Shown here piece after piece: positions 1-64,000 of a stretch of DNA of 64,000 nt. The notes below the pieces were generated by a model. That model ran no database searches, was not told where the DNA came from, and saw nothing but the letters and a program-made list of their open reading frames with translations. This stretch comes from Altererythrobacter sp. C41 (GTDB lineage: Bacteria; Pseudomonadota; Alphaproteobacteria; Sphingomonadales; Sphingomonadaceae). The position numbers and the translations under genes are program-made. How positions within the stretch are numbered: position 1 is the first letter of the stretch; each line of letters begins with the position of its first letter. The stretch spans positions 136,501-200,500 of the forward strand of contig NZ_JAEVFE010000004.1 in assembly GCF_016803135.1 (NCBI RefSeq), in the 5' to 3' direction.

Positions 1-479
1 GCGCCGCCGAACAGGCCGATCTTGCCGCCCTTGGCGTAAGGCGCGAGCAGGTCGATGACCTTGATGCCCGTGACGAGGATCGCGGCCTCGGTCGACTGGT
101 CGACGAACAGCGGGGCCTCGGCGTGAATCGGGGCGGTCTGCTCGGCGCCGATCGGGCCGCGCTCGTCGATCGGCTCGCCGACGACGTTCATGATGCGGCC
201 GAGCGTCTTCGGGCCGACGGGGACCGAGATCTGCGCGCCGGTGCTGATCACTTCCTGGCCGCGGACGAGGCCGTCGGTGCCGTCCATCGCGATCGTGCGG
301 ACGGTGTTCTCGCCGAGGTGCTGTGCAACCTCGAGCACCAGCGTATTGTCGCCGTTCTTGGTTTCGAGCGCGGAGAGGATCGCCGGCAGCTCGCCTTCGA
401 AGGTCACGTCGACGACGGCGCCGATGACCTGGCTGATCGTCCCGTTCGTGGTCTGGTTGAGTACAGGTGCGGTGGCCAT
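1..479 (-). CDS. atpD: F1F0 ATP synthase subunit beta, N-terminal part
   Basis: This is the catalytic beta subunit of F1 ATP synthase, which binds and interconverts ADP, phosphate and ATP on the cytoplasmic face of the membrane. Only the first 159 codons are present and the gene runs off the left edge. The start [11 protein letters not shown] and the beta-barrel domain with [16 protein letters not shown] (about residues 94-109) are typical. The sequence stops at GLFGG, just before the expected P-loop, so the nucleotide-binding and catalytic residues are outside the window. It is the fifth gene of the minus-strand atp cluster and follows a small lipoprotein gene rather than atpG directly. Identity is clear; only the C-terminal two thirds is unseen. 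Confidence 0.97.
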
Positions 480-501
480 GATGTCTGTCCTGCCTAGCGG
501 G

Positions 502-837
502 TTATTGGGCGCAAACGGTTTCGGGATCGGCGAGTACCCACTCGCCTTCGCCCGTGGTCAGCGTCGCCTTGTTGCGGAGATATTCGTCTTCGCCGAGACC
601 GTATTCGCAGATCACGTCGGTCGAACCGAACCCGGCCCGCTTGCAGACCGCGGTGTTGACCGGCTCGAGCTCGGGGCATGCCTCGGCGAGCATGCCGGTG
701 AGGAGTTCCTGATCCGGCGCCGGCAGCGACGGCGTTGCAGGCGCAGTGGGAGTCTGCGTCGGCGCCGGTTCGGGCGCCGGTTCCTGGCCGCAGGCGGCGA
801 GGGCGAGGACGGGGATGAGGAGAGCGATCTTTTTCAC
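502..837 (-). CDS. small proline-rich lipoprotein within the atp operon
   Basis: This 111-residue protein has a lipoprotein signal peptide: MKK, a hydrophobic stretch, then the lipobox LAAC with the lipidated Cys near residue 16. A low-complexity Pro/Ala/Glu/Thr linker follows (about residues 17-42), then a small domain of about 65 residues with three further cysteines (PELEPVN...C, DVICEYG, ETVCAQ). It should be exported and anchored to a membrane by lipid. It lies on the atp strand, 22 bases upstream of atpD and 25 bases downstream of atpG, so it is probably cotranscribed with ATP synthase. I do not recognise a family for the folded part and assign no function. A role linked to ATP synthase is only inference from position. 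Confidence 0.8.
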
Positions 838-862
838 GATAGTGTTCCGGTAGCTTGTAGCC

Positions 863-1744
863 TTAGAGCGCTTCGGCGCCGGCGATGATTTCGATGAGTT
901 CGGTGGTGATCGCGGCCTGACGGCTGCGGTTGTACTGGATGGTGAGCTTGTTGATCAGCTCGCCCGCGTTGCGCGTCGCGTTGTCCATCGCGGTCATCGA
1001 GGCGCCCTGTTCGGACGCGGCGATTTCCAGCAGCGCGCCGAACACCTGCGTCTTGACGTAGCGCGGCAGCAGCTCCTCGAGGATCGCTTCCTCGTCGGGT
1101 TCGTACTCGACCACCGCTTCCGCAGCGGAGGATTCCGCTTCCGCGCGCGGGGCGGGGACGGGGATCAGCTGCTGCACGGTCGGGTCCTGGGCCAGCGCGG
1201 ACTTGAACACCGGGTAGACGAGGTGCGCGACGTCGAACTTGCCCGCCTCGTACATCGCGATCAGCTCGTCCGCGATCGCTTCGGCTTCCCCGAAGCCCGG
1301 ATCACGCACGGTGCTGGTGTCGAAGTTCTGCTCGATGCGATCGGCATAGTCGCGCCTGATCGGCGCGCGGCCCTTCTTGCCGACGAGGTAGAACGTGACG
1401 TCCTTGCCCTCGGCGATCAGCGCGCGCGCCTTGATCTTCGCGGCCTTGACCACGTTGGCGTTGAGACCGCCGCACAGGCCCTTGTCGGTGTTGACCACGA
1501 CCAGCAGATGGCGCTTGTCCGAGCCGGTGCCGGCCAGCAGACGGGGCGCACTGTCGCTGCCCCCGACCTTGCCGGCGAGCGAAGCCATGACCGCGGACAG
1601 CCGCTCGGCATAAGGGCGCGCGGCTTCCGCCGCGGCCTGCGCCTTGCGCAGCTTCGCCGCCGCGACCATCTGCTTGGCCTTGGTGATCTTCTGGGTCGAC
1701 TTGACCGAGTTGATCCGGCCCTTGAGTTCCTTGAGTGAAGCCAC
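863..1744 (-). CDS. atpG: F1F0 ATP synthase subunit gamma
   Basis: Gamma is the central rotor shaft of F1, coupling c-ring rotation to catalysis in the alpha/beta ring. The 293-residue product starts at a GTG ([12 protein letters not shown] follows) preceded by GGAGACCGAAGA, a good ribosome binding site. A longer open frame to an ATG at 1852 would translate palindromic repeat DNA and is rejected. The two long terminal helices are recognisable: [17 protein letters not shown] near the N-terminus and [15 protein letters not shown] near the C-terminus. A stretch rich in Glu and Ala at about residues 205-225 resembles the insert usual in alphaproteobacterial gamma subunits. It is separated from atpA by 139 bases holding two repeat palindromes. 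Confidence 0.97.
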
Positions 1745-1761
1745 TCTTCGGTCTCCATACT

Positions 1762-1876
1762 CCCTCTCCCCTGAAGGGGAGAGGGCCGGGGAGAGGGGGC
1801 TATCGCCACCTCGGTTGAAAGGTCTGGGGAGGAGAGCGTGCCCCTCTCCCAACCCTCTCCCCTGAAGGGGAGAGGG
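1762..1876. repeat. pair of REP-like palindromes between atpA and atpG
   Basis: Two near-identical palindromes, with arms CCCTCTCCCC and GGGGAGAGGG around TGAA, lie at 1762-1785 and 1853-1876, flanking a 67-base spacer that itself contains GGGGAGAGGGGG. The same palindrome family recurs at 22213-22348. Inside a transcribed operon these would form strong RNA hairpins between the atpA and atpG messages. No T-run follows, so they are unlikely to be simple terminators. Confidence 0.85.
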
Positions 1877-1883
1877 CTATGAC

Positions 1884-3443
<1,560 letters not shown>

Positions 3444-3998
3444 TCAGCCCTTCATGGCGTGGGCAAGAGAATTGAGGCGGGTGCGGATCGAACCGTCGAT
3501 CCGCTTCGAACCGATGGTGACGACGAGCCCGCCCAGCAGATCGGGATCGACCCTCGTCTCCAGCTTGACCGTGCGCCCCTCGCGCGCGGTCAGCTTGTCC
3601 TTGAGCGCGGCGAGCTGCGCGTCGGTCAGCGCGTGGGCGCTGGTGACCTCGGCCGAAACTTCCCCGCGCTGCGCGGCGGCGATCGCGCGGAAGGCGCGGA
3701 TGATCGCGGGCAGTTCGCCCAGCCGGCGGTTGGCGGCAAGCACGCCGAGGAAGTTGCCGGTCAGCTCGCTCAGGCCGAGCAGCTTGGCGACGCCGGCCAT
3801 CGCCGCGCCCTGCGCCTTGCGGCTCAGTTCGGGATTGGTGGTGGCGGCGCGCAGATCGGCCGATTCGGCAAGCGCATCGGACAGCTTGGCAAGGTCCGAT
3901 TCGACGGCCGTGACGGTGCCTTGCTCGGCGGCAAGGTCGAATAATGCCGAGGCATAACGCCCTGACAGGCTAGCCTGAATACCGGCGGAAATCTCCAC
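3444..3998 (-). CDS. atpH: F1F0 ATP synthase subunit delta (OSCP)
   Basis: Delta ties the top of F1 to the peripheral stalk. A GTG at 3998 gives 184 residues starting with [19 protein letters not shown], matching the usual delta length and the conserved [10 protein letters not shown] start. An upstream ATG at 4070 would add 24 residues unlike the family. The C-terminal signature [21 protein letters not shown] is near residues 152-172. It is the first gene of the atp cluster here, so the operon promoter should lie in the 146-base gap up to 4144. I could not pick out a convincing promoter there. Confidence 0.95.
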
Positions 3999-4144
3999 GC
4001 GTCTCTCGTCCTTTGAAGGTCCGGAAAATAGCGGTGCATCGCCTATGCCGATGTGGGCGGCATGAGCCACCCCGGCAAGGCTGGCGCGCGCCTAGCACCG
4101 GCCATGCTGCGATGCAACCCGACTCGGTTACCGATCGCAGCAGG

Positions 4145-5686
4145 TTATCGCTTCGCCTCGCACGAATAGACCAGCCGTTCGTTCGGTGCGGCGGGGAGCA
4201 GGCTGGTGACCCCCGATTGCAGATCGGCGACGTTGCTCGCGGCGTCGGGCGCGCCGCACTGGGGCGGCGTGTAGGCATCGCGCGCCGCGCGCGCCTCCGC
4301 CATCGCCCCGCGGCCGAGGAGGTAGCGGTCGTTGCGGAACGTGGCGGTCGCAGGATCGAACTGGTTGACCGACACCGTATCCTCCTCGTCAGGCACGAAC
4401 ACCCGCGACCAGGTTCCGCCCGAGAAGCCGTATTGCGTGCGCCCGTTGACGCAGCCGTCCTCGCGCCAGGAGAATTCTAGCTCGCGGTCGGGCGCGCCGA
4501 CGATGCGGCTGCGCGACAGGTCGAGCGTGCAGACCAGCATGCCGTCGCCGGTGGCATCGGCGCCCGGCGCATCCTGCGTCTCGCCGCCTTCGTTCATCGC
4601 GGCGGCGACGCGCCGGCTGACCTCTTCCAGACCGGGGCGGGTGAACCAGATCGCCAGCGCCGCGACCGCCGCGACCGCGCAGATCGTGCCCGCGATCATC
4701 AACTTCCGCTCGCCGTCCTCGCCTTGCTGCCGGGCTTGCCATGCAATGAAGGCGGCGCCGGCGGCGATCAGCGTGAGGACGAAGGCGAGGGCCATCGCGT
4801 TCTCGCGGTCCGTCTGGACCGATTCGCGCGCCTCGTCCTCGATCCGCTGCCGCTCCTCGCGCGCCTCGGCAGTGCGGGCGGCGAGTTGCTGGCGCGCCTC
4901 CGCCTGCTCGCGCTCGACCCGGGTCCGTTCGGCCTCGTTCAGATCTTCGAGGCTGCGGCAGGGCAGCTCGGTCATTCGCGGCTCGACGTCGTTCGCCTGG
5001 AGGAAGGGCAGCAGCTCGCGGGTCGAGACCGCGAAGTAGAACTCCCCGTCCGAACCGTCCGAATCGGTGCCGAAGCTGTTGACCCCGATTACCCGCCCGC
5101 AGCCGTCGAGCAGCGGCCCGCCCGAATTGCCGCGCGCGATCGGGGCGGTGTGGAGGATCGTGTCGAACAGACGGCTCGGCCGCTGGCCCGAAATGAACCC
5201 GCGGCTCTTCACTGGCGGCTGCGAATGGAAGATGTCCTCCATCCCGAGGCCTTGCGCACGGTCGACGTTCATCGGGTAGCCCACCGCCGACACCTCGCCG
5301 TCGCGCACCGGTCCGGCGGCGACCGTCAGCGGTGGCAGGCGCAGTTCGCCGGTGATCTCGACCAGCGCGAGGTCGTTGCTGGGGGAAACGGCGATCGGCC
5401 GGGCGTATGCCGCCGCCTCGCCGCCTTCGCTTGGGACGATGCCGATGCGCAGCGTATCGTCCTGCAGCGCCTCGCGCACGACATGCGCGTTGGTCACGAT
5501 CTTCGCGGGAGAGACGGCAAAGCCGGTTCCGTGGCTTACAGGAAAGACCTCCTGCCCGTCGGTCCCGATGATCACCACCCGCACGACGCCGCGCGCGGCC
5601 GCGTCGATGTCGGCCGGATCGGCCTGTGCCGCGACGGGAAGAAACAGCGCAAGCAGCGCGGCGGCCAAGGTGAGCAGGCGCATCAT
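4145..5686 (-). CDS. exported trypsin-like serine protease with coiled coil and two membrane segments
   Basis: This 513-residue protein starts with a cleavable signal peptide (residues 1-22, ending VAAQA). A trypsin/HtrA-type fold follows with a visible triad: His68 in TNAHVV, Asp105 in NDLALVE, and Ser188 in ARGNSGGPLL. No PDZ domain is seen. After the protease come a charged coiled coil (about 249-292), two hydrophobic helices (about 297-316 and 329-348), and a C-terminal domain of about 165 residues that I do not recognise. Both ends are therefore probably periplasmic with a membrane hairpin between. An upstream in-frame ATG at 5794 would precede the signal peptide and overlap the divergent gene, so the MM at 5686/5683 is preferred. 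The substrate is unknown. Confidence 0.85.
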   Translation of the reverse strand: MMRLLTLAAALLALFLPVAAQADPADIDAAARGVVRVVIIGTDGQEVFPVSHGTGFAVSPAKIVTNAHVVREALQDDTLRIGIVPSEGGEAAAYARPIAVSPSNDLALVEITGELRLPPLTVAAGPVRDGEVSAVGYPMNVDRAQGLGMEDIFHSQPPVKSRGFISGQRPSRLFDTILHTAPIARGNSGGPLLDGCGRVIGVNSFGTDSDGSDGEFYFAVSTRELLPFLQANDVEPRMTELPCRSLEDLNEAERTRVEREQAEARQQLAARTAEAREERQRIEDEARESVQTDRENAMALAFVLTLIAAGAAFIAWQARQQGEDGERKLMIAGTICAVAAVAALAIWFTRPGLEEVSRRVAAAMNEGGETQDAPGADATGDGMLVCTLDLSRSRIVGAPDRELEFSWREDGCVNGRTQYGFSGGTWSRVFVPDEEDTVSVNQFDPATATFRNDRYLLGRGAMAEARAARDAYTPPQCGAPDAASNVADLQSGVTSLLPAAPNERLVYSCEAKR

Positions 5687-5792
5687 CTGCACGGCTTCTA
5701 GGGGACTCCGTGTTTTGACCGCAAGGTCCGGGATGCGGCCGTCCTCAAGTGCGCGCATGTCGGTGACAGATAGCACGAAAGGATCGCTTGTC

Positions 5793-6269
5793 ATGACCTA
5801 TCGCATCCGCGGGCTCGACCCCGCGCAGTTCACGCACCGTTTCGCCATGGAGCCAGGCGCACTTGCCGCATCGCTGTCGCAGCGCCTGACGGCTGGCGCG
5901 GACGGAACTTACCCCTGCCGCGTCAGTCTCGAGGACGCCGCGCCGGGCGAGGAGATCCTGCTCACGAACTTCACTAGCCATGCGGTCGACACGCCCTACC
6001 GCAATAGTTTCGCCATCTATGTCAGGCGGAAGGCCGACCGCGCCGCGGAGTTCGTCGACCGCCTGCCGCCGGTGCTGCGCGCGCGGCCGATCGCGCTGCG
6101 GGGCTACACCGCGTCAGGCCTGCTGCACCGCGCCTCGCTCGCGCTGGAGGACGACGTCGACGCCGCCATCCGCGATCTCCTGAAAGACCGGGGCATTGCC
6201 TATATCGATGCGCACAACGCGAAGCATGGCTGTTTCGCCGCGCGGATCGAACGTTATGAGGAGCACTGA
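5793..6269 (+). CDS. DUF1203 family protein
   Basis: The 158-residue protein matches the DUF1203 family in overall pattern: an N-terminal YRIRGLDPAQF, a central LTNFTSHAVDTPYRNSFAIYV, and a C-terminal HNAKHGCFAARIERYEE. It is cytoplasmic, with no signal or membrane segment. The ATG at 5793 has AAAGGA nine bases upstream. It starts 106 bases from the divergent protease gene and ends one base before ada, so it is probably cotranscribed with ada. The biochemical role of this family is not known to me. Position next to an alkylation-repair gene is suggestive only. Confidence 0.85.
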   Translation: MTYRIRGLDPAQFTHRFAMEPGALAASLSQRLTAGADGTYPCRVSLEDAAPGEEILLTNFTSHAVDTPYRNSFAIYVRRKADRAAEFVDRLPPVLRARPIALRGYTASGLLHRASLALEDDVDAAIRDLLKDRGIAYIDAHNAKHGCFAARIERYEEH

Positions 6270-6270
6270 C

Positions 6271-7305
6271 ATGCTTACCGACGATCTTGCCTGGGCCGCG
6301 GTCCAGCGGCGCGACCGCAGCTTCGACGGCCGTTTCGTGACCGGTGTGCTCACCACCGGCATCTATTGCCGTCCCTCCTGCGCGGCACGCCATCCTAGCC
6401 GCGAGAACGTGCGCTTCTTCGCTAGCGGCGCCGACGCGCGCGCGACGGGCCTGCGCCCGTGCAAGCGCTGCCTGCCCGACGACGTCGCGCGCGACGAGGC
6501 GGCGGTGCTCGCCGCGATCGACGAGATCAAGCAAGGCGCCGATGGAACGGACGGCGCACCGTCACTCGACGAGCTGGCGCAGCTCACCGGCTATTCGCCC
6601 AGCCATTTCCAGCGCGTGTTCAAGCGTGCGACCGGCCTCTCGCCAGCCGCCTACGCCCGCGCCTTGCGCTCGGAGCGAGCGCGTGATGCGCTGACCGGCG
6701 GCGCAAGCGTGACCGAGGCGATCTATGAGGCGGGTTACTCGGGCCCGTCACGATTTTACGACGATGCGAAAGGGAGGCTGGGCATGGCGCCGAGCGCATG
6801 GGCCGACGGGGGCAGGGGAGTGACGATTCATTGGGCGGTCGTCCCCACGACGATCGGGCCGATGCTCGTCGCGGCCACGGATAAAGGTGTGTGCCGCCTC
6901 TCGTTCGACGAAGACGAGGCCGAGCTGGGCCGCCGCTTCCCGAATGCCGATCTGGTTCAGGGCGGTGCGGAGTTCGAGAAGCTGCTGGCGGAAGTCGTCG
7001 CATCGGTCGAATCGCCCGGCGACTTCGCGCACATCCCGCTCGACGTGAAGGGCACGGCTTTTCAGGAAGCGTGCTGGAAGGCCCTGCGCGAGATTCCGCC
7101 GGGCGAAACCCGCAGCTACGCCGATATCGCCGCGGCCGCCGGCAATCCGAGGGCGGTTCGCGCCGCCGGCAGCGCCAACGCGCGCAACAATGTCGCCGTG
7201 CTGATCCCCTGTCACCGCGTGATCCGCAGCGACGGCGATCTCGGTGGCTATGCCTACGGGCTCGATATCAAACGTGAACTGCTCAGGCGCGAAGGGAAGA
7301 AATGA
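6271..7305 (+). CDS. ada: bifunctional Ada: methyl-phosphotriester sensor, activator and O6-methylguanine-DNA methyltransferase
   Basis: Ada repairs alkylated DNA by suicide transfer and, once methylated, activates the adaptive response. At 344 residues it is full length with all three modules. The N-terminal zinc domain has Cys33, Cys37, Cys64 and Cys67, equivalent to E. coli Cys38/42/69/72, with Cys33 the methyl acceptor. An AraC-type HTH region follows (about 98-175, SLDELAQLTGYSPSHFQRVFK). The C-terminal methyltransferase has the PCHR active site at Cys314. The ATG at 6271 lies one base after the DUF1203 stop. Its stop overlaps the next gene by four bases (ATGA). Confidence 0.96.
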   Translation: MLTDDLAWAAVQRRDRSFDGRFVTGVLTTGIYCRPSCAARHPSRENVRFFASGADARATGLRPCKRCLPDDVARDEAAVLAAIDEIKQGADGTDGAPSLDELAQLTGYSPSHFQRVFKRATGLSPAAYARALRSERARDALTGGASVTEAIYEAGYSGPSRFYDDAKGRLGMAPSAWADGGRGVTIHWAVVPTTIGPMLVAATDKGVCRLSFDEDEAELGRRFPNADLVQGGAEFEKLLAEVVASVESPGDFAHIPLDVKGTAFQEACWKALREIPPGETRSYADIAAAAGNPRAVRAAGSANARNNVAVLIPCHRVIRSDGDLGGYAYGLDIKRELLRREGKK

Positions 7306-8066
7306 TGGACAAGATCGAACAATTCCGGGCTCTTCATATTCCGGGCGATCCGCTGGTGCTGTTCAATATCTGGGACGCCGGTTCCGCGCGCGTGGTCGCG
7401 GAAGCGGGTGCGCAGGCGATCGCCACCGGCAGCTACGGCGTGGCCGAGGCGCATGGCTTGCACGACGGCGAGACCGTCCCGCTCGACCTCGTACTTGCGA
7501 ACCTGGAACGGATCGTCTCGGTCACCGGCCTTCCGGTCTCGATCGACATGGAGTCGGGCTACGGCGATACGCCGGACGAAGTCGCGGCGTCGGTCGGGCG
7601 CGCGCGCGACGCGGGCGCGGCGGGAATCAATATGGAGGACCGGAGGCCGGGCGAAGCCCCACTGGTGCCGCTCGCCGAGCAGGCCGAGCGCGTCGCCGCA
7701 GCCGCCTCGACCGGCGTGTTCGTCAACGCGCGCTGCGACGTGTTCCGCGGCCGGGACGCGTCGGCGGAGGGCAAGGCGCTGGTCGCCGAGGCGCTCGAAC
7801 GCGCGCGCGCCTATGCCGACGCTGGAGCAGGTGGGCTGTTCGTTCCCTTCCTCGCCGACGCCGAGTGCATCGCTGCAATCTGTGAAGACTCGCCCCTTCC
7901 GGTAAACATCCTCTGGTCCCCCGCCTGCGGCGACCGCGCCGCCCTTGCCGCGCTCGGCGTCAGCCGCATCAGCCACGGCCACCAACCCTGGGCCGCCGCC
8001 ATGGCCATGCTGGGCCGCGAGGCAGAGACCGTGCTCGGAGGTGGAGTGCCGGTTTACGCCGGCTAG
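7302..8066 (+). CDS. isocitrate lyase/PEP mutase superfamily protein
   Basis: This is a 254-residue TIM-barrel protein of the PEP mutase/isocitrate lyase superfamily. Visible features are FNIWDAGSARVVAEAG, the metal-binding stretch SIDMESGYG, and NMEDRRPG. The KKCGH motif of true isocitrate lyases is absent, so the family closest by eye is the small carboxy-phosphonoenolpyruvate or 2-methylisocitrate lyase-like group that is often poorly characterised. It begins inside the ada stop codon, so translation is probably coupled. Such genes are common beside alkylation-repair genes in alphaproteobacteria, but a reason is not established. The exact substrate cannot be told from sequence alone. Confidence 0.85.
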   Translation: MMDKIEQFRALHIPGDPLVLFNIWDAGSARVVAEAGAQAIATGSYGVAEAHGLHDGETVPLDLVLANLERIVSVTGLPVSIDMESGYGDTPDEVAASVGRARDAGAAGINMEDRRPGEAPLVPLAEQAERVAAAASTGVFVNARCDVFRGRDASAEGKALVAEALERARAYADAGAGGLFVPFLADAECIAAICEDSPLPVNILWSPACGDRAALAALGVSRISHGHQPWAAAMAMLGREAETVLGGGVPVYAG

Positions 8067-8118
8067 CGCCTGTTCGCGGCGGATGTTCCCCGTCAGCCGG
8101 GATCTGTCGGCCATCGTC

Positions 8119-8159
8119 GGCGGAGCGGGCGACGCAGATAACTCGCGCCACGCTCCGCC
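8119..8159 (+). terminator. possible intrinsic terminator in a convergent gap
   Basis: A perfect nine-base inverted repeat, GGCGGAGCG at 8119-8127 and CGCTCCGCC at 8151-8159, sits between the converging PEP mutase-like gene and the HExxH/TPR gene. A T-rich tract (ATTATTTCCCTTT) follows on the plus strand. The 23-base loop is long for an intrinsic terminator, so the call is tentative. Confidence 0.35.
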
Positions 8160-8167
8160 CAGGCACA

Positions 8168-9730
8168 TTATTTCCCTTTCCTGACCTCGCTCTCCTCTCC
8201 ATCCTCTTTCGGTTCGAGGCTTGGTGCGAGTTCGCTGATCGCTTCAGCCGTATCGCCCTGCTCGATCTTCTCGGCGAGGTCCCGCAACTTCTCGCCACGT
8301 TTCCCGGCATGCGGGTCGTTCATCAATGGGCCAAGCACGACGATTGCTTCGGCATTGCGCCCCTCGGTCAGTAGCAAATGTGCGAGGTTCGTCCTGATGT
8401 CCGACGCGAAGGGCGCGTGATCGTACGCTTGCTCAAGAGCGATCAAGGCATTTTCAGGCGGGGTTTCACCGGCGAGGCGGTACGTGAGATAGTATCCGTT
8501 CAACGGAACGGGATTTGACGGTTCCAGGCGGTTCGCCTTCGCAAATTCCTGACGGGCGATCAGGAATTGTGAGGGATCATCCTTCGCACGGCGCATGGCA
8601 ATCTTTGCGAGATAGATGTGGGCGCGTGCGGCCGAATCGTCGATTGTCAGTATTTTCCGCGCCAAGGCTTCAGCACGATCGTCGTTTTCCGCGTCGAACT
8701 CGGCCTCCATTGCAGCCAGAAGAACCGGTTCGCTGTTCGGATACCGCTCGGTCAAAGCGCGAGCATCGGGAACAAGCCTTTTTGCTTCATCTTCATCAAC
8801 GCCACGACTGGAGGTGATGTGCAACATCATCCTCCCTGTCTCCGCTTCGCTCAGAGGGCGAACCTCGGCGTCCGGGGGCCGATAGTCCGGGAATGTGACC
8901 TCGATACCTTGCACGCGTCCGCGCCGGTACTTGTCCAGATCGCGGTTTAACCTGTCTAGATCGCCGAACGCTTCTTCAGCAGCTTCCCTCGAAGTCTTGC
9001 CGGCGTTGATGAGATCGAGATACTTGCCGAGTTGACCTTGCCGTTCCTGGCTAAAGGTCAGGTAGTGCGAGAGCAGCCACCCCATGGCGTAGATCTGCGC
9101 TCCATCACGATACGTCATCTTTTCCGGCGGATCGAGCAGGCGGGAAACGGGATAGCTGTTCAGGTGATGCAGCACCGCGGCGCGATGTTTCGCAGGGTTT
9201 CCGATCCTGAAGCCGCCGTCGGTAAGTTCGACGGTACCATAAACTTCGGCGAAGCCTTCCCTGTACCAGGCCGGATAAGCAGCTGCAGCATGCTGATACA
9301 TGAAATAGTGTGCGTACTCGTGGAACAGTACGGTTTTGGCATCCAAGGCGCCATCCTGATCGGGCCTTGCTCCGAGGCCTCTATCGCGTGCCTCTCGCGC
9401 GGGAACGAACGCTACCGATTGTCCTGCGCGAGGGATGAAGAAACCCGCCACTCCTCGCGCGCCGGCAAGCCGACCGATGTCGTTGACATCGCCGAATTGG
9501 TAGACCGTGAGTTTCGCCGATTCCGCAAGAGGCTCCGCATCTTTTGCGATCCCCCGCAGATAACGCATCGCTTCGTCGAACCGTTCGAGTTCAACGGCAA
9601 ACTGCTCCGCTTCCTCTTCGGAGGTTTCGGAATAAACGATGAAGTGATCGGTGCTCGCTCTCCACCAATCTGCGGCTGCTGCCGGCGTAGCGATCAAGGC
9701 CAGCGCCGCAGTGGCTAATAAAAAACGCAT
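8168..9730 (-). CDS. secreted HExxH metallopeptidase-like protein with TPR region (paralog 1)
   Basis: The 520-residue protein has a signal peptide (about 1-20). The putative zinc site HEYAH is at 137-141, followed by YREGFAEVYG with Glu158 and Glu162 as candidate third ligands, as in the peptidase MA-like families. The C-terminal half (about 300-500) is alpha-helical with TPR-like repeats. It is probably periplasmic or secreted. It is a clear paralog of the protein at 56219-57787: same length, same N-terminal motif FxVYxxxxxE, same VAGFxIPRAG block, same HEYAH site and same LSHYLTFSxER-type block. The substrate is unknown. Its codon use has more A and T in places than its neighbours, which may indicate a less constrained gene. 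Confidence 0.8.
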   Translation of the reverse strand: MRFLLATAALALIATPAAAADWWRASTDHFIVYSETSEEEAEQFAVELERFDEAMRYLRGIAKDAEPLAESAKLTVYQFGDVNDIGRLAGARGVAGFFIPRAGQSVAFVPAREARDRGLGARPDQDGALDAKTVLFHEYAHYFMYQHAAAAYPAWYREGFAEVYGTVELTDGGFRIGNPAKHRAAVLHHLNSYPVSRLLDPPEKMTYRDGAQIYAMGWLLSHYLTFSQERQGQLGKYLDLINAGKTSREAAEEAFGDLDRLNRDLDKYRRGRVQGIEVTFPDYRPPDAEVRPLSEAETGRMMLHITSSRGVDEDEAKRLVPDARALTERYPNSEPVLLAAMEAEFDAENDDRAEALARKILTIDDSAARAHIYLAKIAMRRAKDDPSQFLIARQEFAKANRLEPSNPVPLNGYYLTYRLAGETPPENALIALEQAYDHAPFASDIRTNLAHLLLTEGRNAEAIVVLGPLMNDPHAGKRGEKLRDLAEKIEQGDTAEAISELAPSLEPKEDGEESEVRKGK

Positions 9731-9846
9731 TTTGCCATTCCCCCAAACAGTGAGATCCGTTGCACGCTATCGCGGCGGTTTAATCCCGACGCTCAAGAGA
9801 CCGACGGCTAATTCCGGTGTCAAGTTTCTGAACAACGGCTTTCCAC

Positions 9847-12012
9847 CTACACAAAGCTGTACGGATCGACGTCCACGCTCACCCGCACGCCGCGGGGGAA
9901 GTCGAGGGCGCCGAGCCATTGGCGGATCACATCCTGCACCTGCGCGCTGCGGCGGGCGTTGATGAGCAGCCGGTAGCGGTAGCGGCCTCGTAGTAGGGAG
10001 AGCGGGGCGGCGGCCGGGCCGAGAATGGCGATGTCGGGGTGATCCGGGCGCGTGCCGCCGATCGCGCGGGCGGCTTCCTTCGCCTCGGCTTCGTCCTCGC
10101 TCGAGACGATGATCGCGGCCCAGCGGCCGAAGGGCGGGGCGCCGGCGTGGCGGCGGGCCTCCGTTTCGGCGGCATAGAAGGCGTCACGATCGCCGGCTGC
10201 CAGCGCGGCGATCACCGCGGCTTCGGGATGGCGCGTCTGGATCAGGACTTGTCCCGGCTTGTCCCCGCGACCGGCGCGGCCGGCGACTTGCGCGATCTGC
10301 TGATATGTGCGCTCCGCCGCGCGCAAGTCGCCGCCTTCGAGGCCGAGGTCGGCATCGACCACGCCGACCAGTGTCAGCTCGGGAAAGTGAAAGCCCTTGG
10401 TCACGAGCTGGGTGCCGACGATCACGTCGATCGCCCCCGCTTCGACTTGCGAGACGAATTCCGCCGCTTTCTCCGGCGAATTGAGCGTATCGCTGGTCGC
10501 GACCGCCACGCGTGCTTCGGGCAGAATCTCGGCCACTTCGTCCGCAATCCGCTCGACGCCGGGCCCGCAGGCGACCAGGCAATCGGGCTCGCCGCATTCG
10601 GGGCAGGTCGCCGGCGGCGGTGTCTCGTGTCCGCAGTGATGGCAGGCAAGCCGGCGGCTGAAACGATGCTCGACCAGCCACGCGGTACAGTTGGGGCACT
10701 GGAAGCGGAAGCCGCAATTGCGGCACAGCGTCAGCGGGGCATAGCCGCGCCGGTTGAGGAACAGCAGCGACTGCTCGCCGCGTTCCAGCCGCACCGACAG
10801 TTCCTGCGCCAGCCGCGGCGCCAGCCAGCGGCCGCGTTCGGGCGGTTCTTCGGTAAGGTCGATCGTCTCGATCGCCGGCAGTTCCGCCGCGCCGAACCGG
10901 CTGGGCAGTTCGAGCCGTTCGTACGTGCCGTTGTCCGCCATCTGGAGGCTTTCGAGCGCGGGGGTCGCACTGGCGAGGATCACCGGCAGCGCTTCGAACC
11001 GCGCGCGCATCACGGCCACATCGCGCGCGTTGTAGCGCACGCCGTCGTCCTGTTTGAAGCTGATCTCGTGCGCTTCGTCGATCACGATCAGGCCGAGGTT
11101 CGCGTACGGCAGGAACAGCGCCGAGCGCGCGCCCACGACGACTTGCGCTTCACCGCTCGCGATCGCTCTCCATGCGCGCCGCCGCTCGGTCGATTTCAGG
11201 GACGAATGCCAGACGACCGGCGGCACGCCGAAACGGTCCTCGAACCGGCGCAGGAACGCCTCGGTCAGCGCGATCTCGGGCAGCAGGACGAGCACCTGTC
11301 GGCGCGCGCGCAGCGCGGCGGCGACGGGTTCGAAATAGGTCTCGGTCTTGCCCGAGCCGGTCACGCCGTCGAGAAGGAAGGGCACGAAACGGCGCGCTTC
11401 GACGGCTTCGACCAGCCGCGCGGCGACCGTGCGCTGATCCGCCGTCAGCTCGGGCTGGGCATGGTCGGGATCGCCACGCGGGTAGGGACGGTCGCAATCG
11501 ACGGCGACCGGTTCGAGCACGCCCTGGTTGACGAGGCCGCGCAGCACGCCTTCGGACACGCCGGCCAGTTCGGCCAGCTCACGGATCGTCGCCTGCTCGC
11601 CTTCGAGTAGCTCCATCGCGCGTTCGCGCTGCGGCGTCATCCGCTCCGGCATGCCGCCGGTCAGGCGGTACTCGGTCACCGTCGCGGGGCCCCGCAGCGC
11701 GCCGCCGCTGGCGATCACCATGCGGGCGACGGAGGAGAGCGGCGCGCAGTAGTAGTCCGCCGTCCACTCGATCAGCCGGCGCAGCGCGGGCCTGAGCGGC
11801 GGGACGGGCAGCACCTCGATCAGCGGACGGAGCCGGGAATCGGGAACGGAATTGGCGGGCAGGCGCTCCTCGTCCCACACGATACCGACGATCTGGCGCG
11901 GGCCGAGCGGAGCGACTACGACCGATCCGGGCTCGACCGCCATCCCGGCCGGAACCGAATAGTCGAGCGCGCCGAGCGCGGCGTTGAAGACGAGGAGACG
12001 GACGCGGTTCAT
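9847..12012 (-). CDS. priA: primosomal protein N' (replication restart helicase)
   Basis: PriA recognises stalled forks, unwinds DNA 3' to 5' and reloads the replisome. The 721-residue protein has the N-terminal DNA-binding region, Walker A GVTGSGKT at 216-223, and the DEAH box at 312-315. Eight zinc-binding cysteines are at 430, 433, 439, 442, 457, 460, 470 and 473. The ATG at 12012 gives [10 protein letters not shown]. It is transcribed divergently from fsa across 155 bases that contain a short repeat (CCCCTTCGCAGGGG at about 12090-12103). Confidence 0.97.
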
Positions 12013-12167
12013 GTGATCGCGCCCATATGAGAGCGGCAGGGCGCAGGCGGCAAGGCGTGGAAGGGCGAAATGTCCGGTTTGTTACGTCGCCCCTTCGCAG
12101 GGGTGAAGGGGTGGCCTGGCATCGCCGAAAAGGTATAGCGATCGCGAATCGCCAATCGGAGCCGAAC

Positions 12168-12824
12168 ATGAAATTCTTCGTCGACACCGCCGACACCGCC
12201 GAGATCGAGGACCTGGCCGCGACCGGCCTGCTCGACGGCGTCACCACCAACCCCTCGCTGATCGCCAAGTCGGGCCGCGACTTCATGGAAGTGACCAAGG
12301 AGATCTGCGGCCTGGTGGACGGGCCGGTCAGCGCCGAGGTCGTCGCGCTCGACCACGAGACGATGATGAAGGAGGCCGAGGTCCTCCGCAAGATCGCCGA
12401 CAACGTCTGCATCAAGGTGCCGCTCACGATCGACGGCCTGAAGACCTGCAAGGCGCTGACCGGCGATGGCACCATGGTCAACGTCACCCTGTGCTTCTCG
12501 GCCAACCAGGCACTGCTCGCGGCCAAGGCCGGGGCGACCTTCATCTCTCCCTTCGTCGGCCGTCATGACGACAACGGGTTCGACGGGATGGAGCTTATCC
12601 GCGACATCCGCCTGATCTACGACAACTATCTGTTCGATACCGAAATCCTCGTCGCGTCCGTACGCCACGCGACGCACGTGCTCGAAAGCGCGCGGATCGG
12701 GGCCGACGTCGCGACGATGCCGCCGAGCGTGATCCGCGGGCTCTTCAAGCACGTGCTGACGGACAAGGGCATCGAAGGGTTCCTCGCCGACTGGGCGAAG
12801 ACCGGGCAGACGATCCTGAAGTGA
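12168..12824 (+). CDS. fsa: transaldolase / fructose-6-phosphate aldolase family protein
   Basis: The 218-residue protein belongs to the short TalC/FSA group of class I aldolases: [10 protein letters not shown] at the start, TTNPSL near residue 27, and the Schiff-base lysine Lys83 in NVCIKVPLT. Family members act either as transaldolase (pentose phosphate pathway) or as fructose-6-phosphate aldolase, and sequence reading alone cannot choose between them. The start at 12168 has CGGAG upstream. A longer frame to 12027 would translate promoter and repeat DNA. It is monocistronic by appearance; a palindromic repeat fills the gap to cobT. Confidence 0.93.
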
Positions 12825-12843
12825 TCCGTGCGCTCATCCCTCT

Positions 12844-12922
12844 GAGTCCCCGCGCAGGTGAGGACCTCATGCCACTGGCGCTCCGCTCGAGGCCTGAGGC
12901 GCCCGCCTGCGCGGGGGTTCGG
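12844..12922. repeat. REP-like element between fsa and cobT
   Basis: An imperfect inverted repeat with outer arms GAGTCCCCGCGCAGGTGAGGACCTCA and, on the far side, TGAGGCGCCCGCCTGC then GCGGGGGTTCGG. The same outer arms occur at 58594-58684, where the element lies inside the egtB coding frame. The middle differs between the two copies. It lies between two same-strand genes and ends about 12 bases before the cobT start. Confidence 0.75.
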
Positions 12923-12934
12923 AAGGAATAGAAT

Positions 12935-14755
12935 TTGGCCGACCAGACGCCTCTCGACCGCTTCAAGCTCGCGCTGACCGGAACGGCGCGTGCCCTCGCG
13001 CGCGAGCCGGAGGTGGAGGTCGCCTGGAGCGCGGACGCGCCCGCAGCCAACGGCAAGAACTTCCGCGTCCCGCTCCCCGGCCGCACTCTGCCGCCCGAGC
13101 AGGCGCGTGAGGCGCGCGGTTTTGCGGACAGCTTCGCGCTCAAGCTGCGCCATCATAATGCCGCGCTGCATGCACGCGGCGCGCCGTCGGAGCCGGTCGC
13201 GCGCGCCTGCTACGACATGGCCGAGCAAGTCCGCTACGAAGCGCTCGGCGCCAACAATTTCAACGGGATACGCGAGAACCTTGATGCGGCGGTGGAATTG
13301 CGAACCGCCAGCGATCCGATCTCCCGTGCGCAGAGCGAGAATGATGTCCCCCTGCAGACCGCGCTCGGTCTGATCCTGCGCGAGCGGCTGACCGGCGCGC
13401 CGATCCCTGAGCGCGCCCACGCCGGTGTCGAGATGGTCCGCGAGTTCATCGAGGCGCGGGCCGAGCCCGATCTGGAAGCACTCGCGCTCTCGCTGGACGA
13501 TCAAAAGGCTTTCCAGTCGCTTGCTCTGGACATGTTACGCCACCTCGAACTCACCCGGCCGGAGGAAAACGAAAGCGGCGACAACGAGGAAGGCGACGAG
13601 GAGGACGGCCTCGACCAGGACGAGGATCAGGACGAAGGCGAGGACAGCGGCGAGGCCGAGCCGCAGACCACCGAAATCGCCGGCGAGCCGAGCGAGGGCG
13701 AGAGCGAGGGCGGCGACGATACCGACACGTCCGAAGGCGAGGAAATGGCCGACGGCGAAGAGTCGGAAGAGGGTGATGAAGGCATGCTGCCCGTCCGCCC
13801 CAACCGGCCGTGGACCGACATTCCGAACGACTTCGAGTACAAGTATTTCACCGACAAGTTCGACGAGGTGATCGAAGCACCCGAGCTGTGCGATGCGGAG
13901 GAGCTCGACCGCCTCCGCGCCTATCTCGACAGCCAGCTCGCCGGGCTCCAGTCGGTCGTCACCAAGCTCGCCAACCGCCTCCAGCGGCGCCTGATGGCGC
14001 AGCAGAACCGGAGCTGGGATTTCGATCAGGAAGAAGGCCTGCTCGATGCCGCGCGGCTGGCGCGCGTCGTCATCAGCCCCGGCCATTCGCTGAGCTACAA
14101 GATCGAGCGTGATACAGAGTTCAAGGACACCGTCGTCACGCTGCTGATCGACAATTCCGGTTCGATGCGCGGGCGGCCGATCTCGATCGCGGCGATCAGC
14201 GCCGACATCCTCGCGCGCACGCTTGAGCGCTGCGGGGTCAAGACCGAGATCCTCGGCTTCACCACCCGCGCGTGGAAGGGCGGGCAGAGCCGCGAAGCCT
14301 GGCTCGCCGACGGCAAGCCGCCGCACCCGGGCCGCCTCAACGACTTGCGCCACATCGTCTACAAGAAGGCCGACGAGCCCTGGCGCCGCGCGCGCCGCAA
14401 CCTCGGCCTGATGATGCGCGAGGGGCTGCTGAAGGAGAACATCGACGGGGAGGCGCTGCTCTGGGCGCACCAGCGCCTGCTCGGCCGCTCGGAAGACCGC
14501 CGCATCCTGATGGTCATCTCGGACGGCGCGCCGGTCGACGATTCGACGCTGAGCGTGAACAGCGCGGGTTATCTCGAAAGCCACTTGCGCCGCGTGATCG
14601 ACTGGATCGAGAAGCAGTCCCCGGTCCAACTCGTCGCCATCGGCATCGGCCATGACGTCACCCGCTACTACAAGCGGGCGGTAACGATCATGGACGTGGA
14701 GCAACTGGGCGGCACGATCATCGAACAGCTCGCCGGCCTGTTCGAGGCGGAGTGA
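12935..14755 (+). CDS. cobT: cobaltochelatase subunit CobT
   Basis: CobT is a VWA-domain partner of the AAA+ protein CobS and the CobN subunit in ATP-dependent cobalt insertion into hydrogenobyrinate diamide (aerobic B12 pathway). The 606-residue protein uses a TTG start at 12935, preceded by AAGGA. A very acidic linker occupies about residues 208-290. The VWA MIDAS motif DNSGS begins at Asp406, and the C-terminal [19 protein letters not shown] is characteristic. cobS, often adjacent in alphaproteobacteria, is not beside it here. The 3' end contains the likely promoter of the following toxin-antitoxin pair. Confidence 0.95.
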
Positions 14756-14756
14756 C

Positions 14757-14785
14757 TTGGTCGATCATACTTCGTGTGATATTGT
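14757..14785 (+). promoter_or_regulatory. putative parDE promoter with embedded operator palindrome
   Basis: A -35-like TTGGTC (14757-14762) and a -10-like TATTGT (14780-14785) are exactly 17 bases apart, just after the cobT stop. The spacer holds the near-palindrome ATCATACTTCGTGTGAT (14764-14780), a plausible ribbon-helix-helix operator. The predicted transcript start (about 14792) falls next to the parD ATG at 14793, and no ribosome binding site is seen, so the message may be leaderless. Confidence 0.4.
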
Positions 14786-14792
14786 ATGCGGC

Positions 14793-15077
14793 ATGGGAAA
14801 ACTCGAACGCATCACTGTGACCATGCCTGAGGAAATGGCCGCCAGGCTGCGCGCGGCGGTGGATTCGGGTGCTTACGCCACCACCAGCGAGATCGTGCGC
14901 GAGGCCTTGCGTGACTGGAGCGACGATCAGGATCGTAAAGAAGCCGCAGTGGAGCGGCTTCGCGTGATGGTCGAAGAGGCAAGAGCCGGCCCGAGCTATC
15001 CTGCCGAGGAGGTTTTTGCCGAGATTCGTGCTCTGGTGGCTGAGCAGGCGGCTAAGTATCGAGCCGAAGGTCAGTGA
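14793..15077 (+). CDS. parD: ParD-type antitoxin (CopG/RHH family)
   Basis: This 94-residue protein has an N-terminal ribbon-helix-helix domain (LERITVTMPEEMAARLRAAV, then TSEIVREALRDW), which binds the operon promoter. A charged C-terminal half normally wraps around and neutralises the ParE toxin. The ATG at 14793 is chosen because the family starts with GKLERITV; an earlier in-frame start would overlap the promoter. Its stop overlaps the parE start by four bases (GTGA). Type II antitoxins of this group typically repress their own promoter, and a palindrome sits in the predicted promoter spacer. Confidence 0.92.
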   Translation: MGKLERITVTMPEEMAARLRAAVDSGAYATTSEIVREALRDWSDDQDRKEAAVERLRVMVEEARAGPSYPAEEVFAEIRALVAEQAAKYRAEGQ

Positions 15078-15373
15078 GACGTTACGAGATTCGACAACAC
15101 GCGTGCGGCGATCTGCGCGACATTGCCATCTATATCGGCCAGGAGGATCCCGATCGTGCCGAGGCCTTCGTCGGTGAACTCCTCGCGAAGATCGAATGGA
15201 TCGCCGACAATCCCAAGCTCTATCGGCCGCGCTTCGAATGGGATCGCAACTTTCGGATTGCGCACCACGCGCGCTATTACATTCTCTACTATATCGAGGG
15301 TGACACCGTTGAAATCCTGCGCGTCGTCCATTCCTCGCGTGATCTCGCTGCATTGCTTGACGACCTAAAATGA
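15074..15373 (+). CDS. parE: ParE-type toxin (RelE/ParE superfamily)
   Basis: The 99-residue protein fits the ParE fold: LRDIAIYIGQEDPDRAEAFV, IADNPKLYRPRFEW, and the C-terminal IEGDTVEILRVVHSSRD carrying the usual Arg, His and Arg-Asp residues. ParE proteins of known activity poison DNA gyrase, while RelE relatives cut mRNA. The set here looks like ParE, but the target is inferred from family only. The start is GTG at 15074, overlapping the parD stop. The reading frame looks intact, with no frameshift. Unusually, its stop overlaps the ATG of a nitroreductase gene by four bases. Confidence 0.92.
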   Translation: MRRYEIRQHACGDLRDIAIYIGQEDPDRAEAFVGELLAKIEWIADNPKLYRPRFEWDRNFRIAHHARYYILYYIEGDTVEILRVVHSSRDLAALLDDLK

Positions 15374-16044
15374 AAGTCTCCGACGCCGTCGCTACCCGCC
15401 GCTCGATCCGTGCCTTCCTCGACAAGCCGGTCGACCGCGCCGTTCTGGAGCGCGTGCTGCAGAACGCGCAGCGTGCGCCGTCGGGCGGGAACACGCAGCC
15501 GTGGCACGGGCTCGTTCTCACGGGCGACCCGCTGCAGCGCTTGTTCGCACGGATCGCGGAGGAATTTCCCAAGGGCCGCGCGGCGCATGCACCGGAGTAT
15601 CATATCTACCCGCCCGAGCTCGACGGCGCCTACGAACAGCGCCGGTTCGGCGTTGGCGAGGACATGTACGGCGCCCTGGGTGTCGCGCGGGAGGACAAGT
15701 CGCAGCGGCTTGCGTGGTTCGCCAACAACTTCCGCGGGTTCGGCGCACCGGTGCTGATGCTGGTCCACACGCCGAGGTACATGGGCCCGCCGCAGTGGTC
15801 CGACATCGGCATGTGGCTGCAGACGATTATGCTCCTCTTGCGCGAAGAGGGGCTCGACTCGTGCCCGCAGGAGGCGTGGGCGGTCTACTCCCCCCAGATC
15901 CGCGAGGTGGTCGAGATCCCGGAGGATCACACCTTCTTCTGCGGCCTCGCGATCGGCTGGCGCGACCCGGAAGCGCCGGTGAACAGCTTCCCCGTCGCCC
16001 GCGCGCCGCTCGACGAAGCGATCCGCTGGCAGGGGTGGGAATAG
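15370..16044 (+). CDS. nitroreductase family protein
   Basis: This 224-residue flavin (FMN)-dependent oxidoreductase has the family N-terminus VATRRSIRAFLDKPVDR, then APSGGNTQPWHG for FMN binding, and a C-terminal FFCGLAIGWRDPEAP. Members reduce nitroaromatics, quinones or related compounds with NAD(P)H; the natural substrate is not predictable here. Its ATG lies within the parE stop (ATGA overlap), so it is translated from the parDE message unless it has an internal promoter. Two palindromic repeats follow it. Confidence 0.92.
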   Translation: MKVSDAVATRRSIRAFLDKPVDRAVLERVLQNAQRAPSGGNTQPWHGLVLTGDPLQRLFARIAEEFPKGRAAHAPEYHIYPPELDGAYEQRRFGVGEDMYGALGVAREDKSQRLAWFANNFRGFGAPVLMLVHTPRYMGPPQWSDIGMWLQTIMLLLREEGLDSCPQEAWAVYSPQIREVVEIPEDHTFFCGLAIGWRDPEAPVNSFPVARAPLDEAIRWQGWE

Positions 16045-16047
16045 TCC

Positions 16048-16127
16048 CGTCATCCCGGCGCGAGCCGGGATCGCTCTCCCCCCGGCGCTCTATCGCAACC
16101 CGATCCCAGCTTGCGCTGGGATGACGC
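16048..16127. repeat. inverted pair of GTCATCCC-type palindromes
   Basis: Two head-to-head palindromes, CGTCATCCCGGCGCGAGCCGGGATC-like at 16048-16072 and its reverse-oriented relative at 16102-16127, fill most of the gap between the nitroreductase gene and cysS. The same family is found at 25966-26160 and 36449-36522. Confidence 0.85.
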
Positions 16128-16146
16128 GTATTTATAGCCGGACTCC

Positions 16147-17595
16147 ATGCCCGACTTGCCGCTGCGCCTGTTCAACAGCCTCACCCGCCAGCTCGAGACC
16201 TTCGAGCCCGTCCACCCCGGCGAGGCGCGGGTCTATTCCTGCGGGCCGACGGTCTACAACTACCCGCACATCGGCAACATGCGTGCGTACGTCTTCGCCG
16301 ACGTGCTCGGCCGCACGCTGAGCTGGAAGGGCTACGCGCTCACCCATGTCATCAACATCACCGACGTCGGCCACCTGACCGACGATGCCGACGCGGGCGA
16401 GGACAAGCTGGAGAAGGCCGCGGCCGAGAAGGCCCAGTCGATCTGGGACATCGCCAAGCACTACACCGAGGCATACTGGGTCGACGTGAAGGCGCTCAAC
16501 ATCCGCCAGCCCGCCCACTGGTCGATCGCCACGGACTACGTCCCGCAGATGATCGCCTTCGCCGAATCGATTGCCGACAAGCATTGCTACGAACTCGACA
16601 GCGGCCTCTACTTCGACGTCTCCACGGTCGCCGACTACGGCCGCCTCGCCCGCGCGAAGACCGAGGACGGCGAAGGCCGGATCGAGGCGGTTGAAGGCAA
16701 ACGCAACGCGGCCGACTTCGCCATCTGGCGCAAGACCCCGCCGGGCGAGACGCGCCAGATGGAATGGGACAGCCCCTGGGGCCCCGGCGCACCGGGCTGG
16801 CACCTCGAATGCTCGGTCATGGGCGAGGCACTGCTCGGCTTCCCGTTCGACATCCACACCGGCGGGATCGATCACCGCGAGATTCACCATCCGAACGAGA
16901 TCGCCCAGAATCAGGCGCGTTGCTGCACCAACGGCCTCGACGATCCGCTCGCCAGCGGCGCCCGCATCTGGATGCACAACAACTTCCTGGTCGAACGATC
17001 GGGGAAGATGTCGAAAAGCGCCGGCGAATTCCTGCGCCTGCCGCTGCTGGTCGAGAAAGGCTACCACCCGCTCGCCTATCGCCTGATGTGCCTCCAGGCG
17101 CATTATCGCAGCGAGCTGGAGTTCTCGTGGGACGGCCTCGGTGCCGCGCTGACGCGTCTCAAGCGCATGGTGCTGGCCGCCGAGCGCTTCGCCGACGCGG
17201 AGGAAGGCGGCGATCCGCGCCATCCGCGTTTAGCGCCGTTCCTCGACCGGTTCGCCGCCGCGATGTCCGACGATCTCAACACGCCCCTCGCGCTGACCGC
17301 GTTCGAGGAAGCGCTGGCGGCGAAGAAGATCGACCCCGCTGCCCGGCGCGCCGCGATCGCGGAGATGGACTCGGTCCTGGGCCTCGGCCTGCTCGACCTC
17401 AGCCGCGCCGACCTCCGGCTGCGCCCGAAGGATGCCGAACTGGATGAGGACGACGTGGAAGACGCCCTCGAACGCCGCCGCGACGCCCGCGAAGCGCGCG
17501 ACTTCTCGCGCTCCGACGCGATCCGCGAGGAACTTGCGGCGAAGGGTGTCGAGGTGATGGACGGCGACCCGCTGGGCTGGGAGTGGAAGCTATGA
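16147..17595 (+). CDS. cysS: cysteinyl-tRNA synthetase
   Basis: CysS charges tRNA-Cys with cysteine in the cytoplasm. The 482-residue protein has Cys32 in YSCGPTVYNYPHIGN, the HIGN motif at 41-44, a zinc-site region around LECSVMG and TGGIDHREIHH, and KMSKS at 287-291. The C-terminal helical domain with DFSRSDAIREEL is also present. The length is in the normal range. Its stop overlaps the next gene by four bases (ATGA), suggesting coupling to the dehydrogenase genes downstream. Confidence 0.98.
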   Translation: MPDLPLRLFNSLTRQLETFEPVHPGEARVYSCGPTVYNYPHIGNMRAYVFADVLGRTLSWKGYALTHVINITDVGHLTDDADAGEDKLEKAAAEKAQSIWDIAKHYTEAYWVDVKALNIRQPAHWSIATDYVPQMIAFAESIADKHCYELDSGLYFDVSTVADYGRLARAKTEDGEGRIEAVEGKRNAADFAIWRKTPPGETRQMEWDSPWGPGAPGWHLECSVMGEALLGFPFDIHTGGIDHREIHHPNEIAQNQARCCTNGLDDPLASGARIWMHNNFLVERSGKMSKSAGEFLRLPLLVEKGYHPLAYRLMCLQAHYRSELEFSWDGLGAALTRLKRMVLAAERFADAEEGGDPRHPRLAPFLDRFAAAMSDDLNTPLALTAFEEALAAKKIDPAARRAAIAEMDSVLGLGLLDLSRADLRLRPKDAELDEDDVEDALERRRDAREARDFSRSDAIREELAAKGVEVMDGDPLGWEWKL

Positions 17596-18530
17596 CCGTC
17601 GCCGTTCTGTCCGGCCTGATCCGCCCGCTGGTGGAGGCGCAACTGCCGCCGGAGATCGCACCGCGCTGGTACACATCGATCGACGAACTCCACACGCTGG
17701 CGCCGGAGGCGGAGATCGGGTGGTTCGATCTCGACGCGAAGGCTCCGATGGCGGAGGCGGTGCGGCGAGGGGAGAAGCTGCGCTGGCTCAATTCGATCTA
17801 CGCCGGGCTCGATTTCCTGCCGCTCGACCTGCTGCAGCAGCGCGGGGTGACGATCACCAACGGTGCCGGCATCAACGCAACCACCATCGCCGAATATGTG
17901 GTGATGGGCATGCTGACGATGGCCAAGGGCTATCGCGAGGTCGTCCGCGCGCAGGAGCGGCGCGAGTGGCTGCTGGATTCGCCCGGCAAGCGCGAACTGG
18001 CGGGCACCAGGGCGCTGCTGCTCGGCTACGGGGCGATCGGCAAGCTCATCAAACCGCGGCTGGAGGCATTCGAGGTCGAGGTCTCGGTCGTGCGCCGCTC
18101 GGGTGGTGAAGGCGCGCTGGGGCCGGATGAATGGCGCGCTCGCCTTGGCGAGTTCGACTGGGTGATCCTGGCCGTCCCCGCCACGCCCGAGACCGACGGC
18201 ATGATCGGCGCAGAAGAACTCGCCGCGATGAAGGCCGACGCGGTCCTGGTGAACATCGCCCGCGGTGCGGTGGTCGATCAGGACGCGCTCGTCGCCGCGC
18301 TGGAGGACAAGCGCATCGGCGGCGCGTTCCTTGACGTCACGACGCCCGAGCCGCTGCCGGCCGAGCACAAGCTGTGGTCGCTCGACAACGCGCACATCAC
18401 GATGCACCTCTCGGGCCGCGCGCAGGACAAGATGTTCATCCGCTCGGCCGAGCGCTTCCTCGCCAACTGCCGCCGCTACGTCGCCGGCGAGCCGCTCGAA
18501 CCGATCTTCGATCCCGCGCGCGGATACTGA
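17592..18530 (+). CDS. NAD(P)-dependent 2-hydroxyacid dehydrogenase family protein
   Basis: This 312-residue D-isomer-specific 2-hydroxyacid dehydrogenase has the Rossmann motif LLGYGAIGKLIKPRL (about residues 141-155), the substrate-binding Arg in NIARGAVVDQDAL, an acidic residue in DVTTPEPLP, and the general-base His in ITMHLSG. All catalytic positions appear intact. Reactions in this family are oxidation of a D-2-hydroxyacid or reduction of a 2-oxoacid such as glyoxylate or hydroxypyruvate; the substrate is not resolved here. It overlaps cysS by four bases and precedes an aldehyde dehydrogenase gene by 48 bases, so the three may form one operon. Confidence 0.9.
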   Translation: MTVAVLSGLIRPLVEAQLPPEIAPRWYTSIDELHTLAPEAEIGWFDLDAKAPMAEAVRRGEKLRWLNSIYAGLDFLPLDLLQQRGVTITNGAGINATTIAEYVVMGMLTMAKGYREVVRAQERREWLLDSPGKRELAGTRALLLGYGAIGKLIKPRLEAFEVEVSVVRRSGGEGALGPDEWRARLGEFDWVILAVPATPETDGMIGAEELAAMKADAVLVNIARGAVVDQDALVAALEDKRIGGAFLDVTTPEPLPAEHKLWSLDNAHITMHLSGRAQDKMFIRSAERFLANCRRYVAGEPLEPIFDPARGY

Positions 18531-18578
18531 GCGCGGACCCATCGGCCGTCGCAGGGATTGATCGGGCAGGAGGATCCC

Positions 18579-20024
<1,446 letters not shown>

Positions 20025-20089
20025 CCCTCCGGCATGAACCACGCGGGCGGGAATCCAGCCCGGTTTGGGCGGCGGGGGATAGTGAATGA

Positions 20090-20428
20090 TCATGCGTCCA
20101 CCAGCAGCAGGAGCTCGCACTCGACCGTCATTTGCGGTTGAGGCAGCAGGGTGTGATCGACCCGGGTGACGGTCGCGTCGGCGACGAGCTGACCGGGTAG
20201 GGCGAATTCGTGTTCGGGCAGGGTGGCAACGAAGTGCTCGCCCGCTGCGACGGCATCGGGGCCGTCGAAGCGCAGCGTCACCCGGTGGCGGGCGCCTTCG
20301 AAGGTCACGCTCGCCCAAGCCTTCTCGCGGTGCGTCACCACCGCGGCCTTGTTGCGGCCGAGATCGAGCAGCGCCGCGCGCAGCCGGTCGGCCGTGGTGC
20401 GACGGGGCGGGAGGGGATCACGCGGCAT
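20090..20428 (-). CDS. conserved hypothetical protein of the SOS-box operon
   Basis: The 112-residue protein has a basic N-terminus, then a mixed region with RHRVTLRFDGPDAVAAGEHF and LVADATVTRVDHTLLP. It looks like a small all-beta cytoplasmic domain with no signal or membrane segment. I do not recognise a named family. The ATG at 20428 overlaps the end of the upstream 65-residue HTH gene by 11 bases, so the two are almost certainly cotranslated. An SOS-type box lies 43 bases upstream of that first gene. Confidence 0.72.
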   Translation of the reverse strand: MPRDPLPPRRTTADRLRAALLDLGRNKAAVVTHREKAWASVTFEGARHRVTLRFDGPDAVAAGEHFVATLPEHEFALPGQLVADATVTRVDHTLLPQPQMTVECELLLLVDA

Positions 20429-20615
20429 GGGCAGTCTCCAGCGCGGCCTGGTAACCGGCCATGAAGGCACGGATGCGCGCCTCGGTGTCGGCGCGCGGTT
20501 CACGGCCGTTTCTCAGATCGAACACAAAGCGCGGGTCCTGCACCGCAAGGCGGCCGAACTTGGTCGCGGCGATGTCGTGCGCTCGGAGGAATTTCTCGAT
20601 GGATCGGATCAGCAT
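20418..20615 (-). CDS. minimal helix-turn-helix protein, first gene of the SOS-box operon
   Basis: This 65-residue protein is essentially one degenerate XRE-like helix-turn-helix: FLRAHDIAATKFGRLAVQDP, then RFVFDLRNGREPRADT, then a closing helix. Small proteins of this look (FGR.AV.D..FV..LR.G) are seen in sphingomonads, usually without function. The ATG at 20615 has GGGGAGAGCC upstream, a strong ribosome binding site. It is divergent from the S24 repressor gene across 118 bases that contain a GTTC-N7-GTTC box. A DNA-binding role is inferred from the fold pattern. Confidence 0.75.
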   Translation of the reverse strand: MLIRSIEKFLRAHDIAATKFGRLAVQDPRFVFDLRNGREPRADTEARIRAFMAGYQAALETAHAA

Positions 20616-20657
20616 GGCTCTCCCCGACGGATGGTGATGGGCGACTCGGAACTATGT

Positions 20658-20672
20658 GTTCCCGATTCGTTC
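20658..20672. promoter_or_regulatory. alphaproteobacterial SOS (LexA) box
   Basis: The sequence is a perfect GTTC-N7-GTTC direct repeat, the established LexA operator form in Caulobacter, Rhodobacter and Sinorhizobium. It lies 43 bases upstream of the small HTH gene and 62 bases upstream of the S24 repressor gene. One or two chance matches are expected per 64 kb, but this one is centred in a divergent regulatory gap next to a LexA-like gene. Confidence 0.6.
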
Positions 20673-20687
20673 CACCTGAAATCCTAC

Positions 20688-20724
20688 TTGTCTAGGAAAA
20701 ATACATCGTCTATACGGGAAAAAT
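20688..20724 (+). promoter_or_regulatory. S24 repressor promoter with overlapping direct-repeat operator
   Basis: TTGTCT (20688-20693) and TATACG (20711-20716) are 17 bases apart and form a good -35/-10 pair, with an expected start near 20723. Two copies of GTCTA followed by GGGAAAAAT or GGAAAAAT (20690-20702 and 20708-20724) overlap the -35 and the -10. Binding of a repressor there would block transcription, so autoregulation by the S24 protein is a fair inference. Confidence 0.5.
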
Positions 20725-20733
20725 GTTACAGGT

Positions 20734-21375
20734 ATGGATCCCGTCATGACGGACGCGCGCCAGCGCCTGATCGAACTGGCCCGGGAGCGTGGGGCGAGCC
20801 TTGCCGGGCTGTCGCAGCTCATCGGTCGTAACCCCACGTATCTTCAGCAATTTGTCCGCAAGGGAAGCCCGCGGAAGCTGGAGGAGGAGGATCGGCGGAC
20901 GCTTGCCGAGTTCTTCGGCGTCGCCGAATCGGAGCTTGGCGCACCGGCGGATAAATCCTATGCCGGTCCGCTGGTGGATTGGGTCGAGGTGCCGCGCCTT
21001 TCGCTCGACGCCTCCGCAGGGCCGGGGGCGCTCGGCGCGCAGGAAATTCCCTTCGACACCTTCCGTTTCTCGCCCCGCTGGCTGCGCGAAATGGGGCTCG
21101 AGGGTGCCGACCTTACCGCGATCCGGGTCGAGGGCGATTCGATGGAGCCGGACCTGCGCAGCGGCGACGAGATCTTCGTCGACCGCAACAAGCGCGGGCA
21201 CGAGGGCATCCATGTGGTCCGCATCGGGGACGCGCTCCACGTCAAGCAGCTCCAGGTCAGCGCCCCGGGCCGCATCGCCCTCATCAGTCTGAACAAGGCC
21301 TACGCCCCGATCGACCTCGCCCGCGACGAAGTCGAGGTGATCGGCCGCGTGGTGTGGAAAGGCGGGCGGGTCTGA
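20734..21375 (+). CDS. LexA-like transcriptional repressor with S24 peptidase domain
   Basis: The 213-residue protein joins an N-terminal helix-turn-helix (about 20-62, ASLAGLSQLIGRNPTYLQQFV) to a C-terminal S24 domain. The nucleophile Ser136 sits in VEGDSMEPDL and the general-base Lys171 in LHVKQL. A candidate Ala-Gly cleavage site is at 95-96, before the S24 core, as in LexA and phage CI. It is not LexA itself: the HTH is XRE-like rather than winged. The ATG at 20734 or a second at 20746 could start it, and neither has a strong ribosome binding site. The SOS box and operator repeats upstream suggest control by DNA damage or by itself. Confidence 0.85.
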   Translation: MDPVMTDARQRLIELARERGASLAGLSQLIGRNPTYLQQFVRKGSPRKLEEEDRRTLAEFFGVAESELGAPADKSYAGPLVDWVEVPRLSLDASAGPGALGAQEIPFDTFRFSPRWLREMGLEGADLTAIRVEGDSMEPDLRSGDEIFVDRNKRGHEGIHVVRIGDALHVKQLQVSAPGRIALISLNKAYAPIDLARDEVEVIGRVVWKGGRV

Positions 21376-21526
21376 GCCTGCCCCGACCCCTTCCGCAAGC
21401 GGGAGGGGAACGAGGAATCGTAGCGATAGCGGAGATGACCGAAGGCCACCTGCCGAACCGTAGGTGAGGCTAGTCGCAGCGGGGTGGGCGCTTGCAACGT
21501 GCGGGTATCTTGGCCATCTCCCCACC

Positions 21527-22192
21527 ATGACCGAAGCTCCCCAGCCCCCGATGCGCGCCGCGATCATGCCGGTGACCCCGCTGCAGCAGAACTGCTCGCT
21601 GATCTGGTGCACGAAGACGATGCGGGGCGCGCTGGTCGACCCCGGCGGCGATCTCGACAAGCTCAAGGCTGGCGTCGCCAAGGCGGGGGTGACGCTGGAA
21701 AAGCTGCTCGTCACCCACGGCCATCTCGACCACTGCGGGCAGGCCGGCGTGCTGGCCGAGGAACTCGGCCTGCCGATCGAGGGTCCGCACGAGGAGGACC
21801 GGTTCTGGATTTCGCGCCTCGACGACGACGGGCGCGAATGGGGCATGGCCGCGCGCAGCTTCGAGCCCGACCGCTGGCTGGAGGATGGCGACACGGTAAC
21901 CGTCGGCGAGCTCACGCTCGAGGTCATCCATTGCCCCGGTCACACGCCCGGCCACGTCGTGTTCTTTCACCGTCCGAGCAAGTTCGCGATCGTCGGAGAC
22001 GTGCTGTTCCAGGGCTCGATCGGCCGCACGGACTTCCCGCGCGGCAACCACCAGGACCTGATCGACGCGATCACCCGGAAGCTCTGGCCGCTCGGCGAGG
22101 ACGTGACCTTCATCCCCGGCCACGGCCCGACCAGCACCTTCGGCCACGAGCGCAAGACCAACGCCTTCGTCAGCGACTACGCGCTGTCGTAG
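21527..22192 (+). CDS. MBL-fold metallo-hydrolase (glyoxalase II-like)
   Basis: This 221-residue cytoplasmic hydrolase has the binuclear metal motif HGHLDH (His64 to His69 in THGHLDHCG), a further His in CPGHTPGHVV, Asp in AIVGDVLFQG, and His in IPGHGPTS. The YcbL-type glyoxalase II-like group fits its short length, lacking the C-terminal glutathione-binding domain. The substrate, a thioester or another small ester, is not known. The ATG at 21527 is preferred because the family starts with a short leader before IMPVTPLQQNC; a start at 21464 would add 21 residues unlike it. Confidence 0.9.
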   Translation: MTEAPQPPMRAAIMPVTPLQQNCSLIWCTKTMRGALVDPGGDLDKLKAGVAKAGVTLEKLLVTHGHLDHCGQAGVLAEELGLPIEGPHEEDRFWISRLDDDGREWGMAARSFEPDRWLEDGDTVTVGELTLEVIHCPGHTPGHVVFFHRPSKFAIVGDVLFQGSIGRTDFPRGNHQDLIDAITRKLWPLGEDVTFIPGHGPTSTFGHERKTNAFVSDYALS

Positions 22193-22212
22193 CGGCGATC
22201 GGAGCGTCTGCT

Positions 22213-22348
22213 CTCTCCCCTTCAGGGGAGAGATACGCAGGCTTGCGAGCTTGCTCGCTAGCCGGAGTTGAGAGGGGGATGAGGTAACTCGGGCCGGGAA
22301 TGTCTCGCCACTTCCCTCTCCCAACCCTCTCACCTGAAGGGGAGAGGG
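22213..22348. repeat. REP-like palindrome pair in a convergent gap
   Basis: Palindromes CTCTCCCC-TTCA-GGGGAGAG (22213-22232) and CCCTCTCACC-TGAA-GGGGAGAGGG (22325-22348) bound the 180-base gap between the converging MBL and MAPEG genes. They are the same family as the pair at 1762-1876 in the atp operon. Here they could act as a bidirectional transcript end. Confidence 0.8.
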
Positions 22349-22372
22349 CTATTCGTTTGAGCATGGTTGCCC

Positions 22373-22765
22373 TCAGATCACCCGCAGCACTGCGCCCACC
22401 GCCACGCCGGCGAGGAAGAGCTGCGTCGCCAGAGTTACCAGCGCTCCGATCATACGCCCGATCTGCGCCTTGCCGCCGTCCATTCCAAAGCCATGCGCCA
22501 CCCGGCCCAGGATGAAGGCGCCGGCGACATAAGCCAGCCAGGTCTCGCCGATCCCGGCGATCTCCAGCGCTGCGATCAGGACCAGCACGATCGGCACGTT
22601 CTCCGCGAAGTTGAGCTGTGCCCGCATCCGGCGCTGCAGCGCTTCGTTCCCTCCGTCGCCCACGCTGATCCCGTGCGCGCGGCGCAGGGCGCCGACCCGC
22701 AGCGAGAGCCAGAGGTTGACGATCGCCGCAGCGGCGGCCGCAGTCAGTGTGACGGCAAGTATCAT
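22373..22765 (-). CDS. MAPEG family membrane protein
   Basis: The 130-residue protein has four hydrophobic segments and the MAPEG pattern: an N-terminal helix followed by LWLSLRVGALRRAHGISVGDGGNEALQRRMRAQLNFAENVP is the visible core (residues about 20-58). Eukaryotic members are microsomal glutathione transferases; bacterial relatives are mostly uncharacterised. The ATG at 22765 gives the first membrane helix directly after Met. It is monocistronic and convergent with the MBL-hydrolase gene. Confidence 0.88.
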   Translation of the reverse strand: MILAVTLTAAAAAAIVNLWLSLRVGALRRAHGISVGDGGNEALQRRMRAQLNFAENVPIVLVLIAALEIAGIGETWLAYVAGAFILGRVAHGFGMDGGKAQIGRMIGALVTLATQLFLAGVAVGAVLRVI

Positions 22766-22817
22766 GCAGGTTTCCCTTTCCCCGAGAACGTCATGTGCTA
22801 GGGACAGGTCGCACGGC

Positions 22818-22845
22818 TTGCAACGGCGGAAATATGCGCTATAGG
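22818..22845 (+). promoter_or_regulatory. putative promoter of the rpmF-plsX-fabH operon
   Basis: TTGCAA (22818-22823) and TATAGG (22840-22845) are 16 bases apart in the gap before rpmF. Transcription from here would give a leader of about 105 bases that can fold through GGTCC and GGACC arms (about 22877-22914) ahead of the L32 start codon. This is a reading by eye. Confidence 0.35.
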
Positions 22846-22956
22846 GCGCGCCTTCCCGCCATGGTCGGGTCCACTGCCAGGCGCGCACTTGTGCGTTGCC
22901 GGACCTTCGCCTAGAGCGGCGCGCAACACACGGATTTTACTGGAACAGGTGCCGCA

Positions 22957-23136
22957 ATGGCTGTCCCCAAGAGAAAAGTATCGCCCCATCGCCGCGGCAA
23001 CCGCCGTGCGCACGATTCGCTGAAGGTCGAGGCATTCCACGAATGCTCGAACTGCGGCGAGCTGAAGCGTCCGCACAACCTCTGCACGCACTGCGGGCAC
23101 TACAACGGCCGCGAAGTCATCGCCGTCGGCCTCTGA
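22957..23136 (+). CDS. rpmF: 50S ribosomal protein L32
   Basis: The 59-residue protein begins [20 protein letters not shown], the L32 signature, and keeps the zinc ribbon cysteines 30, 33, 43 and 46 (CSNC and CTHC). It is a structural component of the large ribosomal subunit. It heads the conserved alphaproteobacterial order rpmF-plsX-fabH-ihfA-merR, coupling ribosome and fatty-acid synthesis. It lies 22 bases upstream of plsX. Confidence 0.98.
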
Positions 23137-23158
23137 CGGCCGAAGTTCGGAGAGCGCT

Positions 23159-24217
23159 ATGAGTTTGCCGCGTATCGCCGTCGACGCGATGGGCGGCGAT
23201 GAAGGCGTGCGCGTGATGGTCGAAGGTGCCGCGCTCGCGCGCCGGCGCCACGACCAGTTCAAGTTCCTCCTCGTTGGCGACGAGAAGCGGATCGCCGCCG
23301 CGCTCGACACGCACCCGGGCATGCGCGGCGCGTCCGAGATCCTCCATTGCGAGGATGTCGTCGGCGGCGACGAGAAGCCGACCCAGGCCCTCCGCCGGGC
23401 CAAGACCACCTCGATGGGCCTCGCGGTCAACGCCGTGAAGCAGGGCGAAGCCGGCGCCGCGGTCAGCGCGGGCAACACCGGCGCGCTGATGGCGATGAGC
23501 AAGCTCGCGCTGCGCACGCTGCCCGGCATCGACCGCCCGGCGCTCGCCGCGCTCATGCCCACGCTCGGCGACAACGACGTCATCATGCTCGACCTCGGCG
23601 CCAATACCGAGGCGGATGCGCGCAACCTCGTGCAGTTCGCGATCATGGGCGCCGCCTATTCGCGCATCGTCACGGGTCTGGCCGAACCGCGCGTGCGGCT
23701 GCTCAATATCGGCACCGAAGAGACCAAGGGCACCGACGCCCTGCGCGTCGCGGCGGCCCAGCTTCAGACCGCGACCGGCCTCGCACTCTCGTTCGACGGC
23801 TTCGTCGAAAGTGACAAGATCAACCGCGGCGAAGTCGACGTGGTCGTCACCGACGGCTTTTCCGGCAACATCGCATTGAAGGCGATCGAGGGTGCGGCGC
23901 GCTTCGTCACCGACCTGCTGCGCAATGCCTTCACCAGTTCGCTGCGCTCCAAGATCGGGTTCCTCGTCTCGCGTCCGGCGACCGAGCTGCTGCGCCACCA
24001 TCTCGATCCGAACAACCACAACGGCGCGGTCTTTCTCGGCCTCAACGGCGTGGTGGTGAAGAGCCACGGCAGCGCCAGCGCAGCCGGGGTCGCCAACGCG
24101 GTCGCCGTCGCCGCGCGCCTGCTGGAGGAAGACCTGACCCACCGGATCAGCGCCGATCTCGCCGCGCTCGGCGAAGCGCGCCTGCGCGTCACCAATGGCA
24201 ACGGAGGGGCGAAATGA
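23159..24217 (+). CDS. plsX: phosphate acyltransferase
   Basis: PlsX converts acyl-ACP and phosphate to acyl phosphate, the donor for PlsY in phospholipid synthesis; it acts at the inner face of the membrane. The 352-residue protein has [12 protein letters not shown] at the N-terminus, [10 protein letters not shown] near residue 102, and [14 protein letters not shown] near residue 230. Length and motifs are standard. It overlaps fabH by four bases (ATGA), so both are translated together. Confidence 0.97.
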
Positions 24218-25179
24218 TCCGCTCGGTCGTCCGCGGCAGCGGCTCGGCGCTTCCGCGCCGCGTGGTCACCAATGCCGAGCTCGCGGAGCGCGTCGATACC
24301 AGCGACGAGTGGATCGTCGAGCGCACCGGCATCCGCCAGCGCTATATCGCCGAGGACGACGAAACGACCTCCTCGCTCGCCATCGATGCTTCGCGCAAGG
24401 CGCTCGAGGCCGCGGGGCTCGAGGCGAAGGACATCGACCTGATCGTGCTGGCGACCGCCACGCCCGATCAGACGTTCCCCGCCACCGCCACCCTCGTCCA
24501 GCACGCGCTGGGCTGCAACGGCGGTATCGCGTTCGACGTGGCGGCCGTCTGCTCTGGGTTCCTCTACGCGCTCGCGAGCGCCGATTCGATGCTGCGCACC
24601 GGTATGGCGAAGCGCGCGCTGGTGATCGGCTCGGAGACGTTCAGCCGGATTCTCGACTGGGAGGACCGCACCACCTGCGTGCTGTTCGGCGACGGGGCCG
24701 GGGCGATCGTGCTCGAGGTGCAGGACGTTGCCGAGGACGGGCCGGGCGTGCTTGCCAGCAAGCTCCACGCCGACGGCGCGCATAACGAGCTGCTCTATGT
24801 CGACGGCGGCCCCTCGACCACGCAGACGGTCGGCAAGCTGCGCATGAAGGGCCGCGAGGTGTTCCGCCACGCGGTGGTCAATCTCGCCGCAGTGCTGGAG
24901 GAGACCCTCGCCGAGGCCGGGTTCACGCCCGACGACATCGACTGGGTCGTGCCGCACCAGGCCAACGCCCGCATCCTCGACGCGACCGCGCGCAAGCTCG
25001 GGCTGCCGGCAGAGAAGGTGATCGTGACGGTCGATCGGCATGCGAACACTTCGGCCGCCTCGGTGCCGCTGGCGTTTGACGCCGGCGTGCGCGACGGGCG
25101 AATCAAGCCGGGCGACCTGGTGATGTTCGAGGCGATGGGCGGCGGCTTCACCTGGGGCGCGAGCCTCGTGCGGCTGTGA
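24214..25179 (+). CDS. fabH: 3-oxoacyl-ACP synthase III
   Basis: FabH starts fatty-acid elongation by condensing acetyl-CoA (or a branched primer) with malonyl-ACP. The 321-residue protein has the catalytic Cys113 in [11 protein letters not shown], the His in [11 protein letters not shown], and the Asn in [10 protein letters not shown]. The C-terminal [16 protein letters not shown] is present. It overlaps plsX by four bases. ihfA follows after an 85-base gap that can hold its own promoter. Confidence 0.97.
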
Positions 25180-25264
25180 CCGGGCAGACATTGCGGAGCC
25201 GGGCGACAATCGTTAAGGTCCGGACACTTATCCTAAGTCGGGTCGCGATTGAGGAGAAAGGCGC

Positions 25265-25564
25265 ATGATGCGTTCTGTGGGCACGCTGACTCGCGCGGAT
25301 CTTGCGGAAACCATCAACCGCAAGATGGGTCTGTCGCGGGCGGAGTCGCTCGATATGGTCGAGGCGATCCTCGCGCATATGTGCGGGGCGATGGCCGACG
25401 GCCAGAATGTGAAGATCTCCGGGTTCGGCAGCTTCGTGCTGCGCGACAAGAAGGAACGCGTCGGCCGCAATCCCAAGACCGGCGTCGAAGTGCCGATCAC
25501 GCCGCGCCGCGTGATCACCTTCCGCGCCAGCCAGCTCCTCAAGGACCGGATCGCGAGAGGCTGA
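25265..25564 (+). CDS. ihfA: integration host factor subunit alpha
   Basis: IHF-alpha pairs with IHF-beta to bend DNA in transcription, replication and recombination. The 99-residue protein has the HU/IHF fold: [43 protein letters not shown] (the DNA-arm region is within this stretch) and [12 protein letters not shown]. The ribosome binding site GAGGAGAAAGG is strong. The gene starts with two Met codons, and either could be used. It is followed by a MerR gene after four bases. Confidence 0.96.
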
Positions 25565-25568
25565 GACG

Positions 25569-25943
25569 ATGGTGACCGAATTCGACGATGGCAAGGAGCA
25601 GGGCGCCCTGAGAACCATCGGCGAGGTCAGCCAGGCGCTCGGCATCAAGCCGCACGTGCTGCGATACTGGGAGCAGCAGTTCCCGATGCTCCAGCCACTG
25701 AAGCGCAGCGGCGGCCGCCGCTATTACCGCGCGGGCGATATCGCGCTGGTCGAACGCATCGACCGGCTGGTCAACCGCGAAGGCTACACCCTGAAAGGCG
25801 CCCTGGCGGCGTTGAAGGGGGGCGAGGCATCAGCGAAGCCTGAATCTCCGCCGCAGAACGCCGGCGGGGCCGACGTTCCCGCCGACGTGCTCCCTCGCCT
25901 CAAAGCCATCCGCGAGAAACTGGCAAACGCGCTCGCGGCCTGA
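25569..25943 (+). CDS. MerR family transcriptional regulator
   Basis: This 124-residue regulator has an N-terminal MerR winged helix (IGEVSQALGIKPHVLRYWE, then RSGGRRYYRAGDIALVERI). A flexible Pro-rich linker and a short C-terminal helix follow, with no metal-binding cysteine. The form MLQPLKRSGGRRYYR is typical of the MerR protein placed directly after ihfA in many alphaproteobacteria, where no effector is known to me. It lies four bases from ihfA and is probably cotranscribed with it. The C-terminal part is too short to dimerise by the long helix seen in classic MerR. Confidence 0.92.
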   Translation: MVTEFDDGKEQGALRTIGEVSQALGIKPHVLRYWEQQFPMLQPLKRSGGRRYYRAGDIALVERIDRLVNREGYTLKGALAALKGGEASAKPESPPQNAGGADVPADVLPRLKAIREKLANALAA

Positions 25944-25965
25944 GGGGCGGGCGCCCAGCCCCCGT

Positions 25966-26222
25966 CGTCATCCCAGCGAAAGCTGGGATCTGGTGCAGCA
26001 CCGTCCGACCTGGTGGAGGGCGATCCCAGCTTTCGCTGGGATGACGGGAGTCGATGGGTGGGGCTGTGAAGCGACGGAGGGCCCGCCCGAAGATCGGGCG
26101 CCAGCAAGAGGATCGGCCACCCACATCCCCTCCTCGTCATCCCCGCGGAGGCGGGGATCCAGCTAAGCTGTCCTTCTGGTCTGCTACATCAGCTAGGCCT
26201 CTGCCTTCGCAGGGGCGACGGC
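25966..26222. repeat. cluster of palindromic repeats filling a gene-free stretch
   Basis: The 304-base gap 25944-26247 has no gene. It holds two mirror-image palindromes (25966-25990 and 26022-26047, CGTCATCCCAGCGAAAGCTGGGATC and its inverse form), a GTCATCCCCGCGGAGGCGGGGAT palindrome (26135-26160), and a shorter CTGCCTTCGCAGGGGCGACG unit (about 26199-26222). No tRNA and no open frame with credible codon use is seen. It separates the convergent MerR and smc genes. Confidence 0.85.
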
Positions 26223-26247
26223 TGGGTAAGTGATCGCTGAGGAGGAT

Positions 26248-29200
26248 CTACTCTGCCGCCAGCAATTCTTCCGCGCCGCCGAGGTCCACGCTGACCAGGC
26301 GGCTCACACCCTTCTCGATCATGGTCACGCCGAACAGGCGGTGCATGCGGCTCATGGTCACCGCGTTGTGGGTGACGATCAGGTAGCGGGTGGCGGTTTC
26401 CTTCACCATCGCGTCGAGCAGGTCGCAGAAGCGGTCGATGTTGGCGTCGTCGAGCGGCGCGTCGACCTCGTCGAGCACGCAGATCGGGGCGGGGTTGGTC
26501 AGGAACAGCGCGAAGATCAGCGCGATCGCAGTCAGCGCCTGCTCGCCTCCGGAAAGCAGGGTGAGCGACTGCAACCGCTTGCCCGGCGGCTGGGCGTAGA
26601 TCTCGAGGCCCGCCTCCAGAGGATCGTCGCTGTCGACCAGCGCGAGGTGCGCCTGCCCGCCCTCGAACAGCCGGGTGAACAAGCGGCGGAAGTGGGTGTC
26701 GACCTGCTCGAACGCGGCGCGCAGCCGCTCGCGGCCCTCGCGGTTGAGATTGCCGATCGAGCCGCGCAGGCGATTGACCGCTTCGGCCAGTTCGGCCTGC
26801 TCGGCGGCGCTGTTGCCGTGTTCGTCCTCGATCCGCGCGAGTTCGTCGGCGGCGACGAGGTTGACCGGCCCAATCCGCTCGCGACTGGCGACGAGGCGGT
26901 CCATTTCCTCCGATTCCGCCGCGGAATCCGCAACAGCGTCCTCATCGAACTCGAACCGCCCGGCGAGCAGCGGCGGCGGGCACTGGAAACGTTCACCCGA
27001 TATGCGGGCCATCTCGCCGCGCCGGGCTTCCTCGTTCTCCGCGCGTGCGGCAAGACCGGCACGGGTCTCGCGTGCGGTGGCAAGCGCCTCGTTGGTTTCG
27101 GCGAAGGCGCGGTCGGCGGCGTCGGAGGCGCTCTGCGCCCCGGCGACCGCCGCCTCCGCTTCGGCGAGCGCCGTTCCGAGCCGTTCGCGCACCGCATCGC
27201 CCTGCTCGATCTCGCGCATCAGCCCCTCGGGCTTGGCTGCGACGACCGCGCGCTCCTCGGCGATCTCCTCGAACCGCCGCTCCATGCCGGAAAGACGCTG
27301 CGCCGCCTCACCCGAACGGGCCTGCCAGTTGGCCATATCGCTGCGCTGCGCCGCCGCCCGCTCGCGCGCCACGGCGAGTCCCTGGTCGTGCGCGGCGAGC
27401 TCGGCCGCGGCGGCCTGCTGCGCCGATTTCGCCGCCTCGTTCTTCGCCTGGGCGGCTTCCAGCGTGGCGCGGCCGGTGGCGGGGTCGGGGAGCGCGGCCT
27501 TGCGCTCCTTCGCGGCATTCACCTCCGCTTCGGCCTGCGTGCGCTGCTCGGCCAGTTCCCCTGCCGCTTCGTCGAGCTCGGCGAGACGCGCCGCGAGCCG
27601 CTCGCGCGCCGCTTCGGCCTGATCGAGGGTGCGCAGGGCCTGCCGCTCGGTGTCGCTCGCCGCGGCGATTCCGCGTTCGGCGGCAACCAGCGCGCGCTGG
27701 AGCTCCGCCAGTTCCTCCTGCGCCGCCGCCTGCGCGGCCTCGGCGGTTTCGACTGCCGAACGCAGTGCGGGCAGTTCGCCCTCGAGCTCGGCGAAACGGT
27801 TCTCCGCCTCCAGCCGCGCCGCTTCCGCCGCACCTTCGCCGCGCGCGACGAAGCCGTCCCACCGCCGCAAGTGGCCGCCGGTCGTCACCAGCCATTCGCC
27901 GGGGCCGAGCGCGCGCCCGTCATCGGCTTCCGCGACGTGCACCAGCGCGAGCCGTGCAGCGAGTTCGGGCGGACAATCGGGCACATGCGCGGCGAGGCTG
28001 TCCGGCACCGGCGCGGGCGCCGCCCCGCCTGTCCAGAACCGCCCGTCGCCGTCGGCCGCGCCCAGCGGCGCCTTGGCATCGCGCCCGAGAACCGCCGCCA
28101 GCGCGCGTTCGTAGCCTTTCGCCGCGCGCACCTTGTCGAGCGCCGCGGGCCGCCCCTTGCGGCCGGCCATCTGCCGCTCGCGCGCCTCGCGGTCGCGCTT
28201 GAGCGCGCTCCATTCGCGCTCGACGCCCGCAAGCTCGGCGCGCGCGGAGGCGAGGGCGCTCGCCGCCTCGTCCCGCGCGGCCTGGAGCGCATCCTTGCGG
28301 GCGCGCTCGCTCTCCAGCTCCTCGCGCAGCCGCCCCAGTTCGCGCGCCGCGTCCTCGGCGGCGGCCTTGGCCTCGGCGACGGCGATATCGGGATCGCCCG
28401 CCTCCGACAGCGCGCGGCGGGTTTCCTCCTGCCGCCGCGCCTCGCCGTCCAGCCGCGCGAGCCGTGCCTCGGCCTGTTCGATCGCGGCTTCGGCCACGCG
28501 CCATTCGGCTTCGACCCCGGCGTGATCCGCGGTCGCCTTGGCCAGCGCCAGTTCGGCGGCGCGGCCGGCGCGCTCGCTGTTCTCCAGCCGGGAGACGAGG
28601 GCGGGGCGCTGCGCCTCGTCCTCGGCCAGCGCCTTCGCGTTTGCCTCCAGCTCCTTCTCCAGACGCGCGAGCGCCTCGGCGGCGTCGCGGGTCAGCCGGT
28701 CGGCCTCGCTGCGGTCCTCCTCCAGCCGCGCCTTCTGGCGGTCGAGATCGGACAACCGTTGCTCGGCCGCTTCGAGCTGGCTGGTCAGCGCCGCCATCCG
28801 GTGGCCGTGCGCGCTCGAATCGTCGCGCCGGTCGGCAAGTTCGTCGCGCGCCTCCGCCAGCGCCTTTGCGGCTTCATGCTGCGCCTTCTGCGCCGCATCC
28901 GCCGCGTCCTTGGACGCTGCGACCCGCTCCTCGGCCGCCTTGGCCTCGGCGCGTGCCGCCTCCGCGGCCGCCGCAGCGTCACGCCAGCGCGCGAACAGCA
29001 GCCGCGCCTCGGCCACGCGGATCTCGTCGGACAGCTTGGTATAGCGCTCGGCCTGCTTGGCTTGCCGCCGCAGCGAGGCGATCTGCGAGTCGAGCCCCGC
29101 CATCAGGTCTTCCAGCCGCGCGAGATTGGCTTCGGTCTGCCGCAGCTTGCTCTCGGCATCGCGCCGGCGGACGTGGAGACCGGCGATGCCCGCCGCTTCC

Positions 29201-29667
29201 TCCAGCATCTGGCGCCGCTCGGTCGGCTTGGCGGCGATCACCTGCGCGATCTTGCCCTGGCTGACGAGCGCCGGGCTATGCGCGCCGGTTGCGGCATCGG
29301 CGAACGTGAGCGAGACGTCCTTCGCCCGCACGTCGCGTCCGTTGAGGCGGTAGGCGCTGCCCGCCCCGCGCTCGATCCGGCGCAGAACTTCCAGCTCGCC
29401 CCCGTCGTCGGCCTCGGCCTGGAGCACCACTTCGGCGAAGTCGCGCGGCGGGCGACTGGCGGTGCCGGCGAAGATCACGTCCTCCATCCCGCCCGAACGC
29501 ATGGACTTGGGCGAGTTCTCGCCCATGACCCAGCGGATCGCTTCGAGCAAGTTGGACTTGCCGCAGCCGTTGGGGCCGACCACCCCGGTCAGGCCGGGCT
29601 CGATGCTCAGGGTCGCAGGCTCGACGAAGCTCTTGAAACCGCTGAGCTTGAGCCGCCTGATCTGCAT
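26248..29667 (-). CDS. smc: chromosome segregation protein SMC
   Basis: SMC forms the core ring of the condensin-type complex with ScpA and ScpB that organises the chromosome. The 1139-residue protein has Walker A GPNGCGKS at 31-38 in the N-terminal head, long coiled-coil arms rich in Ala, Glu and Arg, a glycine-containing hinge near residues 520-620, and the C-terminal head with LLSGGEQAL and the Walker B region VLDEVDAPLDD. scpA and scpB are not nearby. It lies downstream of the two dsbA-like genes on the same strand, a conserved sphingomonad neighbourhood. Confidence 0.98.
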   Translation of the reverse strand: MQIRRLKLSGFKSFVEPATLSIEPGLTGVVGPNGCGKSNLLEAIRWVMGENSPKSMRSGGMEDVIFAGTASRPPRDFAEVVLQAEADDGGELEVLRRIERGAGSAYRLNGRDVRAKDVSLTFADAATGAHSPALVSQGKIAQVIAAKPTERRQMLEEAAGIAGLHVRRRDAESKLRQTEANLARLEDLMAGLDSQIASLRRQAKQAERYTKLSDEIRVAEARLLFARWRDAAAAAEAARAEAKAAEERVAASKDAADAAQKAQHEAAKALAEARDELADRRDDSSAHGHRMAALTSQLEAAEQRLSDLDRQKARLEEDRSEADRLTRDAAEALARLEKELEANAKALAEDEAQRPALVSRLENSERAGRAAELALAKATADHAGVEAEWRVAEAAIEQAEARLARLDGEARRQEETRRALSEAGDPDIAVAEAKAAAEDAARELGRLREELESERARKDALQAARDEAASALASARAELAGVEREWSALKRDREARERQMAGRKGRPAALDKVRAAKGYERALAAVLGRDAKAPLGAADGDGRFWTGGAAPAPVPDSLAAHVPDCPPELAARLALVHVAEADDGRALGPGEWLVTTGGHLRRWDGFVARGEGAAEAARLEAENRFAELEGELPALRSAVETAEAAQAAAQEELAELQRALVAAERGIAAASDTERQALRTLDQAEAARERLAARLAELDEAAGELAEQRTQAEAEVNAAKERKAALPDPATGRATLEAAQAKNEAAKSAQQAAAAELAAHDQGLAVARERAAAQRSDMANWQARSGEAAQRLSGMERRFEEIAEERAVVAAKPEGLMREIEQGDAVRERLGTALAEAEAAVAGAQSASDAADRAFAETNEALATARETRAGLAARAENEEARRGEMARISGERFQCPPPLLAGRFEFDEDAVADSAAESEEMDRLVASRERIGPVNLVAADELARIEDEHGNSAAEQAELAEAVNRLRGSIGNLNREGRERLRAAFEQVDTHFRRLFTRLFEGGQAHLALVDSDDPLEAGLEIYAQPPGKRLQSLTLLSGGEQALTAIALIFALFLTNPAPICVLDEVDAPLDDANIDRFCDLLDAMVKETATRYLIVTHNAVTMSRMHRLFGVTMIEKGVSRLVSVDLGGAEELLAAE

Positions 29668-29701
29668 CGCCGCTTGCCGAGCCCCCCTCCCGCTCGGCGC
29701 C

Positions 29702-30454
29702 CTATCTGGCGCCGGCGGCCTGGAGCATCGGCTCCAGTGTCGACCAGCTCTGCGTGCCGACGTTGCGGCCGTTGATGAAGAACGTCGGCGTGCCGGTGAC
29801 GTTCAGTTCGGTCGACTGGGTCTCCGAATTGGTCGCGATCGTCTCCATCGCCTTGGGATCGGCGAGACACTGGCGCGCTTGATCGCGGCTGAGCCCGCGC
29901 GCGGCGAAGAAGTCGTAGAAGCCGGCGACGTCGGCGAAGGCGGCGAAACGCTGCTCGGGCGGAAGCGACATGGCCTGCTCCACGGCGGCCTGGTTGTCGA
30001 ACACTGGCTGGAGCACGCCCTGGAGGTTGGCCCAGATCTGCTCCGACAGCGGATGGTAGGCTTCCTTCGCGCCGCAGCGCACGAGCCGCGCGAGCACGAG
30101 GTCGTGCGGCCCGTGGATCTGGTTGCGCAGCTCGTAGCTGACCACGCCGGTGCTGATGTACTTCTCTTTCAGCGGTTCGATCCCTTCCTGCGCGAAGGCG
30201 GCGCAGGCCGGGCAGGTGAGCGAGGCGTATTCCATCAGCTTGATCGGCGCGTCGGGATTGCCGAGAAGATAACCGTCGGCCTCCGTCACCTGCACCATGT
30301 CGAGCCACTGGGTTCCCGCAGGCGCCTCGACCGGATCGACCGGGTCGCCGGCGGGTGCCTCACCTTCGGCGGCGGGTTCCGAACCGCATGCGGCGAGGCC
30401 GAGCGCGAGGGGCGCGGCGAGGGAGGCAAGGGCGATCTGGCGAAGCGACATCAT
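29702..30454 (-). CDS. DsbA-family thiol oxidoreductase, lipoprotein form
   Basis: The 250-residue protein has a lipoprotein signal with lipobox LAAC (Cys23) and an acidic Pro-rich linker. A DsbA-type thioredoxin fold follows with active site CPAC (Cys81 and Cys84) and the cis-Pro loop GTPTFF. It is probably a periplasmic, lipid-anchored disulfide isomerase or oxidase. It is 34 bases upstream of smc on the same strand. A second, soluble-type DsbA gene lies just upstream, separated by a palindromic repeat. Whether this one oxidises or reduces its partners is not visible. Confidence 0.92.
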   Translation of the reverse strand: MMSLRQIALASLAAPLALGLAACGSEPAAEGEAPAGDPVDPVEAPAGTQWLDMVQVTEADGYLLGNPDAPIKLMEYASLTCPACAAFAQEGIEPLKEKYISTGVVSYELRNQIHGPHDLVLARLVRCGAKEAYHPLSEQIWANLQGVLQPVFDNQAAVEQAMSLPPEQRFAAFADVAGFYDFFAARGLSRDQARQCLADPKAMETIATNSETQSTELNVTGTPTFFINGRNVGTQSWSTLEPMLQAAGAR

Positions 30455-30634
30455 GGCAGGTCCTGTCCTTTGCGGAATTGGTCGAGGCTATACGATGGGG
30501 CGCGGGGGGTGAAGCGCAGGAGGGGCCTTTCCACAGCTTGTCGCCGGAGGAAACCCCCGAAGAGTGTTCGGGAGGTGAGCCTGGTGGGGCGGGAACGCGT
30601 GGCGGGACCGGAGCTCGCAACCTTAAAGGTCGTT

Positions 30635-30723
30635 ACCCTGAACTCGTTTCAGGGCCCATTCCTCCTCCCGCGTTGACGATTCTGGGAGGCGGAATGGGTG
30701 CTGAAACAAGTTCAGCATGACGG
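30635..30723. repeat. CTGAAC/GTTTCAG-type inverted repeat element
   Basis: Arms CTGAACTCGTTTCAG (30638-30652) and CTGAAACAAGTTCAG (30700-30714) are near reverse complements. They enclose an inner GCCCATTCCTCCTCCC and GGGAGGCGGAATGGG pairing, so the whole element can fold into one long hairpin. It lies between the two dsbA-like genes, in a 292-base gap with no other feature. Confidence 0.75.
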
Positions 30724-30746
30724 GAGTGGGGGGCGCGTCGCCGCCT

Positions 30747-31424
30747 CTAGAAACGCGCGGCAAGCTGGGGGGAGAGCATCGACCAGTCGTGCGTGCCGGC
30801 CAGGGTCACGCCGTTCAGCACGAAGCTGGGCGTGCCGGTGATGTGGTGTTTCTCGCTCGCGGCCTGGCTGCTCGCGATCAGCGTGCGGGCCTGGGCATCG
30901 CTGGCGAGGCACTTGTCGATCTCGACCCGGCTATATCCGCGGCTTTCCATCAGGCGGTAGAAGCCGAGGTCGGACGCGATCGCGCGGCGGCGCGCGGCCT
31001 GGCTGCCGCTTTCCCACCGCGCGCGCTGGGCGGCGGTCGCGTCGGCATAGCGGCCGAGCCACTTGTCCTGCTCGGTCATGAACAGCGTGTGGTTGCGCAG
31101 GAATTTCGACGGTGCGCCGCAGCTCGTCAGCATCGTCGCGACGAGATCGGCCGAATTGCGGATCATCGGCTGGATCTGCAGCTCGATCCGCCCCGGGCCG
31201 ACATAGGCGAGCTGCAGCGGCGCCTCGCCCTCGGTGGTGAAGTGCGCGCAGTGCGGGCAGGTGTAGCTGACGAAGGCGATCAGCTCGACCTTGGCATCGG
31301 GGTTGCCGATGCGGTGCGCGCCGTCGGCCTCGACCACGGTGGTGTTCCAGTTGCCCGAATTGCCGAGCGTAACGGCCGCCGCGATGGCGAGCGCCCCGGC
31401 TTTCGCGAAACGCGCCAGTGTCAT
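30747..31424 (-). CDS. DsbA-family thiol oxidoreductase, soluble periplasmic form
   Basis: The 225-residue protein has an N-terminal signal (about 1-22) without a lipobox Cys. The DsbA thioredoxin fold has active site CPHC (Cys56 and Cys59), the dipeptide typical of classic DsbA, and the cis-Pro loop ITGTPSFVLNG. It is related to the lipoprotein at 29702-30454 in layout but has a different active-site dipeptide and no linker. Its ATG overlaps the stop of the dciA-like gene by four bases. A second extra cysteine pair (TSCGAP and DKCLAS) matches the neighbouring paralog. Confidence 0.92.
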   Translation of the reverse strand: MTLARFAKAGALAIAAAVTLGNSGNWNTTVVEADGAHRIGNPDAKVELIAFVSYTCPHCAHFTTEGEAPLQLAYVGPGRIELQIQPMIRNSADLVATMLTSCGAPSKFLRNHTLFMTEQDKWLGRYADATAAQRARWESGSQAARRRAIASDLGFYRLMESRGYSRVEIDKCLASDAQARTLIASSQAASEKHHITGTPSFVLNGVTLAGTHDWSMLSPQLAARF

Positions 31425-31984
31425 TGCCCCTGTCCCTCCTTCGTTCCCAGGCTGCGCGCGAGCGATTCGAGCACCGTGCGCAGTTCCGGATCGCCGATGT
31501 CGCGCAAGCTGTCGCCCAGTTCCATCGGGATCGGCTTGAGCGACGGCGGCGCCTTGGCGCGCTCTTCTGCACGCGGCGGCTTAACCTCGCCTTGCCGCAG
31601 CTTGACCCGCGCGACCGCCTTGTAGCCGAAGAAGCGGTTCACCCGCTCGATGATCTCGGGGATCACATGCTGGATGAGCGGCGCGTGCGCGGGCACGACG
31701 ACGAGTTGCAGGATGCCCTCGCTCTTTTCGCCCGGCGGGAAGCGGATCGCCTCCGGCGCGCAGACCCGCGCGTGATGCTCGCCGACGATCTCGGGCCAGC
31801 GGGTGACGACGCTCGACTGAACGAAGCCGAAGCGGCGGAAGGCGGTGCGGCCGATCTGCGGCATCAGGTCGGCGATCTGGCGCGCGGGACCGCCGCGCGG
31901 GCGCTCGTACTCGCGCGCAGCGGGGCGCCTGGCGGCGCGTTTCGGTTTCGGCGGTGTGTCCCGTTCCATTGCCCGAGAGGCCAT
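31421..31984 (-). CDS. dciA: DciA family (DUF721) protein
   Basis: The 187-residue protein fits the DUF721/DciA family: a KH-like region with RWPEIVGEHHARVCAPEAI (about 60-78) and LVVVPAHAPLIQHVIPEIIERVN, plus a basic, disordered N-terminus. DciA is the ancestral loader of the DnaB replicative helicase. A Met at 31969 (MERDTPPKP) is an equally possible start. It is divergent from mutY with only 14 bases between starts, so the two promoters must overlap the coding ends. Its stop overlaps the dsbA start. Confidence 0.88.
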   Translation of the reverse strand: MASRAMERDTPPKPKRAARRPAAREYERPRGGPARQIADLMPQIGRTAFRRFGFVQSSVVTRWPEIVGEHHARVCAPEAIRFPPGEKSEGILQLVVVPAHAPLIQHVIPEIIERVNRFFGYKAVARVKLRQGEVKPPRAEERAKAPPSLKPIPMELGDSLRDIGDPELRTVLESLARSLGTKEGQGQ

Positions 31985-31998
31985 GCCATAGGCCGCGC

Positions 31999-33030
31999 GT
32001 GACCGCCAGCGGGGAGAATGTCGCGAGCCTGCTGCTCGCCTGGTACGACGCCCACGCGCGCGACCTGCCGTGGCGCGTGCGCCCCGGCGATCCGGCGCCC
32101 GATCCGTACCGCGTCTGGCTGTCGGAAGTCATGCTGCAGCAGACCACCGTCGCGGCGGTGAAACCCTACTTCGCCGCGTTCACGAACCGCTGGCCGACCG
32201 TCGGGGCGCTCGCCGCCGCGCCGGAGGAGGAAGTCATGGCCGCCTGGGCGGGCCTCGGATATTATTCGCGGGCGCGCAATCTGGTGAAGTGCGCGCGGGC
32301 CGTCGGGGAACGGGGCGGGTTTCCCGATAGCGAGACCGAACTGCGAAAGCTGCCGGGGCTGGGCGACTACACCGCCGCCGCGGTCGCTGCGATCGCCTTC
32401 GGGCGGCGCGCCGTCGTAGTCGATGCCAATGTCGAGCGTGTGGTCGCGCGGCTGTTCGCGATCGCGGAGCCGCTACCTGGCGCGCGCAAGGCGATCCGCG
32501 CTGCGGCGGATGCGATCACGCCTCGGCAGCGCGCCGGCGATTTCGCGCAGGCCATGATGGACCTAGGCGCGACGATCTGCACCGCGCGCGATCCGCGGTG
32601 CCTGCTGTGTCCGCTCTCGGCTGGATGCGAAGCGCGCAGGAGCGGTGATCCCGCGTGCTTTCCGGTCAAGGCGCCGAAGAAAGCCAAGCCGCAGCGTGTC
32701 GGCACTGTCTGGTGGATCGCCCGGGAGGGCCGCGTGTGGCTCGTCCGCCGGCCCGGCAGCGGCATGCTCGGCGGCATGCGCGCGCTGCCCGACGACGGCT
32801 GGTCGGCAAGGAACGATGGGTGCGGCGAGCCGCCGCTTGCGGGGGAGTGGCGCGAGGCGGGCGCGGTGCGCCACGGTTTCACCCACTTCGACCTCGACCT
32901 GCGGGTTATGGTGCTGGCCGATAGGGCAGCGCCGTCGGGTGAGGGAGAGTGGTGGCCGATCGAGGAGCTGGAAAGCGCCGGCCTGCCGACCCTGTTCGCC
33001 AAGGCGGCGCGCAGGGCGCTGGCCGACTGA
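31999..33030 (+). CDS. mutY: A/G-specific adenine DNA glycosylase
   Basis: MutY removes adenine opposite 8-oxoguanine. The 343-residue protein has a helix-hairpin-helix with LPGLGDYTAAAV, the catalytic Glu in SEVMLQQTT, and Asp in VVDANVERV. The [4Fe-4S] cysteines have the normal spacing C-x6-C-x2-C-x5-C (CTARDPRCLLCPLSAGC). A C-terminal Nudix-like domain for 8-oxoG recognition is also present. A GTG at 31999 is taken as start, since an ATG at 31954 would overlap the dciA gene by 31 bases and add residues that do not look like MutY. Confidence 0.93.
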   Translation: MTASGENVASLLLAWYDAHARDLPWRVRPGDPAPDPYRVWLSEVMLQQTTVAAVKPYFAAFTNRWPTVGALAAAPEEEVMAAWAGLGYYSRARNLVKCARAVGERGGFPDSETELRKLPGLGDYTAAAVAAIAFGRRAVVVDANVERVVARLFAIAEPLPGARKAIRAAADAITPRQRAGDFAQAMMDLGATICTARDPRCLLCPLSAGCEARRSGDPACFPVKAPKKAKPQRVGTVWWIAREGRVWLVRRPGSGMLGGMRALPDDGWSARNDGCGEPPLAGEWREAGAVRHGFTHFDLDLRVMVLADRAAPSGEGEWWPIEELESAGLPTLFAKAARRALAD

Positions 33031-33182
33031 TCCTCCCCGTTTTCGCGTAGCGCAAACGGGGAGGGGGACCGCGAGACGCGAAGCGGCTCGTGGTGGAGGG
33101 GTTTTTGCGTGACGATGCCCCTCCGTCAGCCGCCTGCGGCGTCTGCCACCTCCCCATTTGTGCTGCGCAAAAATGGGGAGGA
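33031..33182. repeat. double palindrome element between mutY and a small membrane-protein gene
   Basis: Outer palindromes TCCTCCCCGTTTTCGCG...AAACGGGGAGG (33031-33064) and CCTCCCCATTTGTGC...AAAATGGGGAGGA (33149-33182) flank a GC-rich middle (CGAGACGCGAAGCGGCTCG and related). The element begins directly after the mutY stop codon and ends eight bases before the stop of the convergent gene. It could end both transcripts. Confidence 0.8.
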
Positions 33183-33189
33183 TCGTGGA

Positions 33190-33411
33190 TCAGATAAACC
33201 CGCCGCCCAGCATCAGCCGGACGACCGCGATCGCGAACACGATCAGGCAGAAGTTGCGCCCGCCGTTCGAGGACGACAGCGCGCCGAGGCCGATGCCGAT
33301 CACCGCCACGGGCAGTGCGAACCAGTTGCCCCAGCCGAGGAAAGGGATGGTCGAAGGGATCACGATCACCAGCGCGACGATCCCGGCGAGGATGGAAAGC
33401 AGGTTGAGCAT
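33190..33411 (-). CDS. small two-helix membrane protein
   Basis: The 73-residue protein starts MLNLLSILAGIVALVIVIP and has a second hydrophobic stretch including ALPVAVIGIGLGAL. A third hydrophobic run lies near the C-terminus (LIVFAIAVVRLMLGG). It is therefore a short inner-membrane protein with no catalytic motif. The Met at 33411 is chosen because upstream codons run into unlikely sequence. It is convergent with mutY and divergent from the Tat hydrolase gene. I do not recognise a family beyond a general small membrane protein. Confidence 0.65.
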   Translation of the reverse strand: MLNLLSILAGIVALVIVIPSTIPFLGWGNWFALPVAVIGIGLGALSSSNGGRNFCLIVFAIAVVRLMLGGGFI

Positions 33412-33511
33412 GTGTTCTATATGGTTAACACAGCGCGGCCGCGCAAGGGCAATTGACCGTTCATCGCCGATGCCCCAAACCCGCGACGCATTGCAAAAGA
33501 GGACCGTTCGC

Positions 33512-34828
33512 ATGGGATCGAGGACGATGGAGGGAGCGGCCATCTCGCGCCGCGTGCTGCTGCGGGGCGGTGCGCTTCTCGGGGCAGGCGCCGCGCTCGG
33601 GACCCTGCCGCTGGGCCGCGCGGCGCTGGCGCATGCGGGGCACTGGCCGTCGGTCGCCGCGCTCGCCGAGCGCTACGTCGGCACCCGCAAGGTCGCCAAC
33701 ATGGTCGCCGCGCTCGGCTGGGGACAGCGCGCGCCGGACGTGATCGCCCACGGCACGCTCGCGATCGGGCAGGCTGTGCCTGCGGGGATCGACAGCCTCT
33801 ACCGTATCTATTCGATGACCAAGCCGATCACCGGCATGGCGACCATGCTGCTGATCGAGGACGACAAGCTCGAACTCGACCAGCCGCTCGCCGAGATCCT
33901 GCCCGCGTTCGCGGACATGCAGGTGCAGAAGACCTACGACGGCTCGATCACCGATCTCGAGCCGGCGGAGCGGCCGATCACGATCCGCCACCTGCTCACG
34001 CACACCGCCGGGCTCGGCTACTCGATCATCCAGAAGGGGCCGATCAGGGTTGCCTACGAGCGCGCCGGCGTGGTGCCGGGGCAGGTGACACGGCTGCCGC
34101 TGGGCGAGATGTTCGGCCGCGGCACGCCCGCACCGAGCCTTAAGGTTTTTGCCGACAACCTCGCGAAGCTGCCGTTGGTCGCGCAGCCAGGGACGCGCTG
34201 GAGCTATTCGGTCGCACTCGACCTGCTCGGCCGCGTGATCGAAGTCGTCTCGGGCCGGCCCTTCGACGCTTTCCTGAAGGAGCGACTGTTCGACCCGCTC
34301 GGGATGACGAGCACCTGGTTCCAGGTGCCGGCGAGCGAAGTCGGCCGCCTGACGACGAACTACGGCTTGCTCGACGGCAGGCCGCTGCCGCTCGATCCCG
34401 CGCGCGCCTCGGTCTACCTCGGTCCGCCCGCGTTCCCGTTCGGCGGTGCCGGGCTCGTCAGCAGTCCGCGCGACTACGACCGCTTCCTGCGAATGCTGGT
34501 CGGGTACGGCGAATTCGAAGGGAAGCGGGTGATGAGCGAGGCCGCGGTGCGCCTCGGAACCTCGAACCTCCTGCCCGAAGGCGTCAGCACCGCCGGCACG
34601 CTGGCGGCCGGGGCCGGCTTCGGCGCGGGCGGCCGTGTCGGACTGGGTGAGCAGGCGGGTACTTACGGCTGGGGCGGCGCAGCGGGCACGATCGCGTTTG
34701 CGGACCTCAAGCGCGGCCTTCGCGCCGGCCTGTTCACGCAGTACATGCCGGCCGACGCCCTGCCGATCCAGAGCGAGTTCCCGCTCGCCGTCGCTGCCGA
34801 CCTCAAGGCGATGGCATCGGCCGGATGA
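33512..34828 (+). CDS. Tat-exported serine hydrolase of the beta-lactamase/PBP superfamily
   Basis: The 438-residue protein has a twin-arginine signal peptide (SRRVLLRGGALLG, residues 12-24). The serine hydrolase motif SMTK is at 101-104 (nucleophile Ser101, general-base Lys104), followed by YSV in the position of the usual YxN triad member. This class C beta-lactamase-like fold includes esterases and D-amino acid peptidases, so antibiotic resistance should not be assumed. AGAGGA lies about seven bases before the ATG. Its stop overlaps nudC by four bases, so the two genes are coupled. The substrate is unknown. Confidence 0.88.
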   Translation: MGSRTMEGAAISRRVLLRGGALLGAGAALGTLPLGRAALAHAGHWPSVAALAERYVGTRKVANMVAALGWGQRAPDVIAHGTLAIGQAVPAGIDSLYRIYSMTKPITGMATMLLIEDDKLELDQPLAEILPAFADMQVQKTYDGSITDLEPAERPITIRHLLTHTAGLGYSIIQKGPIRVAYERAGVVPGQVTRLPLGEMFGRGTPAPSLKVFADNLAKLPLVAQPGTRWSYSVALDLLGRVIEVVSGRPFDAFLKERLFDPLGMTSTWFQVPASEVGRLTTNYGLLDGRPLPLDPARASVYLGPPAFPFGGAGLVSSPRDYDRFLRMLVGYGEFEGKRVMSEAAVRLGTSNLLPEGVSTAGTLAAGAGFGAGGRVGLGEQAGTYGWGGAAGTIAFADLKRGLRAGLFTQYMPADALPIQSEFPLAVAADLKAMASAG

Positions 34829-35700
34829 CCGCAAGACCGCTGGCCTTTACCGGTTGCCGTATCGAGCGGGCGGACCACGTCCGTGCCGATCCGGAGGCGC
34901 TCGCCGGCCACATGACCTGGCGCGCGCGGCTGCTCGCGCTCGAGGGCATGACGCCGGCGGTGGACCAGGACGGACGGCTCACATGGGGGACGCTCGCCGA
35001 CGCGGCCGAGGATGCGGAGCTCGTGTTCCTCGGCCTTCACGAAGGGCGCGGCTGCTTCGCGGCTGTCCCGGCGCAAGGCGACGCCGCGCCGCGCATGGCG
35101 AACCCCCAGCTCTGGTCGCTGATGGCGACGCTCGCGCCGGAGGAACTGGCGCTTTACGGCGGCGCGCGCAGCCTGATCGACTGGCACGCCCGGCACCGCT
35201 TCTGCGCCACTTGCGGCGGGCAGACGAAGCTCGCCAAGGGCGGCTGGCAGCGCAACTGCGAAAGCTGCGGCGCGCAGCACTTCCCGCGCACCGACCCGGT
35301 CACGATCATGCTGGTGGAGCACGAGGGCCGGCTGATGCTCGGCCGGGGCCTCGGCTGGCCGGAAGGGCGCTTTTCCGCGCTCGCCGGGTTCGTCGAGCCG
35401 GGCGAGAGCATCGAGGAGGCGGTGGCGCGCGAAGTGTTCGAGGAATCGGGCGTGCGCGTGCGCGACGTGACTTACGTCGCCAGCCAGCCGTGGCCGTTTC
35501 CGAGCCAGCTTATGATCGGCTGTCACTCGCACACCGACGACGACAAGCTGACGATAGACGCGACCGAAATGGCTGAAGTCCGCTGGTTCACGCACGAGGA
35601 CGTGGCGGCGGCACTCGCCGGCTCCGACGAAGCCTCCTTCACCGCGCCGCCGCCGCACGCGATCGCGCATCATCTGATCCACTGGTGGCTCGAGCAATGA
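34825..35700 (+). CDS. nudC: NAD(+) diphosphatase / NAD-decapping Nudix hydrolase
   Basis: NudC cleaves NADH/NAD+ to NMN and AMP and can remove NAD caps from RNA. The 291-residue protein has the zinc ribbon Cys127, Cys130, Cys145 and Cys148 and a full Nudix box at about 188-210 (GFVEPGESIEEAVAREVFEE). The SQPWPFPSQLMIGC motif after the Nudix box is diagnostic for NudC rather than other Nudix proteins. Its ATG overlaps the serine hydrolase stop and its stop overlaps the next gene. Confidence 0.95.
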   Translation: MTARPLAFTGCRIERADHVRADPEALAGHMTWRARLLALEGMTPAVDQDGRLTWGTLADAAEDAELVFLGLHEGRGCFAAVPAQGDAAPRMANPQLWSLMATLAPEELALYGGARSLIDWHARHRFCATCGGQTKLAKGGWQRNCESCGAQHFPRTDPVTIMLVEHEGRLMLGRGLGWPEGRFSALAGFVEPGESIEEAVAREVFEESGVRVRDVTYVASQPWPFPSQLMIGCHSHTDDDKLTIDATEMAEVRWFTHEDVAAALAGSDEASFTAPPPHAIAHHLIHWWLEQ

Positions 35701-36371
35701 CGCGCCTGTCGATCGACATCTGGTCCGACGTCATGTGCCCCTGGTGCCTGATCGGCTGGGGCCAGCTCTCGCGCGCGCTGGCCCAGCTGGAGGGAGAGAT
35801 CGGCGCCGAAGTCCGCTGGCGCCCGTTCGAGCTCAATCCCGATATGCCGACCGAGGGCGAGGACCAGCAGGCACACCTCCGCCGCAAGTACGGGCGCAGC
35901 GAAGCCGAGATGCGCGACACGCGCGAGCGGATGCGGGCGATCGCCCAGGAGGCGGGCGTCTCGCTCGACTACGCGGGCGAGGACGAAGCGCCCCCGGCGA
36001 TGATGTGGAATACGTTCGAGGCGCACAGGCTCCTGGCCTGGGTGCTCGACGGCGAAGGGCCGGCGAAGCAGACTGAGCTCAAGCTCGCGCTGTTCCGCGC
36101 GCACTTCAACGAACGGCGGCGGATCGGCGAGCGGCCGGTGCTGCTCGACGTGGCGGAGGAATGCGGGCTGAGCCGCGCGGCGGCCGAGGCCGCGCTAGAA
36201 GACGAGCCACTCGCGGCGAGGGTCCGGGCCGAGCAGCGGCAGGCGCTGGACATGAACATCACCGGCGTCCCGGCGATGGTGGTCGAAGGGCGCTTCCTGA
36301 TCCCCGGAGCCCAGCAGCCGGAAACCTACGTGGCGGCGCTCCGGCGGGTCGCGGAGCGATTACAGGGTTGA
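35697..36371 (+). CDS. DsbA-like (FrnE family) thiol oxidoreductase
   Basis: This 224-residue cytoplasmic protein has the thioredoxin fold with active site CPWC (Cys14 and Cys17 in DVMCPWCLIG) and the cis-Pro stretch ITGVPAMVVEG. No signal peptide is present, so it is not a periplasmic DsbA. This group is named FrnE or 2-hydroxychromene-2-carboxylate isomerase-like; some members protect against oxidative stress. It overlaps nudC by four bases, forming the third gene of a serine hydrolase-nudC-frnE operon. The physiological partner is unknown. Confidence 0.9.
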   Translation: MTRLSIDIWSDVMCPWCLIGWGQLSRALAQLEGEIGAEVRWRPFELNPDMPTEGEDQQAHLRRKYGRSEAEMRDTRERMRAIAQEAGVSLDYAGEDEAPPAMMWNTFEAHRLLAWVLDGEGPAKQTELKLALFRAHFNERRRIGERPVLLDVAEECGLSRAAAEAALEDEPLAARVRAEQRQALDMNITGVPAMVVEGRFLIPGAQQPETYVAALRRVAERLQG

Positions 36372-36448
36372 ACCACGCATCAATCGATATTCAATCCAGA
36401 ACAGCCGCAAATAACTTTCGGCCAAAAGAGGACCCCGTCCCACTTCCT

Positions 36449-36522
36449 TGTCATTCCCGCGCACGCGGGAATCCACGGTGGAACATCGCTCCTTGGATCC
36501 CCGCTTTCGCGGGGATGACGAA
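36449..36522. repeat. inverted pair of GTCATTCCCGC-type palindromes
   Basis: TGTCATTCCCGCGCACGCGGGAATC (36449-36473) and GGATCCCCGCTTTCGCGGGGATGAC (36495-36519) lie head to head in the 245-base gap between the frnE-like gene and a small acidic gene. They belong to the GTCATCCC family at 16048-16127 and 25966-26160. Nothing else is seen in this gap. Confidence 0.85.
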
Positions 36523-36616
36523 GAATTAGGTGGTCCATCAGGCGAGCGAGGCCGCAGACCGCCTCTCCGCGTATCCGGTGTTAGCCCACCGACACGCGTC
36601 AAATTTCCAATGGGTC

Positions 36617-36862
36617 CTAGCCCTGCCGCCCCTTCTTGATCGCGTCCATCGTCTTGCGGCCCTTGGCCTCGTCCTGCTCCGGATTGTCGGAGCCGACCGC
36701 GCGCTCGCGATCTTCGGGGTCGGTCGCGCGATTGAGTTCGGCGCGCTTGCCGACGTCGCGATTGACTTCGCCGCCCGATGAACTCGACTGCGGCGGGGTC
36801 GGCTCGTCCGTCAGCTCGTCGATCAGGTCGTTGTCGGGGTGGCGCGATTTGCGTTCCGTCAT
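36617..36862 (-). CDS. small hydrophilic hypothetical protein
   Basis: The 81-residue protein is highly charged and predicted disordered, with segments such as PPQSSSSGGEVNRDVGKR and ATDPEDRERAVGSDNPEQD. It has no signal or membrane segment and no cysteine. The ATG at 36862 follows a strong GAGGAGAACTTCG site, which supports translation; an earlier Met would add residues of no family. It is convergent with the frnE operon. The charge pattern is reminiscent of small stress-related proteins, but I assign no function. Confidence 0.7.
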   Translation of the reverse strand: MTERKSRHPDNDLIDELTDEPTPPQSSSSGGEVNRDVGKRAELNRATDPEDRERAVGSDNPEQDEAKGRKTMDAIKKGRQG

Positions 36863-36919
36863 CGAAGTTCTCCTCGTCCGACCAACGGGTGAGATCGCGC
36901 CCGCGTTCCGCAAACCGTC

Positions 36920-38686
36920 CTACGTCTGCCGCACGTAGGCGAGGAAGTCCTCCACCTGACCGCGCAGCGTTTCCGCCTGCCGGTGCAGCTCGTCAGCGGA
37001 GCTCAGGACCTGCTCGGCCGACTGATCCGTGGTCCGGACCATGCCGCGCACCCGGTCGATGCTGACGCGCACGCGGTTCGTGCCGTTCGCCGCGAGATCG
37101 AGGCTCTGCGCCAGCTCGCGGCTGGCGACGCCCTGCTCGTCGACCGCGTCCGCGATCGTGCGGGCGTTGTTTTCCACGTTGCGCACGTGCTCGCCGATAC
37201 CCCGCAGGGCGAGGATGTTGGCGTGACTGGCGCGCTGGACGGCCGCGATCTGGCCCTCGATTTCCCCGGTCGATTCGCGGGTCCGCTTGGCAAGCTCCTT
37301 GATCTCATTGGCGACCACCGCGAAGCCGGCACCGACCTGGCCGGCGCGGCTCGCCTCGATCGTGGCGTTGAGTGCGAGGATATTGGTCTGCTCGGCGATC
37401 GCGTCGATCAGGCTCACGATCTCGCCGATCTGCGTCGCTGCGCCGGCCAGCTCGCCGGTGGTCGCGTCGATTGCTTCGACCGAGGCAAGCGAGTGGCGCG
37501 CGCGTTCGGCGGAACTCGCGGCCTGATCGCCGATCTCGCGCACCGAGGATGCGAACTGATCGCCGGTCGCGGCGGCCATGGCGACGCCGCGGTTGGTCTC
37601 GTCCATCGAACCGGCGACCTGGTCCACGTGCGCCGCGGCCTGCTCGGCGGACTGTGCCATTTCCCCGGCGGTCGTCTGGAGCTGCTTGGACGCGGCGCCG
37701 ATCCCGCCGACGACTTCGCCGACGGTCTGCTCGAAGCGCATCGCGAGGTCGTGCAGCACGGCCGCCTGACGGTCGCGCGCGGCAAGCTTCTCTTCCGAGC
37801 GGCGCGCGGCATCCTCCTGCAGCTTGGCGAGCTCGCGGGCACTCCGCCGGAACACCGTGAGCGCGCGCGCCATCTCCCCGATCTCGTCGCTCCGGGCGGT
37901 GCCGGGAATGGTGGCCGACTGGTCGCCGGCAGCGAGGGCGGTCATCGATGCGGTGATCTCACGGATCGCCGCCGCGACCTGCCGCACCATAAAGCCCGCG
38001 CCGATCAGGGCGAGCACGACACAGCCGGCGATCAGGCCGACGATCACGGCCGAGAGAGTGCGGTTGAGATCCGCCAGATCGGCGCGCGCATCGCGCGTAC
38101 GCGCGGCGAGCGTGGTCTCGACTTCCCGCGCCTGCCCGGCCAGCAGTTCGCCGCTGACGTCGATTGCGTCGGCGAGCGCGATTGCGCTGGGGGAGGGGCC
38201 GTAGGCCGCAATCGAGCTTTCGAGCGCGTCGAGCTCGGCTTCGAAACCGTCCACCTGCACGTCAAGCCAGGCGATCGCCTCCATGCTCTCGGGATCGATG
38301 TCGGCGGCGCCGTCGCGCGTTTCGGCGAGGCGCTGGCGCGCGCTGGCGAGCGTGTCGCGCGCGCGGGCGATCTCGCGCGGATCGCCGGTGACGGCATAGC
38401 GCGACGAGTAGTAGCGGCTCTCGGCGATCGCGGTCGTCAGTTCGGATGCGGCGAGAGATCCGCCGGCGAAGACCGAGGCCTCGTCGTTGCGGGCGGTCAA
38501 CTGATAGAAGGCCGCGCCCAGCACCACGCCGAGCGCCAGCAGCAGGGCGACGAAGAACAGCGCGAACAGGCGGATACGGCCGGCGATCGTGCCGGCCAGG
38601 CGAACCCACAGCCTGCGCGGACCGCCGGGAAAGGGTATGCGGCTTCGGCCTGCGTCCGCAGGCCAGCGACCGGTGGTTTCGAGCAA
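36920..38686 (-). CDS. methyl-accepting chemotaxis protein
   Basis: This 588-residue chemoreceptor has TM helix 1 (about 37-62), a periplasmic helical ligand domain (about 63-210), TM helix 2 (about 211-233), a HAMP domain (about 234-286), and a cytoplasmic signalling domain (about 300-585). The hairpin tip region EQTNILALNATIEASRAGQ is present and controls CheA kinase. The C-terminus lacks a CheR/CheB-tethering pentapeptide. The ligand is not predictable. No che genes are in the window, so this is a stand-alone receptor. Confidence 0.95.
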   Translation of the reverse strand: MLETTGRWPADAGRSRIPFPGGPRRLWVRLAGTIAGRIRLFALFFVALLLALGVVLGAAFYQLTARNDEASVFAGGSLAASELTTAIAESRYYSSRYAVTGDPREIARARDTLASARQRLAETRDGAADIDPESMEAIAWLDVQVDGFEAELDALESSIAAYGPSPSAIALADAIDVSGELLAGQAREVETTLAARTRDARADLADLNRTLSAVIVGLIAGCVVLALIGAGFMVRQVAAAIREITASMTALAAGDQSATIPGTARSDEIGEMARALTVFRRSARELAKLQEDAARRSEEKLAARDRQAAVLHDLAMRFEQTVGEVVGGIGAASKQLQTTAGEMAQSAEQAAAHVDQVAGSMDETNRGVAMAAATGDQFASSVREIGDQAASSAERARHSLASVEAIDATTGELAGAATQIGEIVSLIDAIAEQTNILALNATIEASRAGQVGAGFAVVANEIKELAKRTRESTGEIEGQIAAVQRASHANILALRGIGEHVRNVENNARTIADAVDEQGVASRELAQSLDLAANGTNRVRVSIDRVRGMVRTTDQSAEQVLSSADELHRQAETLRGQVEDFLAYVRQT

Positions 38687-38781
38687 GCTGACGTCCCCCT
38701 GTGCGACCGGCCGATGCGGCCGGAGCGGGGCGGATGGACGCGGAACTTTTCGGCAGTGTGACGCCGGCGTTAACTAATCGG

Positions 38782-39174
38782 TCAGACCAGCCCGAGCCGG
38801 ATCAGCCGGTTCATCATCTTGCCGGGCAGCACGTCACCCGCTTCCTCACCCTCGGGGAGGTCGCGCGGCGCGTCGGAGTCGGCGAGGTAGCGCCAGCCCT
38901 GATGCGCGCGTTTCGGGCGCGGTTCGACGCGGATCAGTTTGGGCGCGAGGCGGATCGTCCAGCGCCCGTCGTCGCGTTTCTCGAAACCGAGGATCTCGCT
39001 GCGCGCGACCAGGGTGTGGTCCATGATCCAGAACAGCGAGCCGCCGACCATCTCTTCGTGCCGCTTGGGGAAATAGCGCGTGCTCATATGCGCTTCGGGC
39101 CCGCGCTCGACCCATGCGCGCAGCGAATCGAGGTTCCGCGTTTCATAGGCGATCTTAGTCATGTGAAGCGGCAT
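38782..39174 (-). CDS. DUF1489 family protein
   Basis: The 130-residue protein has the DUF1489 pattern: NLDSLRAWVERGPEAH, STRYFPKRHEEMVGGSLFWI, and RRPKRAHQGWRYL-like (HQGWRYLADSDAPRDL) near residue 92. The family is common in alphaproteobacteria and has no known function. It is cytoplasmic, with no signal or membrane segment. An internal Met4 or Met at MTKIAY is an equal start candidate. It is flanked by a palindromic element toward mgtE and by the chemoreceptor gene on the other side. Confidence 0.85.
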   Translation of the reverse strand: MPLHMTKIAYETRNLDSLRAWVERGPEAHMSTRYFPKRHEEMVGGSLFWIMDHTLVARSEILGFEKRDDGRWTIRLAPKLIRVEPRPKRAHQGWRYLADSDAPRDLPEGEEAGDVLPGKMMNRLIRLGLV

Positions 39175-39213
39175 GAGTGTCGAGATAAGGCTTATCGCCG
39201 TTCGCGCAACCGG

Positions 39214-39353
39214 CCCCTCCTCTTCAGAGGAGCGGCGGCGAGACTTGGCGGCGCGGAGCGGCGCCTAGTCGCAGCGGCGTGGTGCTAGTGGCGGAGCCCG
39301 ACGCTTCGCATCGCCACCACCCCCCGGCCCCCTCCTCTGAAGAGGAGGGGGAG
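39214..39353. repeat. 140-base palindrome-bounded repeat element
   Basis: Outer palindromes CCTCCTCTTCAGAGGAG (about 39216-39232) and CCCTCCTCTGAAGAGGAGGG (about 39330-39350) bound a GC-rich core. The unit, with core segment GCGAGACTTGGCG, recurs in the opposite orientation at 44626-44763. It occupies the gap between DUF1489 and mgtE, both on the minus strand. Confidence 0.82.
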
Positions 39354-39355
39354 AT

Positions 39356-40816
39356 TCAGCCGGCCAGTCCGCTCCACACGGCGAGGCCGAGGAAGGCGAA
39401 GAAGCCCATCGAATCGGTGATCATGGTGACGAACACCGAGCTCGCCACCGCGGGATCCTGCTTCAGGCGGTCGAAGATCACGGGCACCAGCACCCCGGCG
39501 AGCCCGGCCACGACGATGTTGATGATCATCGCGGCGGCGATCACGAGGCCCAGCTTGGGGGTGAATATGAGCCCGGTCGCCACGCCGATCAGCACCGCGA
39601 TGGTCGCGCCGTTCAGCAGCGCGACGCGCATCTCTCGCCACAGGATGCGGCCGGTGTTGGCCTGAGTGAGCTGGTTCACCGCGATCGCGCGCACCGTCAC
39701 CGCCATTGTCTGCGTGCCCGCGTTGCCCCCGATGCTGGCGACGATCGGCATAAGCACGGCGAGCGCGACGAGTTGCTCGATCGCGGCGCCGAACATGGCG
39801 ATGATCAGGCTCGCCACCAGCGCGGTGCCGAGGTTCGCGATCAGCCAGCGCACGCGCGCGGTGTAGGCGTCGCGGATCGGCTCGTTGATGTCGCCGTCGC
39901 CCGCGCCCGAGAGCAGCAGCACGTCCTCGCCCGCTTCCTCGGAGATGATGTGGACCACGTCGTCGACCGTCATCTGCCCTACCAGCCGCCCGCTCTCGTC
40001 GACCACCGCGGCCGAGATCAGGGCATATTTCTGGAACATCAGCGCGACTTCTTCCTGGTCCATCGTGACCGGGATCAGCGTCTGGTCGCGCTTCATCACG
40101 TCGCTCAGCGCCACGCTGCGCGGGGTGCGCAGGATCCAGCTCAGCGCGCAGGTGCCGACCGGATGATGCGCGTGGTCGACGACGAAGATTTCCCAGAAAT
40201 CGTTGGCGAGGTCGCCGCCTTCGCGCAGGAAGTCGATCAGGTCGCCGACGGTCATGTGCTCGGGCACGGCCACGAAATCGCGGCTCATCAGGCGCCCGGC
40301 CGTTTCCTCCGGATAGGAAAGGGCGCTTTCGATCGCCGCGCGGTCCTCGGCGTCGAGCGCGTCGAGGACGGCGCGCTGCTCCTCCGGCTCGAGATCCTCG
40401 ATGAGCTGGACCGCGTCGTCGGTTTCGAGCTGTTCGGCGATGGCGGCGACGGCGCCGGCAGGCAGCGCCTCAAGCATGTCGTCGCGGACGTAGTCGTTGA
40501 GTTCCGCGATCACGTCGGAGCTCATCAGGTCGGTGATCGCGGCGGCGAGTTCGCGCCGCTCATCGCGCTCGAGCAGTTCGAGAAGGTCGGCGATGTCGGC
40601 CGGGTGGAGCGGCTCGACGAGGTCGTAGACCCCGCCCTTGTCGCCTTCCTCCAGCGCCTCGCGGACCGAGCGGATATAGTCCGGCTTCAGGCGGTTCTCT
40701 TCGTCGTGGCGTTCGTCGTCGAGGCGGTCGTCGGGGCGCGCACCGTCTTCCCCCGAGCCGCCTGCAAACGGCGGATCGGCCGGCCCAATCTCGTCCTCAC
40801 GCGTCTCGTCCGCCAT
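39356..40816 (-). CDS. mgtE: magnesium transporter MgtE
   Basis: MgtE is a Mg2+-gated magnesium channel in the inner membrane. The 486-residue protein has the helical N domain (about 60-160), a CBS pair (about 165-290) that senses cytoplasmic Mg2+, a plug helix, and five membrane helices with NAGTQTMAVTVRA near residue 365 forming the pore. It has normal length. It is divergent from the cyclophilin gene across a 104-base gap. No Mg2+ riboswitch is recognisable upstream. Confidence 0.95.
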   Translation of the reverse strand: MADETREDEIGPADPPFAGGSGEDGARPDDRLDDERHDEENRLKPDYIRSVREALEEGDKGGVYDLVEPLHPADIADLLELLERDERRELAAAITDLMSSDVIAELNDYVRDDMLEALPAGAVAAIAEQLETDDAVQLIEDLEPEEQRAVLDALDAEDRAAIESALSYPEETAGRLMSRDFVAVPEHMTVGDLIDFLREGGDLANDFWEIFVVDHAHHPVGTCALSWILRTPRSVALSDVMKRDQTLIPVTMDQEEVALMFQKYALISAAVVDESGRLVGQMTVDDVVHIISEEAGEDVLLLSGAGDGDINEPIRDAYTARVRWLIANLGTALVASLIIAMFGAAIEQLVALAVLMPIVASIGGNAGTQTMAVTVRAIAVNQLTQANTGRILWREMRVALLNGATIAVLIGVATGLIFTPKLGLVIAAAMIINIVVAGLAGVLVPVIFDRLKQDPAVASSVFVTMITDSMGFFAFLGLAVWSGLAG

Positions 40817-40920
40817 GCGCCCGCTCTACGGCCCGAGCGCGCAAAAGCAAGCCGCGCCGGGGTGACTTTGCCTCGCGAGTGCCTATACCGGCGCGAACAC
40901 GAATTAGGAGACACGATTCC

Positions 40921-41385
40921 ATGGCCGACCAGACGCTCACCCTCACACTCGATACTGGCAATGGGGAGGGTGGCGACGTCGTGATCAAGCTTCGGCCCGA
41001 TCTCGCGCCGGGCCATGTCGAGCGGATCACGGAACTCGCCAACGAAGGCTTTTACGACGGCGTCGTGTTCCACCGCGTGATCCCCGGCTTCATGGCGCAG
41101 GGCGGCGACCCGACCGGCACCGGCATGGGCGGCAGCGACAAGCCCGACCTGAAGGCCGAGTTCAATGCCGAACCGCACGTGCGCGGTGTGTGCTCGATGG
41201 CGCGTACCCAGGTGCCCGACAGCGCCAACAGCCAGTTCTTCATCTGCTTCGACGACGCGCGCTTCCTCGACAACCAGTACACAGTCTGGGGCCAGGTCGA
41301 GAGCGGCATGGAGCACATCGACGCGCTGCCCAAGGGCGAGCCGCCGCGCGAGCCGGGCAAGATCGTCAAGGCGACCGTCGCCTGA
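40921..41385 (+). CDS. cyclophilin-type peptidylprolyl isomerase
   Basis: The 154-residue cyclophilin catalyses cis-trans isomerisation at prolines. Visible active-site motifs are FYDGVVFHRVIPGFMAQGGDPTGTG (within residues 43-68) and NSQFFICFDD. There is no signal peptide, so it should be cytoplasmic. The start at 40921 follows AGGAGACACG. It lies five bases before the lipase-like lipoprotein gene and shares its transcript. Cyclophilins are common in all bacteria, so its specific client is not implied. Confidence 0.94.
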   Translation: MADQTLTLTLDTGNGEGGDVVIKLRPDLAPGHVERITELANEGFYDGVVFHRVIPGFMAQGGDPTGTGMGGSDKPDLKAEFNAEPHVRGVCSMARTQVPDSANSQFFICFDDARFLDNQYTVWGQVESGMEHIDALPKGEPPREPGKIVKATVA

Positions 41386-41390
41386 TCGCC

Positions 41391-42299
41391 ATGGCCCGTG
41401 CATTGCGGGCCTGTGTCGGGGCGGGAGCGGCGCTGCTGCTCTCCGCCTGCGCCACCGATCTGACCCAGGCGCGCAGCCCGTGCCTCTACGAGCCGGGCGG
41501 CTGGTGCGGCTTCACGCGCGAGCTGGCGGAGGAGAGCTGGCAATACGCGCAGCTCGCCAACAACAGCTACAAGGACAATGAGGAGTTCGCCCACCCGCCG
41601 GGCGACTTCGTCCAGGCGGGCGAGCCGCACGAGCTCGAATCGGGCTACGCCTACGTCGTCTACGACCGTTACGAGCCGGGCGGTGAGACCGGAGAGCCGA
41701 AGCTGGCCGAGCGCGTGATCGCCTTCCGCGGCACCGAGATGGACAGCCTCGCCGACTGGGTGCTCGGCAATATCGGCGAGCTCCACAACGAACGCGGGTG
41801 GGATACCTACGCCACCCACCGCAAGATGCTCGACGAGCAGGGGCTGGACGCTGTGCCGATCCGGCTGACCGGCCACTCGCTCGGCGGTGCGATCGCGGCT
41901 TACGTGGCCCTGCGCGAGCCGCGCGCCACGTCCTACGCCTTCAACCAGTCGCCGCGCTTCTCGACCCCGGAGCAACCGACCCGCAGCCGCCGCGTGACCG
42001 TTTCGGAACGCGGCGAGGCGCTGCGGGGCCTGCCGACCGGCGACGCCGTGTTCCTGCAGGACCGGCTGGTCGTCAACTGCCGCCCGAACGGCGCCCCGTG
42101 GAAGGACCACTCGGTCCGCAAGCTCGCCGAGTGCCTCACCTGGATTGCGGCCTACGGCGACCCGGAGGCGCTCGATTCGATCCGCGAAAACGTCATCCCC
42201 AAGCCCGCGGTCGAATGCGGCCCGCGCGACAAGCCGCATCCCGGCGCCGCCCCGCGGGAAGGGCTTTGCCGCCACAACACGCGCATCGAAGAAGACTGA
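41391..42299 (+). CDS. lipase-like lipoprotein (alpha/beta hydrolase)
   Basis: The 302-residue protein has a lipoprotein signal with lipobox LSAC (Cys20). The alpha/beta-hydrolase nucleophile elbow GHSLGG places Ser163 as catalytic serine. FRGTEMDSLADWV upstream is typical of the class 3 lipase (triacylglycerol lipase) group, in which the oxyanion loop carries FRGT. It should sit at a membrane facing the periplasm. A later Asp and His complete the triad but cannot be fixed by eye. It is cotranscribed with the cyclophilin gene. The substrate is unknown. Confidence 0.88.
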   Translation: MARALRACVGAGAALLLSACATDLTQARSPCLYEPGGWCGFTRELAEESWQYAQLANNSYKDNEEFAHPPGDFVQAGEPHELESGYAYVVYDRYEPGGETGEPKLAERVIAFRGTEMDSLADWVLGNIGELHNERGWDTYATHRKMLDEQGLDAVPIRLTGHSLGGAIAAYVALREPRATSYAFNQSPRFSTPEQPTRSRRVTVSERGEALRGLPTGDAVFLQDRLVVNCRPNGAPWKDHSVRKLAECLTWIAAYGDPEALDSIRENVIPKPAVECGPRDKPHPGAAPREGLCRHNTRIEED

Positions 42300-42307
42300 G
42301 CCCGGGT

Positions 42308-43198
42308 CTAAAGCTTGGCCTTCACCAGCCAGTCGTGGAAAAGCCGTACGGGCCGTTCCTCCAGTGCGGTGGGCTTGCACACGAACCAGTAGCTGTAGGG
42401 GCTTTCGACCTCGACATCGTAGAGGTTGGTCAGGCGGCGGTCCGACGCGCGGCGGAAGTGGTCGTCGTGCATGATCGCGATGCCGAGGCCCTGAGCGGCG
42501 GCCTCCAGGATCAACTGGCCCGAATCGAAGTGGTCGATCGCCGCGGGTTCGAGATCGTCGAGCCCGTGCGCGCGTTTCCACGCCTCGAAGCTGGCGGGCA
42601 GTTCGGTGTGGATCAGGAACGTCTGCTTCGCGAGCAGATCCGCATCGGGCTCTTCGCCCAGCGCCTCGGCGACCTCGACGCGGCAGATCGCGTGGACCTT
42701 GTTGTAGTCGAGCCGCACCGCGTGGAGCGACCGGTCGGGTCCGCGCGAGAGAATGATCGCCGCGTCGAGCGTATCGCCGACGCGGGATTCGAGATGTGGC
42801 CCGGTGTCGATGTCGATGTGCAGCCGCGGATGCAGCTCGCGCAGCTCCGCCAGCCGGGGAAACAGCCGCTGACTGCCGAACAGCGGCAGCACGCCGAGGT
42901 GAAGGCGGAGGAGCGAGAGGTTCTCCGACTGCCCCTCCACCGCGCGTGCCAGCGCTTCGAAATGGGGGCTCACGGCCTCGTAGAACTGATGTCCCTCGTC
43001 GGTGAGCTGCATCGCCTGCCGTGCGCGGGTGAACAGCTTCTTGCCGACGAATTCCTCGAGATTCCCGATCCGGCGCGAGAGCGCGGAGGGGCTGAGGCCG
43101 ATCTCGTCGGCTGCCGCGCGGGCGGAACCGAGGCGGACGGTGCGCATGAATGCTTCCAGCGCGCGCAGGGGCGGAAGGCGACGGGTCGGTTTTGCCAT
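42308..43198 (-). CDS. LysR family transcriptional regulator
   Basis: The 296-residue regulator has the LysR winged HTH (about 10-65, LRALEAFMRTVRLGSARAAA and SPSALSRRIGNLEEFVG) and a C-terminal periplasmic-binding-like effector domain. RLFPRLAELRELHPRLHIDID resembles the GcvA/AmpR branch. Its ATG overlaps the corC stop by one base (TAATG), so it is translated with the corC-ybeY operon, which is unusual for a LysR gene. It converges on the lipase gene. The effector and target genes are unknown. Confidence 0.93.
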   Translation of the reverse strand: MAKPTRRLPPLRALEAFMRTVRLGSARAAADEIGLSPSALSRRIGNLEEFVGKKLFTRARQAMQLTDEGHQFYEAVSPHFEALARAVEGQSENLSLLRLHLGVLPLFGSQRLFPRLAELRELHPRLHIDIDTGPHLESRVGDTLDAAIILSRGPDRSLHAVRLDYNKVHAICRVEVAEALGEEPDADLLAKQTFLIHTELPASFEAWKRAHGLDDLEPAAIDHFDSGQLILEAAAQGLGIAIMHDDHFRRASDRRLTNLYDVEVESPYSYWFVCKPTALEERPVRLFHDWLVKAKL

Positions 43199-44112
43199 TA
43201 GTCGACTGCCGGCGCTTCCTCGGGCGGATGCAGGCGCAGCCGCGTGACGTGCGTTGCGTCGCCCGCGGTCACTTCGATGCACCAGCCGCTCGGGTGCCTG
43301 ACTACCGTGCCGACCGGCGGCACCTGCTCGGCCAGGACGAACGTCAGGCCGCCCAGCGTATCGACCGATTCCTCGACTTCGGCGAGGCGCGGGTCCACTT
43401 GCTCGGCAACGTCGTCGAGTTCGGCGCGCGCGTCGCAGTCCCACATGCCCTCGCCGATCGGGACGATCCACTGTTCGGGCATCTCGTCGTGCTCGTCCTC
43501 GATCTCGCCGACGATCTCCTCGACCAGATCCTCGATCGTGATGATCCCGTCGGTACCCGAAAACTCGTCGAGCACGACCGCGAGGTGCGTGCGCTGCGCG
43601 CGCATGTCGGCCAGCACGTCGAGCGCGCCGCGCGCCTGCGGCACGTAGAGCGGCTGGCGCATCAGCACGGTCCAGTCATCCGGCGGCGGCTTGCCTTGCG
43701 CAAGGAAGGGGAACACGTCCTTGATGTGGATCATGCCGATCACGTCGTCGAGCGTGTCGCGATAGACCGGCATGCGCGAATGGCCGTTCTCCGCGAAGCT
43801 GGAGACGAGTTCCTCCCAGCTCCGCGACGCGTCGATCGCGATGATCTCTCCGCGGGGAACCGCGATGTCGTCGGCATCGTGCTCGCGGAAATGGAGGATA
43901 TTGCGGAGCATCTGCCGCTCGACGGGCGAAAGATCGTCGTCGGGGCCGGACTCCTCGCCATTGGCGGATTGTTCGTCCTCGTGTTCGTCGATCGCTTCTT
44001 CGAGCTGAGCGCGCAGCGAGCGGTCGCCTTCGCCGTCGAAGAATTTTCGAATCGCGAGCCAAAGCCCGCGTCTACTGTCCGCGTCTCCGGCAGAGTTATC
44101 GGAATCGGGCAT
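43198..44112 (-). CDS. CorC/HlyC family CBS-domain protein
   Basis: The 304-residue cytoplasmic protein has an acidic N-terminal region, a CBS pair (about 70-200, with VPRGEIIAID and VFPFLAQGK), and a C-terminal CorC_HlyC domain (about 220-300). It lacks the N-terminal DUF21 membrane domain, so it matches the soluble CorC type linked to Co2+/Mg2+ handling. It lies 11 bases after ybeY, a common bacterial order (ybeZ/phoH-ybeY-corC-lnt). Here the next gene is a LysR regulator, not lnt. Function is inferred from family. Confidence 0.92.
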   Translation of the reverse strand: MPDSDNSAGDADSRRGLWLAIRKFFDGEGDRSLRAQLEEAIDEHEDEQSANGEESGPDDDLSPVERQMLRNILHFREHDADDIAVPRGEIIAIDASRSWEELVSSFAENGHSRMPVYRDTLDDVIGMIHIKDVFPFLAQGKPPPDDWTVLMRQPLYVPQARGALDVLADMRAQRTHLAVVLDEFSGTDGIITIEDLVEEIVGEIEDEHDEMPEQWIVPIGEGMWDCDARAELDDVAEQVDPRLAEVEESVDTLGGLTFVLAEQVPPVGTVVRHPSGWCIEVTAGDATHVTRLRLHPPEEAPAVD

Positions 44113-44123
44113 GGCCCTGGATG

Positions 44124-44621
44124 TCACTCCTGGTTGTCTCGATCGCCATATGGGTCCGGCAGGCCGAGAAGCGCAAGCGCCTTTATCTCCAGAGCCTCCA
44201 TTGCCTCGGCATCCTGCTCCGAAATCTCGTGATCGTACCCGGCGAGATGGAGCAGGCCGTGGACCAGCAGGTGAAGCGCGTGATTCTCGAGCGGAATGCC
44301 CTTTTCCGCCGCTTCGCGCATGCAGGTTTCCCACGCGAGCGCGAGATCGCCGAGCATTTCCGGCCCGCCATCGGCTGCGAGGCCGAGCAGTTCCTCCCGC
44401 GTCAGCATCGGGAACGAGAGCACGTTGGTCGGCTTGTCCTTCGTGCGCCATTCGCGATTGAGCGTGCGGACGTCCTCGTCGACGGTGAACAGCACGCTCG
44501 CCGTCAGCCGCTGGTTGGCCAATTCGGGCGCGACCTTCTCCGCCGCTTCGGCCGCCCGGTAGGCGAGATCCGCCCAGTCATAGGAGCTGGGCCACCCGTC
44601 GATTTCGATATCGAGGTCCAT
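44124..44621 (-). CDS. ybeY: endoribonuclease YbeY
   Basis: YbeY is a zinc RNase for 16S rRNA 3'-end maturation and ribosome quality control. The 165-residue protein has the metal-binding motif HGLLHLAGYDH at 121-131 (His121, His125, His131) and the core FTVDEDVRTLNREWR with TNVLSFP. The ATG at 44621 is preceded in frame by GTG at 44624, so either may be used. It lies between phoH and corC on the minus strand, with a palindromic element in the gap to phoH. Confidence 0.95.
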   Translation of the reverse strand: MDLDIEIDGWPSSYDWADLAYRAAEAAEKVAPELANQRLTASVLFTVDEDVRTLNREWRTKDKPTNVLSFPMLTREELLGLAADGGPEMLGDLALAWETCMREAAEKGIPLENHALHLLVHGLLHLAGYDHEISEQDAEAMEALEIKALALLGLPDPYGDRDNQE

Positions 44622-44625
44622 CACG

Positions 44626-44763
44626 CCCCCTTTTCTTCAGAGGAGGGGGCCGAGTGGTGACGCGGCGCGGAGCGTCGCGCATGACTCTGACACCGCTCCG
44701 CTGCGACCAGGCTCGCCAGCGGCTCGCCAAGTCTCGCTGCCCCTCCTCCTCGGAGGAGGGGGG
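44626..44763. repeat. second copy of the palindrome-bounded element, inverted
   Basis: This 138-base element, bounded by CCCCCTTTTCTTCAGAGGAGGGGG (44626-44649) and CCCTCCTCCTCGGAGGAGGGGG (about 44741-44762), is a reverse-complement relative of 39214-39353. Both contain the core GCGAGACTTGGCG in opposite orientation. It separates phoH and ybeY on one strand inside what is otherwise a tight operon. Confidence 0.82.
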
Positions 44764-44772
44764 CATGCGCGT

Positions 44773-45801
44773 TCATGCGTCTTTCCCCTCGTAAGCTTCG
44801 ACGATCCGCCCGACGATCGGGTGGCGGACCACGTCGGCGGCGGTGAAGCGGCTGACGGCGATGCCCTCCAGCCCTTCGAGGCGCCCGACGGCATCCGCCA
44901 GGCCACTCATCTTGTCGCCACCGGGAATGTCGACTTGCCGCGGATCGCCGCACACCACCATGCGGCTGTTCTGGCCGAAGCGGGTGAGGAACATCTTCAT
45001 CTGCTCGCGCGTGGTGTTCTGCGCTTCGTCGAGGATGACGAAGGCATCGGCCAGCGTGCGCCCGCGCATGAAGGCGATCGGCGCCACTTCGATCACGCCC
45101 GACATCAGATGCCGCTCGACCTGCTCGGGCGGCATGCAGTCGTAGAGCGCATCGTAGAGCGGGCGCAGGTAGGGATCGACCTTCTCCTTCATGTCGCCGG
45201 GCAGGAAGCCGATCTTCTCACCCGCTTCGACCGCCGGGCGGCTGAGAATCAGGCGCTGGACGCTGCCGGTGATGAGCTGGCTGACCGCCTGCGCGACCGC
45301 GAGGTAGGTCTTGCCCGTGCCTGCCGGGCCGAGCGCGAAGATCAGCTCGTCGCGGGCGAGTTGGCGCATATAAGGTATTTGTCCGGCGCTGCGCGGCACG
45401 ATCGTCTTGCGCCGCGTGCGGATCATCACCGGCGGGCCGTCGCTCTCGCCCGAGATGATCCCTTCCAGCGTCGGTTCGTTCGACATGGCGATCAGCGATT
45501 CGATCGCGCCCGAATCCAGCTCCTCCCCGCGCGCCAGACGGCCGTACATGGCCTGAAGCACGTCTCGCGCGCGAGCGACCGAGTCCTCCGGTCCTTCGAG
45601 CAGCACCTTGTCGCCGCGCGCCGAGATGAACACGCCGAGGCGGTTCTCCACCTGGACGAGGTTCGCGTCGAACTGGCCGAACAGGGGAACGAGGAGCGAC
45701 TGGTCGTCGAAACTCAGCTCGGCCCTGGCGCGCCTGATCTCGCGCTGCGGGCTGGGCGGCGGCGAGATGGCCGGATCGGCGCTGTTCGGTCTGCGTCCCA
45801 T
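44773..45801 (-). CDS. phoH: PhoH family ATPase
   Basis: The 342-residue cytoplasmic ATPase has Walker A GPAGTGKT at 158-165 and Walker B-like [11 protein letters not shown]-related motifs and [11 protein letters not shown]-type segments match PhoH (ybeZ). It is linked in many bacteria to YbeY and ribosome maturation. The Met at 45801 is chosen because upstream in-frame codons to 45897 overlap non-coding sequence. An N-terminal KH-like region (about 30-75) is suggested by [15 protein letters not shown]. It is followed by a repeat element, then ybeY. Confidence 0.94.
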
Positions 45802-45918
45802 GCAATCCTTTCGTGATGCGGGGCCGAATCTAGAACGCAACGCGCGGGAGGCAAGCTTGGTGCCTGAACACGGCGGTGGATTGTTATAGAACTGCAACGG
45901 CGCGAGGCGCCGCGCGCG

Positions 45919-47262
45919 TCAGGCGAGTGCCGGTTCGCGCAGCTTGCCCGCAAGCGAGTTGGGGCCCGCCTCGACGAGCTCGGCCTCGACCAGATCGCCG
46001 ATCGCCGCTTCGCCTTCGAACCAGACCGATTGCAGCCAGGGCGACTTGCCGAGCCACTGGCCGGGGTGCTTGCCCTTGCGCTCGACCAGGACTTCGCAGG
46101 TCCGGCCCACCGAGCGCTGGTTGAACGCGAGCTGATGGCGGTTGAGCGCGGCCTGGAGGCGCTGGAGCCGTTCGTCCATGACCTCGCGCGCGATCTGGCC
46201 GTCCATCGCTGCGGCAGGGGTGCCGGGGCGGGGCGAATACTTGAAGCTGAAGGCCTGTGCGTAACCGACCGCGTCGACGAGGGCGAGGGTTTCCGCGAAC
46301 TCCGCGTCGGTCTCGCCCGGGAAGCCGACGATGAAATCGCCCGAGAGCGCAATGTCGGGCCGGGCTTGCCGGAAGCGCTCGAGCAGGCGGAGGTAGCTGT
46401 CGGCCGTATGGCTGCGGTTCATCGCCTTGAGCACGCGGTCGCTGCCCGACTGCACCGGCAGGTGCAGGAACGGCATCAGCTTGGCGATCTCGCCGTGCGC
46501 CGCGATCAGCGCGTCGTCCATGTCGGCCGGGTGGCTGGTGGTGTAGCGGATGCGGAGCAATCCATCGATGTCGGCGAGGTCGCGGATGAGGCCTGCGAGC
46601 CCGATCGCGCGGCCCTGGCGGTCTTCGCCGCTCCAGGCCGAAACGTTCTGGCCGAGCAGCGTGATCTCGCGCGCGCCGGCTTCGACCAATTTCTGCGCTT
46701 CGACGACGAGGTCGCTGTAGGGACGTGAGATTTCGGCGCCGCGAGTGTAGGGCACGACGCAGTAGGTGCAGAACTTGTCGCACCCTTCCTGCACGGTGAG
46801 GAAGGCGGCAGGCGGGCTCTTGCGGCGCTCGGGCAGGGCGTCGAACTTGGCGATCGGCGGCATGTCGGTGTCGGTGGCGCGCTCGCCACGCACGGCCTTG
46901 TCGAGCATTTCGGGCAGGCGGTGGTAGGCTTGCGGGCCGACGACCATCGAGACGGCCGGCGCACGCGCCATGATCTCCTCGCCCTCCGCCTGCGCGACGC
47001 AGCCGGCGACGGCGATCAGCGGCTTCTTCCCGGCCTGCTCGCCCGACTTCACCAGCCGGCCGATGTCCGAATAGACCTTCTCCGCCGCCTTCTCGCGGAT
47101 GTGGCAGGTGTTGAGCACGACGAGATCGGCGTCCTCGCCCTCGGGCGCGGGCGTGATGCCCTTGTCGGCCAGCAGCTCGGCCATGCGCTCGCCGTCGTAG
47201 ACGTTCATCTGGCAGCCGAAGCTCTTGACCCGGTAGGTCTTCGGAGGGGCACTCTGTCGCAT
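45919..47262 (-). CDS. miaB: tRNA-2-methylthio-N6-dimethylallyladenosine synthase
   Basis: MiaB adds the methylthio group at A37 of tRNAs reading codons that start with U. The 447-residue protein has the MTTase cluster cysteines 17, 53 and 88, the radical-SAM CxxxCxxC at 161-168 (CDKFCTYC), and a C-terminal TRAM domain. Its ATG lies near residue [20 protein letters not shown]. It precedes phoH by 117 bases, a spacing that can hold a promoter, and follows the plsC-like gene by 55 bases. Confidence 0.96.
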
Positions 47263-47317
47263 GGCGCGCGCCTATAGCGGAGGCGAGCGCGGTTTGAAAC
47301 TCATGAGTCCAGCGACG

Positions 47318-48166
47318 CTACTCGACAGGTGCGTTGTAGCGCACCGGCACGACATCGTGGCGGAATTCGCGCAGCGGTTTGCCGAGCGTGGTCAGCAGCG
47401 CCGCCTCGATCGCAGCGCGGGCCCGGGCGCCGATCGCCTTGCGGCCGCGGAATTCCTCGGGGCTGAACGGCTCGAGGAAATGCAGGCGAACGGGGAAGCT
47501 GCCCTTGCGTGCAAGGATACGGCGCGCGTTGTGCAGGCCGCTTTCCTCGCCGATCCAGCCAATCTCCTCTGCCACGGCGCCGTAATCGACCAGCACCGGC
47601 TGGACGAGCACGCCGGGCGGCGGCGGTTCGAGCACGCTCAGCATGCTGGTCTTGAACGGCAGGAGCGACTGGCCGTCGGTCGTCGTACCTTCGGGAAAGA
47701 CGGTGACCGACCAGTTGTCCTGCAGCGCCTCGCGCAAGGCGTTGATCTGCTCGGCCACCCCGAGCCGGTTCTCGCGCTTGACGAAGACGGTCCGGTTGAG
47801 CCGGCACAGCCAGCCGATCGCGGGCACTTCGCTGATCTCGTGCTTGGCGACGAACGCGGTGCCGCTCGCACCGGCGAGCGAAAGGATGTCGAGCCACGAG
47901 ACATGGTTGGCGATGAAGAACACGTCGCGCCGCAGCGGCACGCCGATCTTCTCAACCCGCGCGCCGGCGATCCGCGCGGTGAGCCCGAGGAACCACATCG
48001 GGAAGGGCGAGCCGTAAGCGAAGAGGCGATAGAGGAAATGCAGCGGCAGGAAGGCCGCCAGGAGCAGGAGGATCGCAAGGGCGCGAAAGGCCAACCGAAG
48101 ATGACCTGCGAGGGACAGCGGCGCACTTTCCCCGCGCGCCACGGCCTCGCGTAGCGCCGGATCCAT
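47318..48166 (-). CDS. 1-acyl-sn-glycerol-3-phosphate acyltransferase family protein
   Basis: The 282-residue protein has one N-terminal membrane helix (about 27-48) and the acyltransferase motifs NHVSWLD (His88 and Asp93) and FPEGTT (157-162). It fits PlsC-type lysophosphatidic acid acyltransferase, which makes phosphatidic acid on the inner membrane. Close relatives acylate ornithine lipids or lipid A precursors, so the exact acceptor is not certain. Its ATG overlaps the fur stop by one base (TGATG), so translation is coupled to fur. It ends 55 bases before miaB. Confidence 0.92.
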   Translation of the reverse strand: MDPALREAVARGESAPLSLAGHLRLAFRALAILLLLAAFLPLHFLYRLFAYGSPFPMWFLGLTARIAGARVEKIGVPLRRDVFFIANHVSWLDILSLAGASGTAFVAKHEISEVPAIGWLCRLNRTVFVKRENRLGVAEQINALREALQDNWSVTVFPEGTTTDGQSLLPFKTSMLSVLEPPPPGVLVQPVLVDYGAVAEEIGWIGEESGLHNARRILARKGSFPVRLHFLEPFSPEEFRGRKAIGARARAAIEAALLTTLGKPLREFRHDVVPVRYNAPVE

Positions 48167-48597
48167 CAGTCGGGCTTGTCGCCGCGATCGAGCCTGACGC
48201 CGTAGAGTTCCATCCGGTGGTCGACCAGACGATAGCCCAGGCGTTCGGCGATGACTTTCTGCAGCGCTTCCAGCTCCGGATCGACGAATTCGACCACGTT
48301 GCCGCTCTCGACGTCGATCAGATGGTCGTGGTGCGCCTCGGGCGCTGCCTCATAGCGGGCGCGGCCGTCGCCGAAGTCGTGACGATCGAGAATGCCCGCC
48401 TCTTCGAACAGGCGCACGGTGCGGTAGACGGTGGCGATCGAAATCTTCGGATCGATCGCGGAGGCCCGCTGGTGCAACTGCTCGACATCGGGATGATCCT
48501 CGCTCTCCGACAGGACGCGGGCGATCACCCGCCGCTGCTCGGTTATGCGCAGGCCGCGGTCGGCGCAGAGTTGCTCGAGATCAATCCGCTGGGACAA
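48166..48597 (-). CDS. fur: Fur family iron-responsive transcriptional regulator
   Basis: The 143-residue repressor has an N-terminal winged helix (LRITEQRRVIARVL and SIATVYRTVRLFEEAG). The metal-sensing motif HHDHLIDVESG is in the dimerisation region. The C-terminal CxxC structural zinc pair is missing; the only Cys is near the N-terminus, as in many alphaproteobacterial Fur/Mur proteins, some of which respond to Mn rather than Fe. It is preceded by a terminator and mucR, and overlaps the plsC-like gene by one base. Confidence 0.93.
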   Translation of the reverse strand: MSQRIDLEQLCADRGLRITEQRRVIARVLSESEDHPDVEQLHQRASAIDPKISIATVYRTVRLFEEAGILDRHDFGDGRARYEAAPEAHHDHLIDVESGNVVEFVDPELEALQKVIAERLGYRLVDHRMELYGVRLDRGDKPD

Positions 48598-48603
48598 GAG
48601 GGC

Positions 48604-48649
48604 ACCTTAAAAGTAGAAACGCCCCGCATCCTTAACGGGGCGGGGCGTT
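48604..48649 (-). terminator. intrinsic terminator downstream of mucR
   Basis: A perfect ten-base stem, AACGCCCCGC (48618-48627) and GCGGGGCGTT (48640-48649), is read on the minus strand after the MucR gene and is followed by a T-rich run (TTTCTACTTTTAAGG). It separates mucR from fur, so fur probably has its own promoter or depends on read-through. Confidence 0.75.
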
Positions 48650-48672
48650 CTTCTCAAGCGCGAGGACCGCGC

Positions 48673-49113
48673 TCAGTCCGTCTTCTTGCGGCGCCCGCGC
48701 TTCTGGCCGGGCTTGCGGCCGAGACCGATCTTCTTGGCGAGATCGCGGCGCGTTTCCGCATAGTCGGGGGCGACCATCGGATAGTCGGCACCGAGGTTCC
48801 AGCGCTGGCGATACTCCTCCACCGTCATGCCGTGCTCGGTCATCAGGTGGCGCTTGAGCATCTTCATCTTCTTGCCGCAGTCGAGGCAGACGATGTGATC
48901 CTTCTTGACCGACGAACGAAGCGAAACCGCAGGTTCCGGGGTCGGTTCTTCTTGCGCAGTATCGGCACCGAGCCCTGCAAGCGCGCCGTAAACGTTGCTG
49001 ATGAGCGCCGGCACTTCGTCCACCGCGACGCTGTTGTTGCTCACGTGAGCTGCGACGATGTCCGACGTCAACGTGATCAACGTTTCGGTCATGTCAAATT
49101 CTTGCTGTTCCAT
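48673..49113 (-). CDS. MucR/Ros family zinc-finger regulator
   Basis: The 146-residue protein has the single bacterial C2H2 zinc finger of the Ros/MucR family: Cys76, Cys79, His89 and His94 (CLDCGKKMKMLKRHLMTEH). A helical N-terminal oligomerisation region and the HGMTVEEYRQRWNL extension after the finger are also typical. Members are global regulators of exopolysaccharide, motility and cell-cycle genes and silence AT-rich DNA. The ATG at 49113 has GAGG six bases upstream. The 150 bases upstream are clearly AT-richer than the window, as expected for a regulator gene that may bind its own promoter. Confidence 0.93.
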   Translation of the reverse strand: MEQQEFDMTETLITLTSDIVAAHVSNNSVAVDEVPALISNVYGALAGLGADTAQEEPTPEPAVSLRSSVKKDHIVCLDCGKKMKMLKRHLMTEHGMTVEEYRQRWNLGADYPMVAPDYAETRRDLAKKIGLGRKPGQKRGRRKKTD

Positions 49114-49264
49114 TATTACCTCGGAGGCGACATTTTGTCATTGTTGTAAACTTGGTAATCGCGAGCCGCTGCCCACTGCGCGGTTCATGGACTAGGAATA
49201 TAAATATTTCAATACTCATGAATTGCGAACGTATATCAAAACGCGGACGCTTTAGACCTTCGTG

Positions 49265-49720
49265 TTATAAATCGCGTCCGAACGTAATCGCATCGAGAAA
49301 CTGCCCCGACGGCAACCGATAATAGGCCTTGCGGCGGCCGATCGGTTCGAAGCCCATCCGGCGGTAGAGCGAGACGGCCGGGTTGTTGTCGCGCATCTCC
49401 AGGAACATGCGCTCGGCGCCCCGGCCGCGCGCTTCGATGAAGGCGCGGGTGAGCAGCGCGCAGCCGATGCCCTTGCCGCGCAAGTCGGGCCGCACCCCGA
49501 TCAGCAGAAGTTCCTCTTCCCCCGGGGCGAAGCGGGTCAAGGCGAAGCCGGCCGCGTCGCTTTCGCTCGCGAGCGGTTCGCCCTCCGCGCCGGCGAGAAG
49601 ATAGTGCGTGTGCGGCAAGGTGAGGGAATCCGACACCTGGCGGCGGTTCCACGCCTCCGCCCAGGCCGGGTCGAACGCGGCCTCCATGACGTCCATGATC
49701 CGGTCGAGATCATCCTTCAT
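49265..49720 (-). CDS. rimI: ribosomal protein S18-alanine N-acetyltransferase
   Basis: The 151-residue GNAT enzyme has the acetyl-CoA-binding loop RPDLRGKGIGCALL (about 77-90) and the C-terminal NNPAVSLYRRMGFEPIGRRKAYY. RimI acetylates the N-terminus of ribosomal protein S18. Its ATG overlaps the tsaB stop by four bases, a conserved tsaB-rimI pairing. An AT-rich gap separates it from mucR. No signal or membrane segment is present. Confidence 0.93.
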   Translation of the reverse strand: MKDDLDRIMDVMEAAFDPAWAEAWNRRQVSDSLTLPHTHYLLAGAEGEPLASESDAAGFALTRFAPGEEELLLIGVRPDLRGKGIGCALLTRAFIEARGRGAERMFLEMRDNNPAVSLYRRMGFEPIGRRKAYYRLPSGQFLDAITFGRDL

Positions 49721-50328
49721 GGCGAAGGTCTCGCATCGGGCGCACGGCCGTAGATCGGTCGCGGATCGGCGGACAGGAGAGGGGCGGGGACCTGCAGAGC
49801 GAAGCGCGCGTCGGGATGAATCGGAAAGGCGCGGCCGTTCCCGCGCCGGGCCACGAGCGCTTCGGCCTGGGTTCCGCCGACCAGCGGGGCGCCGATCGCG
49901 CGCACGGCTTCATCGGGCGGAAGCGAGCGGACCTCGGCCTCGGGCAACCCGTCGCGGCCGAACGGCTGCACGAACCATTCGCCGTGCCCGCCTGTGGTGC
50001 AGACGCCGACCGGTTCCCCGGCATGCTCGGCCCGGATCATGGCCGCGATCAGGGCGAGTGTCGGATAACCGGTGACCTGCGCGCTCCAGGCGTAGCCGAG
50101 CGCGCGTGCGGTCGCGAGGCCGATGCGCACGCCGGTGAAGCTGCCGGGGCCGAGCGAGACGAGGATGCGGCCGGCGCGTCCGCGTCCGGGCAGGGCCGCG
50201 ATCATCGGCACCAGCCGCTCGGCATGGCCACGGCCAAGCACCCGGTGATCGTGCGCGACCGGTTCGTCGTCCTCGAACAGCGCGACCGAGCAGGCCTCGG
50301 TCGCGCATTCGATCGCCAGCGTTCGCAT
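49717..50328 (-). CDS. tsaB: tRNA threonylcarbamoyladenosine biosynthesis protein TsaB
   Basis: TsaB is the non-catalytic partner of TsaD in making t6A37 in tRNAs that read ANN codons. The 203-residue protein has the ASKHA-fold start LAIECATEACSVALF, and LVSLGPGSFTGVRIGLATARAL near residue 56 (part of this motif given), both diagnostic. The C-terminal half is shorter than TsaD and lacks metal-binding His residues, as expected for TsaB. It overlaps rimI by four bases. Confidence 0.94.
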   Translation of the reverse strand: MRTLAIECATEACSVALFEDDEPVAHDHRVLGRGHAERLVPMIAALPGRGRAGRILVSLGPGSFTGVRIGLATARALGYAWSAQVTGYPTLALIAAMIRAEHAGEPVGVCTTGGHGEWFVQPFGRDGLPEAEVRSLPPDEAVRAIGAPLVGGTQAEALVARRGNGRAFPIHPDARFALQVPAPLLSADPRPIYGRAPDARPSP

Positions 50329-50456
50329 GTTTCGCGCTCAGTCCTTCCCGTCGCCGCGCACGACCCTTCCGCACGGCGTCGGCTTGCGCGTTTGCAACGA
50401 CGGGAGGAGCCGTCAAGCGCCGAGCGCGCCCGACGGCCGGAAATCAGGCCCGGAAA

Positions 50457-51065
50457 TCAGGCGATGACGTTGAACTTGTCGAAGTCGGGCCGGGGGCTGC
50501 GGCCGAAGATCGTCGAGGCGTCGCCATAACCGATACTGCAGATGAAGTTGCTGTGGACGCGCGGCTGACCGGCGAAGAATGCCTTGTCGACCGCCGCGTT
50601 GTCGAACCCGGACATCGGGCCGCAGTCGAGCCCGAGCGCACGCGCGGCGAGCATCAGATAGGCTCCCTGCAGCGAGGAGTTGCGGAAGGCGCCTTGCTCG
50701 CGCCCCGTCTCGTCGCCTTCGAACCAGCTCTTCGCGTCAGTGTGGGGAAAGAGCCACGGCAACTGTTCGTGGAAATCGATGTCGTAGCCGATGATGGCGA
50801 CGACCGGCGCGGTTTCGATCTTCTTCTTGTTTCCTTCCGAAGCGAGGTCGGAAAGCTTCTGCTTCGCTTCGGCGGACTTCGCCCAGACGATCCGCGCCGG
50901 CTGCATGTTGGCCGAGGTCGGTGCCATCTTCATGAGATCGTAGATCGCGCGGATCTGATCGTCCGACACGGGCTTGTCGAGCCAGCCGTTATAGCTGCGC
51001 GCTTCGTGGAAAAGCTGGTCGAGCGCGTCGGCCGACAAGACGTTGTCGTGAAACTGCTTGGTCAT
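50457..51065 (-). CDS. malonic semialdehyde reductase / nitroreductase family protein
   Basis: The 202-residue flavoprotein fits the RutE/HadB branch of the nitroreductase family: [23 protein letters not shown], then [15 protein letters not shown], and [13 protein letters not shown]. RutE reduces 3-hydroxypropionic semialdehyde-type products in pyrimidine degradation, but no other rut genes are nearby, so the role here is uncertain. It lies 24 bases from the nfu-like gene end on the same strand. It is a different subfamily from the nitroreductase at 15370-16044. Confidence 0.88.
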
Positions 51066-51089
51066 CGAAACTCCACCGAAGTTGGAAAA

Positions 51090-51668
51090 TCAGGCCGCGC
51101 GGACCTCGACGACCTCCGGCACGTAGTGCTTCAGGAGGCCTTCGATTCCGTGCTTGAGCGTCGCGGTCGAGCTCGGGCAGCCCGAGCAGGCGCCCTGGAG
51201 CTGGAGATAGACGACGCCGTCGCGGTAGCCGCGGTACTGGATATCGCCGCCGTCGCCGGCGACCGCGGGCCGCACGCGGGTTTCGAGCAGGTCGTTGATC
51301 TGCGCGACGATATCCGCGTCTTCCGGGTCTTCCTCCACCAGCATCTCGCTTTCGCCGGGCACGGAAATGCCGCTCGCGTCGGCGCCCGCGAACAACGGTG
51401 CTTCGGAGATGAAATGGTCGAGCAGGATCGAGACGACCTGCGGCTTGAGCGAGGACCATTCGACGCCCGGCGCCGCGGTGACCGACACGAAGTCCGCGCC
51501 GAAGAACACGTTGGTGACTTCGCCGGTGTCGAAGATCGCCTGCGCCAGCGGGCTCGCCTCGGCCGCTTCGGGGCTGGCGAATTCGCGCGTGCCGGAAGGC
51601 ATGACCTGCCGTCCGGGCAGGAACTTCAGGCTCGCGGGATTCGGCGTGGTTTCGGTCTCGATGAACAT
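51090..51668 (-). CDS. NifU-family Fe-S cluster scaffold/carrier protein
   Basis: The 192-residue protein has an N-terminal Nfu domain (MFIETETTPNPASLKFLPG) and a C-terminal NifU-like domain with the [4Fe-4S]-binding CSGCPSS (Cys161 and Cys164). Nfu proteins deliver clusters to apo-enzymes. The Met at 51668 is taken because the Nfu family begins with FIETETTPNP; an earlier Met at 51716 would add residues not seen in homologues. It is divergent from the M16 peptidase gene across 88 bases. Confidence 0.93.
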   Translation of the reverse strand: MFIETETTPNPASLKFLPGRQVMPSGTREFASPEAAEASPLAQAIFDTGEVTNVFFGADFVSVTAAPGVEWSSLKPQVVSILLDHFISEAPLFAGADASGISVPGESEMLVEEDPEDADIVAQINDLLETRVRPAVAGDGGDIQYRGYRDGVVYLQLQGACSGCPSSTATLKHGIEGLLKHYVPEVVEVRAA

Positions 51669-51756
51669 GCCGGCGATGTAGGGTCGAGGGACCCGCCGGG
51701 CAAGGGCCGCACGCATTCACTATCCCTTCATCGCGGGGCTCCCTATAACCGCATGC

Positions 51757-54702
51757 ATGACTCTTTTTCCGCGCGCCGTCCGGCGCCTCGCGCTCCTCCT
51801 CCCCCTTGCGCTCCTGACGCCGTCCGCAACGGCGCAGCAGGCCCTGCCCGCGGGCGCGCCCGAGTCGCTCCAGACCGGCGAGGAAGTGCCGTGGATTTAT
51901 CGCGGGAGCGATGTTCCGCGCGACAAGGAATGGCTGTTCGGAGAGATGGACAATGGCCTGCGCTATGCCGTCCGCAAGAACGGCGTACCGCCGCGCCAGG
52001 TCTCGATCCGCATCCGCATCGACGCGGGATCGCTGCACGAACAGGACGACGAGCGCGGCTTCGCGCACTTGATGGAGCACCTGAGCTTCCGCGAGAGCAA
52101 ATACCTCGGCCCGGCCATGGCGATCCCGACCTGGCAGCGGCTCGGCGCGACGTTCGGCAGCGACACCAATGCCGAGACCACGCCGACGCACACGGTCTAC
52201 AAGCTCGACCTGCCCAACGCTACGCCGCAGGCGTTGGAGGAGAGCTTCAAGCTGCTTTCGGGCATGATCCGCGAGCCGGTGCTCAACGAAACCAACCTTG
52301 CGGCCGAAGTGCCGATCGTCCTCGCCGAGAAGCGCGAGCGGGGCGGGGCGGCGGAACGCGTGGTCGAAGGCACGCGCACGACGCTGTTCGCCGGGCAGCC
52401 GCTCGCCGAGCGCATGCCGATCGGCACCGAGGAGACGCTGAGAGGCGCCACGGCCGATGCCGTGCAGGCCTTCCACGACCGCTGGTATCGGCCCGAGAAC
52501 ACCGTGATCGTCGCTGCCGGTGACATCGATCCGGTGCGGCTCGCGCAACTGGTCGAGCAGTGGTTCGGCGACTGGCAGGGGAAGGGGCCGCACATCGAAG
52601 CGCCGGACTTCGGCGACCCCGTGCCGCCGCCCGGCGCGACGGGCGAGAACCCGGTGGGCGAGACGTCCGTCCTGGTCGAGCCGGACATGCCGCGCTCGCT
52701 GACTTACGCGATCATGCGCCCGTGGCGGAAGGTCGACGATACGATCGTGTACAACGAGGGGCTGTTGCTCGACTCGCTGTCGCAGGCGCTGATCAACCGC
52801 CGGCTGGAGGCCCGCGCGCGGGCAGGCGGCTCGTATCTCTATGCGCAGGTCCAGCAGGATGACGTCAGCCGTTCGACCGACGCCACGTTCATCACGCTCG
52901 CGCCGCTCGGAGAGGACTGGGAAGGTGCGCTGACCGACGTGCGGGCGGTAATCGCCGACGCGCTCGCGACGCCGCCGTCGCAGGAGGAGATCGCGCGCGA
53001 GATGGCCGAATTCGACGTCGTCTTCGCAAGCATGGTCGAACAGCGCGCCGTCATGGCCGGATCGAAGCTGGCCGACGACATCGTCAACGCCGTCGACATC
53101 CGCGAGACGGTCGCTTCGCCGGAGACCGTGCTGTCGGTGTTCCGCGGCATGAAGGACAAGTTCACGCCCGAAGCCGTGCTCGAGCATACCCGCACGCTGT
53201 TCTCCGGCGATGTGGTGCGTTCGGTCTACGTCACCCCCGCCACCGGCGAAGCCGACGCCGCCGCGCTCAAGGCAGCGCTGGAAGCGGAAGTCGCACCCGA
53301 TCCCAGCGCCCGGCTGGAAGGCGAGCCGATCTCGTTCGCGGACCTGCCCGCGATCGGAGAGCCGGGCCAGGTCGTCAGCGAGGCGCCGCTGGGCCTGCTC
53401 GGGATCGAGCGGATCGAGCTCGACAACGGCGTCACCGCCATTCTCTGGGCCAACGATGCCGAACCCGGCCGCGTGGCCGTGCGCGTGCGCTTCGGCGCCG
53501 GGCACCGGGCGTTCGACGAGAGCGATGCCGTCTACCGCGCGCTGGGCGAAGCGGCGCTGGTCCAGTCCGGTCTGGGCGAGCTCGGCCAGGAAGAGCTCGA
53601 CCGTATCTCGACCGGGCGCAAGCTCGGCTTCGACTTCGGGGTGGAGGATTCGACCTTCACTTTCTCCGCACAGACTCGCAACGCCGACCTTGCGGACCAG
53701 CTCTATCTTTTCGCGGCCAAGCTCGCGATGCCGCGGTGGGACGAGAACCCGGTCCTGCGTGCCAAGGCGGCCGCGCGGCTTGCTTACGAGAGCTACTCCA
53801 CCAGCCCGAGCGCGGTGCTCAACCGCGACCTCGAATACTATCTCCGCGATCGCGATCCGCGCTATGCGACGCCCGACCTCGCCATGCTCGAGGGCGCGAC
53901 GCCCGAAGGCTTCCGGGAAGTCTGGGAACCGCTGCTCAAGCAGGGGCCGATCGAGATCGCGATTTTCGGCGAGTTCGACCGTGCCACTGCTCTGGAGGCA
54001 TTGCGCAAGACCTTCGGCGCTCTGCCCGAACGCGCGCCGATCCCGGCCGAAGTCGCCGCGCGCACGCCCGATTTCCCGGCGCCCTCGGCCGACACGGTGG
54101 TGCTCCATCACCGCGGCGACGCCAACCAGGCCGCTGCGGTTATCGCCTGGCCGACGGGCGGCGGCGTCGAGCGGCTGCCCGAATCGCGCCAGCTCGAGAT
54201 CCTCGCCAATCTGTTCAACAACCGGCTGATCGACGCCATGCGCGAGCGGGCGGGGGCGAGCTATGCGCCGCAGGTCATGAATACCTGGCCGACCGACTTG
54301 CAGGAGGGCGGGCGCCTGACGGCCATCGCCCAGCTTCGACCCGAAGACGTGCCGGCCTTCTTCGCCGCGGCGGACGAGATCGCGGCCGACCTCGCCGCCA
54401 ACCCGCCGACCGAGGACGAGCTCGCCCGTGTCACCGAACCGCTGCGCCAGCTCATCAACCGCGCCTCGACCGGGAACATGTTCTGGATGTACCAGCTCGA
54501 GGGATCGACCCGCGATCCGCGCCGGGTGCAACTGGTGCGCTCGCTGCTCAACGACTATACGGTGACCACTCCGCAGGCGATGCAGCAGCTTGCACAGCGG
54601 CACCTTGCCGTCCGTCCGGGTTTCCGCCTCGCGGTTATCCCTCAGGGGCAGGAACTGGTTCGCGCGGCACCCCCGGCTCAAGCGGAGGTCGCCGGCCGCT
54701 GA
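51757..54702 (+). CDS. secreted M16 family metallopeptidase
   Basis: This 981-residue insulinase-type peptidase has a signal peptide (about 1-27, ending ATAQ) and the inverted zinc motif HxxEH with His104, Glu107 and His108 in HLMEHLSF. A downstream Glu completes the site in the N-terminal M16 domain. A second M16 domain lies in the C-terminal half (about 520-980). The length fits the two-domain periplasmic group. Substrates of such peptidases are small peptides, but the specific one is not known. It is followed by a hairpin and DAHP synthase gene. Confidence 0.92.
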   Translation: MTLFPRAVRRLALLLPLALLTPSATAQQALPAGAPESLQTGEEVPWIYRGSDVPRDKEWLFGEMDNGLRYAVRKNGVPPRQVSIRIRIDAGSLHEQDDERGFAHLMEHLSFRESKYLGPAMAIPTWQRLGATFGSDTNAETTPTHTVYKLDLPNATPQALEESFKLLSGMIREPVLNETNLAAEVPIVLAEKRERGGAAERVVEGTRTTLFAGQPLAERMPIGTEETLRGATADAVQAFHDRWYRPENTVIVAAGDIDPVRLAQLVEQWFGDWQGKGPHIEAPDFGDPVPPPGATGENPVGETSVLVEPDMPRSLTYAIMRPWRKVDDTIVYNEGLLLDSLSQALINRRLEARARAGGSYLYAQVQQDDVSRSTDATFITLAPLGEDWEGALTDVRAVIADALATPPSQEEIAREMAEFDVVFASMVEQRAVMAGSKLADDIVNAVDIRETVASPETVLSVFRGMKDKFTPEAVLEHTRTLFSGDVVRSVYVTPATGEADAAALKAALEAEVAPDPSARLEGEPISFADLPAIGEPGQVVSEAPLGLLGIERIELDNGVTAILWANDAEPGRVAVRVRFGAGHRAFDESDAVYRALGEAALVQSGLGELGQEELDRISTGRKLGFDFGVEDSTFTFSAQTRNADLADQLYLFAAKLAMPRWDENPVLRAKAAARLAYESYSTSPSAVLNRDLEYYLRDRDPRYATPDLAMLEGATPEGFREVWEPLLKQGPIEIAIFGEFDRATALEALRKTFGALPERAPIPAEVAARTPDFPAPSADTVVLHHRGDANQAAAVIAWPTGGGVERLPESRQLEILANLFNNRLIDAMRERAGASYAPQVMNTWPTDLQEGGRLTAIAQLRPEDVPAFFAAADEIAADLAANPPTEDELARVTEPLRQLINRASTGNMFWMYQLEGSTRDPRRVQLVRSLLNDYTVTTPQAMQQLAQRHLAVRPGFRLAVIPQGQELVRAAPPAQAEVAGR

Positions 54703-54753
54703 CCGCGCATAGCGCAGCCATCAGCGGCTGTAAGTTAATTGCCCTTGCGGCAC

Positions 54754-54780
54754 GCCGCGCATTGGCTTTCAATGCGCGGC
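54754..54780 (+). promoter_or_regulatory. perfect 11-bp stem-loop before DAHP synthase
   Basis: GCCGCGCATTG (54754-54764) and CAATGCGCGGC (54770-54780) form a perfect stem with a 5-base loop (GCTTT). It ends 24 bases before the GTG at 54805. A T-run is absent, so it is more likely a leader structure or a factor-aided end of the M16 transcript than a classic terminator. It also contains the ATG at 54772, which argues against that ATG being the true start. Confidence 0.6.
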
Positions 54781-54804
54781 TCTGGAAATACGGAAAGATC
54801 GGTC

Positions 54805-56178
54805 GTGGCTCGCAATTGGACCCCGGATAGCTGGAAGACGCAGGAAGCACGGCACCTGCCGCAGTACGGCGACGCGCAGGCGCTCGCCGAGGCGGAAGAG
54901 GCACTCCGCAACTTCCCGCCGCTGGTGTTCGCGGGCGAGGCGCGCGCACTCAAGGCCGAGCTTGCCGGAGTCGCGCGGGGCGAGGGCTTCCTGATCCAGG
55001 GCGGCGACTGCGCCGAGAGCTTCGCCGAATTCCACCCGAACAACATCCGCGACACCTTTCGCGTGCTGCTGCAGATGGCGGTCGTGCTGACGTTCGCGGG
55101 CAAGCTGCCGGTGGTGAAGGTCGGCCGGATGGCGGGCCAGTTCGCCAAGCCGCGCAGCTCGCCCACTGAAACCAAGGACGGCGTCACACTGCCGAGCTAC
55201 CTCGGCGACAACGTCAACGGCATCGAATTCACGCCCGAAAGCCGCCGCAACGATCCGCAGCGCATGGTGCGCGCCTATTCGCAAGCCGCGGCGACGCTGA
55301 ACCTGCTGCGCGCCTTCGCCGGGGGCGGTTACGCCAACCTGCGGCAGGTCCACCAGTGGACGCTCGACTTCATGGGCCGCAGCCCCTGGGCGGAGAAGTT
55401 CGCCGCGACGGCCGACCGGATCGGCGAAGCGCTCGACTTCATGGAAGCCTGCGGGGTCGATCCGGCCACCGTGCCGCAGCTCCAGGGCACAAGCTTCTAC
55501 ACCAGCCACGAGGCCCTGCTGCTGCCTTACGAGCAGGCGATGACGCGGCAGGATTCGCTGACCGGCGACTGGTACGACACCAGCGCGCACATGGTCTGGA
55601 TCGGCGACCGCACGCGCTTCCCCGGCAGCGCCCACATCGAATTCGCGCGCGGTATCGGCAACCCGCTCGGCCTCAAGTGCGGGCCGAGCCTGGAGCCGGA
55701 CGACCTGCTGACGCTGCTCGACACCCTCAACCCCGCGCGTGAGCCGGGGCGGATCACTCTGATCAGCCGCTTCGGGCACGACAAGGTCGAAGCCGGCCTG
55801 CCGCGCCTCGTGCGCGCGATTGCGCGCGAAGGGCATCCGGTGGTGTGGAGCTGCGATCCGATGCACGGCAACGTCGTCAAGTCGGACAGCGGCTTCAAGA
55901 CCCGGCCGTTCGACCGCATCCTGACCGAAGTGAAGGGCTTCTTCGCGGTCCACCGCGCCGAGGGCACTCACGCGGGCGGCATCCACATTGAGATGACCGG
56001 ACAGGACGTGACCGAATGCACCGGCGGCGCGATCGCGATCACCGACGAGACCCTGGGCGACCGCTACCACACCCACTGCGATCCGCGCCTCAACGCCGCG
56101 CAGTCGCTGGAGCTCGCCTTCCTCCTCGCCGACATGATCCGGCTGGAGGCGGGCGGCCGCCAGGCGGACGCAGCCTAG
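54805..56178 (+). CDS. class II 3-deoxy-7-phosphoheptulonate (DAHP) synthase
   Basis: This enzyme condenses PEP and erythrose 4-phosphate in the first step of the shikimate pathway. The 457-residue protein (GTG start at 54805, [10 protein letters not shown]) matches the plant-like class II type, with QGGDCAESF near residue 64, [15 protein letters not shown] near residue 270, and the metal-ligand region CDPMHGN near residue 350. An upstream ATG at 54739 or 54772 is possible but would translate the hairpin and match no homologue. GGAAAG lies eight bases upstream of the GTG. Confidence 0.93.
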
Positions 56179-56218
56179 ATCCGCGCGCCGAAATGACCGC
56201 TGCGCGAGGCACGGCGCG

Positions 56219-57787
56219 CTAGTCGTGCAGCGTCTCTTCGGTGGGTTCCGCGGGCGTATCGCTCGCGGCCGCCTCCGGTTCGCTCCATAGTTCGCCGCCG
56301 AGCAGCGCGGTCCCCTCTTCGACGCCCTCGAGCTTCGCCAGAAGCGCGCGCGCCTGGTCCGCCATGCCGCCGCCGTGCGGATCGGCGGCGACCGGCTGGA
56401 GGTTGTAGCGCGCGAGGTCGATCTTGCCTTCGCCCATCTGCATGACCGCCGCATTCAGCGCGAGGTCGCGGTCGAACGGCGCCAGCTCTGCCGCCCGTTC
56501 GAGCGCGTGCTTCGCCGTCTCGGTCGGCGTTTCGCCGCGTTCGAGGAAGCTGCGGTAGTAGTAGACCAGCGGTAGCGGATGATCGTTCTCGAGCTTGTTG
56601 AGCTTGCTGAACGGCACCATCGCGGCGGTGTAGGCGGCATCCGGATCGTCCGCTTCGCTTGCGATGCGGAACAGCGAGAAACCCTTTTGGACATAGGCGT
56701 TCTTGACCGCGGGATCGATGGCGATCGCGCGGTCGGCGGCGGCGATGGCTTCCGCGTCATTGCCCGCATCGTGCTCCGCCTCCGCCAGCATCGCCAGGAC
56801 CCCGGCATCGTCCGGATAGCGCGCGGCCACCTTGCGAGCGTCGGGCAAGATTTCGAGCGCCTGTTCGCGCGTGACGCCGCGCTGGGAGCGGATGCGCAGG
56901 GGCATGGCCTCGTCCATGCCGTCGCTCAGCCGGCGCACCGTGACCGTTCCGATGGGGACCCAATCCGATTTCAGGTTGAACGTGCTGATCCGCCGCTGCC
57001 GCAGGTACGAATCGAGTTCGCGCTCCAGCGCGTCGAGATCCCCGAAGACCTGCTCGGCTGCCGCTTTCGGGGCGGTGCCGTCGGCGATCGCTTGCCAGTA
57101 CTGCGTCAACTGGCCGCTCCGCTCGTCCGAGAAGGTCAGATAGTGATAGAGCGCCCAGGCGCGGCCGTAGAAGGCGTCGTAGCCCTTGCCGCGATTCTGT
57201 TCGTAGAGTTCGTGATCGAGAAGCTCCTGAACCGTGACGTCGGCAGCGTAGTAGAGCTCACCGGCGCGGTGGTAGGCGGGGCGACCGATCTGGATCGAGC
57301 CGTCCCGCGGGAACCGGCTCGATGCGAAGAATTCCGCCGCGCCCTCGCTCAGCCAGCGCGGCATCGCGTAGCGCGAGCTGCCGATCAGGAAATGATGCGC
57401 GTATTCGTGCAGGAGCACGATGAACGAGAAATGCGGCTCGCCATGCGAAATGCGCACGTCCGGCACGAAGGCGCGCGACCCGCCGGCGCGGGGAATATAG
57501 AACCCCGCCACATTGCTTGCTTCCTCTCCCGCGAGCCTGCGTACGTCGCGCTCGCTGCCGACGGCAAAGATCGTCAGCCGGTTCGACGGGCTTGGTGGCG
57601 GGGTGTCGCGCTTGGTCAGGAACCGCAGCGCCGAATGGTAGCGCTCGAGCATCTCGGCGAATTTCTTCACGTCCTCGGCGCTGTCGTCGGCATAGACGAC
57701 GAAGTGCTCGGACTGCGCCTCGTGCCAGTGCGCAAGAGCCGGCGAGCTTGCGCCCAGCGCAAGCAGAAATGCGACCAGGTATTTCAT
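56219..57787 (-). CDS. secreted HExxH metallopeptidase-like protein with TPR region (paralog 2)
   Basis: The 522-residue protein has a signal peptide (about 1-19). The zinc-site candidate HEYAH is at 127-131, followed by WLSEGAAEFFA with Glu148 and Glu152. It shares with paralog 1 (8168-9730) the FYIPRAG block, the GxAxxLxHYLTFSxER block and a C-terminal TPR-like region (about 270-490). It also ends in an acidic Pro/Ala-rich tail. The ATG at 57787 has GGGGGAGGCCA directly upstream, a strong site, and an ATG at 58030 would add 81 residues before the signal peptide. The function is unknown, though a peptidase MA-like activity is plausible. Confidence 0.82.
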   Translation of the reverse strand: MKYLVAFLLALGASSPALAHWHEAQSEHFVVYADDSAEDVKKFAEMLERYHSALRFLTKRDTPPPSPSNRLTIFAVGSERDVRRLAGEEASNVAGFYIPRAGGSRAFVPDVRISHGEPHFSFIVLLHEYAHHFLIGSSRYAMPRWLSEGAAEFFASSRFPRDGSIQIGRPAYHRAGELYYAADVTVQELLDHELYEQNRGKGYDAFYGRAWALYHYLTFSDERSGQLTQYWQAIADGTAPKAAAEQVFGDLDALERELDSYLRQRRISTFNLKSDWVPIGTVTVRRLSDGMDEAMPLRIRSQRGVTREQALEILPDARKVAARYPDDAGVLAMLAEAEHDAGNDAEAIAAADRAIAIDPAVKNAYVQKGFSLFRIASEADDPDAAYTAAMVPFSKLNKLENDHPLPLVYYYRSFLERGETPTETAKHALERAAELAPFDRDLALNAAVMQMGEGKIDLARYNLQPVAADPHGGGMADQARALLAKLEGVEEGTALLGGELWSEPEAAASDTPAEPTEETLHD

Positions 57788-58080
57788 TGGCCTCCCCCCA
57801 TTTTTCCCCGCGGGAACGATAGTGGCAAAGCGCCTGCGGGTGAATACCCTCTCGTTCCCTGCGCGGGCCGGGATCCTGGCCGGCGAATTGCACTTGCCGG
57901 GCTGGAATGCGCCGACTGCGCGGATCCGCTGCTTTTTCACGGCGTTATGTCCGGGACGTGCCGGACGATTTCGCACGCCTGCCGCAGACACGGCATCGGC
58001 GTTCGCTGTCGACCCGGCCCTTTCTTTCATCAGCCGTTTGCGTCATCATTGCTGCGGACTGGTAGCGACAGGAGAGTTCC

Positions 58081-59406
58081 GTGCCCCAGCCCGAAGCGGC
58101 CCCCCGAGCGGTGGAGGCGCCAAGCCTGGCCGGCGGCTTTCGCCGCACGCGCGCGCTGAGCGAAGCGCTTGCCGCGCCGCTGTCGGACGCCGATGCGACG
58201 ATCCAGTCGATGGAAGATGCCTCGCCCGCCAAATGGCACCTCGCGCACACGACGTGGTTCTGGGAGACGTTCCTCCTGCGCGACCGCAAGCCGGGCTACG
58301 AGCTGTGGCGCGGCGACTGGCCGTTCCTGTTCAATTCCTATTACGAGGCCGAGGGCGAGCGGGTGGCGCGCGGGCGGCGCGGACTGCTTTCGCGGCCCAC
58401 TCTGGCCGAGGTGCTCGAATGGCGCGCGCATGTCGACGCGGCGATGGAAGACCTGCTCGGGGACCCGAAATGCGCGCCGCTGATCGCGCTCGGTATCGCG
58501 CACGAGCAGCAGCATCAGGAACTGCTGCTGACCGACATCAAGCACGCCTTGTTCCACAACCCGCTCGGCCCGGCGATGTGGCAGAACGATAATGGTCCGA
58601 GTCCCCGTGAAGGCGGGGACCTCAGGCAGCAAGCGGACGGACAGGCGGCCGGAGGCCCCCGCCTTCGCGGGGGCTCGGGGTCGGACAACTGGCACAGCCA
58701 TCCCGGCGGGGTCGCGCTGATCGGCCATGGGGGCGACGGATTCGCCTTCGACAACGAAGGCCCGCGGCACCGCGTCCTGCTCGAACCCTTCGCGCTCTCC
58801 CGCCACCTCGTCACCAATCGCGAATGGGCGGAATTCGTCGCCGACGGCGGCTACCGCGAGGCGCGGCTGTGGCTCTCCGACGGGTGGGCCTGGGTGAACC
58901 GGCATGGCGTGGAGACGCCGCTTTACTGGCGAGAGGGGGAACAGTTTACCCATGCCGGCTGGCAGCCGCGCGACCCGGAGGCGCCGGTCACGCACATTTC
59001 CTATTTCGAAGCCGATGCCTTTGCGACCTGGGCCGGCGCGCGCCTGCCGACCGAGTTCGAATGGGAAGCCATCGCCCGCGGTCAGCACGCCGATGCAGCG
59101 CCCGCGCACGATCCCGCCGGCGGCAACCAGCTCGATGGCGCCGCCCCGCCGCTCCCCATCGGCAGTGAAGGGCTGTTCGGCGACTGCTGGCAGTTCACCC
59201 GCTCGGCCTATCTGCCCTATCCCCGCTTCGCGCCGGCGGCCGGCGCGGTCGGCGAATACAACGGCAAGTTCATGAGCGGCCAGTTCGTGCTGAAAGGCGC
59301 GAGCTGCGCCACCGTGCGCGGCCATTCGCGCGCCAGCTACCGCAACTTCTTCTACCCGCACCAGCGCTGGCAGTTCACCGGCCTGCGGCTCGCAAGGGAC
59401 ATTTGA
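58081..59406 (+). CDS. egtB: ergothioneine biosynthesis sulfoxide synthase EgtB
   Basis: EgtB is an iron enzyme that joins hercynine and a thiol (cysteine or gamma-glutamylcysteine) with O2. The 441-residue protein has a DinB-like N-terminal domain with iron-ligand candidates His56 (KWHLAHTTW), His141 and His145 (HEQQHQE at 141-147), and a C-terminal formylglycine-generating-type fold (about 205-440). It starts at GTG 58081, preceded by AGGAG. Residues about 172-202 are encoded by a palindromic repeat element and sit between the two domains. The stop overlaps egtD by one base. Confidence 0.93.
   Translation: MPQPEAAPRAVEAPSLAGGFRRTRALSEALAAPLSDADATIQSMEDASPAKWHLAHTTWFWETFLLRDRKPGYELWRGDWPFLFNSYYEAEGERVARGRRGLLSRPTLAEVLEWRAHVDAAMEDLLGDPKCAPLIALGIAHEQQHQELLLTDIKHALFHNPLGPAMWQNDNGPSPREGGDLRQQADGQAAGGPRLRGGSGSDNWHSHPGGVALIGHGGDGFAFDNEGPRHRVLLEPFALSRHLVTNREWAEFVADGGYREARLWLSDGWAWVNRHGVETPLYWREGEQFTHAGWQPRDPEAPVTHISYFEADAFATWAGARLPTEFEWEAIARGQHADAAPAHDPAGGNQLDGAAPPLPIGSEGLFGDCWQFTRSAYLPYPRFAPAAGAVGEYNGKFMSGQFVLKGASCATVRGHSRASYRNFFYPHQRWQFTGLRLARDI
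58594..58684. repeat. REP-like element inside the egtB reading frame
   Basis: The segment has outer arms GAGTCCCCGTGAAGGCGGGG near 58599-58618 and CCCCCGCCTTCGCGGGGG near 58656-58673. They form a palindrome pair matching the intergenic element at 12844-12922. Here it is read in frame as about 31 extra codons of low-complexity Gly/Arg/Gln-rich peptide. Confidence 0.8.
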
Positions 59407-60392
59407 TGGCCGCAAACGAGGGGATGACGCTCGTTGATCTCGATGGGGAGGGGGTCGACCGGGCGTTCCGCACCGATGTCCTCGCCGGGTTGCGGCAGCC
59501 GCAGAAGGCCGTGCCCGCCCGCTGGCTCTACGACGATGCGGGCTCGCAGTTGTTCGAGGACATCACGCAGCTCGAGGAATACTACCCGACCCGCGCGGAA
59601 ACCGAGATCCTGAGCACGCGCGGTACGGAGTTCGCAAGGGAGATCGGCCCCGGCCGCGCCGTCGTCGAGTTCGGCAGCGGCAGCTCGGTCAAGACACCGC
59701 TGCTGCTGCGGGCGATCGATCCCGCGGCCTACGTTCCGCTCGACATCGCGGGCGATTTCCTGCGGGCCGCGGCGGGCGAACTGTCGGCCAAGTTTCCCGG
59801 CCTGCCGGTCTATCCGGTGGAGGCCGACTTCATGCGCGAAGTCGCTTTGCCGGCGGCGGTCGAGGGGATGCCCAAGCTCGGCTTCTTCCCCGGTTCGACG
59901 ATCGGCAACATGGTTCCGCGCACCGCGGTCGATCTCCTGCGCACCATGCGGGCGACGCTGGGGGCCGGCGCGAAGCTGCTGATCGGCATGGACCTGATCA
60001 AGGACCCGGCGGTGCTGGTGGCGGCCTACGACGATGCTGCCGGCGTGACCGCCGAGTTCAATCTCAACCTCGCACGGCGGATCAACCGCGAGCTGGGCGG
60101 CACGATCCCGGTCGACGACCTGCGCCACGTCGCGCGCTGGAACGACGACTTCGCGCGGATCGAGATGCATCTCGAGGCGCAGCGCGACATGACGTTCGAG
60201 GTCGCCGGCGAAGAGTTCTCGATTGCGAAGGGCGAGACGATCCATACGGAGAACAGCCACAAGTTCTCCCGCCGCAGCGCCAATGCGCTGCTGCTGGCCG
60301 GTCAGTGGACCCCGGCATGCCGCTGGACCGACAGTGGAGAGCGCTTCTCGCTGATCCTCGCCGAAGCGACCATCCCGCGCAGCGCGCCCTGA
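59406..60392 (+). CDS. egtD: L-histidine N(alpha)-methyltransferase EgtD
   Basis: EgtD makes hercynine by trimethylating histidine with three SAM, the first step of ergothioneine synthesis. The 328-residue protein has the SAM-binding VVEFGSGSSVKT (about 78-89), LGFFPGSTIGNM, and the histidine-binding ARIEMHLEA and IHTENSHKFS. Its ATG overlaps the egtB stop by one base, so the two enzymes are translated together. No egtA, egtC or egtE is nearby; some bacteria need only EgtB and EgtD plus a C-S lyase. Confidence 0.95.
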   Translation: MAANEGMTLVDLDGEGVDRAFRTDVLAGLRQPQKAVPARWLYDDAGSQLFEDITQLEEYYPTRAETEILSTRGTEFAREIGPGRAVVEFGSGSSVKTPLLLRAIDPAAYVPLDIAGDFLRAAAGELSAKFPGLPVYPVEADFMREVALPAAVEGMPKLGFFPGSTIGNMVPRTAVDLLRTMRATLGAGAKLLIGMDLIKDPAVLVAAYDDAAGVTAEFNLNLARRINRELGGTIPVDDLRHVARWNDDFARIEMHLEAQRDMTFEVAGEEFSIAKGETIHTENSHKFSRRSANALLLAGQWTPACRWTDSGERFSLILAEATIPRSAP

Positions 60393-60435
60393 TCCCGCGT
60401 GGACGCCTGCTTCGGCATTGTCGCGAACGTTCGGC

Positions 60436-61140
60436 ATGGAACCGGGGGCGGCGAGCCACTATATCCCCGACGTGGATCTCGAGGCCCTCTTCAATGCCGT
60501 CGCCGGAGTGATCGCGGAAGTCCCGCGGTCCGGCCTCCTGCTGGCGACCGTCGCCGCGCTGCTCGCCGGCTGGGCCGGTTCGATCATGGCGCGGCGGGAC
60601 GTGCCGCTGGGTCTGTTCATCCGGCGCCTGAGCACGCTCGCGCTCGGCGGTATTCTGGTCATACTCGTGCTCCAGCTCTCGCGTTTCGATCCGCGGATCG
60701 AGCTCGCCGTCCCGCAGATCGGCTTGCCCGAGCAGGTCGTGGAAGGCGGCGAGACCCGCATTCCCCTGGCGCCCGACGGCCATTTCTGGCTCCGCGCCGA
60801 AGTCAACGGAGAGCCGGTCGCCTTCATGGTGGATACCGGCGCGACGCTGACCGCGGTGTCCACGCAAGTCGCCGAACGCGTGGGGCTCGAGCCCCGCACC
60901 GGCGGCATTCCCGTGCGGCTCAACACGGCCAACGGCACGATCTCGGCCGACATCGCCACGATCGACGAACTGCGCTTCGGCAACGTTGCCGCGCGCGGCC
61001 TCGACGCGGTGATCGCCCCGAATCTCGGCGAGACCAGCGTGATCGGCATGAATCTCCTCTCGCGCCTCCAGTCGTGGCGCGTTGAGGACAACACGCTGAT
61101 CCTCGTCCCCCATTACCCTCAGGAGCCGGCGGACTGGTAA
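60436..61140 (+). CDS. membrane-anchored retropepsin-like aspartic protease
   Basis: The 234-residue protein has two N-terminal membrane helices (about 33-51 and 65-82) and a C-terminal retroviral-type aspartic protease domain. The catalytic motif DTGAT has Asp133 in MVDTGAT, and FGNVAARGLDAVI and IGMNLLSRL match the clan AA TIGR02281 group common in alphaproteobacteria. The active site probably faces the periplasm. TTG at 60418 is an alternative start. Retropepsins of this type act as homodimers. Confidence 0.9.
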   Translation: MEPGAASHYIPDVDLEALFNAVAGVIAEVPRSGLLLATVAALLAGWAGSIMARRDVPLGLFIRRLSTLALGGILVILVLQLSRFDPRIELAVPQIGLPEQVVEGGETRIPLAPDGHFWLRAEVNGEPVAFMVDTGATLTAVSTQVAERVGLEPRTGGIPVRLNTANGTISADIATIDELRFGNVAARGLDAVIAPNLGETSVIGMNLLSRLQSWRVEDNTLILVPHYPQEPADW

Positions 61141-61171
61141 CCTGGCTGCCTGGCCTATCCGCGCGCCATTG

Positions 61172-62752
61172 ATGCCCGGCGCAAAGCGGCTTAGGCGCGC
61201 AGTTATGGACGAGGTGGGGGGACGGCCGGGTTCGGTCATCGGTGAGCGCGGGGCCTGGTTCTGGGCCGGATGCGCTGCGATCAGCGCGGGGGTGCTGCTC
61301 CACCTGCCGATGCTGGCGCATGCTCACGCCATGGGCAACCGTCTGGCGGGCATGCCGATGGACCCGTGGATGTACCTCGGCATGGCGCTGATCGCGATCG
61401 GCGCTCCGCTCGCCTGTTACGGCGCGCTGCCCCGGCGGAAGCCGCGGCATTCAAACGACGCCGGGACCAGCTACGAGGCGCCGGATTCCACGCCGCTCAA
61501 CCGGTGGCACGCCGGCGTGCTGATCGTCCTCACGCTCGGGCTGGTGATCGATGTCATGAAGCCGGCGACGCTCGGCTTCGTGCTGCCGGGGATGATCGGC
61601 GAATACAGGATCAGCCCTTCGATCGCAGCATTGCTGCCCCTGATCGCGCTGATCGGGACGACCGTGGGCTCCTTCATCTGGGGCTGGCTTGCCGACGTCT
61701 ATGGCCGGCGGGTCTCGATCCTGCTGTCCACCATCCTGTTCGTCTCGACGTCGATCTGCGGCGCCATGCCGGCGTTCGAGTGGAATCTCGTCATGTGCTT
61801 CCTGATGGGCGTGTCCGCCGGCGGCATGTTGCCCGTAGTCTATGCGCTGCTCGCGGAAGTCATGCCGCCCCGGCACAGGAGCTGGGTTCTGGTCCTGGTG
61901 GGCGGGACCGGCCTCGTCGGAGGCTACCTCGCCGCGAGCGCCGCGGCCCATCTCTTCGAGCCCGTGTTCGGCTGGCGGGCGCTCTGGCTTCAGGGATTTC
62001 CGACCGGGATCCTGCTGCTGGCGCTGGCCCGCCTCATCCCGGAATCGCCGCGGTTCCTGGCCGAGCAGGGGCGTCACGCCGAGCTGGCGCGGATGCAGCA
62101 GAAATACGGGATCGTGCCGCGCGATCGTGCACCGCCGCCCCCGGACGCACCGGTCGCGCATCAGCGGCATGGCCGCCTGACGCTCGCGCTTGCGATCGCA
62201 GCGCTGTCGTGGAGCTTCGTCAACTTCGGCCTGCTGCTGTGGCTTCCGAGCGACCTGCAGGCGCGCGGCTACTCGGCCGAACTGGCGAGCGGGACGATCG
62301 CGAGCTCGGCCCTGGTCGCTCTGCCGACGGTGATGCTGGCCGCCTGGCTCTACAGCCGCTGGAGCAGCAAGTGGACGCTGGTGGGGACGATCGCGCTCAC
62401 GCTGATCGGCCTAGTCGGCGCGCTGCTTCCGCCGGAGCTGCTCTCGTGGGAGCCGCTGCTGCTGGTGGTGATCGCCATGCTGATCATGGGCACGAACGGG
62501 ATGATCGCGGTGCTCCTGCCCTATACCGCCGAGAACTATCCGCTCGGCACGCGGGGGCGGGCAACCGGGCTGGTGGCGGCCAGCAGCAAGTTCGGCGGCG
62601 TCGCCGTTCAGGTCTTCGCCCTGGTCGGCCTGATCCCGACTCTAGGTGGGGCGGCGTTGGGGTTGCTCGTTCCGATGGCCGCCTCGGGCGGGCTCGTCGC
62701 CTGGGCCGGGCGCGAGACGCGCGGCCGCAGCCTGCGCGATCTGGAGGCCTAG
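61172..62752 (+). CDS. MFS transporter with two extra N-terminal membrane helices
   Basis: The 526-residue protein has a core of 12 membrane helices of the major facilitator superfamily. The cytoplasmic loop GWLADVYGRRVSIL and PESPRFLAEQGR mark the sugar/organic-ion-porter branch. Before the core lie two additional hydrophobic helices (about 31-47 and 67-85) and a short hydrophilic linker with SNDAGTSYEAPDST. The total suggests 14 helices. The ATG at 61172 or an internal one at 61205 may be used. The substrate is unknown. Confidence 0.88.
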   Translation: MPGAKRLRRAVMDEVGGRPGSVIGERGAWFWAGCAAISAGVLLHLPMLAHAHAMGNRLAGMPMDPWMYLGMALIAIGAPLACYGALPRRKPRHSNDAGTSYEAPDSTPLNRWHAGVLIVLTLGLVIDVMKPATLGFVLPGMIGEYRISPSIAALLPLIALIGTTVGSFIWGWLADVYGRRVSILLSTILFVSTSICGAMPAFEWNLVMCFLMGVSAGGMLPVVYALLAEVMPPRHRSWVLVLVGGTGLVGGYLAASAAAHLFEPVFGWRALWLQGFPTGILLLALARLIPESPRFLAEQGRHAELARMQQKYGIVPRDRAPPPPDAPVAHQRHGRLTLALAIAALSWSFVNFGLLLWLPSDLQARGYSAELASGTIASSALVALPTVMLAAWLYSRWSSKWTLVGTIALTLIGLVGALLPPELLSWEPLLLVVIAMLIMGTNGMIAVLLPYTAENYPLGTRGRATGLVAASSKFGGVAVQVFALVGLIPTLGGAALGLLVPMAASGGLVAWAGRETRGRSLRDLEA

Positions 62753-62767
62753 ACACTCGGCTGTGCG

Positions 62768-64000
62768 CTAGGTCCGGCGCGCTATGCTCAGCAGCAGAAT
62801 GCACGCCAGCAGCGCCAGACCGGAGAGTAGCAGGAAGAGCGCGGCAAAACCGAAGGCAGGCACCAATGCCAGCGCGAACCACGGCATGATGAGCGACGGG
62901 ACGGTATTGGTCAGGTTGAACAGTCCGAGATCCCGCCCCCGCGTCTGAGGCTTGGTCAGGACGCGCAGGGTCTGGCTGGAATGGAGCGCGAGGAACACGG
63001 TGCTGGCGAGGCCGAAGACCACGTAGCCGGCGATCGCCAGGGCCAATGAAGGGGCGAGCGCCATGACCAGCAGTCCGACCGCCACTATACCGGCGCCCGC
63101 GGCCAACGGGGCGATCGGCCGGTCGGCCTTGTCGGACCAGCGGCCGGTCAGCAGCGCCAGGGGCACCCCGACGCCGAGGACGATGAAAAGCAGCGTGGCG
63201 GTGTCGTTGTCGCTGTAGCCGGGCTCGATACTGCGGAACCAGAGCAGCAGGTAGGCGAACAGCATGGCCTCCGCGATCTGGACCAGCAGGCGCGCCAGCC
63301 ACATCCGCGCGACCGCCGTTCCGCCTGCGGCAGCCTTGCTCTCATCGGCTTCCGCAGGCTCCCGCCGCGCCATGAGCTGCGGCATGGGGCGGGGCGCACC
63401 GAAGAGGAGGGCGGGCAGGACAAGACCGATGACCATCGCCGCGACGAGGCCGAGCCTCTCGTCAGGTGAGGCCATCGCCGGCAAAGTGACGAGCGCACCC
63501 GACAGCGCGCCGAGCGCCGGTGCGAAGGAAAGGAGGCCGCCCAGCAGGCCTTTCTGGCCGTCGGGCACGAGGTCCCCCGCCCATGCCGCGAGCGGCGCCA
63601 GCATCATGTTGAGGCAGATCTGCCAGAGCACGATCACCGCGATCAGCACCGGCACGCTGGTCGCCGTCCTCACCGATAACAGCAGCAGGCACGAGAGGAC
63701 GAGCCCCGCGACGATCCACGGACGGCGATCGCCGGTCCGGTCGCTGAGCCAGCCGAAGGCGATGTTCGCCAGGCTCGCCGCGGTCGCCCCGGCGAAGGCG
63801 GCGTAGGCGAGCACCGAAACGGCATCGTCGCCGGCAAGCGTCGACACCCTGACCGGAAGAAGGATCGTGAGAAAGGGAACGTAGGCGACCGCGCCGCCCG
63901 CGGCGGCAAGCGCATAGAGGTAGAGGAAGCGGGAGGACTGCCGCAGGGGCGGCGCGGCATCTTGCGGTTCGTCCGCCGCAAGGGATGGCGCGGTCAACGA
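62768..64000 (-). CDS. MFS transporter, start uncertain at the window edge
   Basis: At least 409 residues of an MFS-type transporter with about 12 hydrophobic helices. FGWLSDRTGDRRPWIV near residue 80 is the conserved loop 2-3 motif and KPQTRGRDLGLFNLTNTVPS is near residue 340. By eye it resembles the glycoside/GPH-like or BCD-type sugar transporters rather than drug exporters, but this is weak. The reading frame is open to the right edge. The first candidate start is TTG at 63997, so the true start may lie outside the window. It converges with the other MFS gene across 15 bases. Confidence 0.85.
   Translation of the reverse strand, partial: SLTAPSLAADEPQDAAPPLRQSSRFLYLYALAAAGGAVAYVPFLTILLPVRVSTLAGDDAVSVLAYAAFAGATAASLANIAFGWLSDRTGDRRPWIVAGLVLSCLLLLSVRTATSVPVLIAVIVLWQICLNMMLAPLAAWAGDLVPDGQKGLLGGLLSFAPALGALSGALVTLPAMASPDERLGLVAAMVIGLVLPALLFGAPRPMPQLMARREPAEADESKAAAGGTAVARMWLARLLVQIAEAMLFAYLLLWFRSIEPGYSDNDTATLLFIVLGVGVPLALLTGRWSDKADRPIAPLAAGAGIVAVGLLVMALAPSLALAIAGYVVFGLASTVFLALHSSQTLRVLTKPQTRGRDLGLFNLTNTVPSLIMPWFALALVPAFGFAALFLLLSGLALLACILLLSIARRT

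Follow-up and report, generated by a model that had tools for sequence, protein, structure and literature searches.

A group of three genes in Altererythrobacter sp. C41 is probably, to judge from its sequence, a domesticated phage immunity switch of the CI/Cro type to which a LexA layer has been added. The genes lie on contig C4 of a 3.2-Mb genome assembled in 30 contigs, within a stretch of 64,000 nucleotides that was analysed as a whole and is referred to below as the window. One gene codes for a repressor with an S24 peptidase domain (S24); it faces a leftward pair coding for a 65-residue protein (H65) and a partner (PAR). The features are as follows, in window positions.

PAR, 20090–20428, minus strand: starts with ATG, 112 aa; second gene of the leftward pair; solitary tail-terminator-like protein
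H65, 20418–20615, minus strand: starts with ATG, 65 aa; four-helix protein in the Cro position
GTTC-N7-GTTC box, GTTCCCGATTCGTTC, 20658–20672, plus strand: LexA-operator form; 42 bases from the H65 start codon
Palindrome, TCCTACTTGTCTAGGA, 20682–20697, no strand: likely S24 operator
Candidate S24 promoter, TTGTCT-17 bases-TATACG, 20688–20716, plus strand: picked by eye; overlaps the palindrome
S24, 20746–21375, plus strand: HTH and LexA/CI-type peptidase repressor; alternative start at 20734

PAR and H65 overlap by 11 bases (20418–20428). For S24, the start at 20734 gives 213 aa and a gap of 118 bases, and the in-frame ATG at 20746 gives 209 aa. When the sequence was re-read, the exact box, the 65-aa HTH gene, its overlapping partner and the divergent S24 gene were all found where an earlier note on this DNA had placed them, and Ala95-Gly96, Ser136 and Lys171 had been placed correctly as well (in the numbering of the 213-aa S24). 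The palindrome had been overlooked, as had what the partner gene is likely to be. Elsewhere in the window, at 14757–15373, there are two overlapping small genes, which we take to resemble a CopG/ParD-type antitoxin and a RelE/ParE-type toxin.

Conservation of the Module

Conservation was assessed in 147 genomes drawn evenly from the order, 64 of them from the family of the source organism. S24 relatives occur in 102 of the 147 genomes and H65 in 62; 61 of these 62 are among the 64 same-family genomes, and the family members without H65 are G094, G103 and G133. In 71 of the 72 fetched loci that contain both genes, S24 and H65 are divergent and at most 400 bases apart, with gaps of 89–194 bases. 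These 71 gaps (70 from the same family and one, L113, from another, with some genomes contributing more than one locus) are made up of 60 gaps of the main module and 11 of a clade without PAR. Outside the set are L085, in which H65 lies 2,867 bases from S24, and L094, L111, L112 and L114–L128, which are without H65 or S24.

PAR was detected by tblastn in 56 of the 60 main-module loci. As for the other four, a PAR-like ORF can be recognised by eye in L100 and L109, the record of L088 stops shortly past H65, and L113 holds a different gene. The earlier note had proposed synteny as a check, and on these two counts, 71 of 72 for the divergent pairs and 56 of 60 for PAR, the three genes are conserved together. 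We also used 80 named loci, mostly from Erythrobacter, Qipengyuania and their relatives; they are the best 80 of 348, near relatives are over-represented in them, and some come from the same genomes as the G handles. Among these best 80 of 348, S24 is divergent in 78 and PAR is present in all 80.

The LexA-Form Box, Where Present, Occupies One of Two Sites

The sequence GTTCCCGATTCGTTC is the sole exact GTTC-N7-GTTC match in the 64-kb window, where shuffling predicts 1.6. Since 1.6 matches per 64 kb can be expected by chance, the real test of the box is its position and conservation, not its presence. An exact box was found in 40 of the 71 S24-H65 gaps, compared to 0.30 expected from dinucleotide shuffles. 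At 19 other loci, an identical 15-mer of the box form, GAACATTTCATGAAC, is located within H65 codons 49–53 and thus upstream of PAR. The gap box and the in-gene 15-mer were never found together (0 of 71), and 12 of the 71 loci have neither. In the main module (n = 60), there are 29 gap boxes, 19 in-gene 15-mers and 12 loci with neither, and in the no-PAR clade all 11 gaps carry the box. The best 80 of 348 named loci include 49 with the gap box, 8 with the in-gene site, which ends 19–31 bases ahead of the PAR start, and 23 with neither; among these 23, 12 have GTTC-N7-GTTT at the gap position, and L171 has another one-mismatch form there. Conservation of the box in orthologous gaps, which the earlier note had proposed as a check, stands as a strong excess over chance and does not extend to the 12 of 71 loci and the 23 of 80 named loci with no exact box in either place.

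A quick tree of S24 sequences requires 13 changes of the box label; its well-supported branches demand at least three for the gap site and at least two for the in-gene site. The box has thus moved, or been lost and then regained, with an exact copy still upstream of PAR in 48 of the 60 main loci.

Of 119 family genomes, 32 carry the 15-mer GAACATTTCATGAAC, 31 of them in one copy and one in two copies; out of 33 places in total, 30 were read, and all 30 are within H65. Its invariance, and the fact that several provirus contigs start close to H65, led us to test it as an att core. This was not supported, as it is present in a single copy in 12 of 12 records. In addition, 10 far ends were checked for repeats shared with a stretch of up to 450 bases counted from the H65 start: in nine of them none reached 13 bases, and L153 had a single 13-base match. 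The box and the conserved residues would account for the invariance only in part, because the box places no constraint on the third position of the Phe codon: this codon is TTC in 19 of 19 copies, compared to 185 of 237 Phe codons elsewhere in the same genes.

In the genome as a whole, GTTC-N7-GTTC has 95 matches, versus 43 for the reversed control. Among 50 boxes whose context was read, several precede genes with matches to LexA, RecA, UvrA, RadA, a PcrA/UvrD-type helicase and a radical-SAM repair protein, identities that come from N-terminal pieces of 51–60 residues and are below curated cut-offs, with 3 of 10 pieces giving no match. The lexA box reads GTTCCGCATTCGTTC, which is close to GTTCCCGATTCGTTC of the window. 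The view of the earlier note that the box is of the LexA-operator form is thus supported within this genome, where the same pattern precedes lexA, recA, uvrA, radA and other repair-type genes. One mark of LexA-regulon membership, GTTC-N7-GTTC in the promoter region, is present in the module. LexA motifs with a GTTC consensus are also described for Dinoroseobacter in the available part of a published study (PMC6473078).

No exact box was found in the 11 S24 loci of other Sphingomonadales families. Such families, with S24 and a terminator and no box, and those members of the family itself that have none, would fit control of the pair by S24 alone, with the GTTC box not being a LexA operator here. 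We consider this improbable, given the occurrence of the box in 40 of 71 gaps versus 0.30 expected, the exclusive use of one of two sites and the same form of box in front of lexA and recA.

The S24 Repressor and Its Putative Operator

S24 matches Peptidase_S24 (1.3e-21) and the phage repressor family phrog_4 (7.3e-40). The window protein has the features of the self-cleaving class, namely the catalytic Ser and Lys and an Ala-Gly site. All 152 S24 sequences from the family retain Ser, Lys and Gly, and 151 of the 152 retain Ala; the set includes no-PAR paralogues, and some genomes are present in it twice. In 16 S24 proteins of other families, Ser and Lys are found in all 16, Ala in 14 and Gly in 13. 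A PADLOC search gave a weak capH match for S24 (E 0.022) and none for H65 or PAR.

The palindrome at 20682–20697 is likely the operator of S24. It is exact in 43 of the 60 main gaps and was found in 74 of the named loci (best 80 of 348). Half-sites TAGGAA/TTCCTA precede S24 in 9 of 11 other-family loci that have no detectable H65; since they are kept where H65 is absent, the predicted operator most likely belongs to S24. Within the genome, the palindrome is the sole site of the form TCCTA-N6-TAGGA, and TAGGA-N4-TCCTA has no sites; a wider S24 regulon was rejected on these two counts. A consensus scan of the gap returned no sigma-70-like promoter. In L113, L117, L120 and L123, all from other families, a different small gene is found near S24 on the divergent strand; its products share a C-terminal motif that ends in NGW or KGW.

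PAR Is Probably a Remote Relative of Tail Terminators

The AlphaFold model of PAR has a pLDDT of 93.2 and a pTM of 0.82. A Foldseek search of the PDB gave no matches at E 0.001 or better, the top one being 6tba_4A, a chain of a gene transfer agent (GTA) virion, at 1.5e-3. After realignment, 6tba_4A scored Z 10.8 (rmsd 2.8, 100 aligned), followed by Listeria antigen B (10.3), monocin cap (10.1) and phage NF5 neck (9.9). PilO (Z 8.9) and collagenase domains score Z 8 to 9 against PAR, so that 10.8 is only moderately higher and the fold alone is no proof. In BFVD, nine matches were found at E 0.001 or better: five to DUF3168/tail completion proteins, one to a minor head protein and three to unnamed proteins.

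At the level of sequence, PAR of the window has no match to the PF11367 profile and none among PDB sequences up to E 1, and when 32 PARs were scanned against PHROG and Pfam, matches were scattered and confined to single members. Proteins at the PAR position in the family come close to PF11367, with G053 just above the cut-off (24.8 versus 24.5 bits) and G105 just below it; the PAR-like protein of L100 has no match. In 9 of 11 loci from other families, PF11367 matches the gene that sits next to S24 in the place of PAR; L121 and L122 give no match there. When Pfam was applied to four S24-linked candidates from these families, L115, L116 and L123 matched PF11367 and L121 did not. Alignment of PAR with the S24-linked PF11367 proteins by hhalign gave a probability of 93.8% and E 1.7e-7 over 63 columns. 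Taken together, the model and the profiles indicate that PAR is a remote relative of phage and GTA tail terminators; we call it remote because the window protein on its own misses PF11367.

Relation of the Module to Gene Transfer Agents

The g15-like protein of G124 was used as a GTA marker, since GTA_TIM was found in 0 of 147 genomes and was therefore unusable. The number of marker-positive genomes, 47, is an upper figure, as weak or partial matches (e.g., G119, G065, G097, G141 and G144) may be prophage. H65 is kept in 14 of 17 marker-negative and 47 of 47 marker-positive family genomes (Fisher p 0.016, uncorrected for kinship). The three genomes without H65, two of which are in one genus, are all marker-negative. 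In all 14 marker-negative genomes that keep the module, PAR is present (13 by tblastn and G039 by eye).

The GTA cluster of the source genome looks decayed. Its remnant, on contig C6 (L350, about 7,600–11,900), has a partial portal match below the cut-off and a capsid-like fragment recognised by eye, and neither the g15-like marker nor a PF11367 match was found in this genome. The module, being on contig C4, is not within the GTA head-tail cluster. In G124, there is a GTA cluster with a PF11367 gene of its own (other cluster genes were named by eye) and PAR in addition; relocation from the GTA, with PAR replacing g8, is not supported for G124, which has both.

One could suppose that PAR is an extra tail terminator for the host GTA that is made under SOS control. 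The best solved match of PAR is a GTA virion chain, and the loss of H65 in 3 of 17 marker-negative versus 0 of 47 marker-positive genomes (the p value of 0.016 being uncorrected for kinship) points the same way. We nevertheless consider such an accessory role unlikely, since the module is kept with PAR in 14 of 17 marker-negative genomes, the GTA cluster looks decayed here, and in G124 a PF11367 gene within the GTA cluster coexists with PAR. Given its retention in marker-negative genomes and the state of the cluster in the source genome, PAR is probably more than just a component of the GTA; it outlives the GTA and may yet be not wholly unrelated to it. The words LexA and repressor are absent from the available part of a GTA cluster study that includes Sphingomonadales (PMC9836097), as are S24, LexA and tail terminator from that of a 2026 study of the Caulobacter GTA (PMC13236601).

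The S24-H65 Pair in Phages and Mobile Elements

The model of H65 has four helices (pLDDT 79.1), and Foldseek matched it to Cro/C1-type HTH chains, all with E above 3. Relatives of H65 occur in phage immunity-like regions, and S24 resembles phage repressors by family. In 14 of 38 viral contigs bearing H65, a relative of S24 is divergent from it. Six of the 14 were read (L135, L140, L145, L155, L159 and L161), and in each a CI-type gene is divergent from an H65-like gene with phage-type genes downstream (labels assigned by eye); no box was found in these six gaps. The module shows the layout expected of a CI/Cro switch, in which the repressor gene and a small HTH-type gene are transcribed away from each other and palindromic sites lie between them.

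The no-PAR clade (11 loci) is separate on the S24 tree with a support of 99. Flanks were read for five of its loci: L359 has TraC/TraG and L356 has TraG of F-type conjugation, L360 resembles L359, L358 has PglZ and DUF6079 (BREX-like) genes, and L357 has large genes without assignment. The S24-H65 pair thus appears to be a phage-type switch that occurs in at least three settings.

H65 relatives were also seen on four plasmid records, from Sphingomonas, Bradyrhizobium, Rhodovastum and Roseicitreum, and the HTH family therefore extends beyond Sphingomonadales. In L130, L132, L133, L138, L139, L153, L154 and L156, the end of a predicted provirus coincides with the S24-H65 pair or lies close to it, and in L133 and L153 phage-type genes directly follow H65. 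The pair is a possible integration hot spot, with no att repeat found.

The presence of a gene pair of the same kind in phages and the likeness of PAR to a virion protein would also be expected of a prophage immunity region left behind as a relic with no present function. We find this very improbable. H65 of the module is kept in 61 of 64 family genomes, the S24 residues are conserved, other families have a PF11367 gene at the corresponding position next to S24, and dN/dS is below 0.3 for all three genes (S24 0.065, H65 0.19 and PAR 0.28, from one pair, the window versus L167).

Proposed Mode of Action and Comparison with Known Systems

According to the reading that we favour, a domesticated CI/Cro-type switch with an added LexA layer, S24 would bind the palindrome and repress both its own gene and H65-PAR, LexA at the box would also keep H65-PAR down, and H65 would act on S24 in a Cro-like manner. 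Upon DNA damage, RecA would trigger self-cleavage of LexA and S24, and PAR would be produced. For the last step, which is the weakest one, we tentatively favour an effect of PAR on the assembly of tails of phage or GTA particles formed in damaged cells, as an interfering or an extra cap. Several observations stand against this reading: an exact box is missing from both places in 12 of 71 loci and in 23 of the 80 named loci, and it is missing from all 11 loci of other families and from the six phage gaps; PAR has no PF11367 match and a modest Z margin, and H65 matches have E above 3; a consensus scan found no sigma-70-like promoter in the gap, and just 43 of the 60 main gaps hold the palindrome in its exact form.

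More speculatively, at least four families of Sphingomonadales may keep a tamed lysogeny repressor with a solitary tail-terminator homologue as its dedicated output, tied to SOS in the family of the window, which would sabotage or cap phage or GTA tails under DNA damage and so form an anti-virion module built from phage parts; we regard this as rather unlikely. In the module itself, a phage-type immunity switch has become near-universal on the chromosomes of one bacterial family, where it is apparently tied to SOS and usually goes with one virion-like protein. It makes the use of a single phage assembly protein by a host directly testable and is a candidate for membership of the sphingomonad SOS regulon.

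The earlier note knew of no described system of this makeup. This does not hold for the arrangement, since a small HTH gene diverging from S24 makes it one of the CI/Cro type, which is found on phage contigs, and the partner is tail-terminator-like. A description of the S24-H65-PAR module was not found in the open-access literature searched; the kind is known, and both the combination and the cargo appear, within the reach of our searches, to be undescribed.

The lambda-type CI/Cro immunity switch is found in temperate phages. Like it, the module has a repressor gene of the self-cleaving S24 type and a small HTH gene that are transcribed away from each other, with palindromes in the intervening region. 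Unlike it, the module is chromosomal, near-universal in the family and equipped with an extra LexA-form box, and it carries a single tail-terminator-like cargo gene instead of lytic genes. PAR is similar to PF11367 tail completion/terminator proteins in its fold, with 6tba_4A as the nearest solved match, and through the 63-column profile match; it differs from them in being outside any virion gene cluster seen here and in having no direct match to the family profile. SetR of SXT/R391, as described in the available part of its report (PMC4542580), is a 215-aa repressor with HTH and S24 domains and a predicted Cro-like gene on the opposing transcript, and its repression is relieved via RecA-mediated self-cleavage. 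The module shares with it the HTH and S24 repressor opposite a gene predicted to be Cro-like; SetR, on that account, governs conjugation, whereas here transfer genes, of the F type, are seen only beside the separate no-PAR clade.
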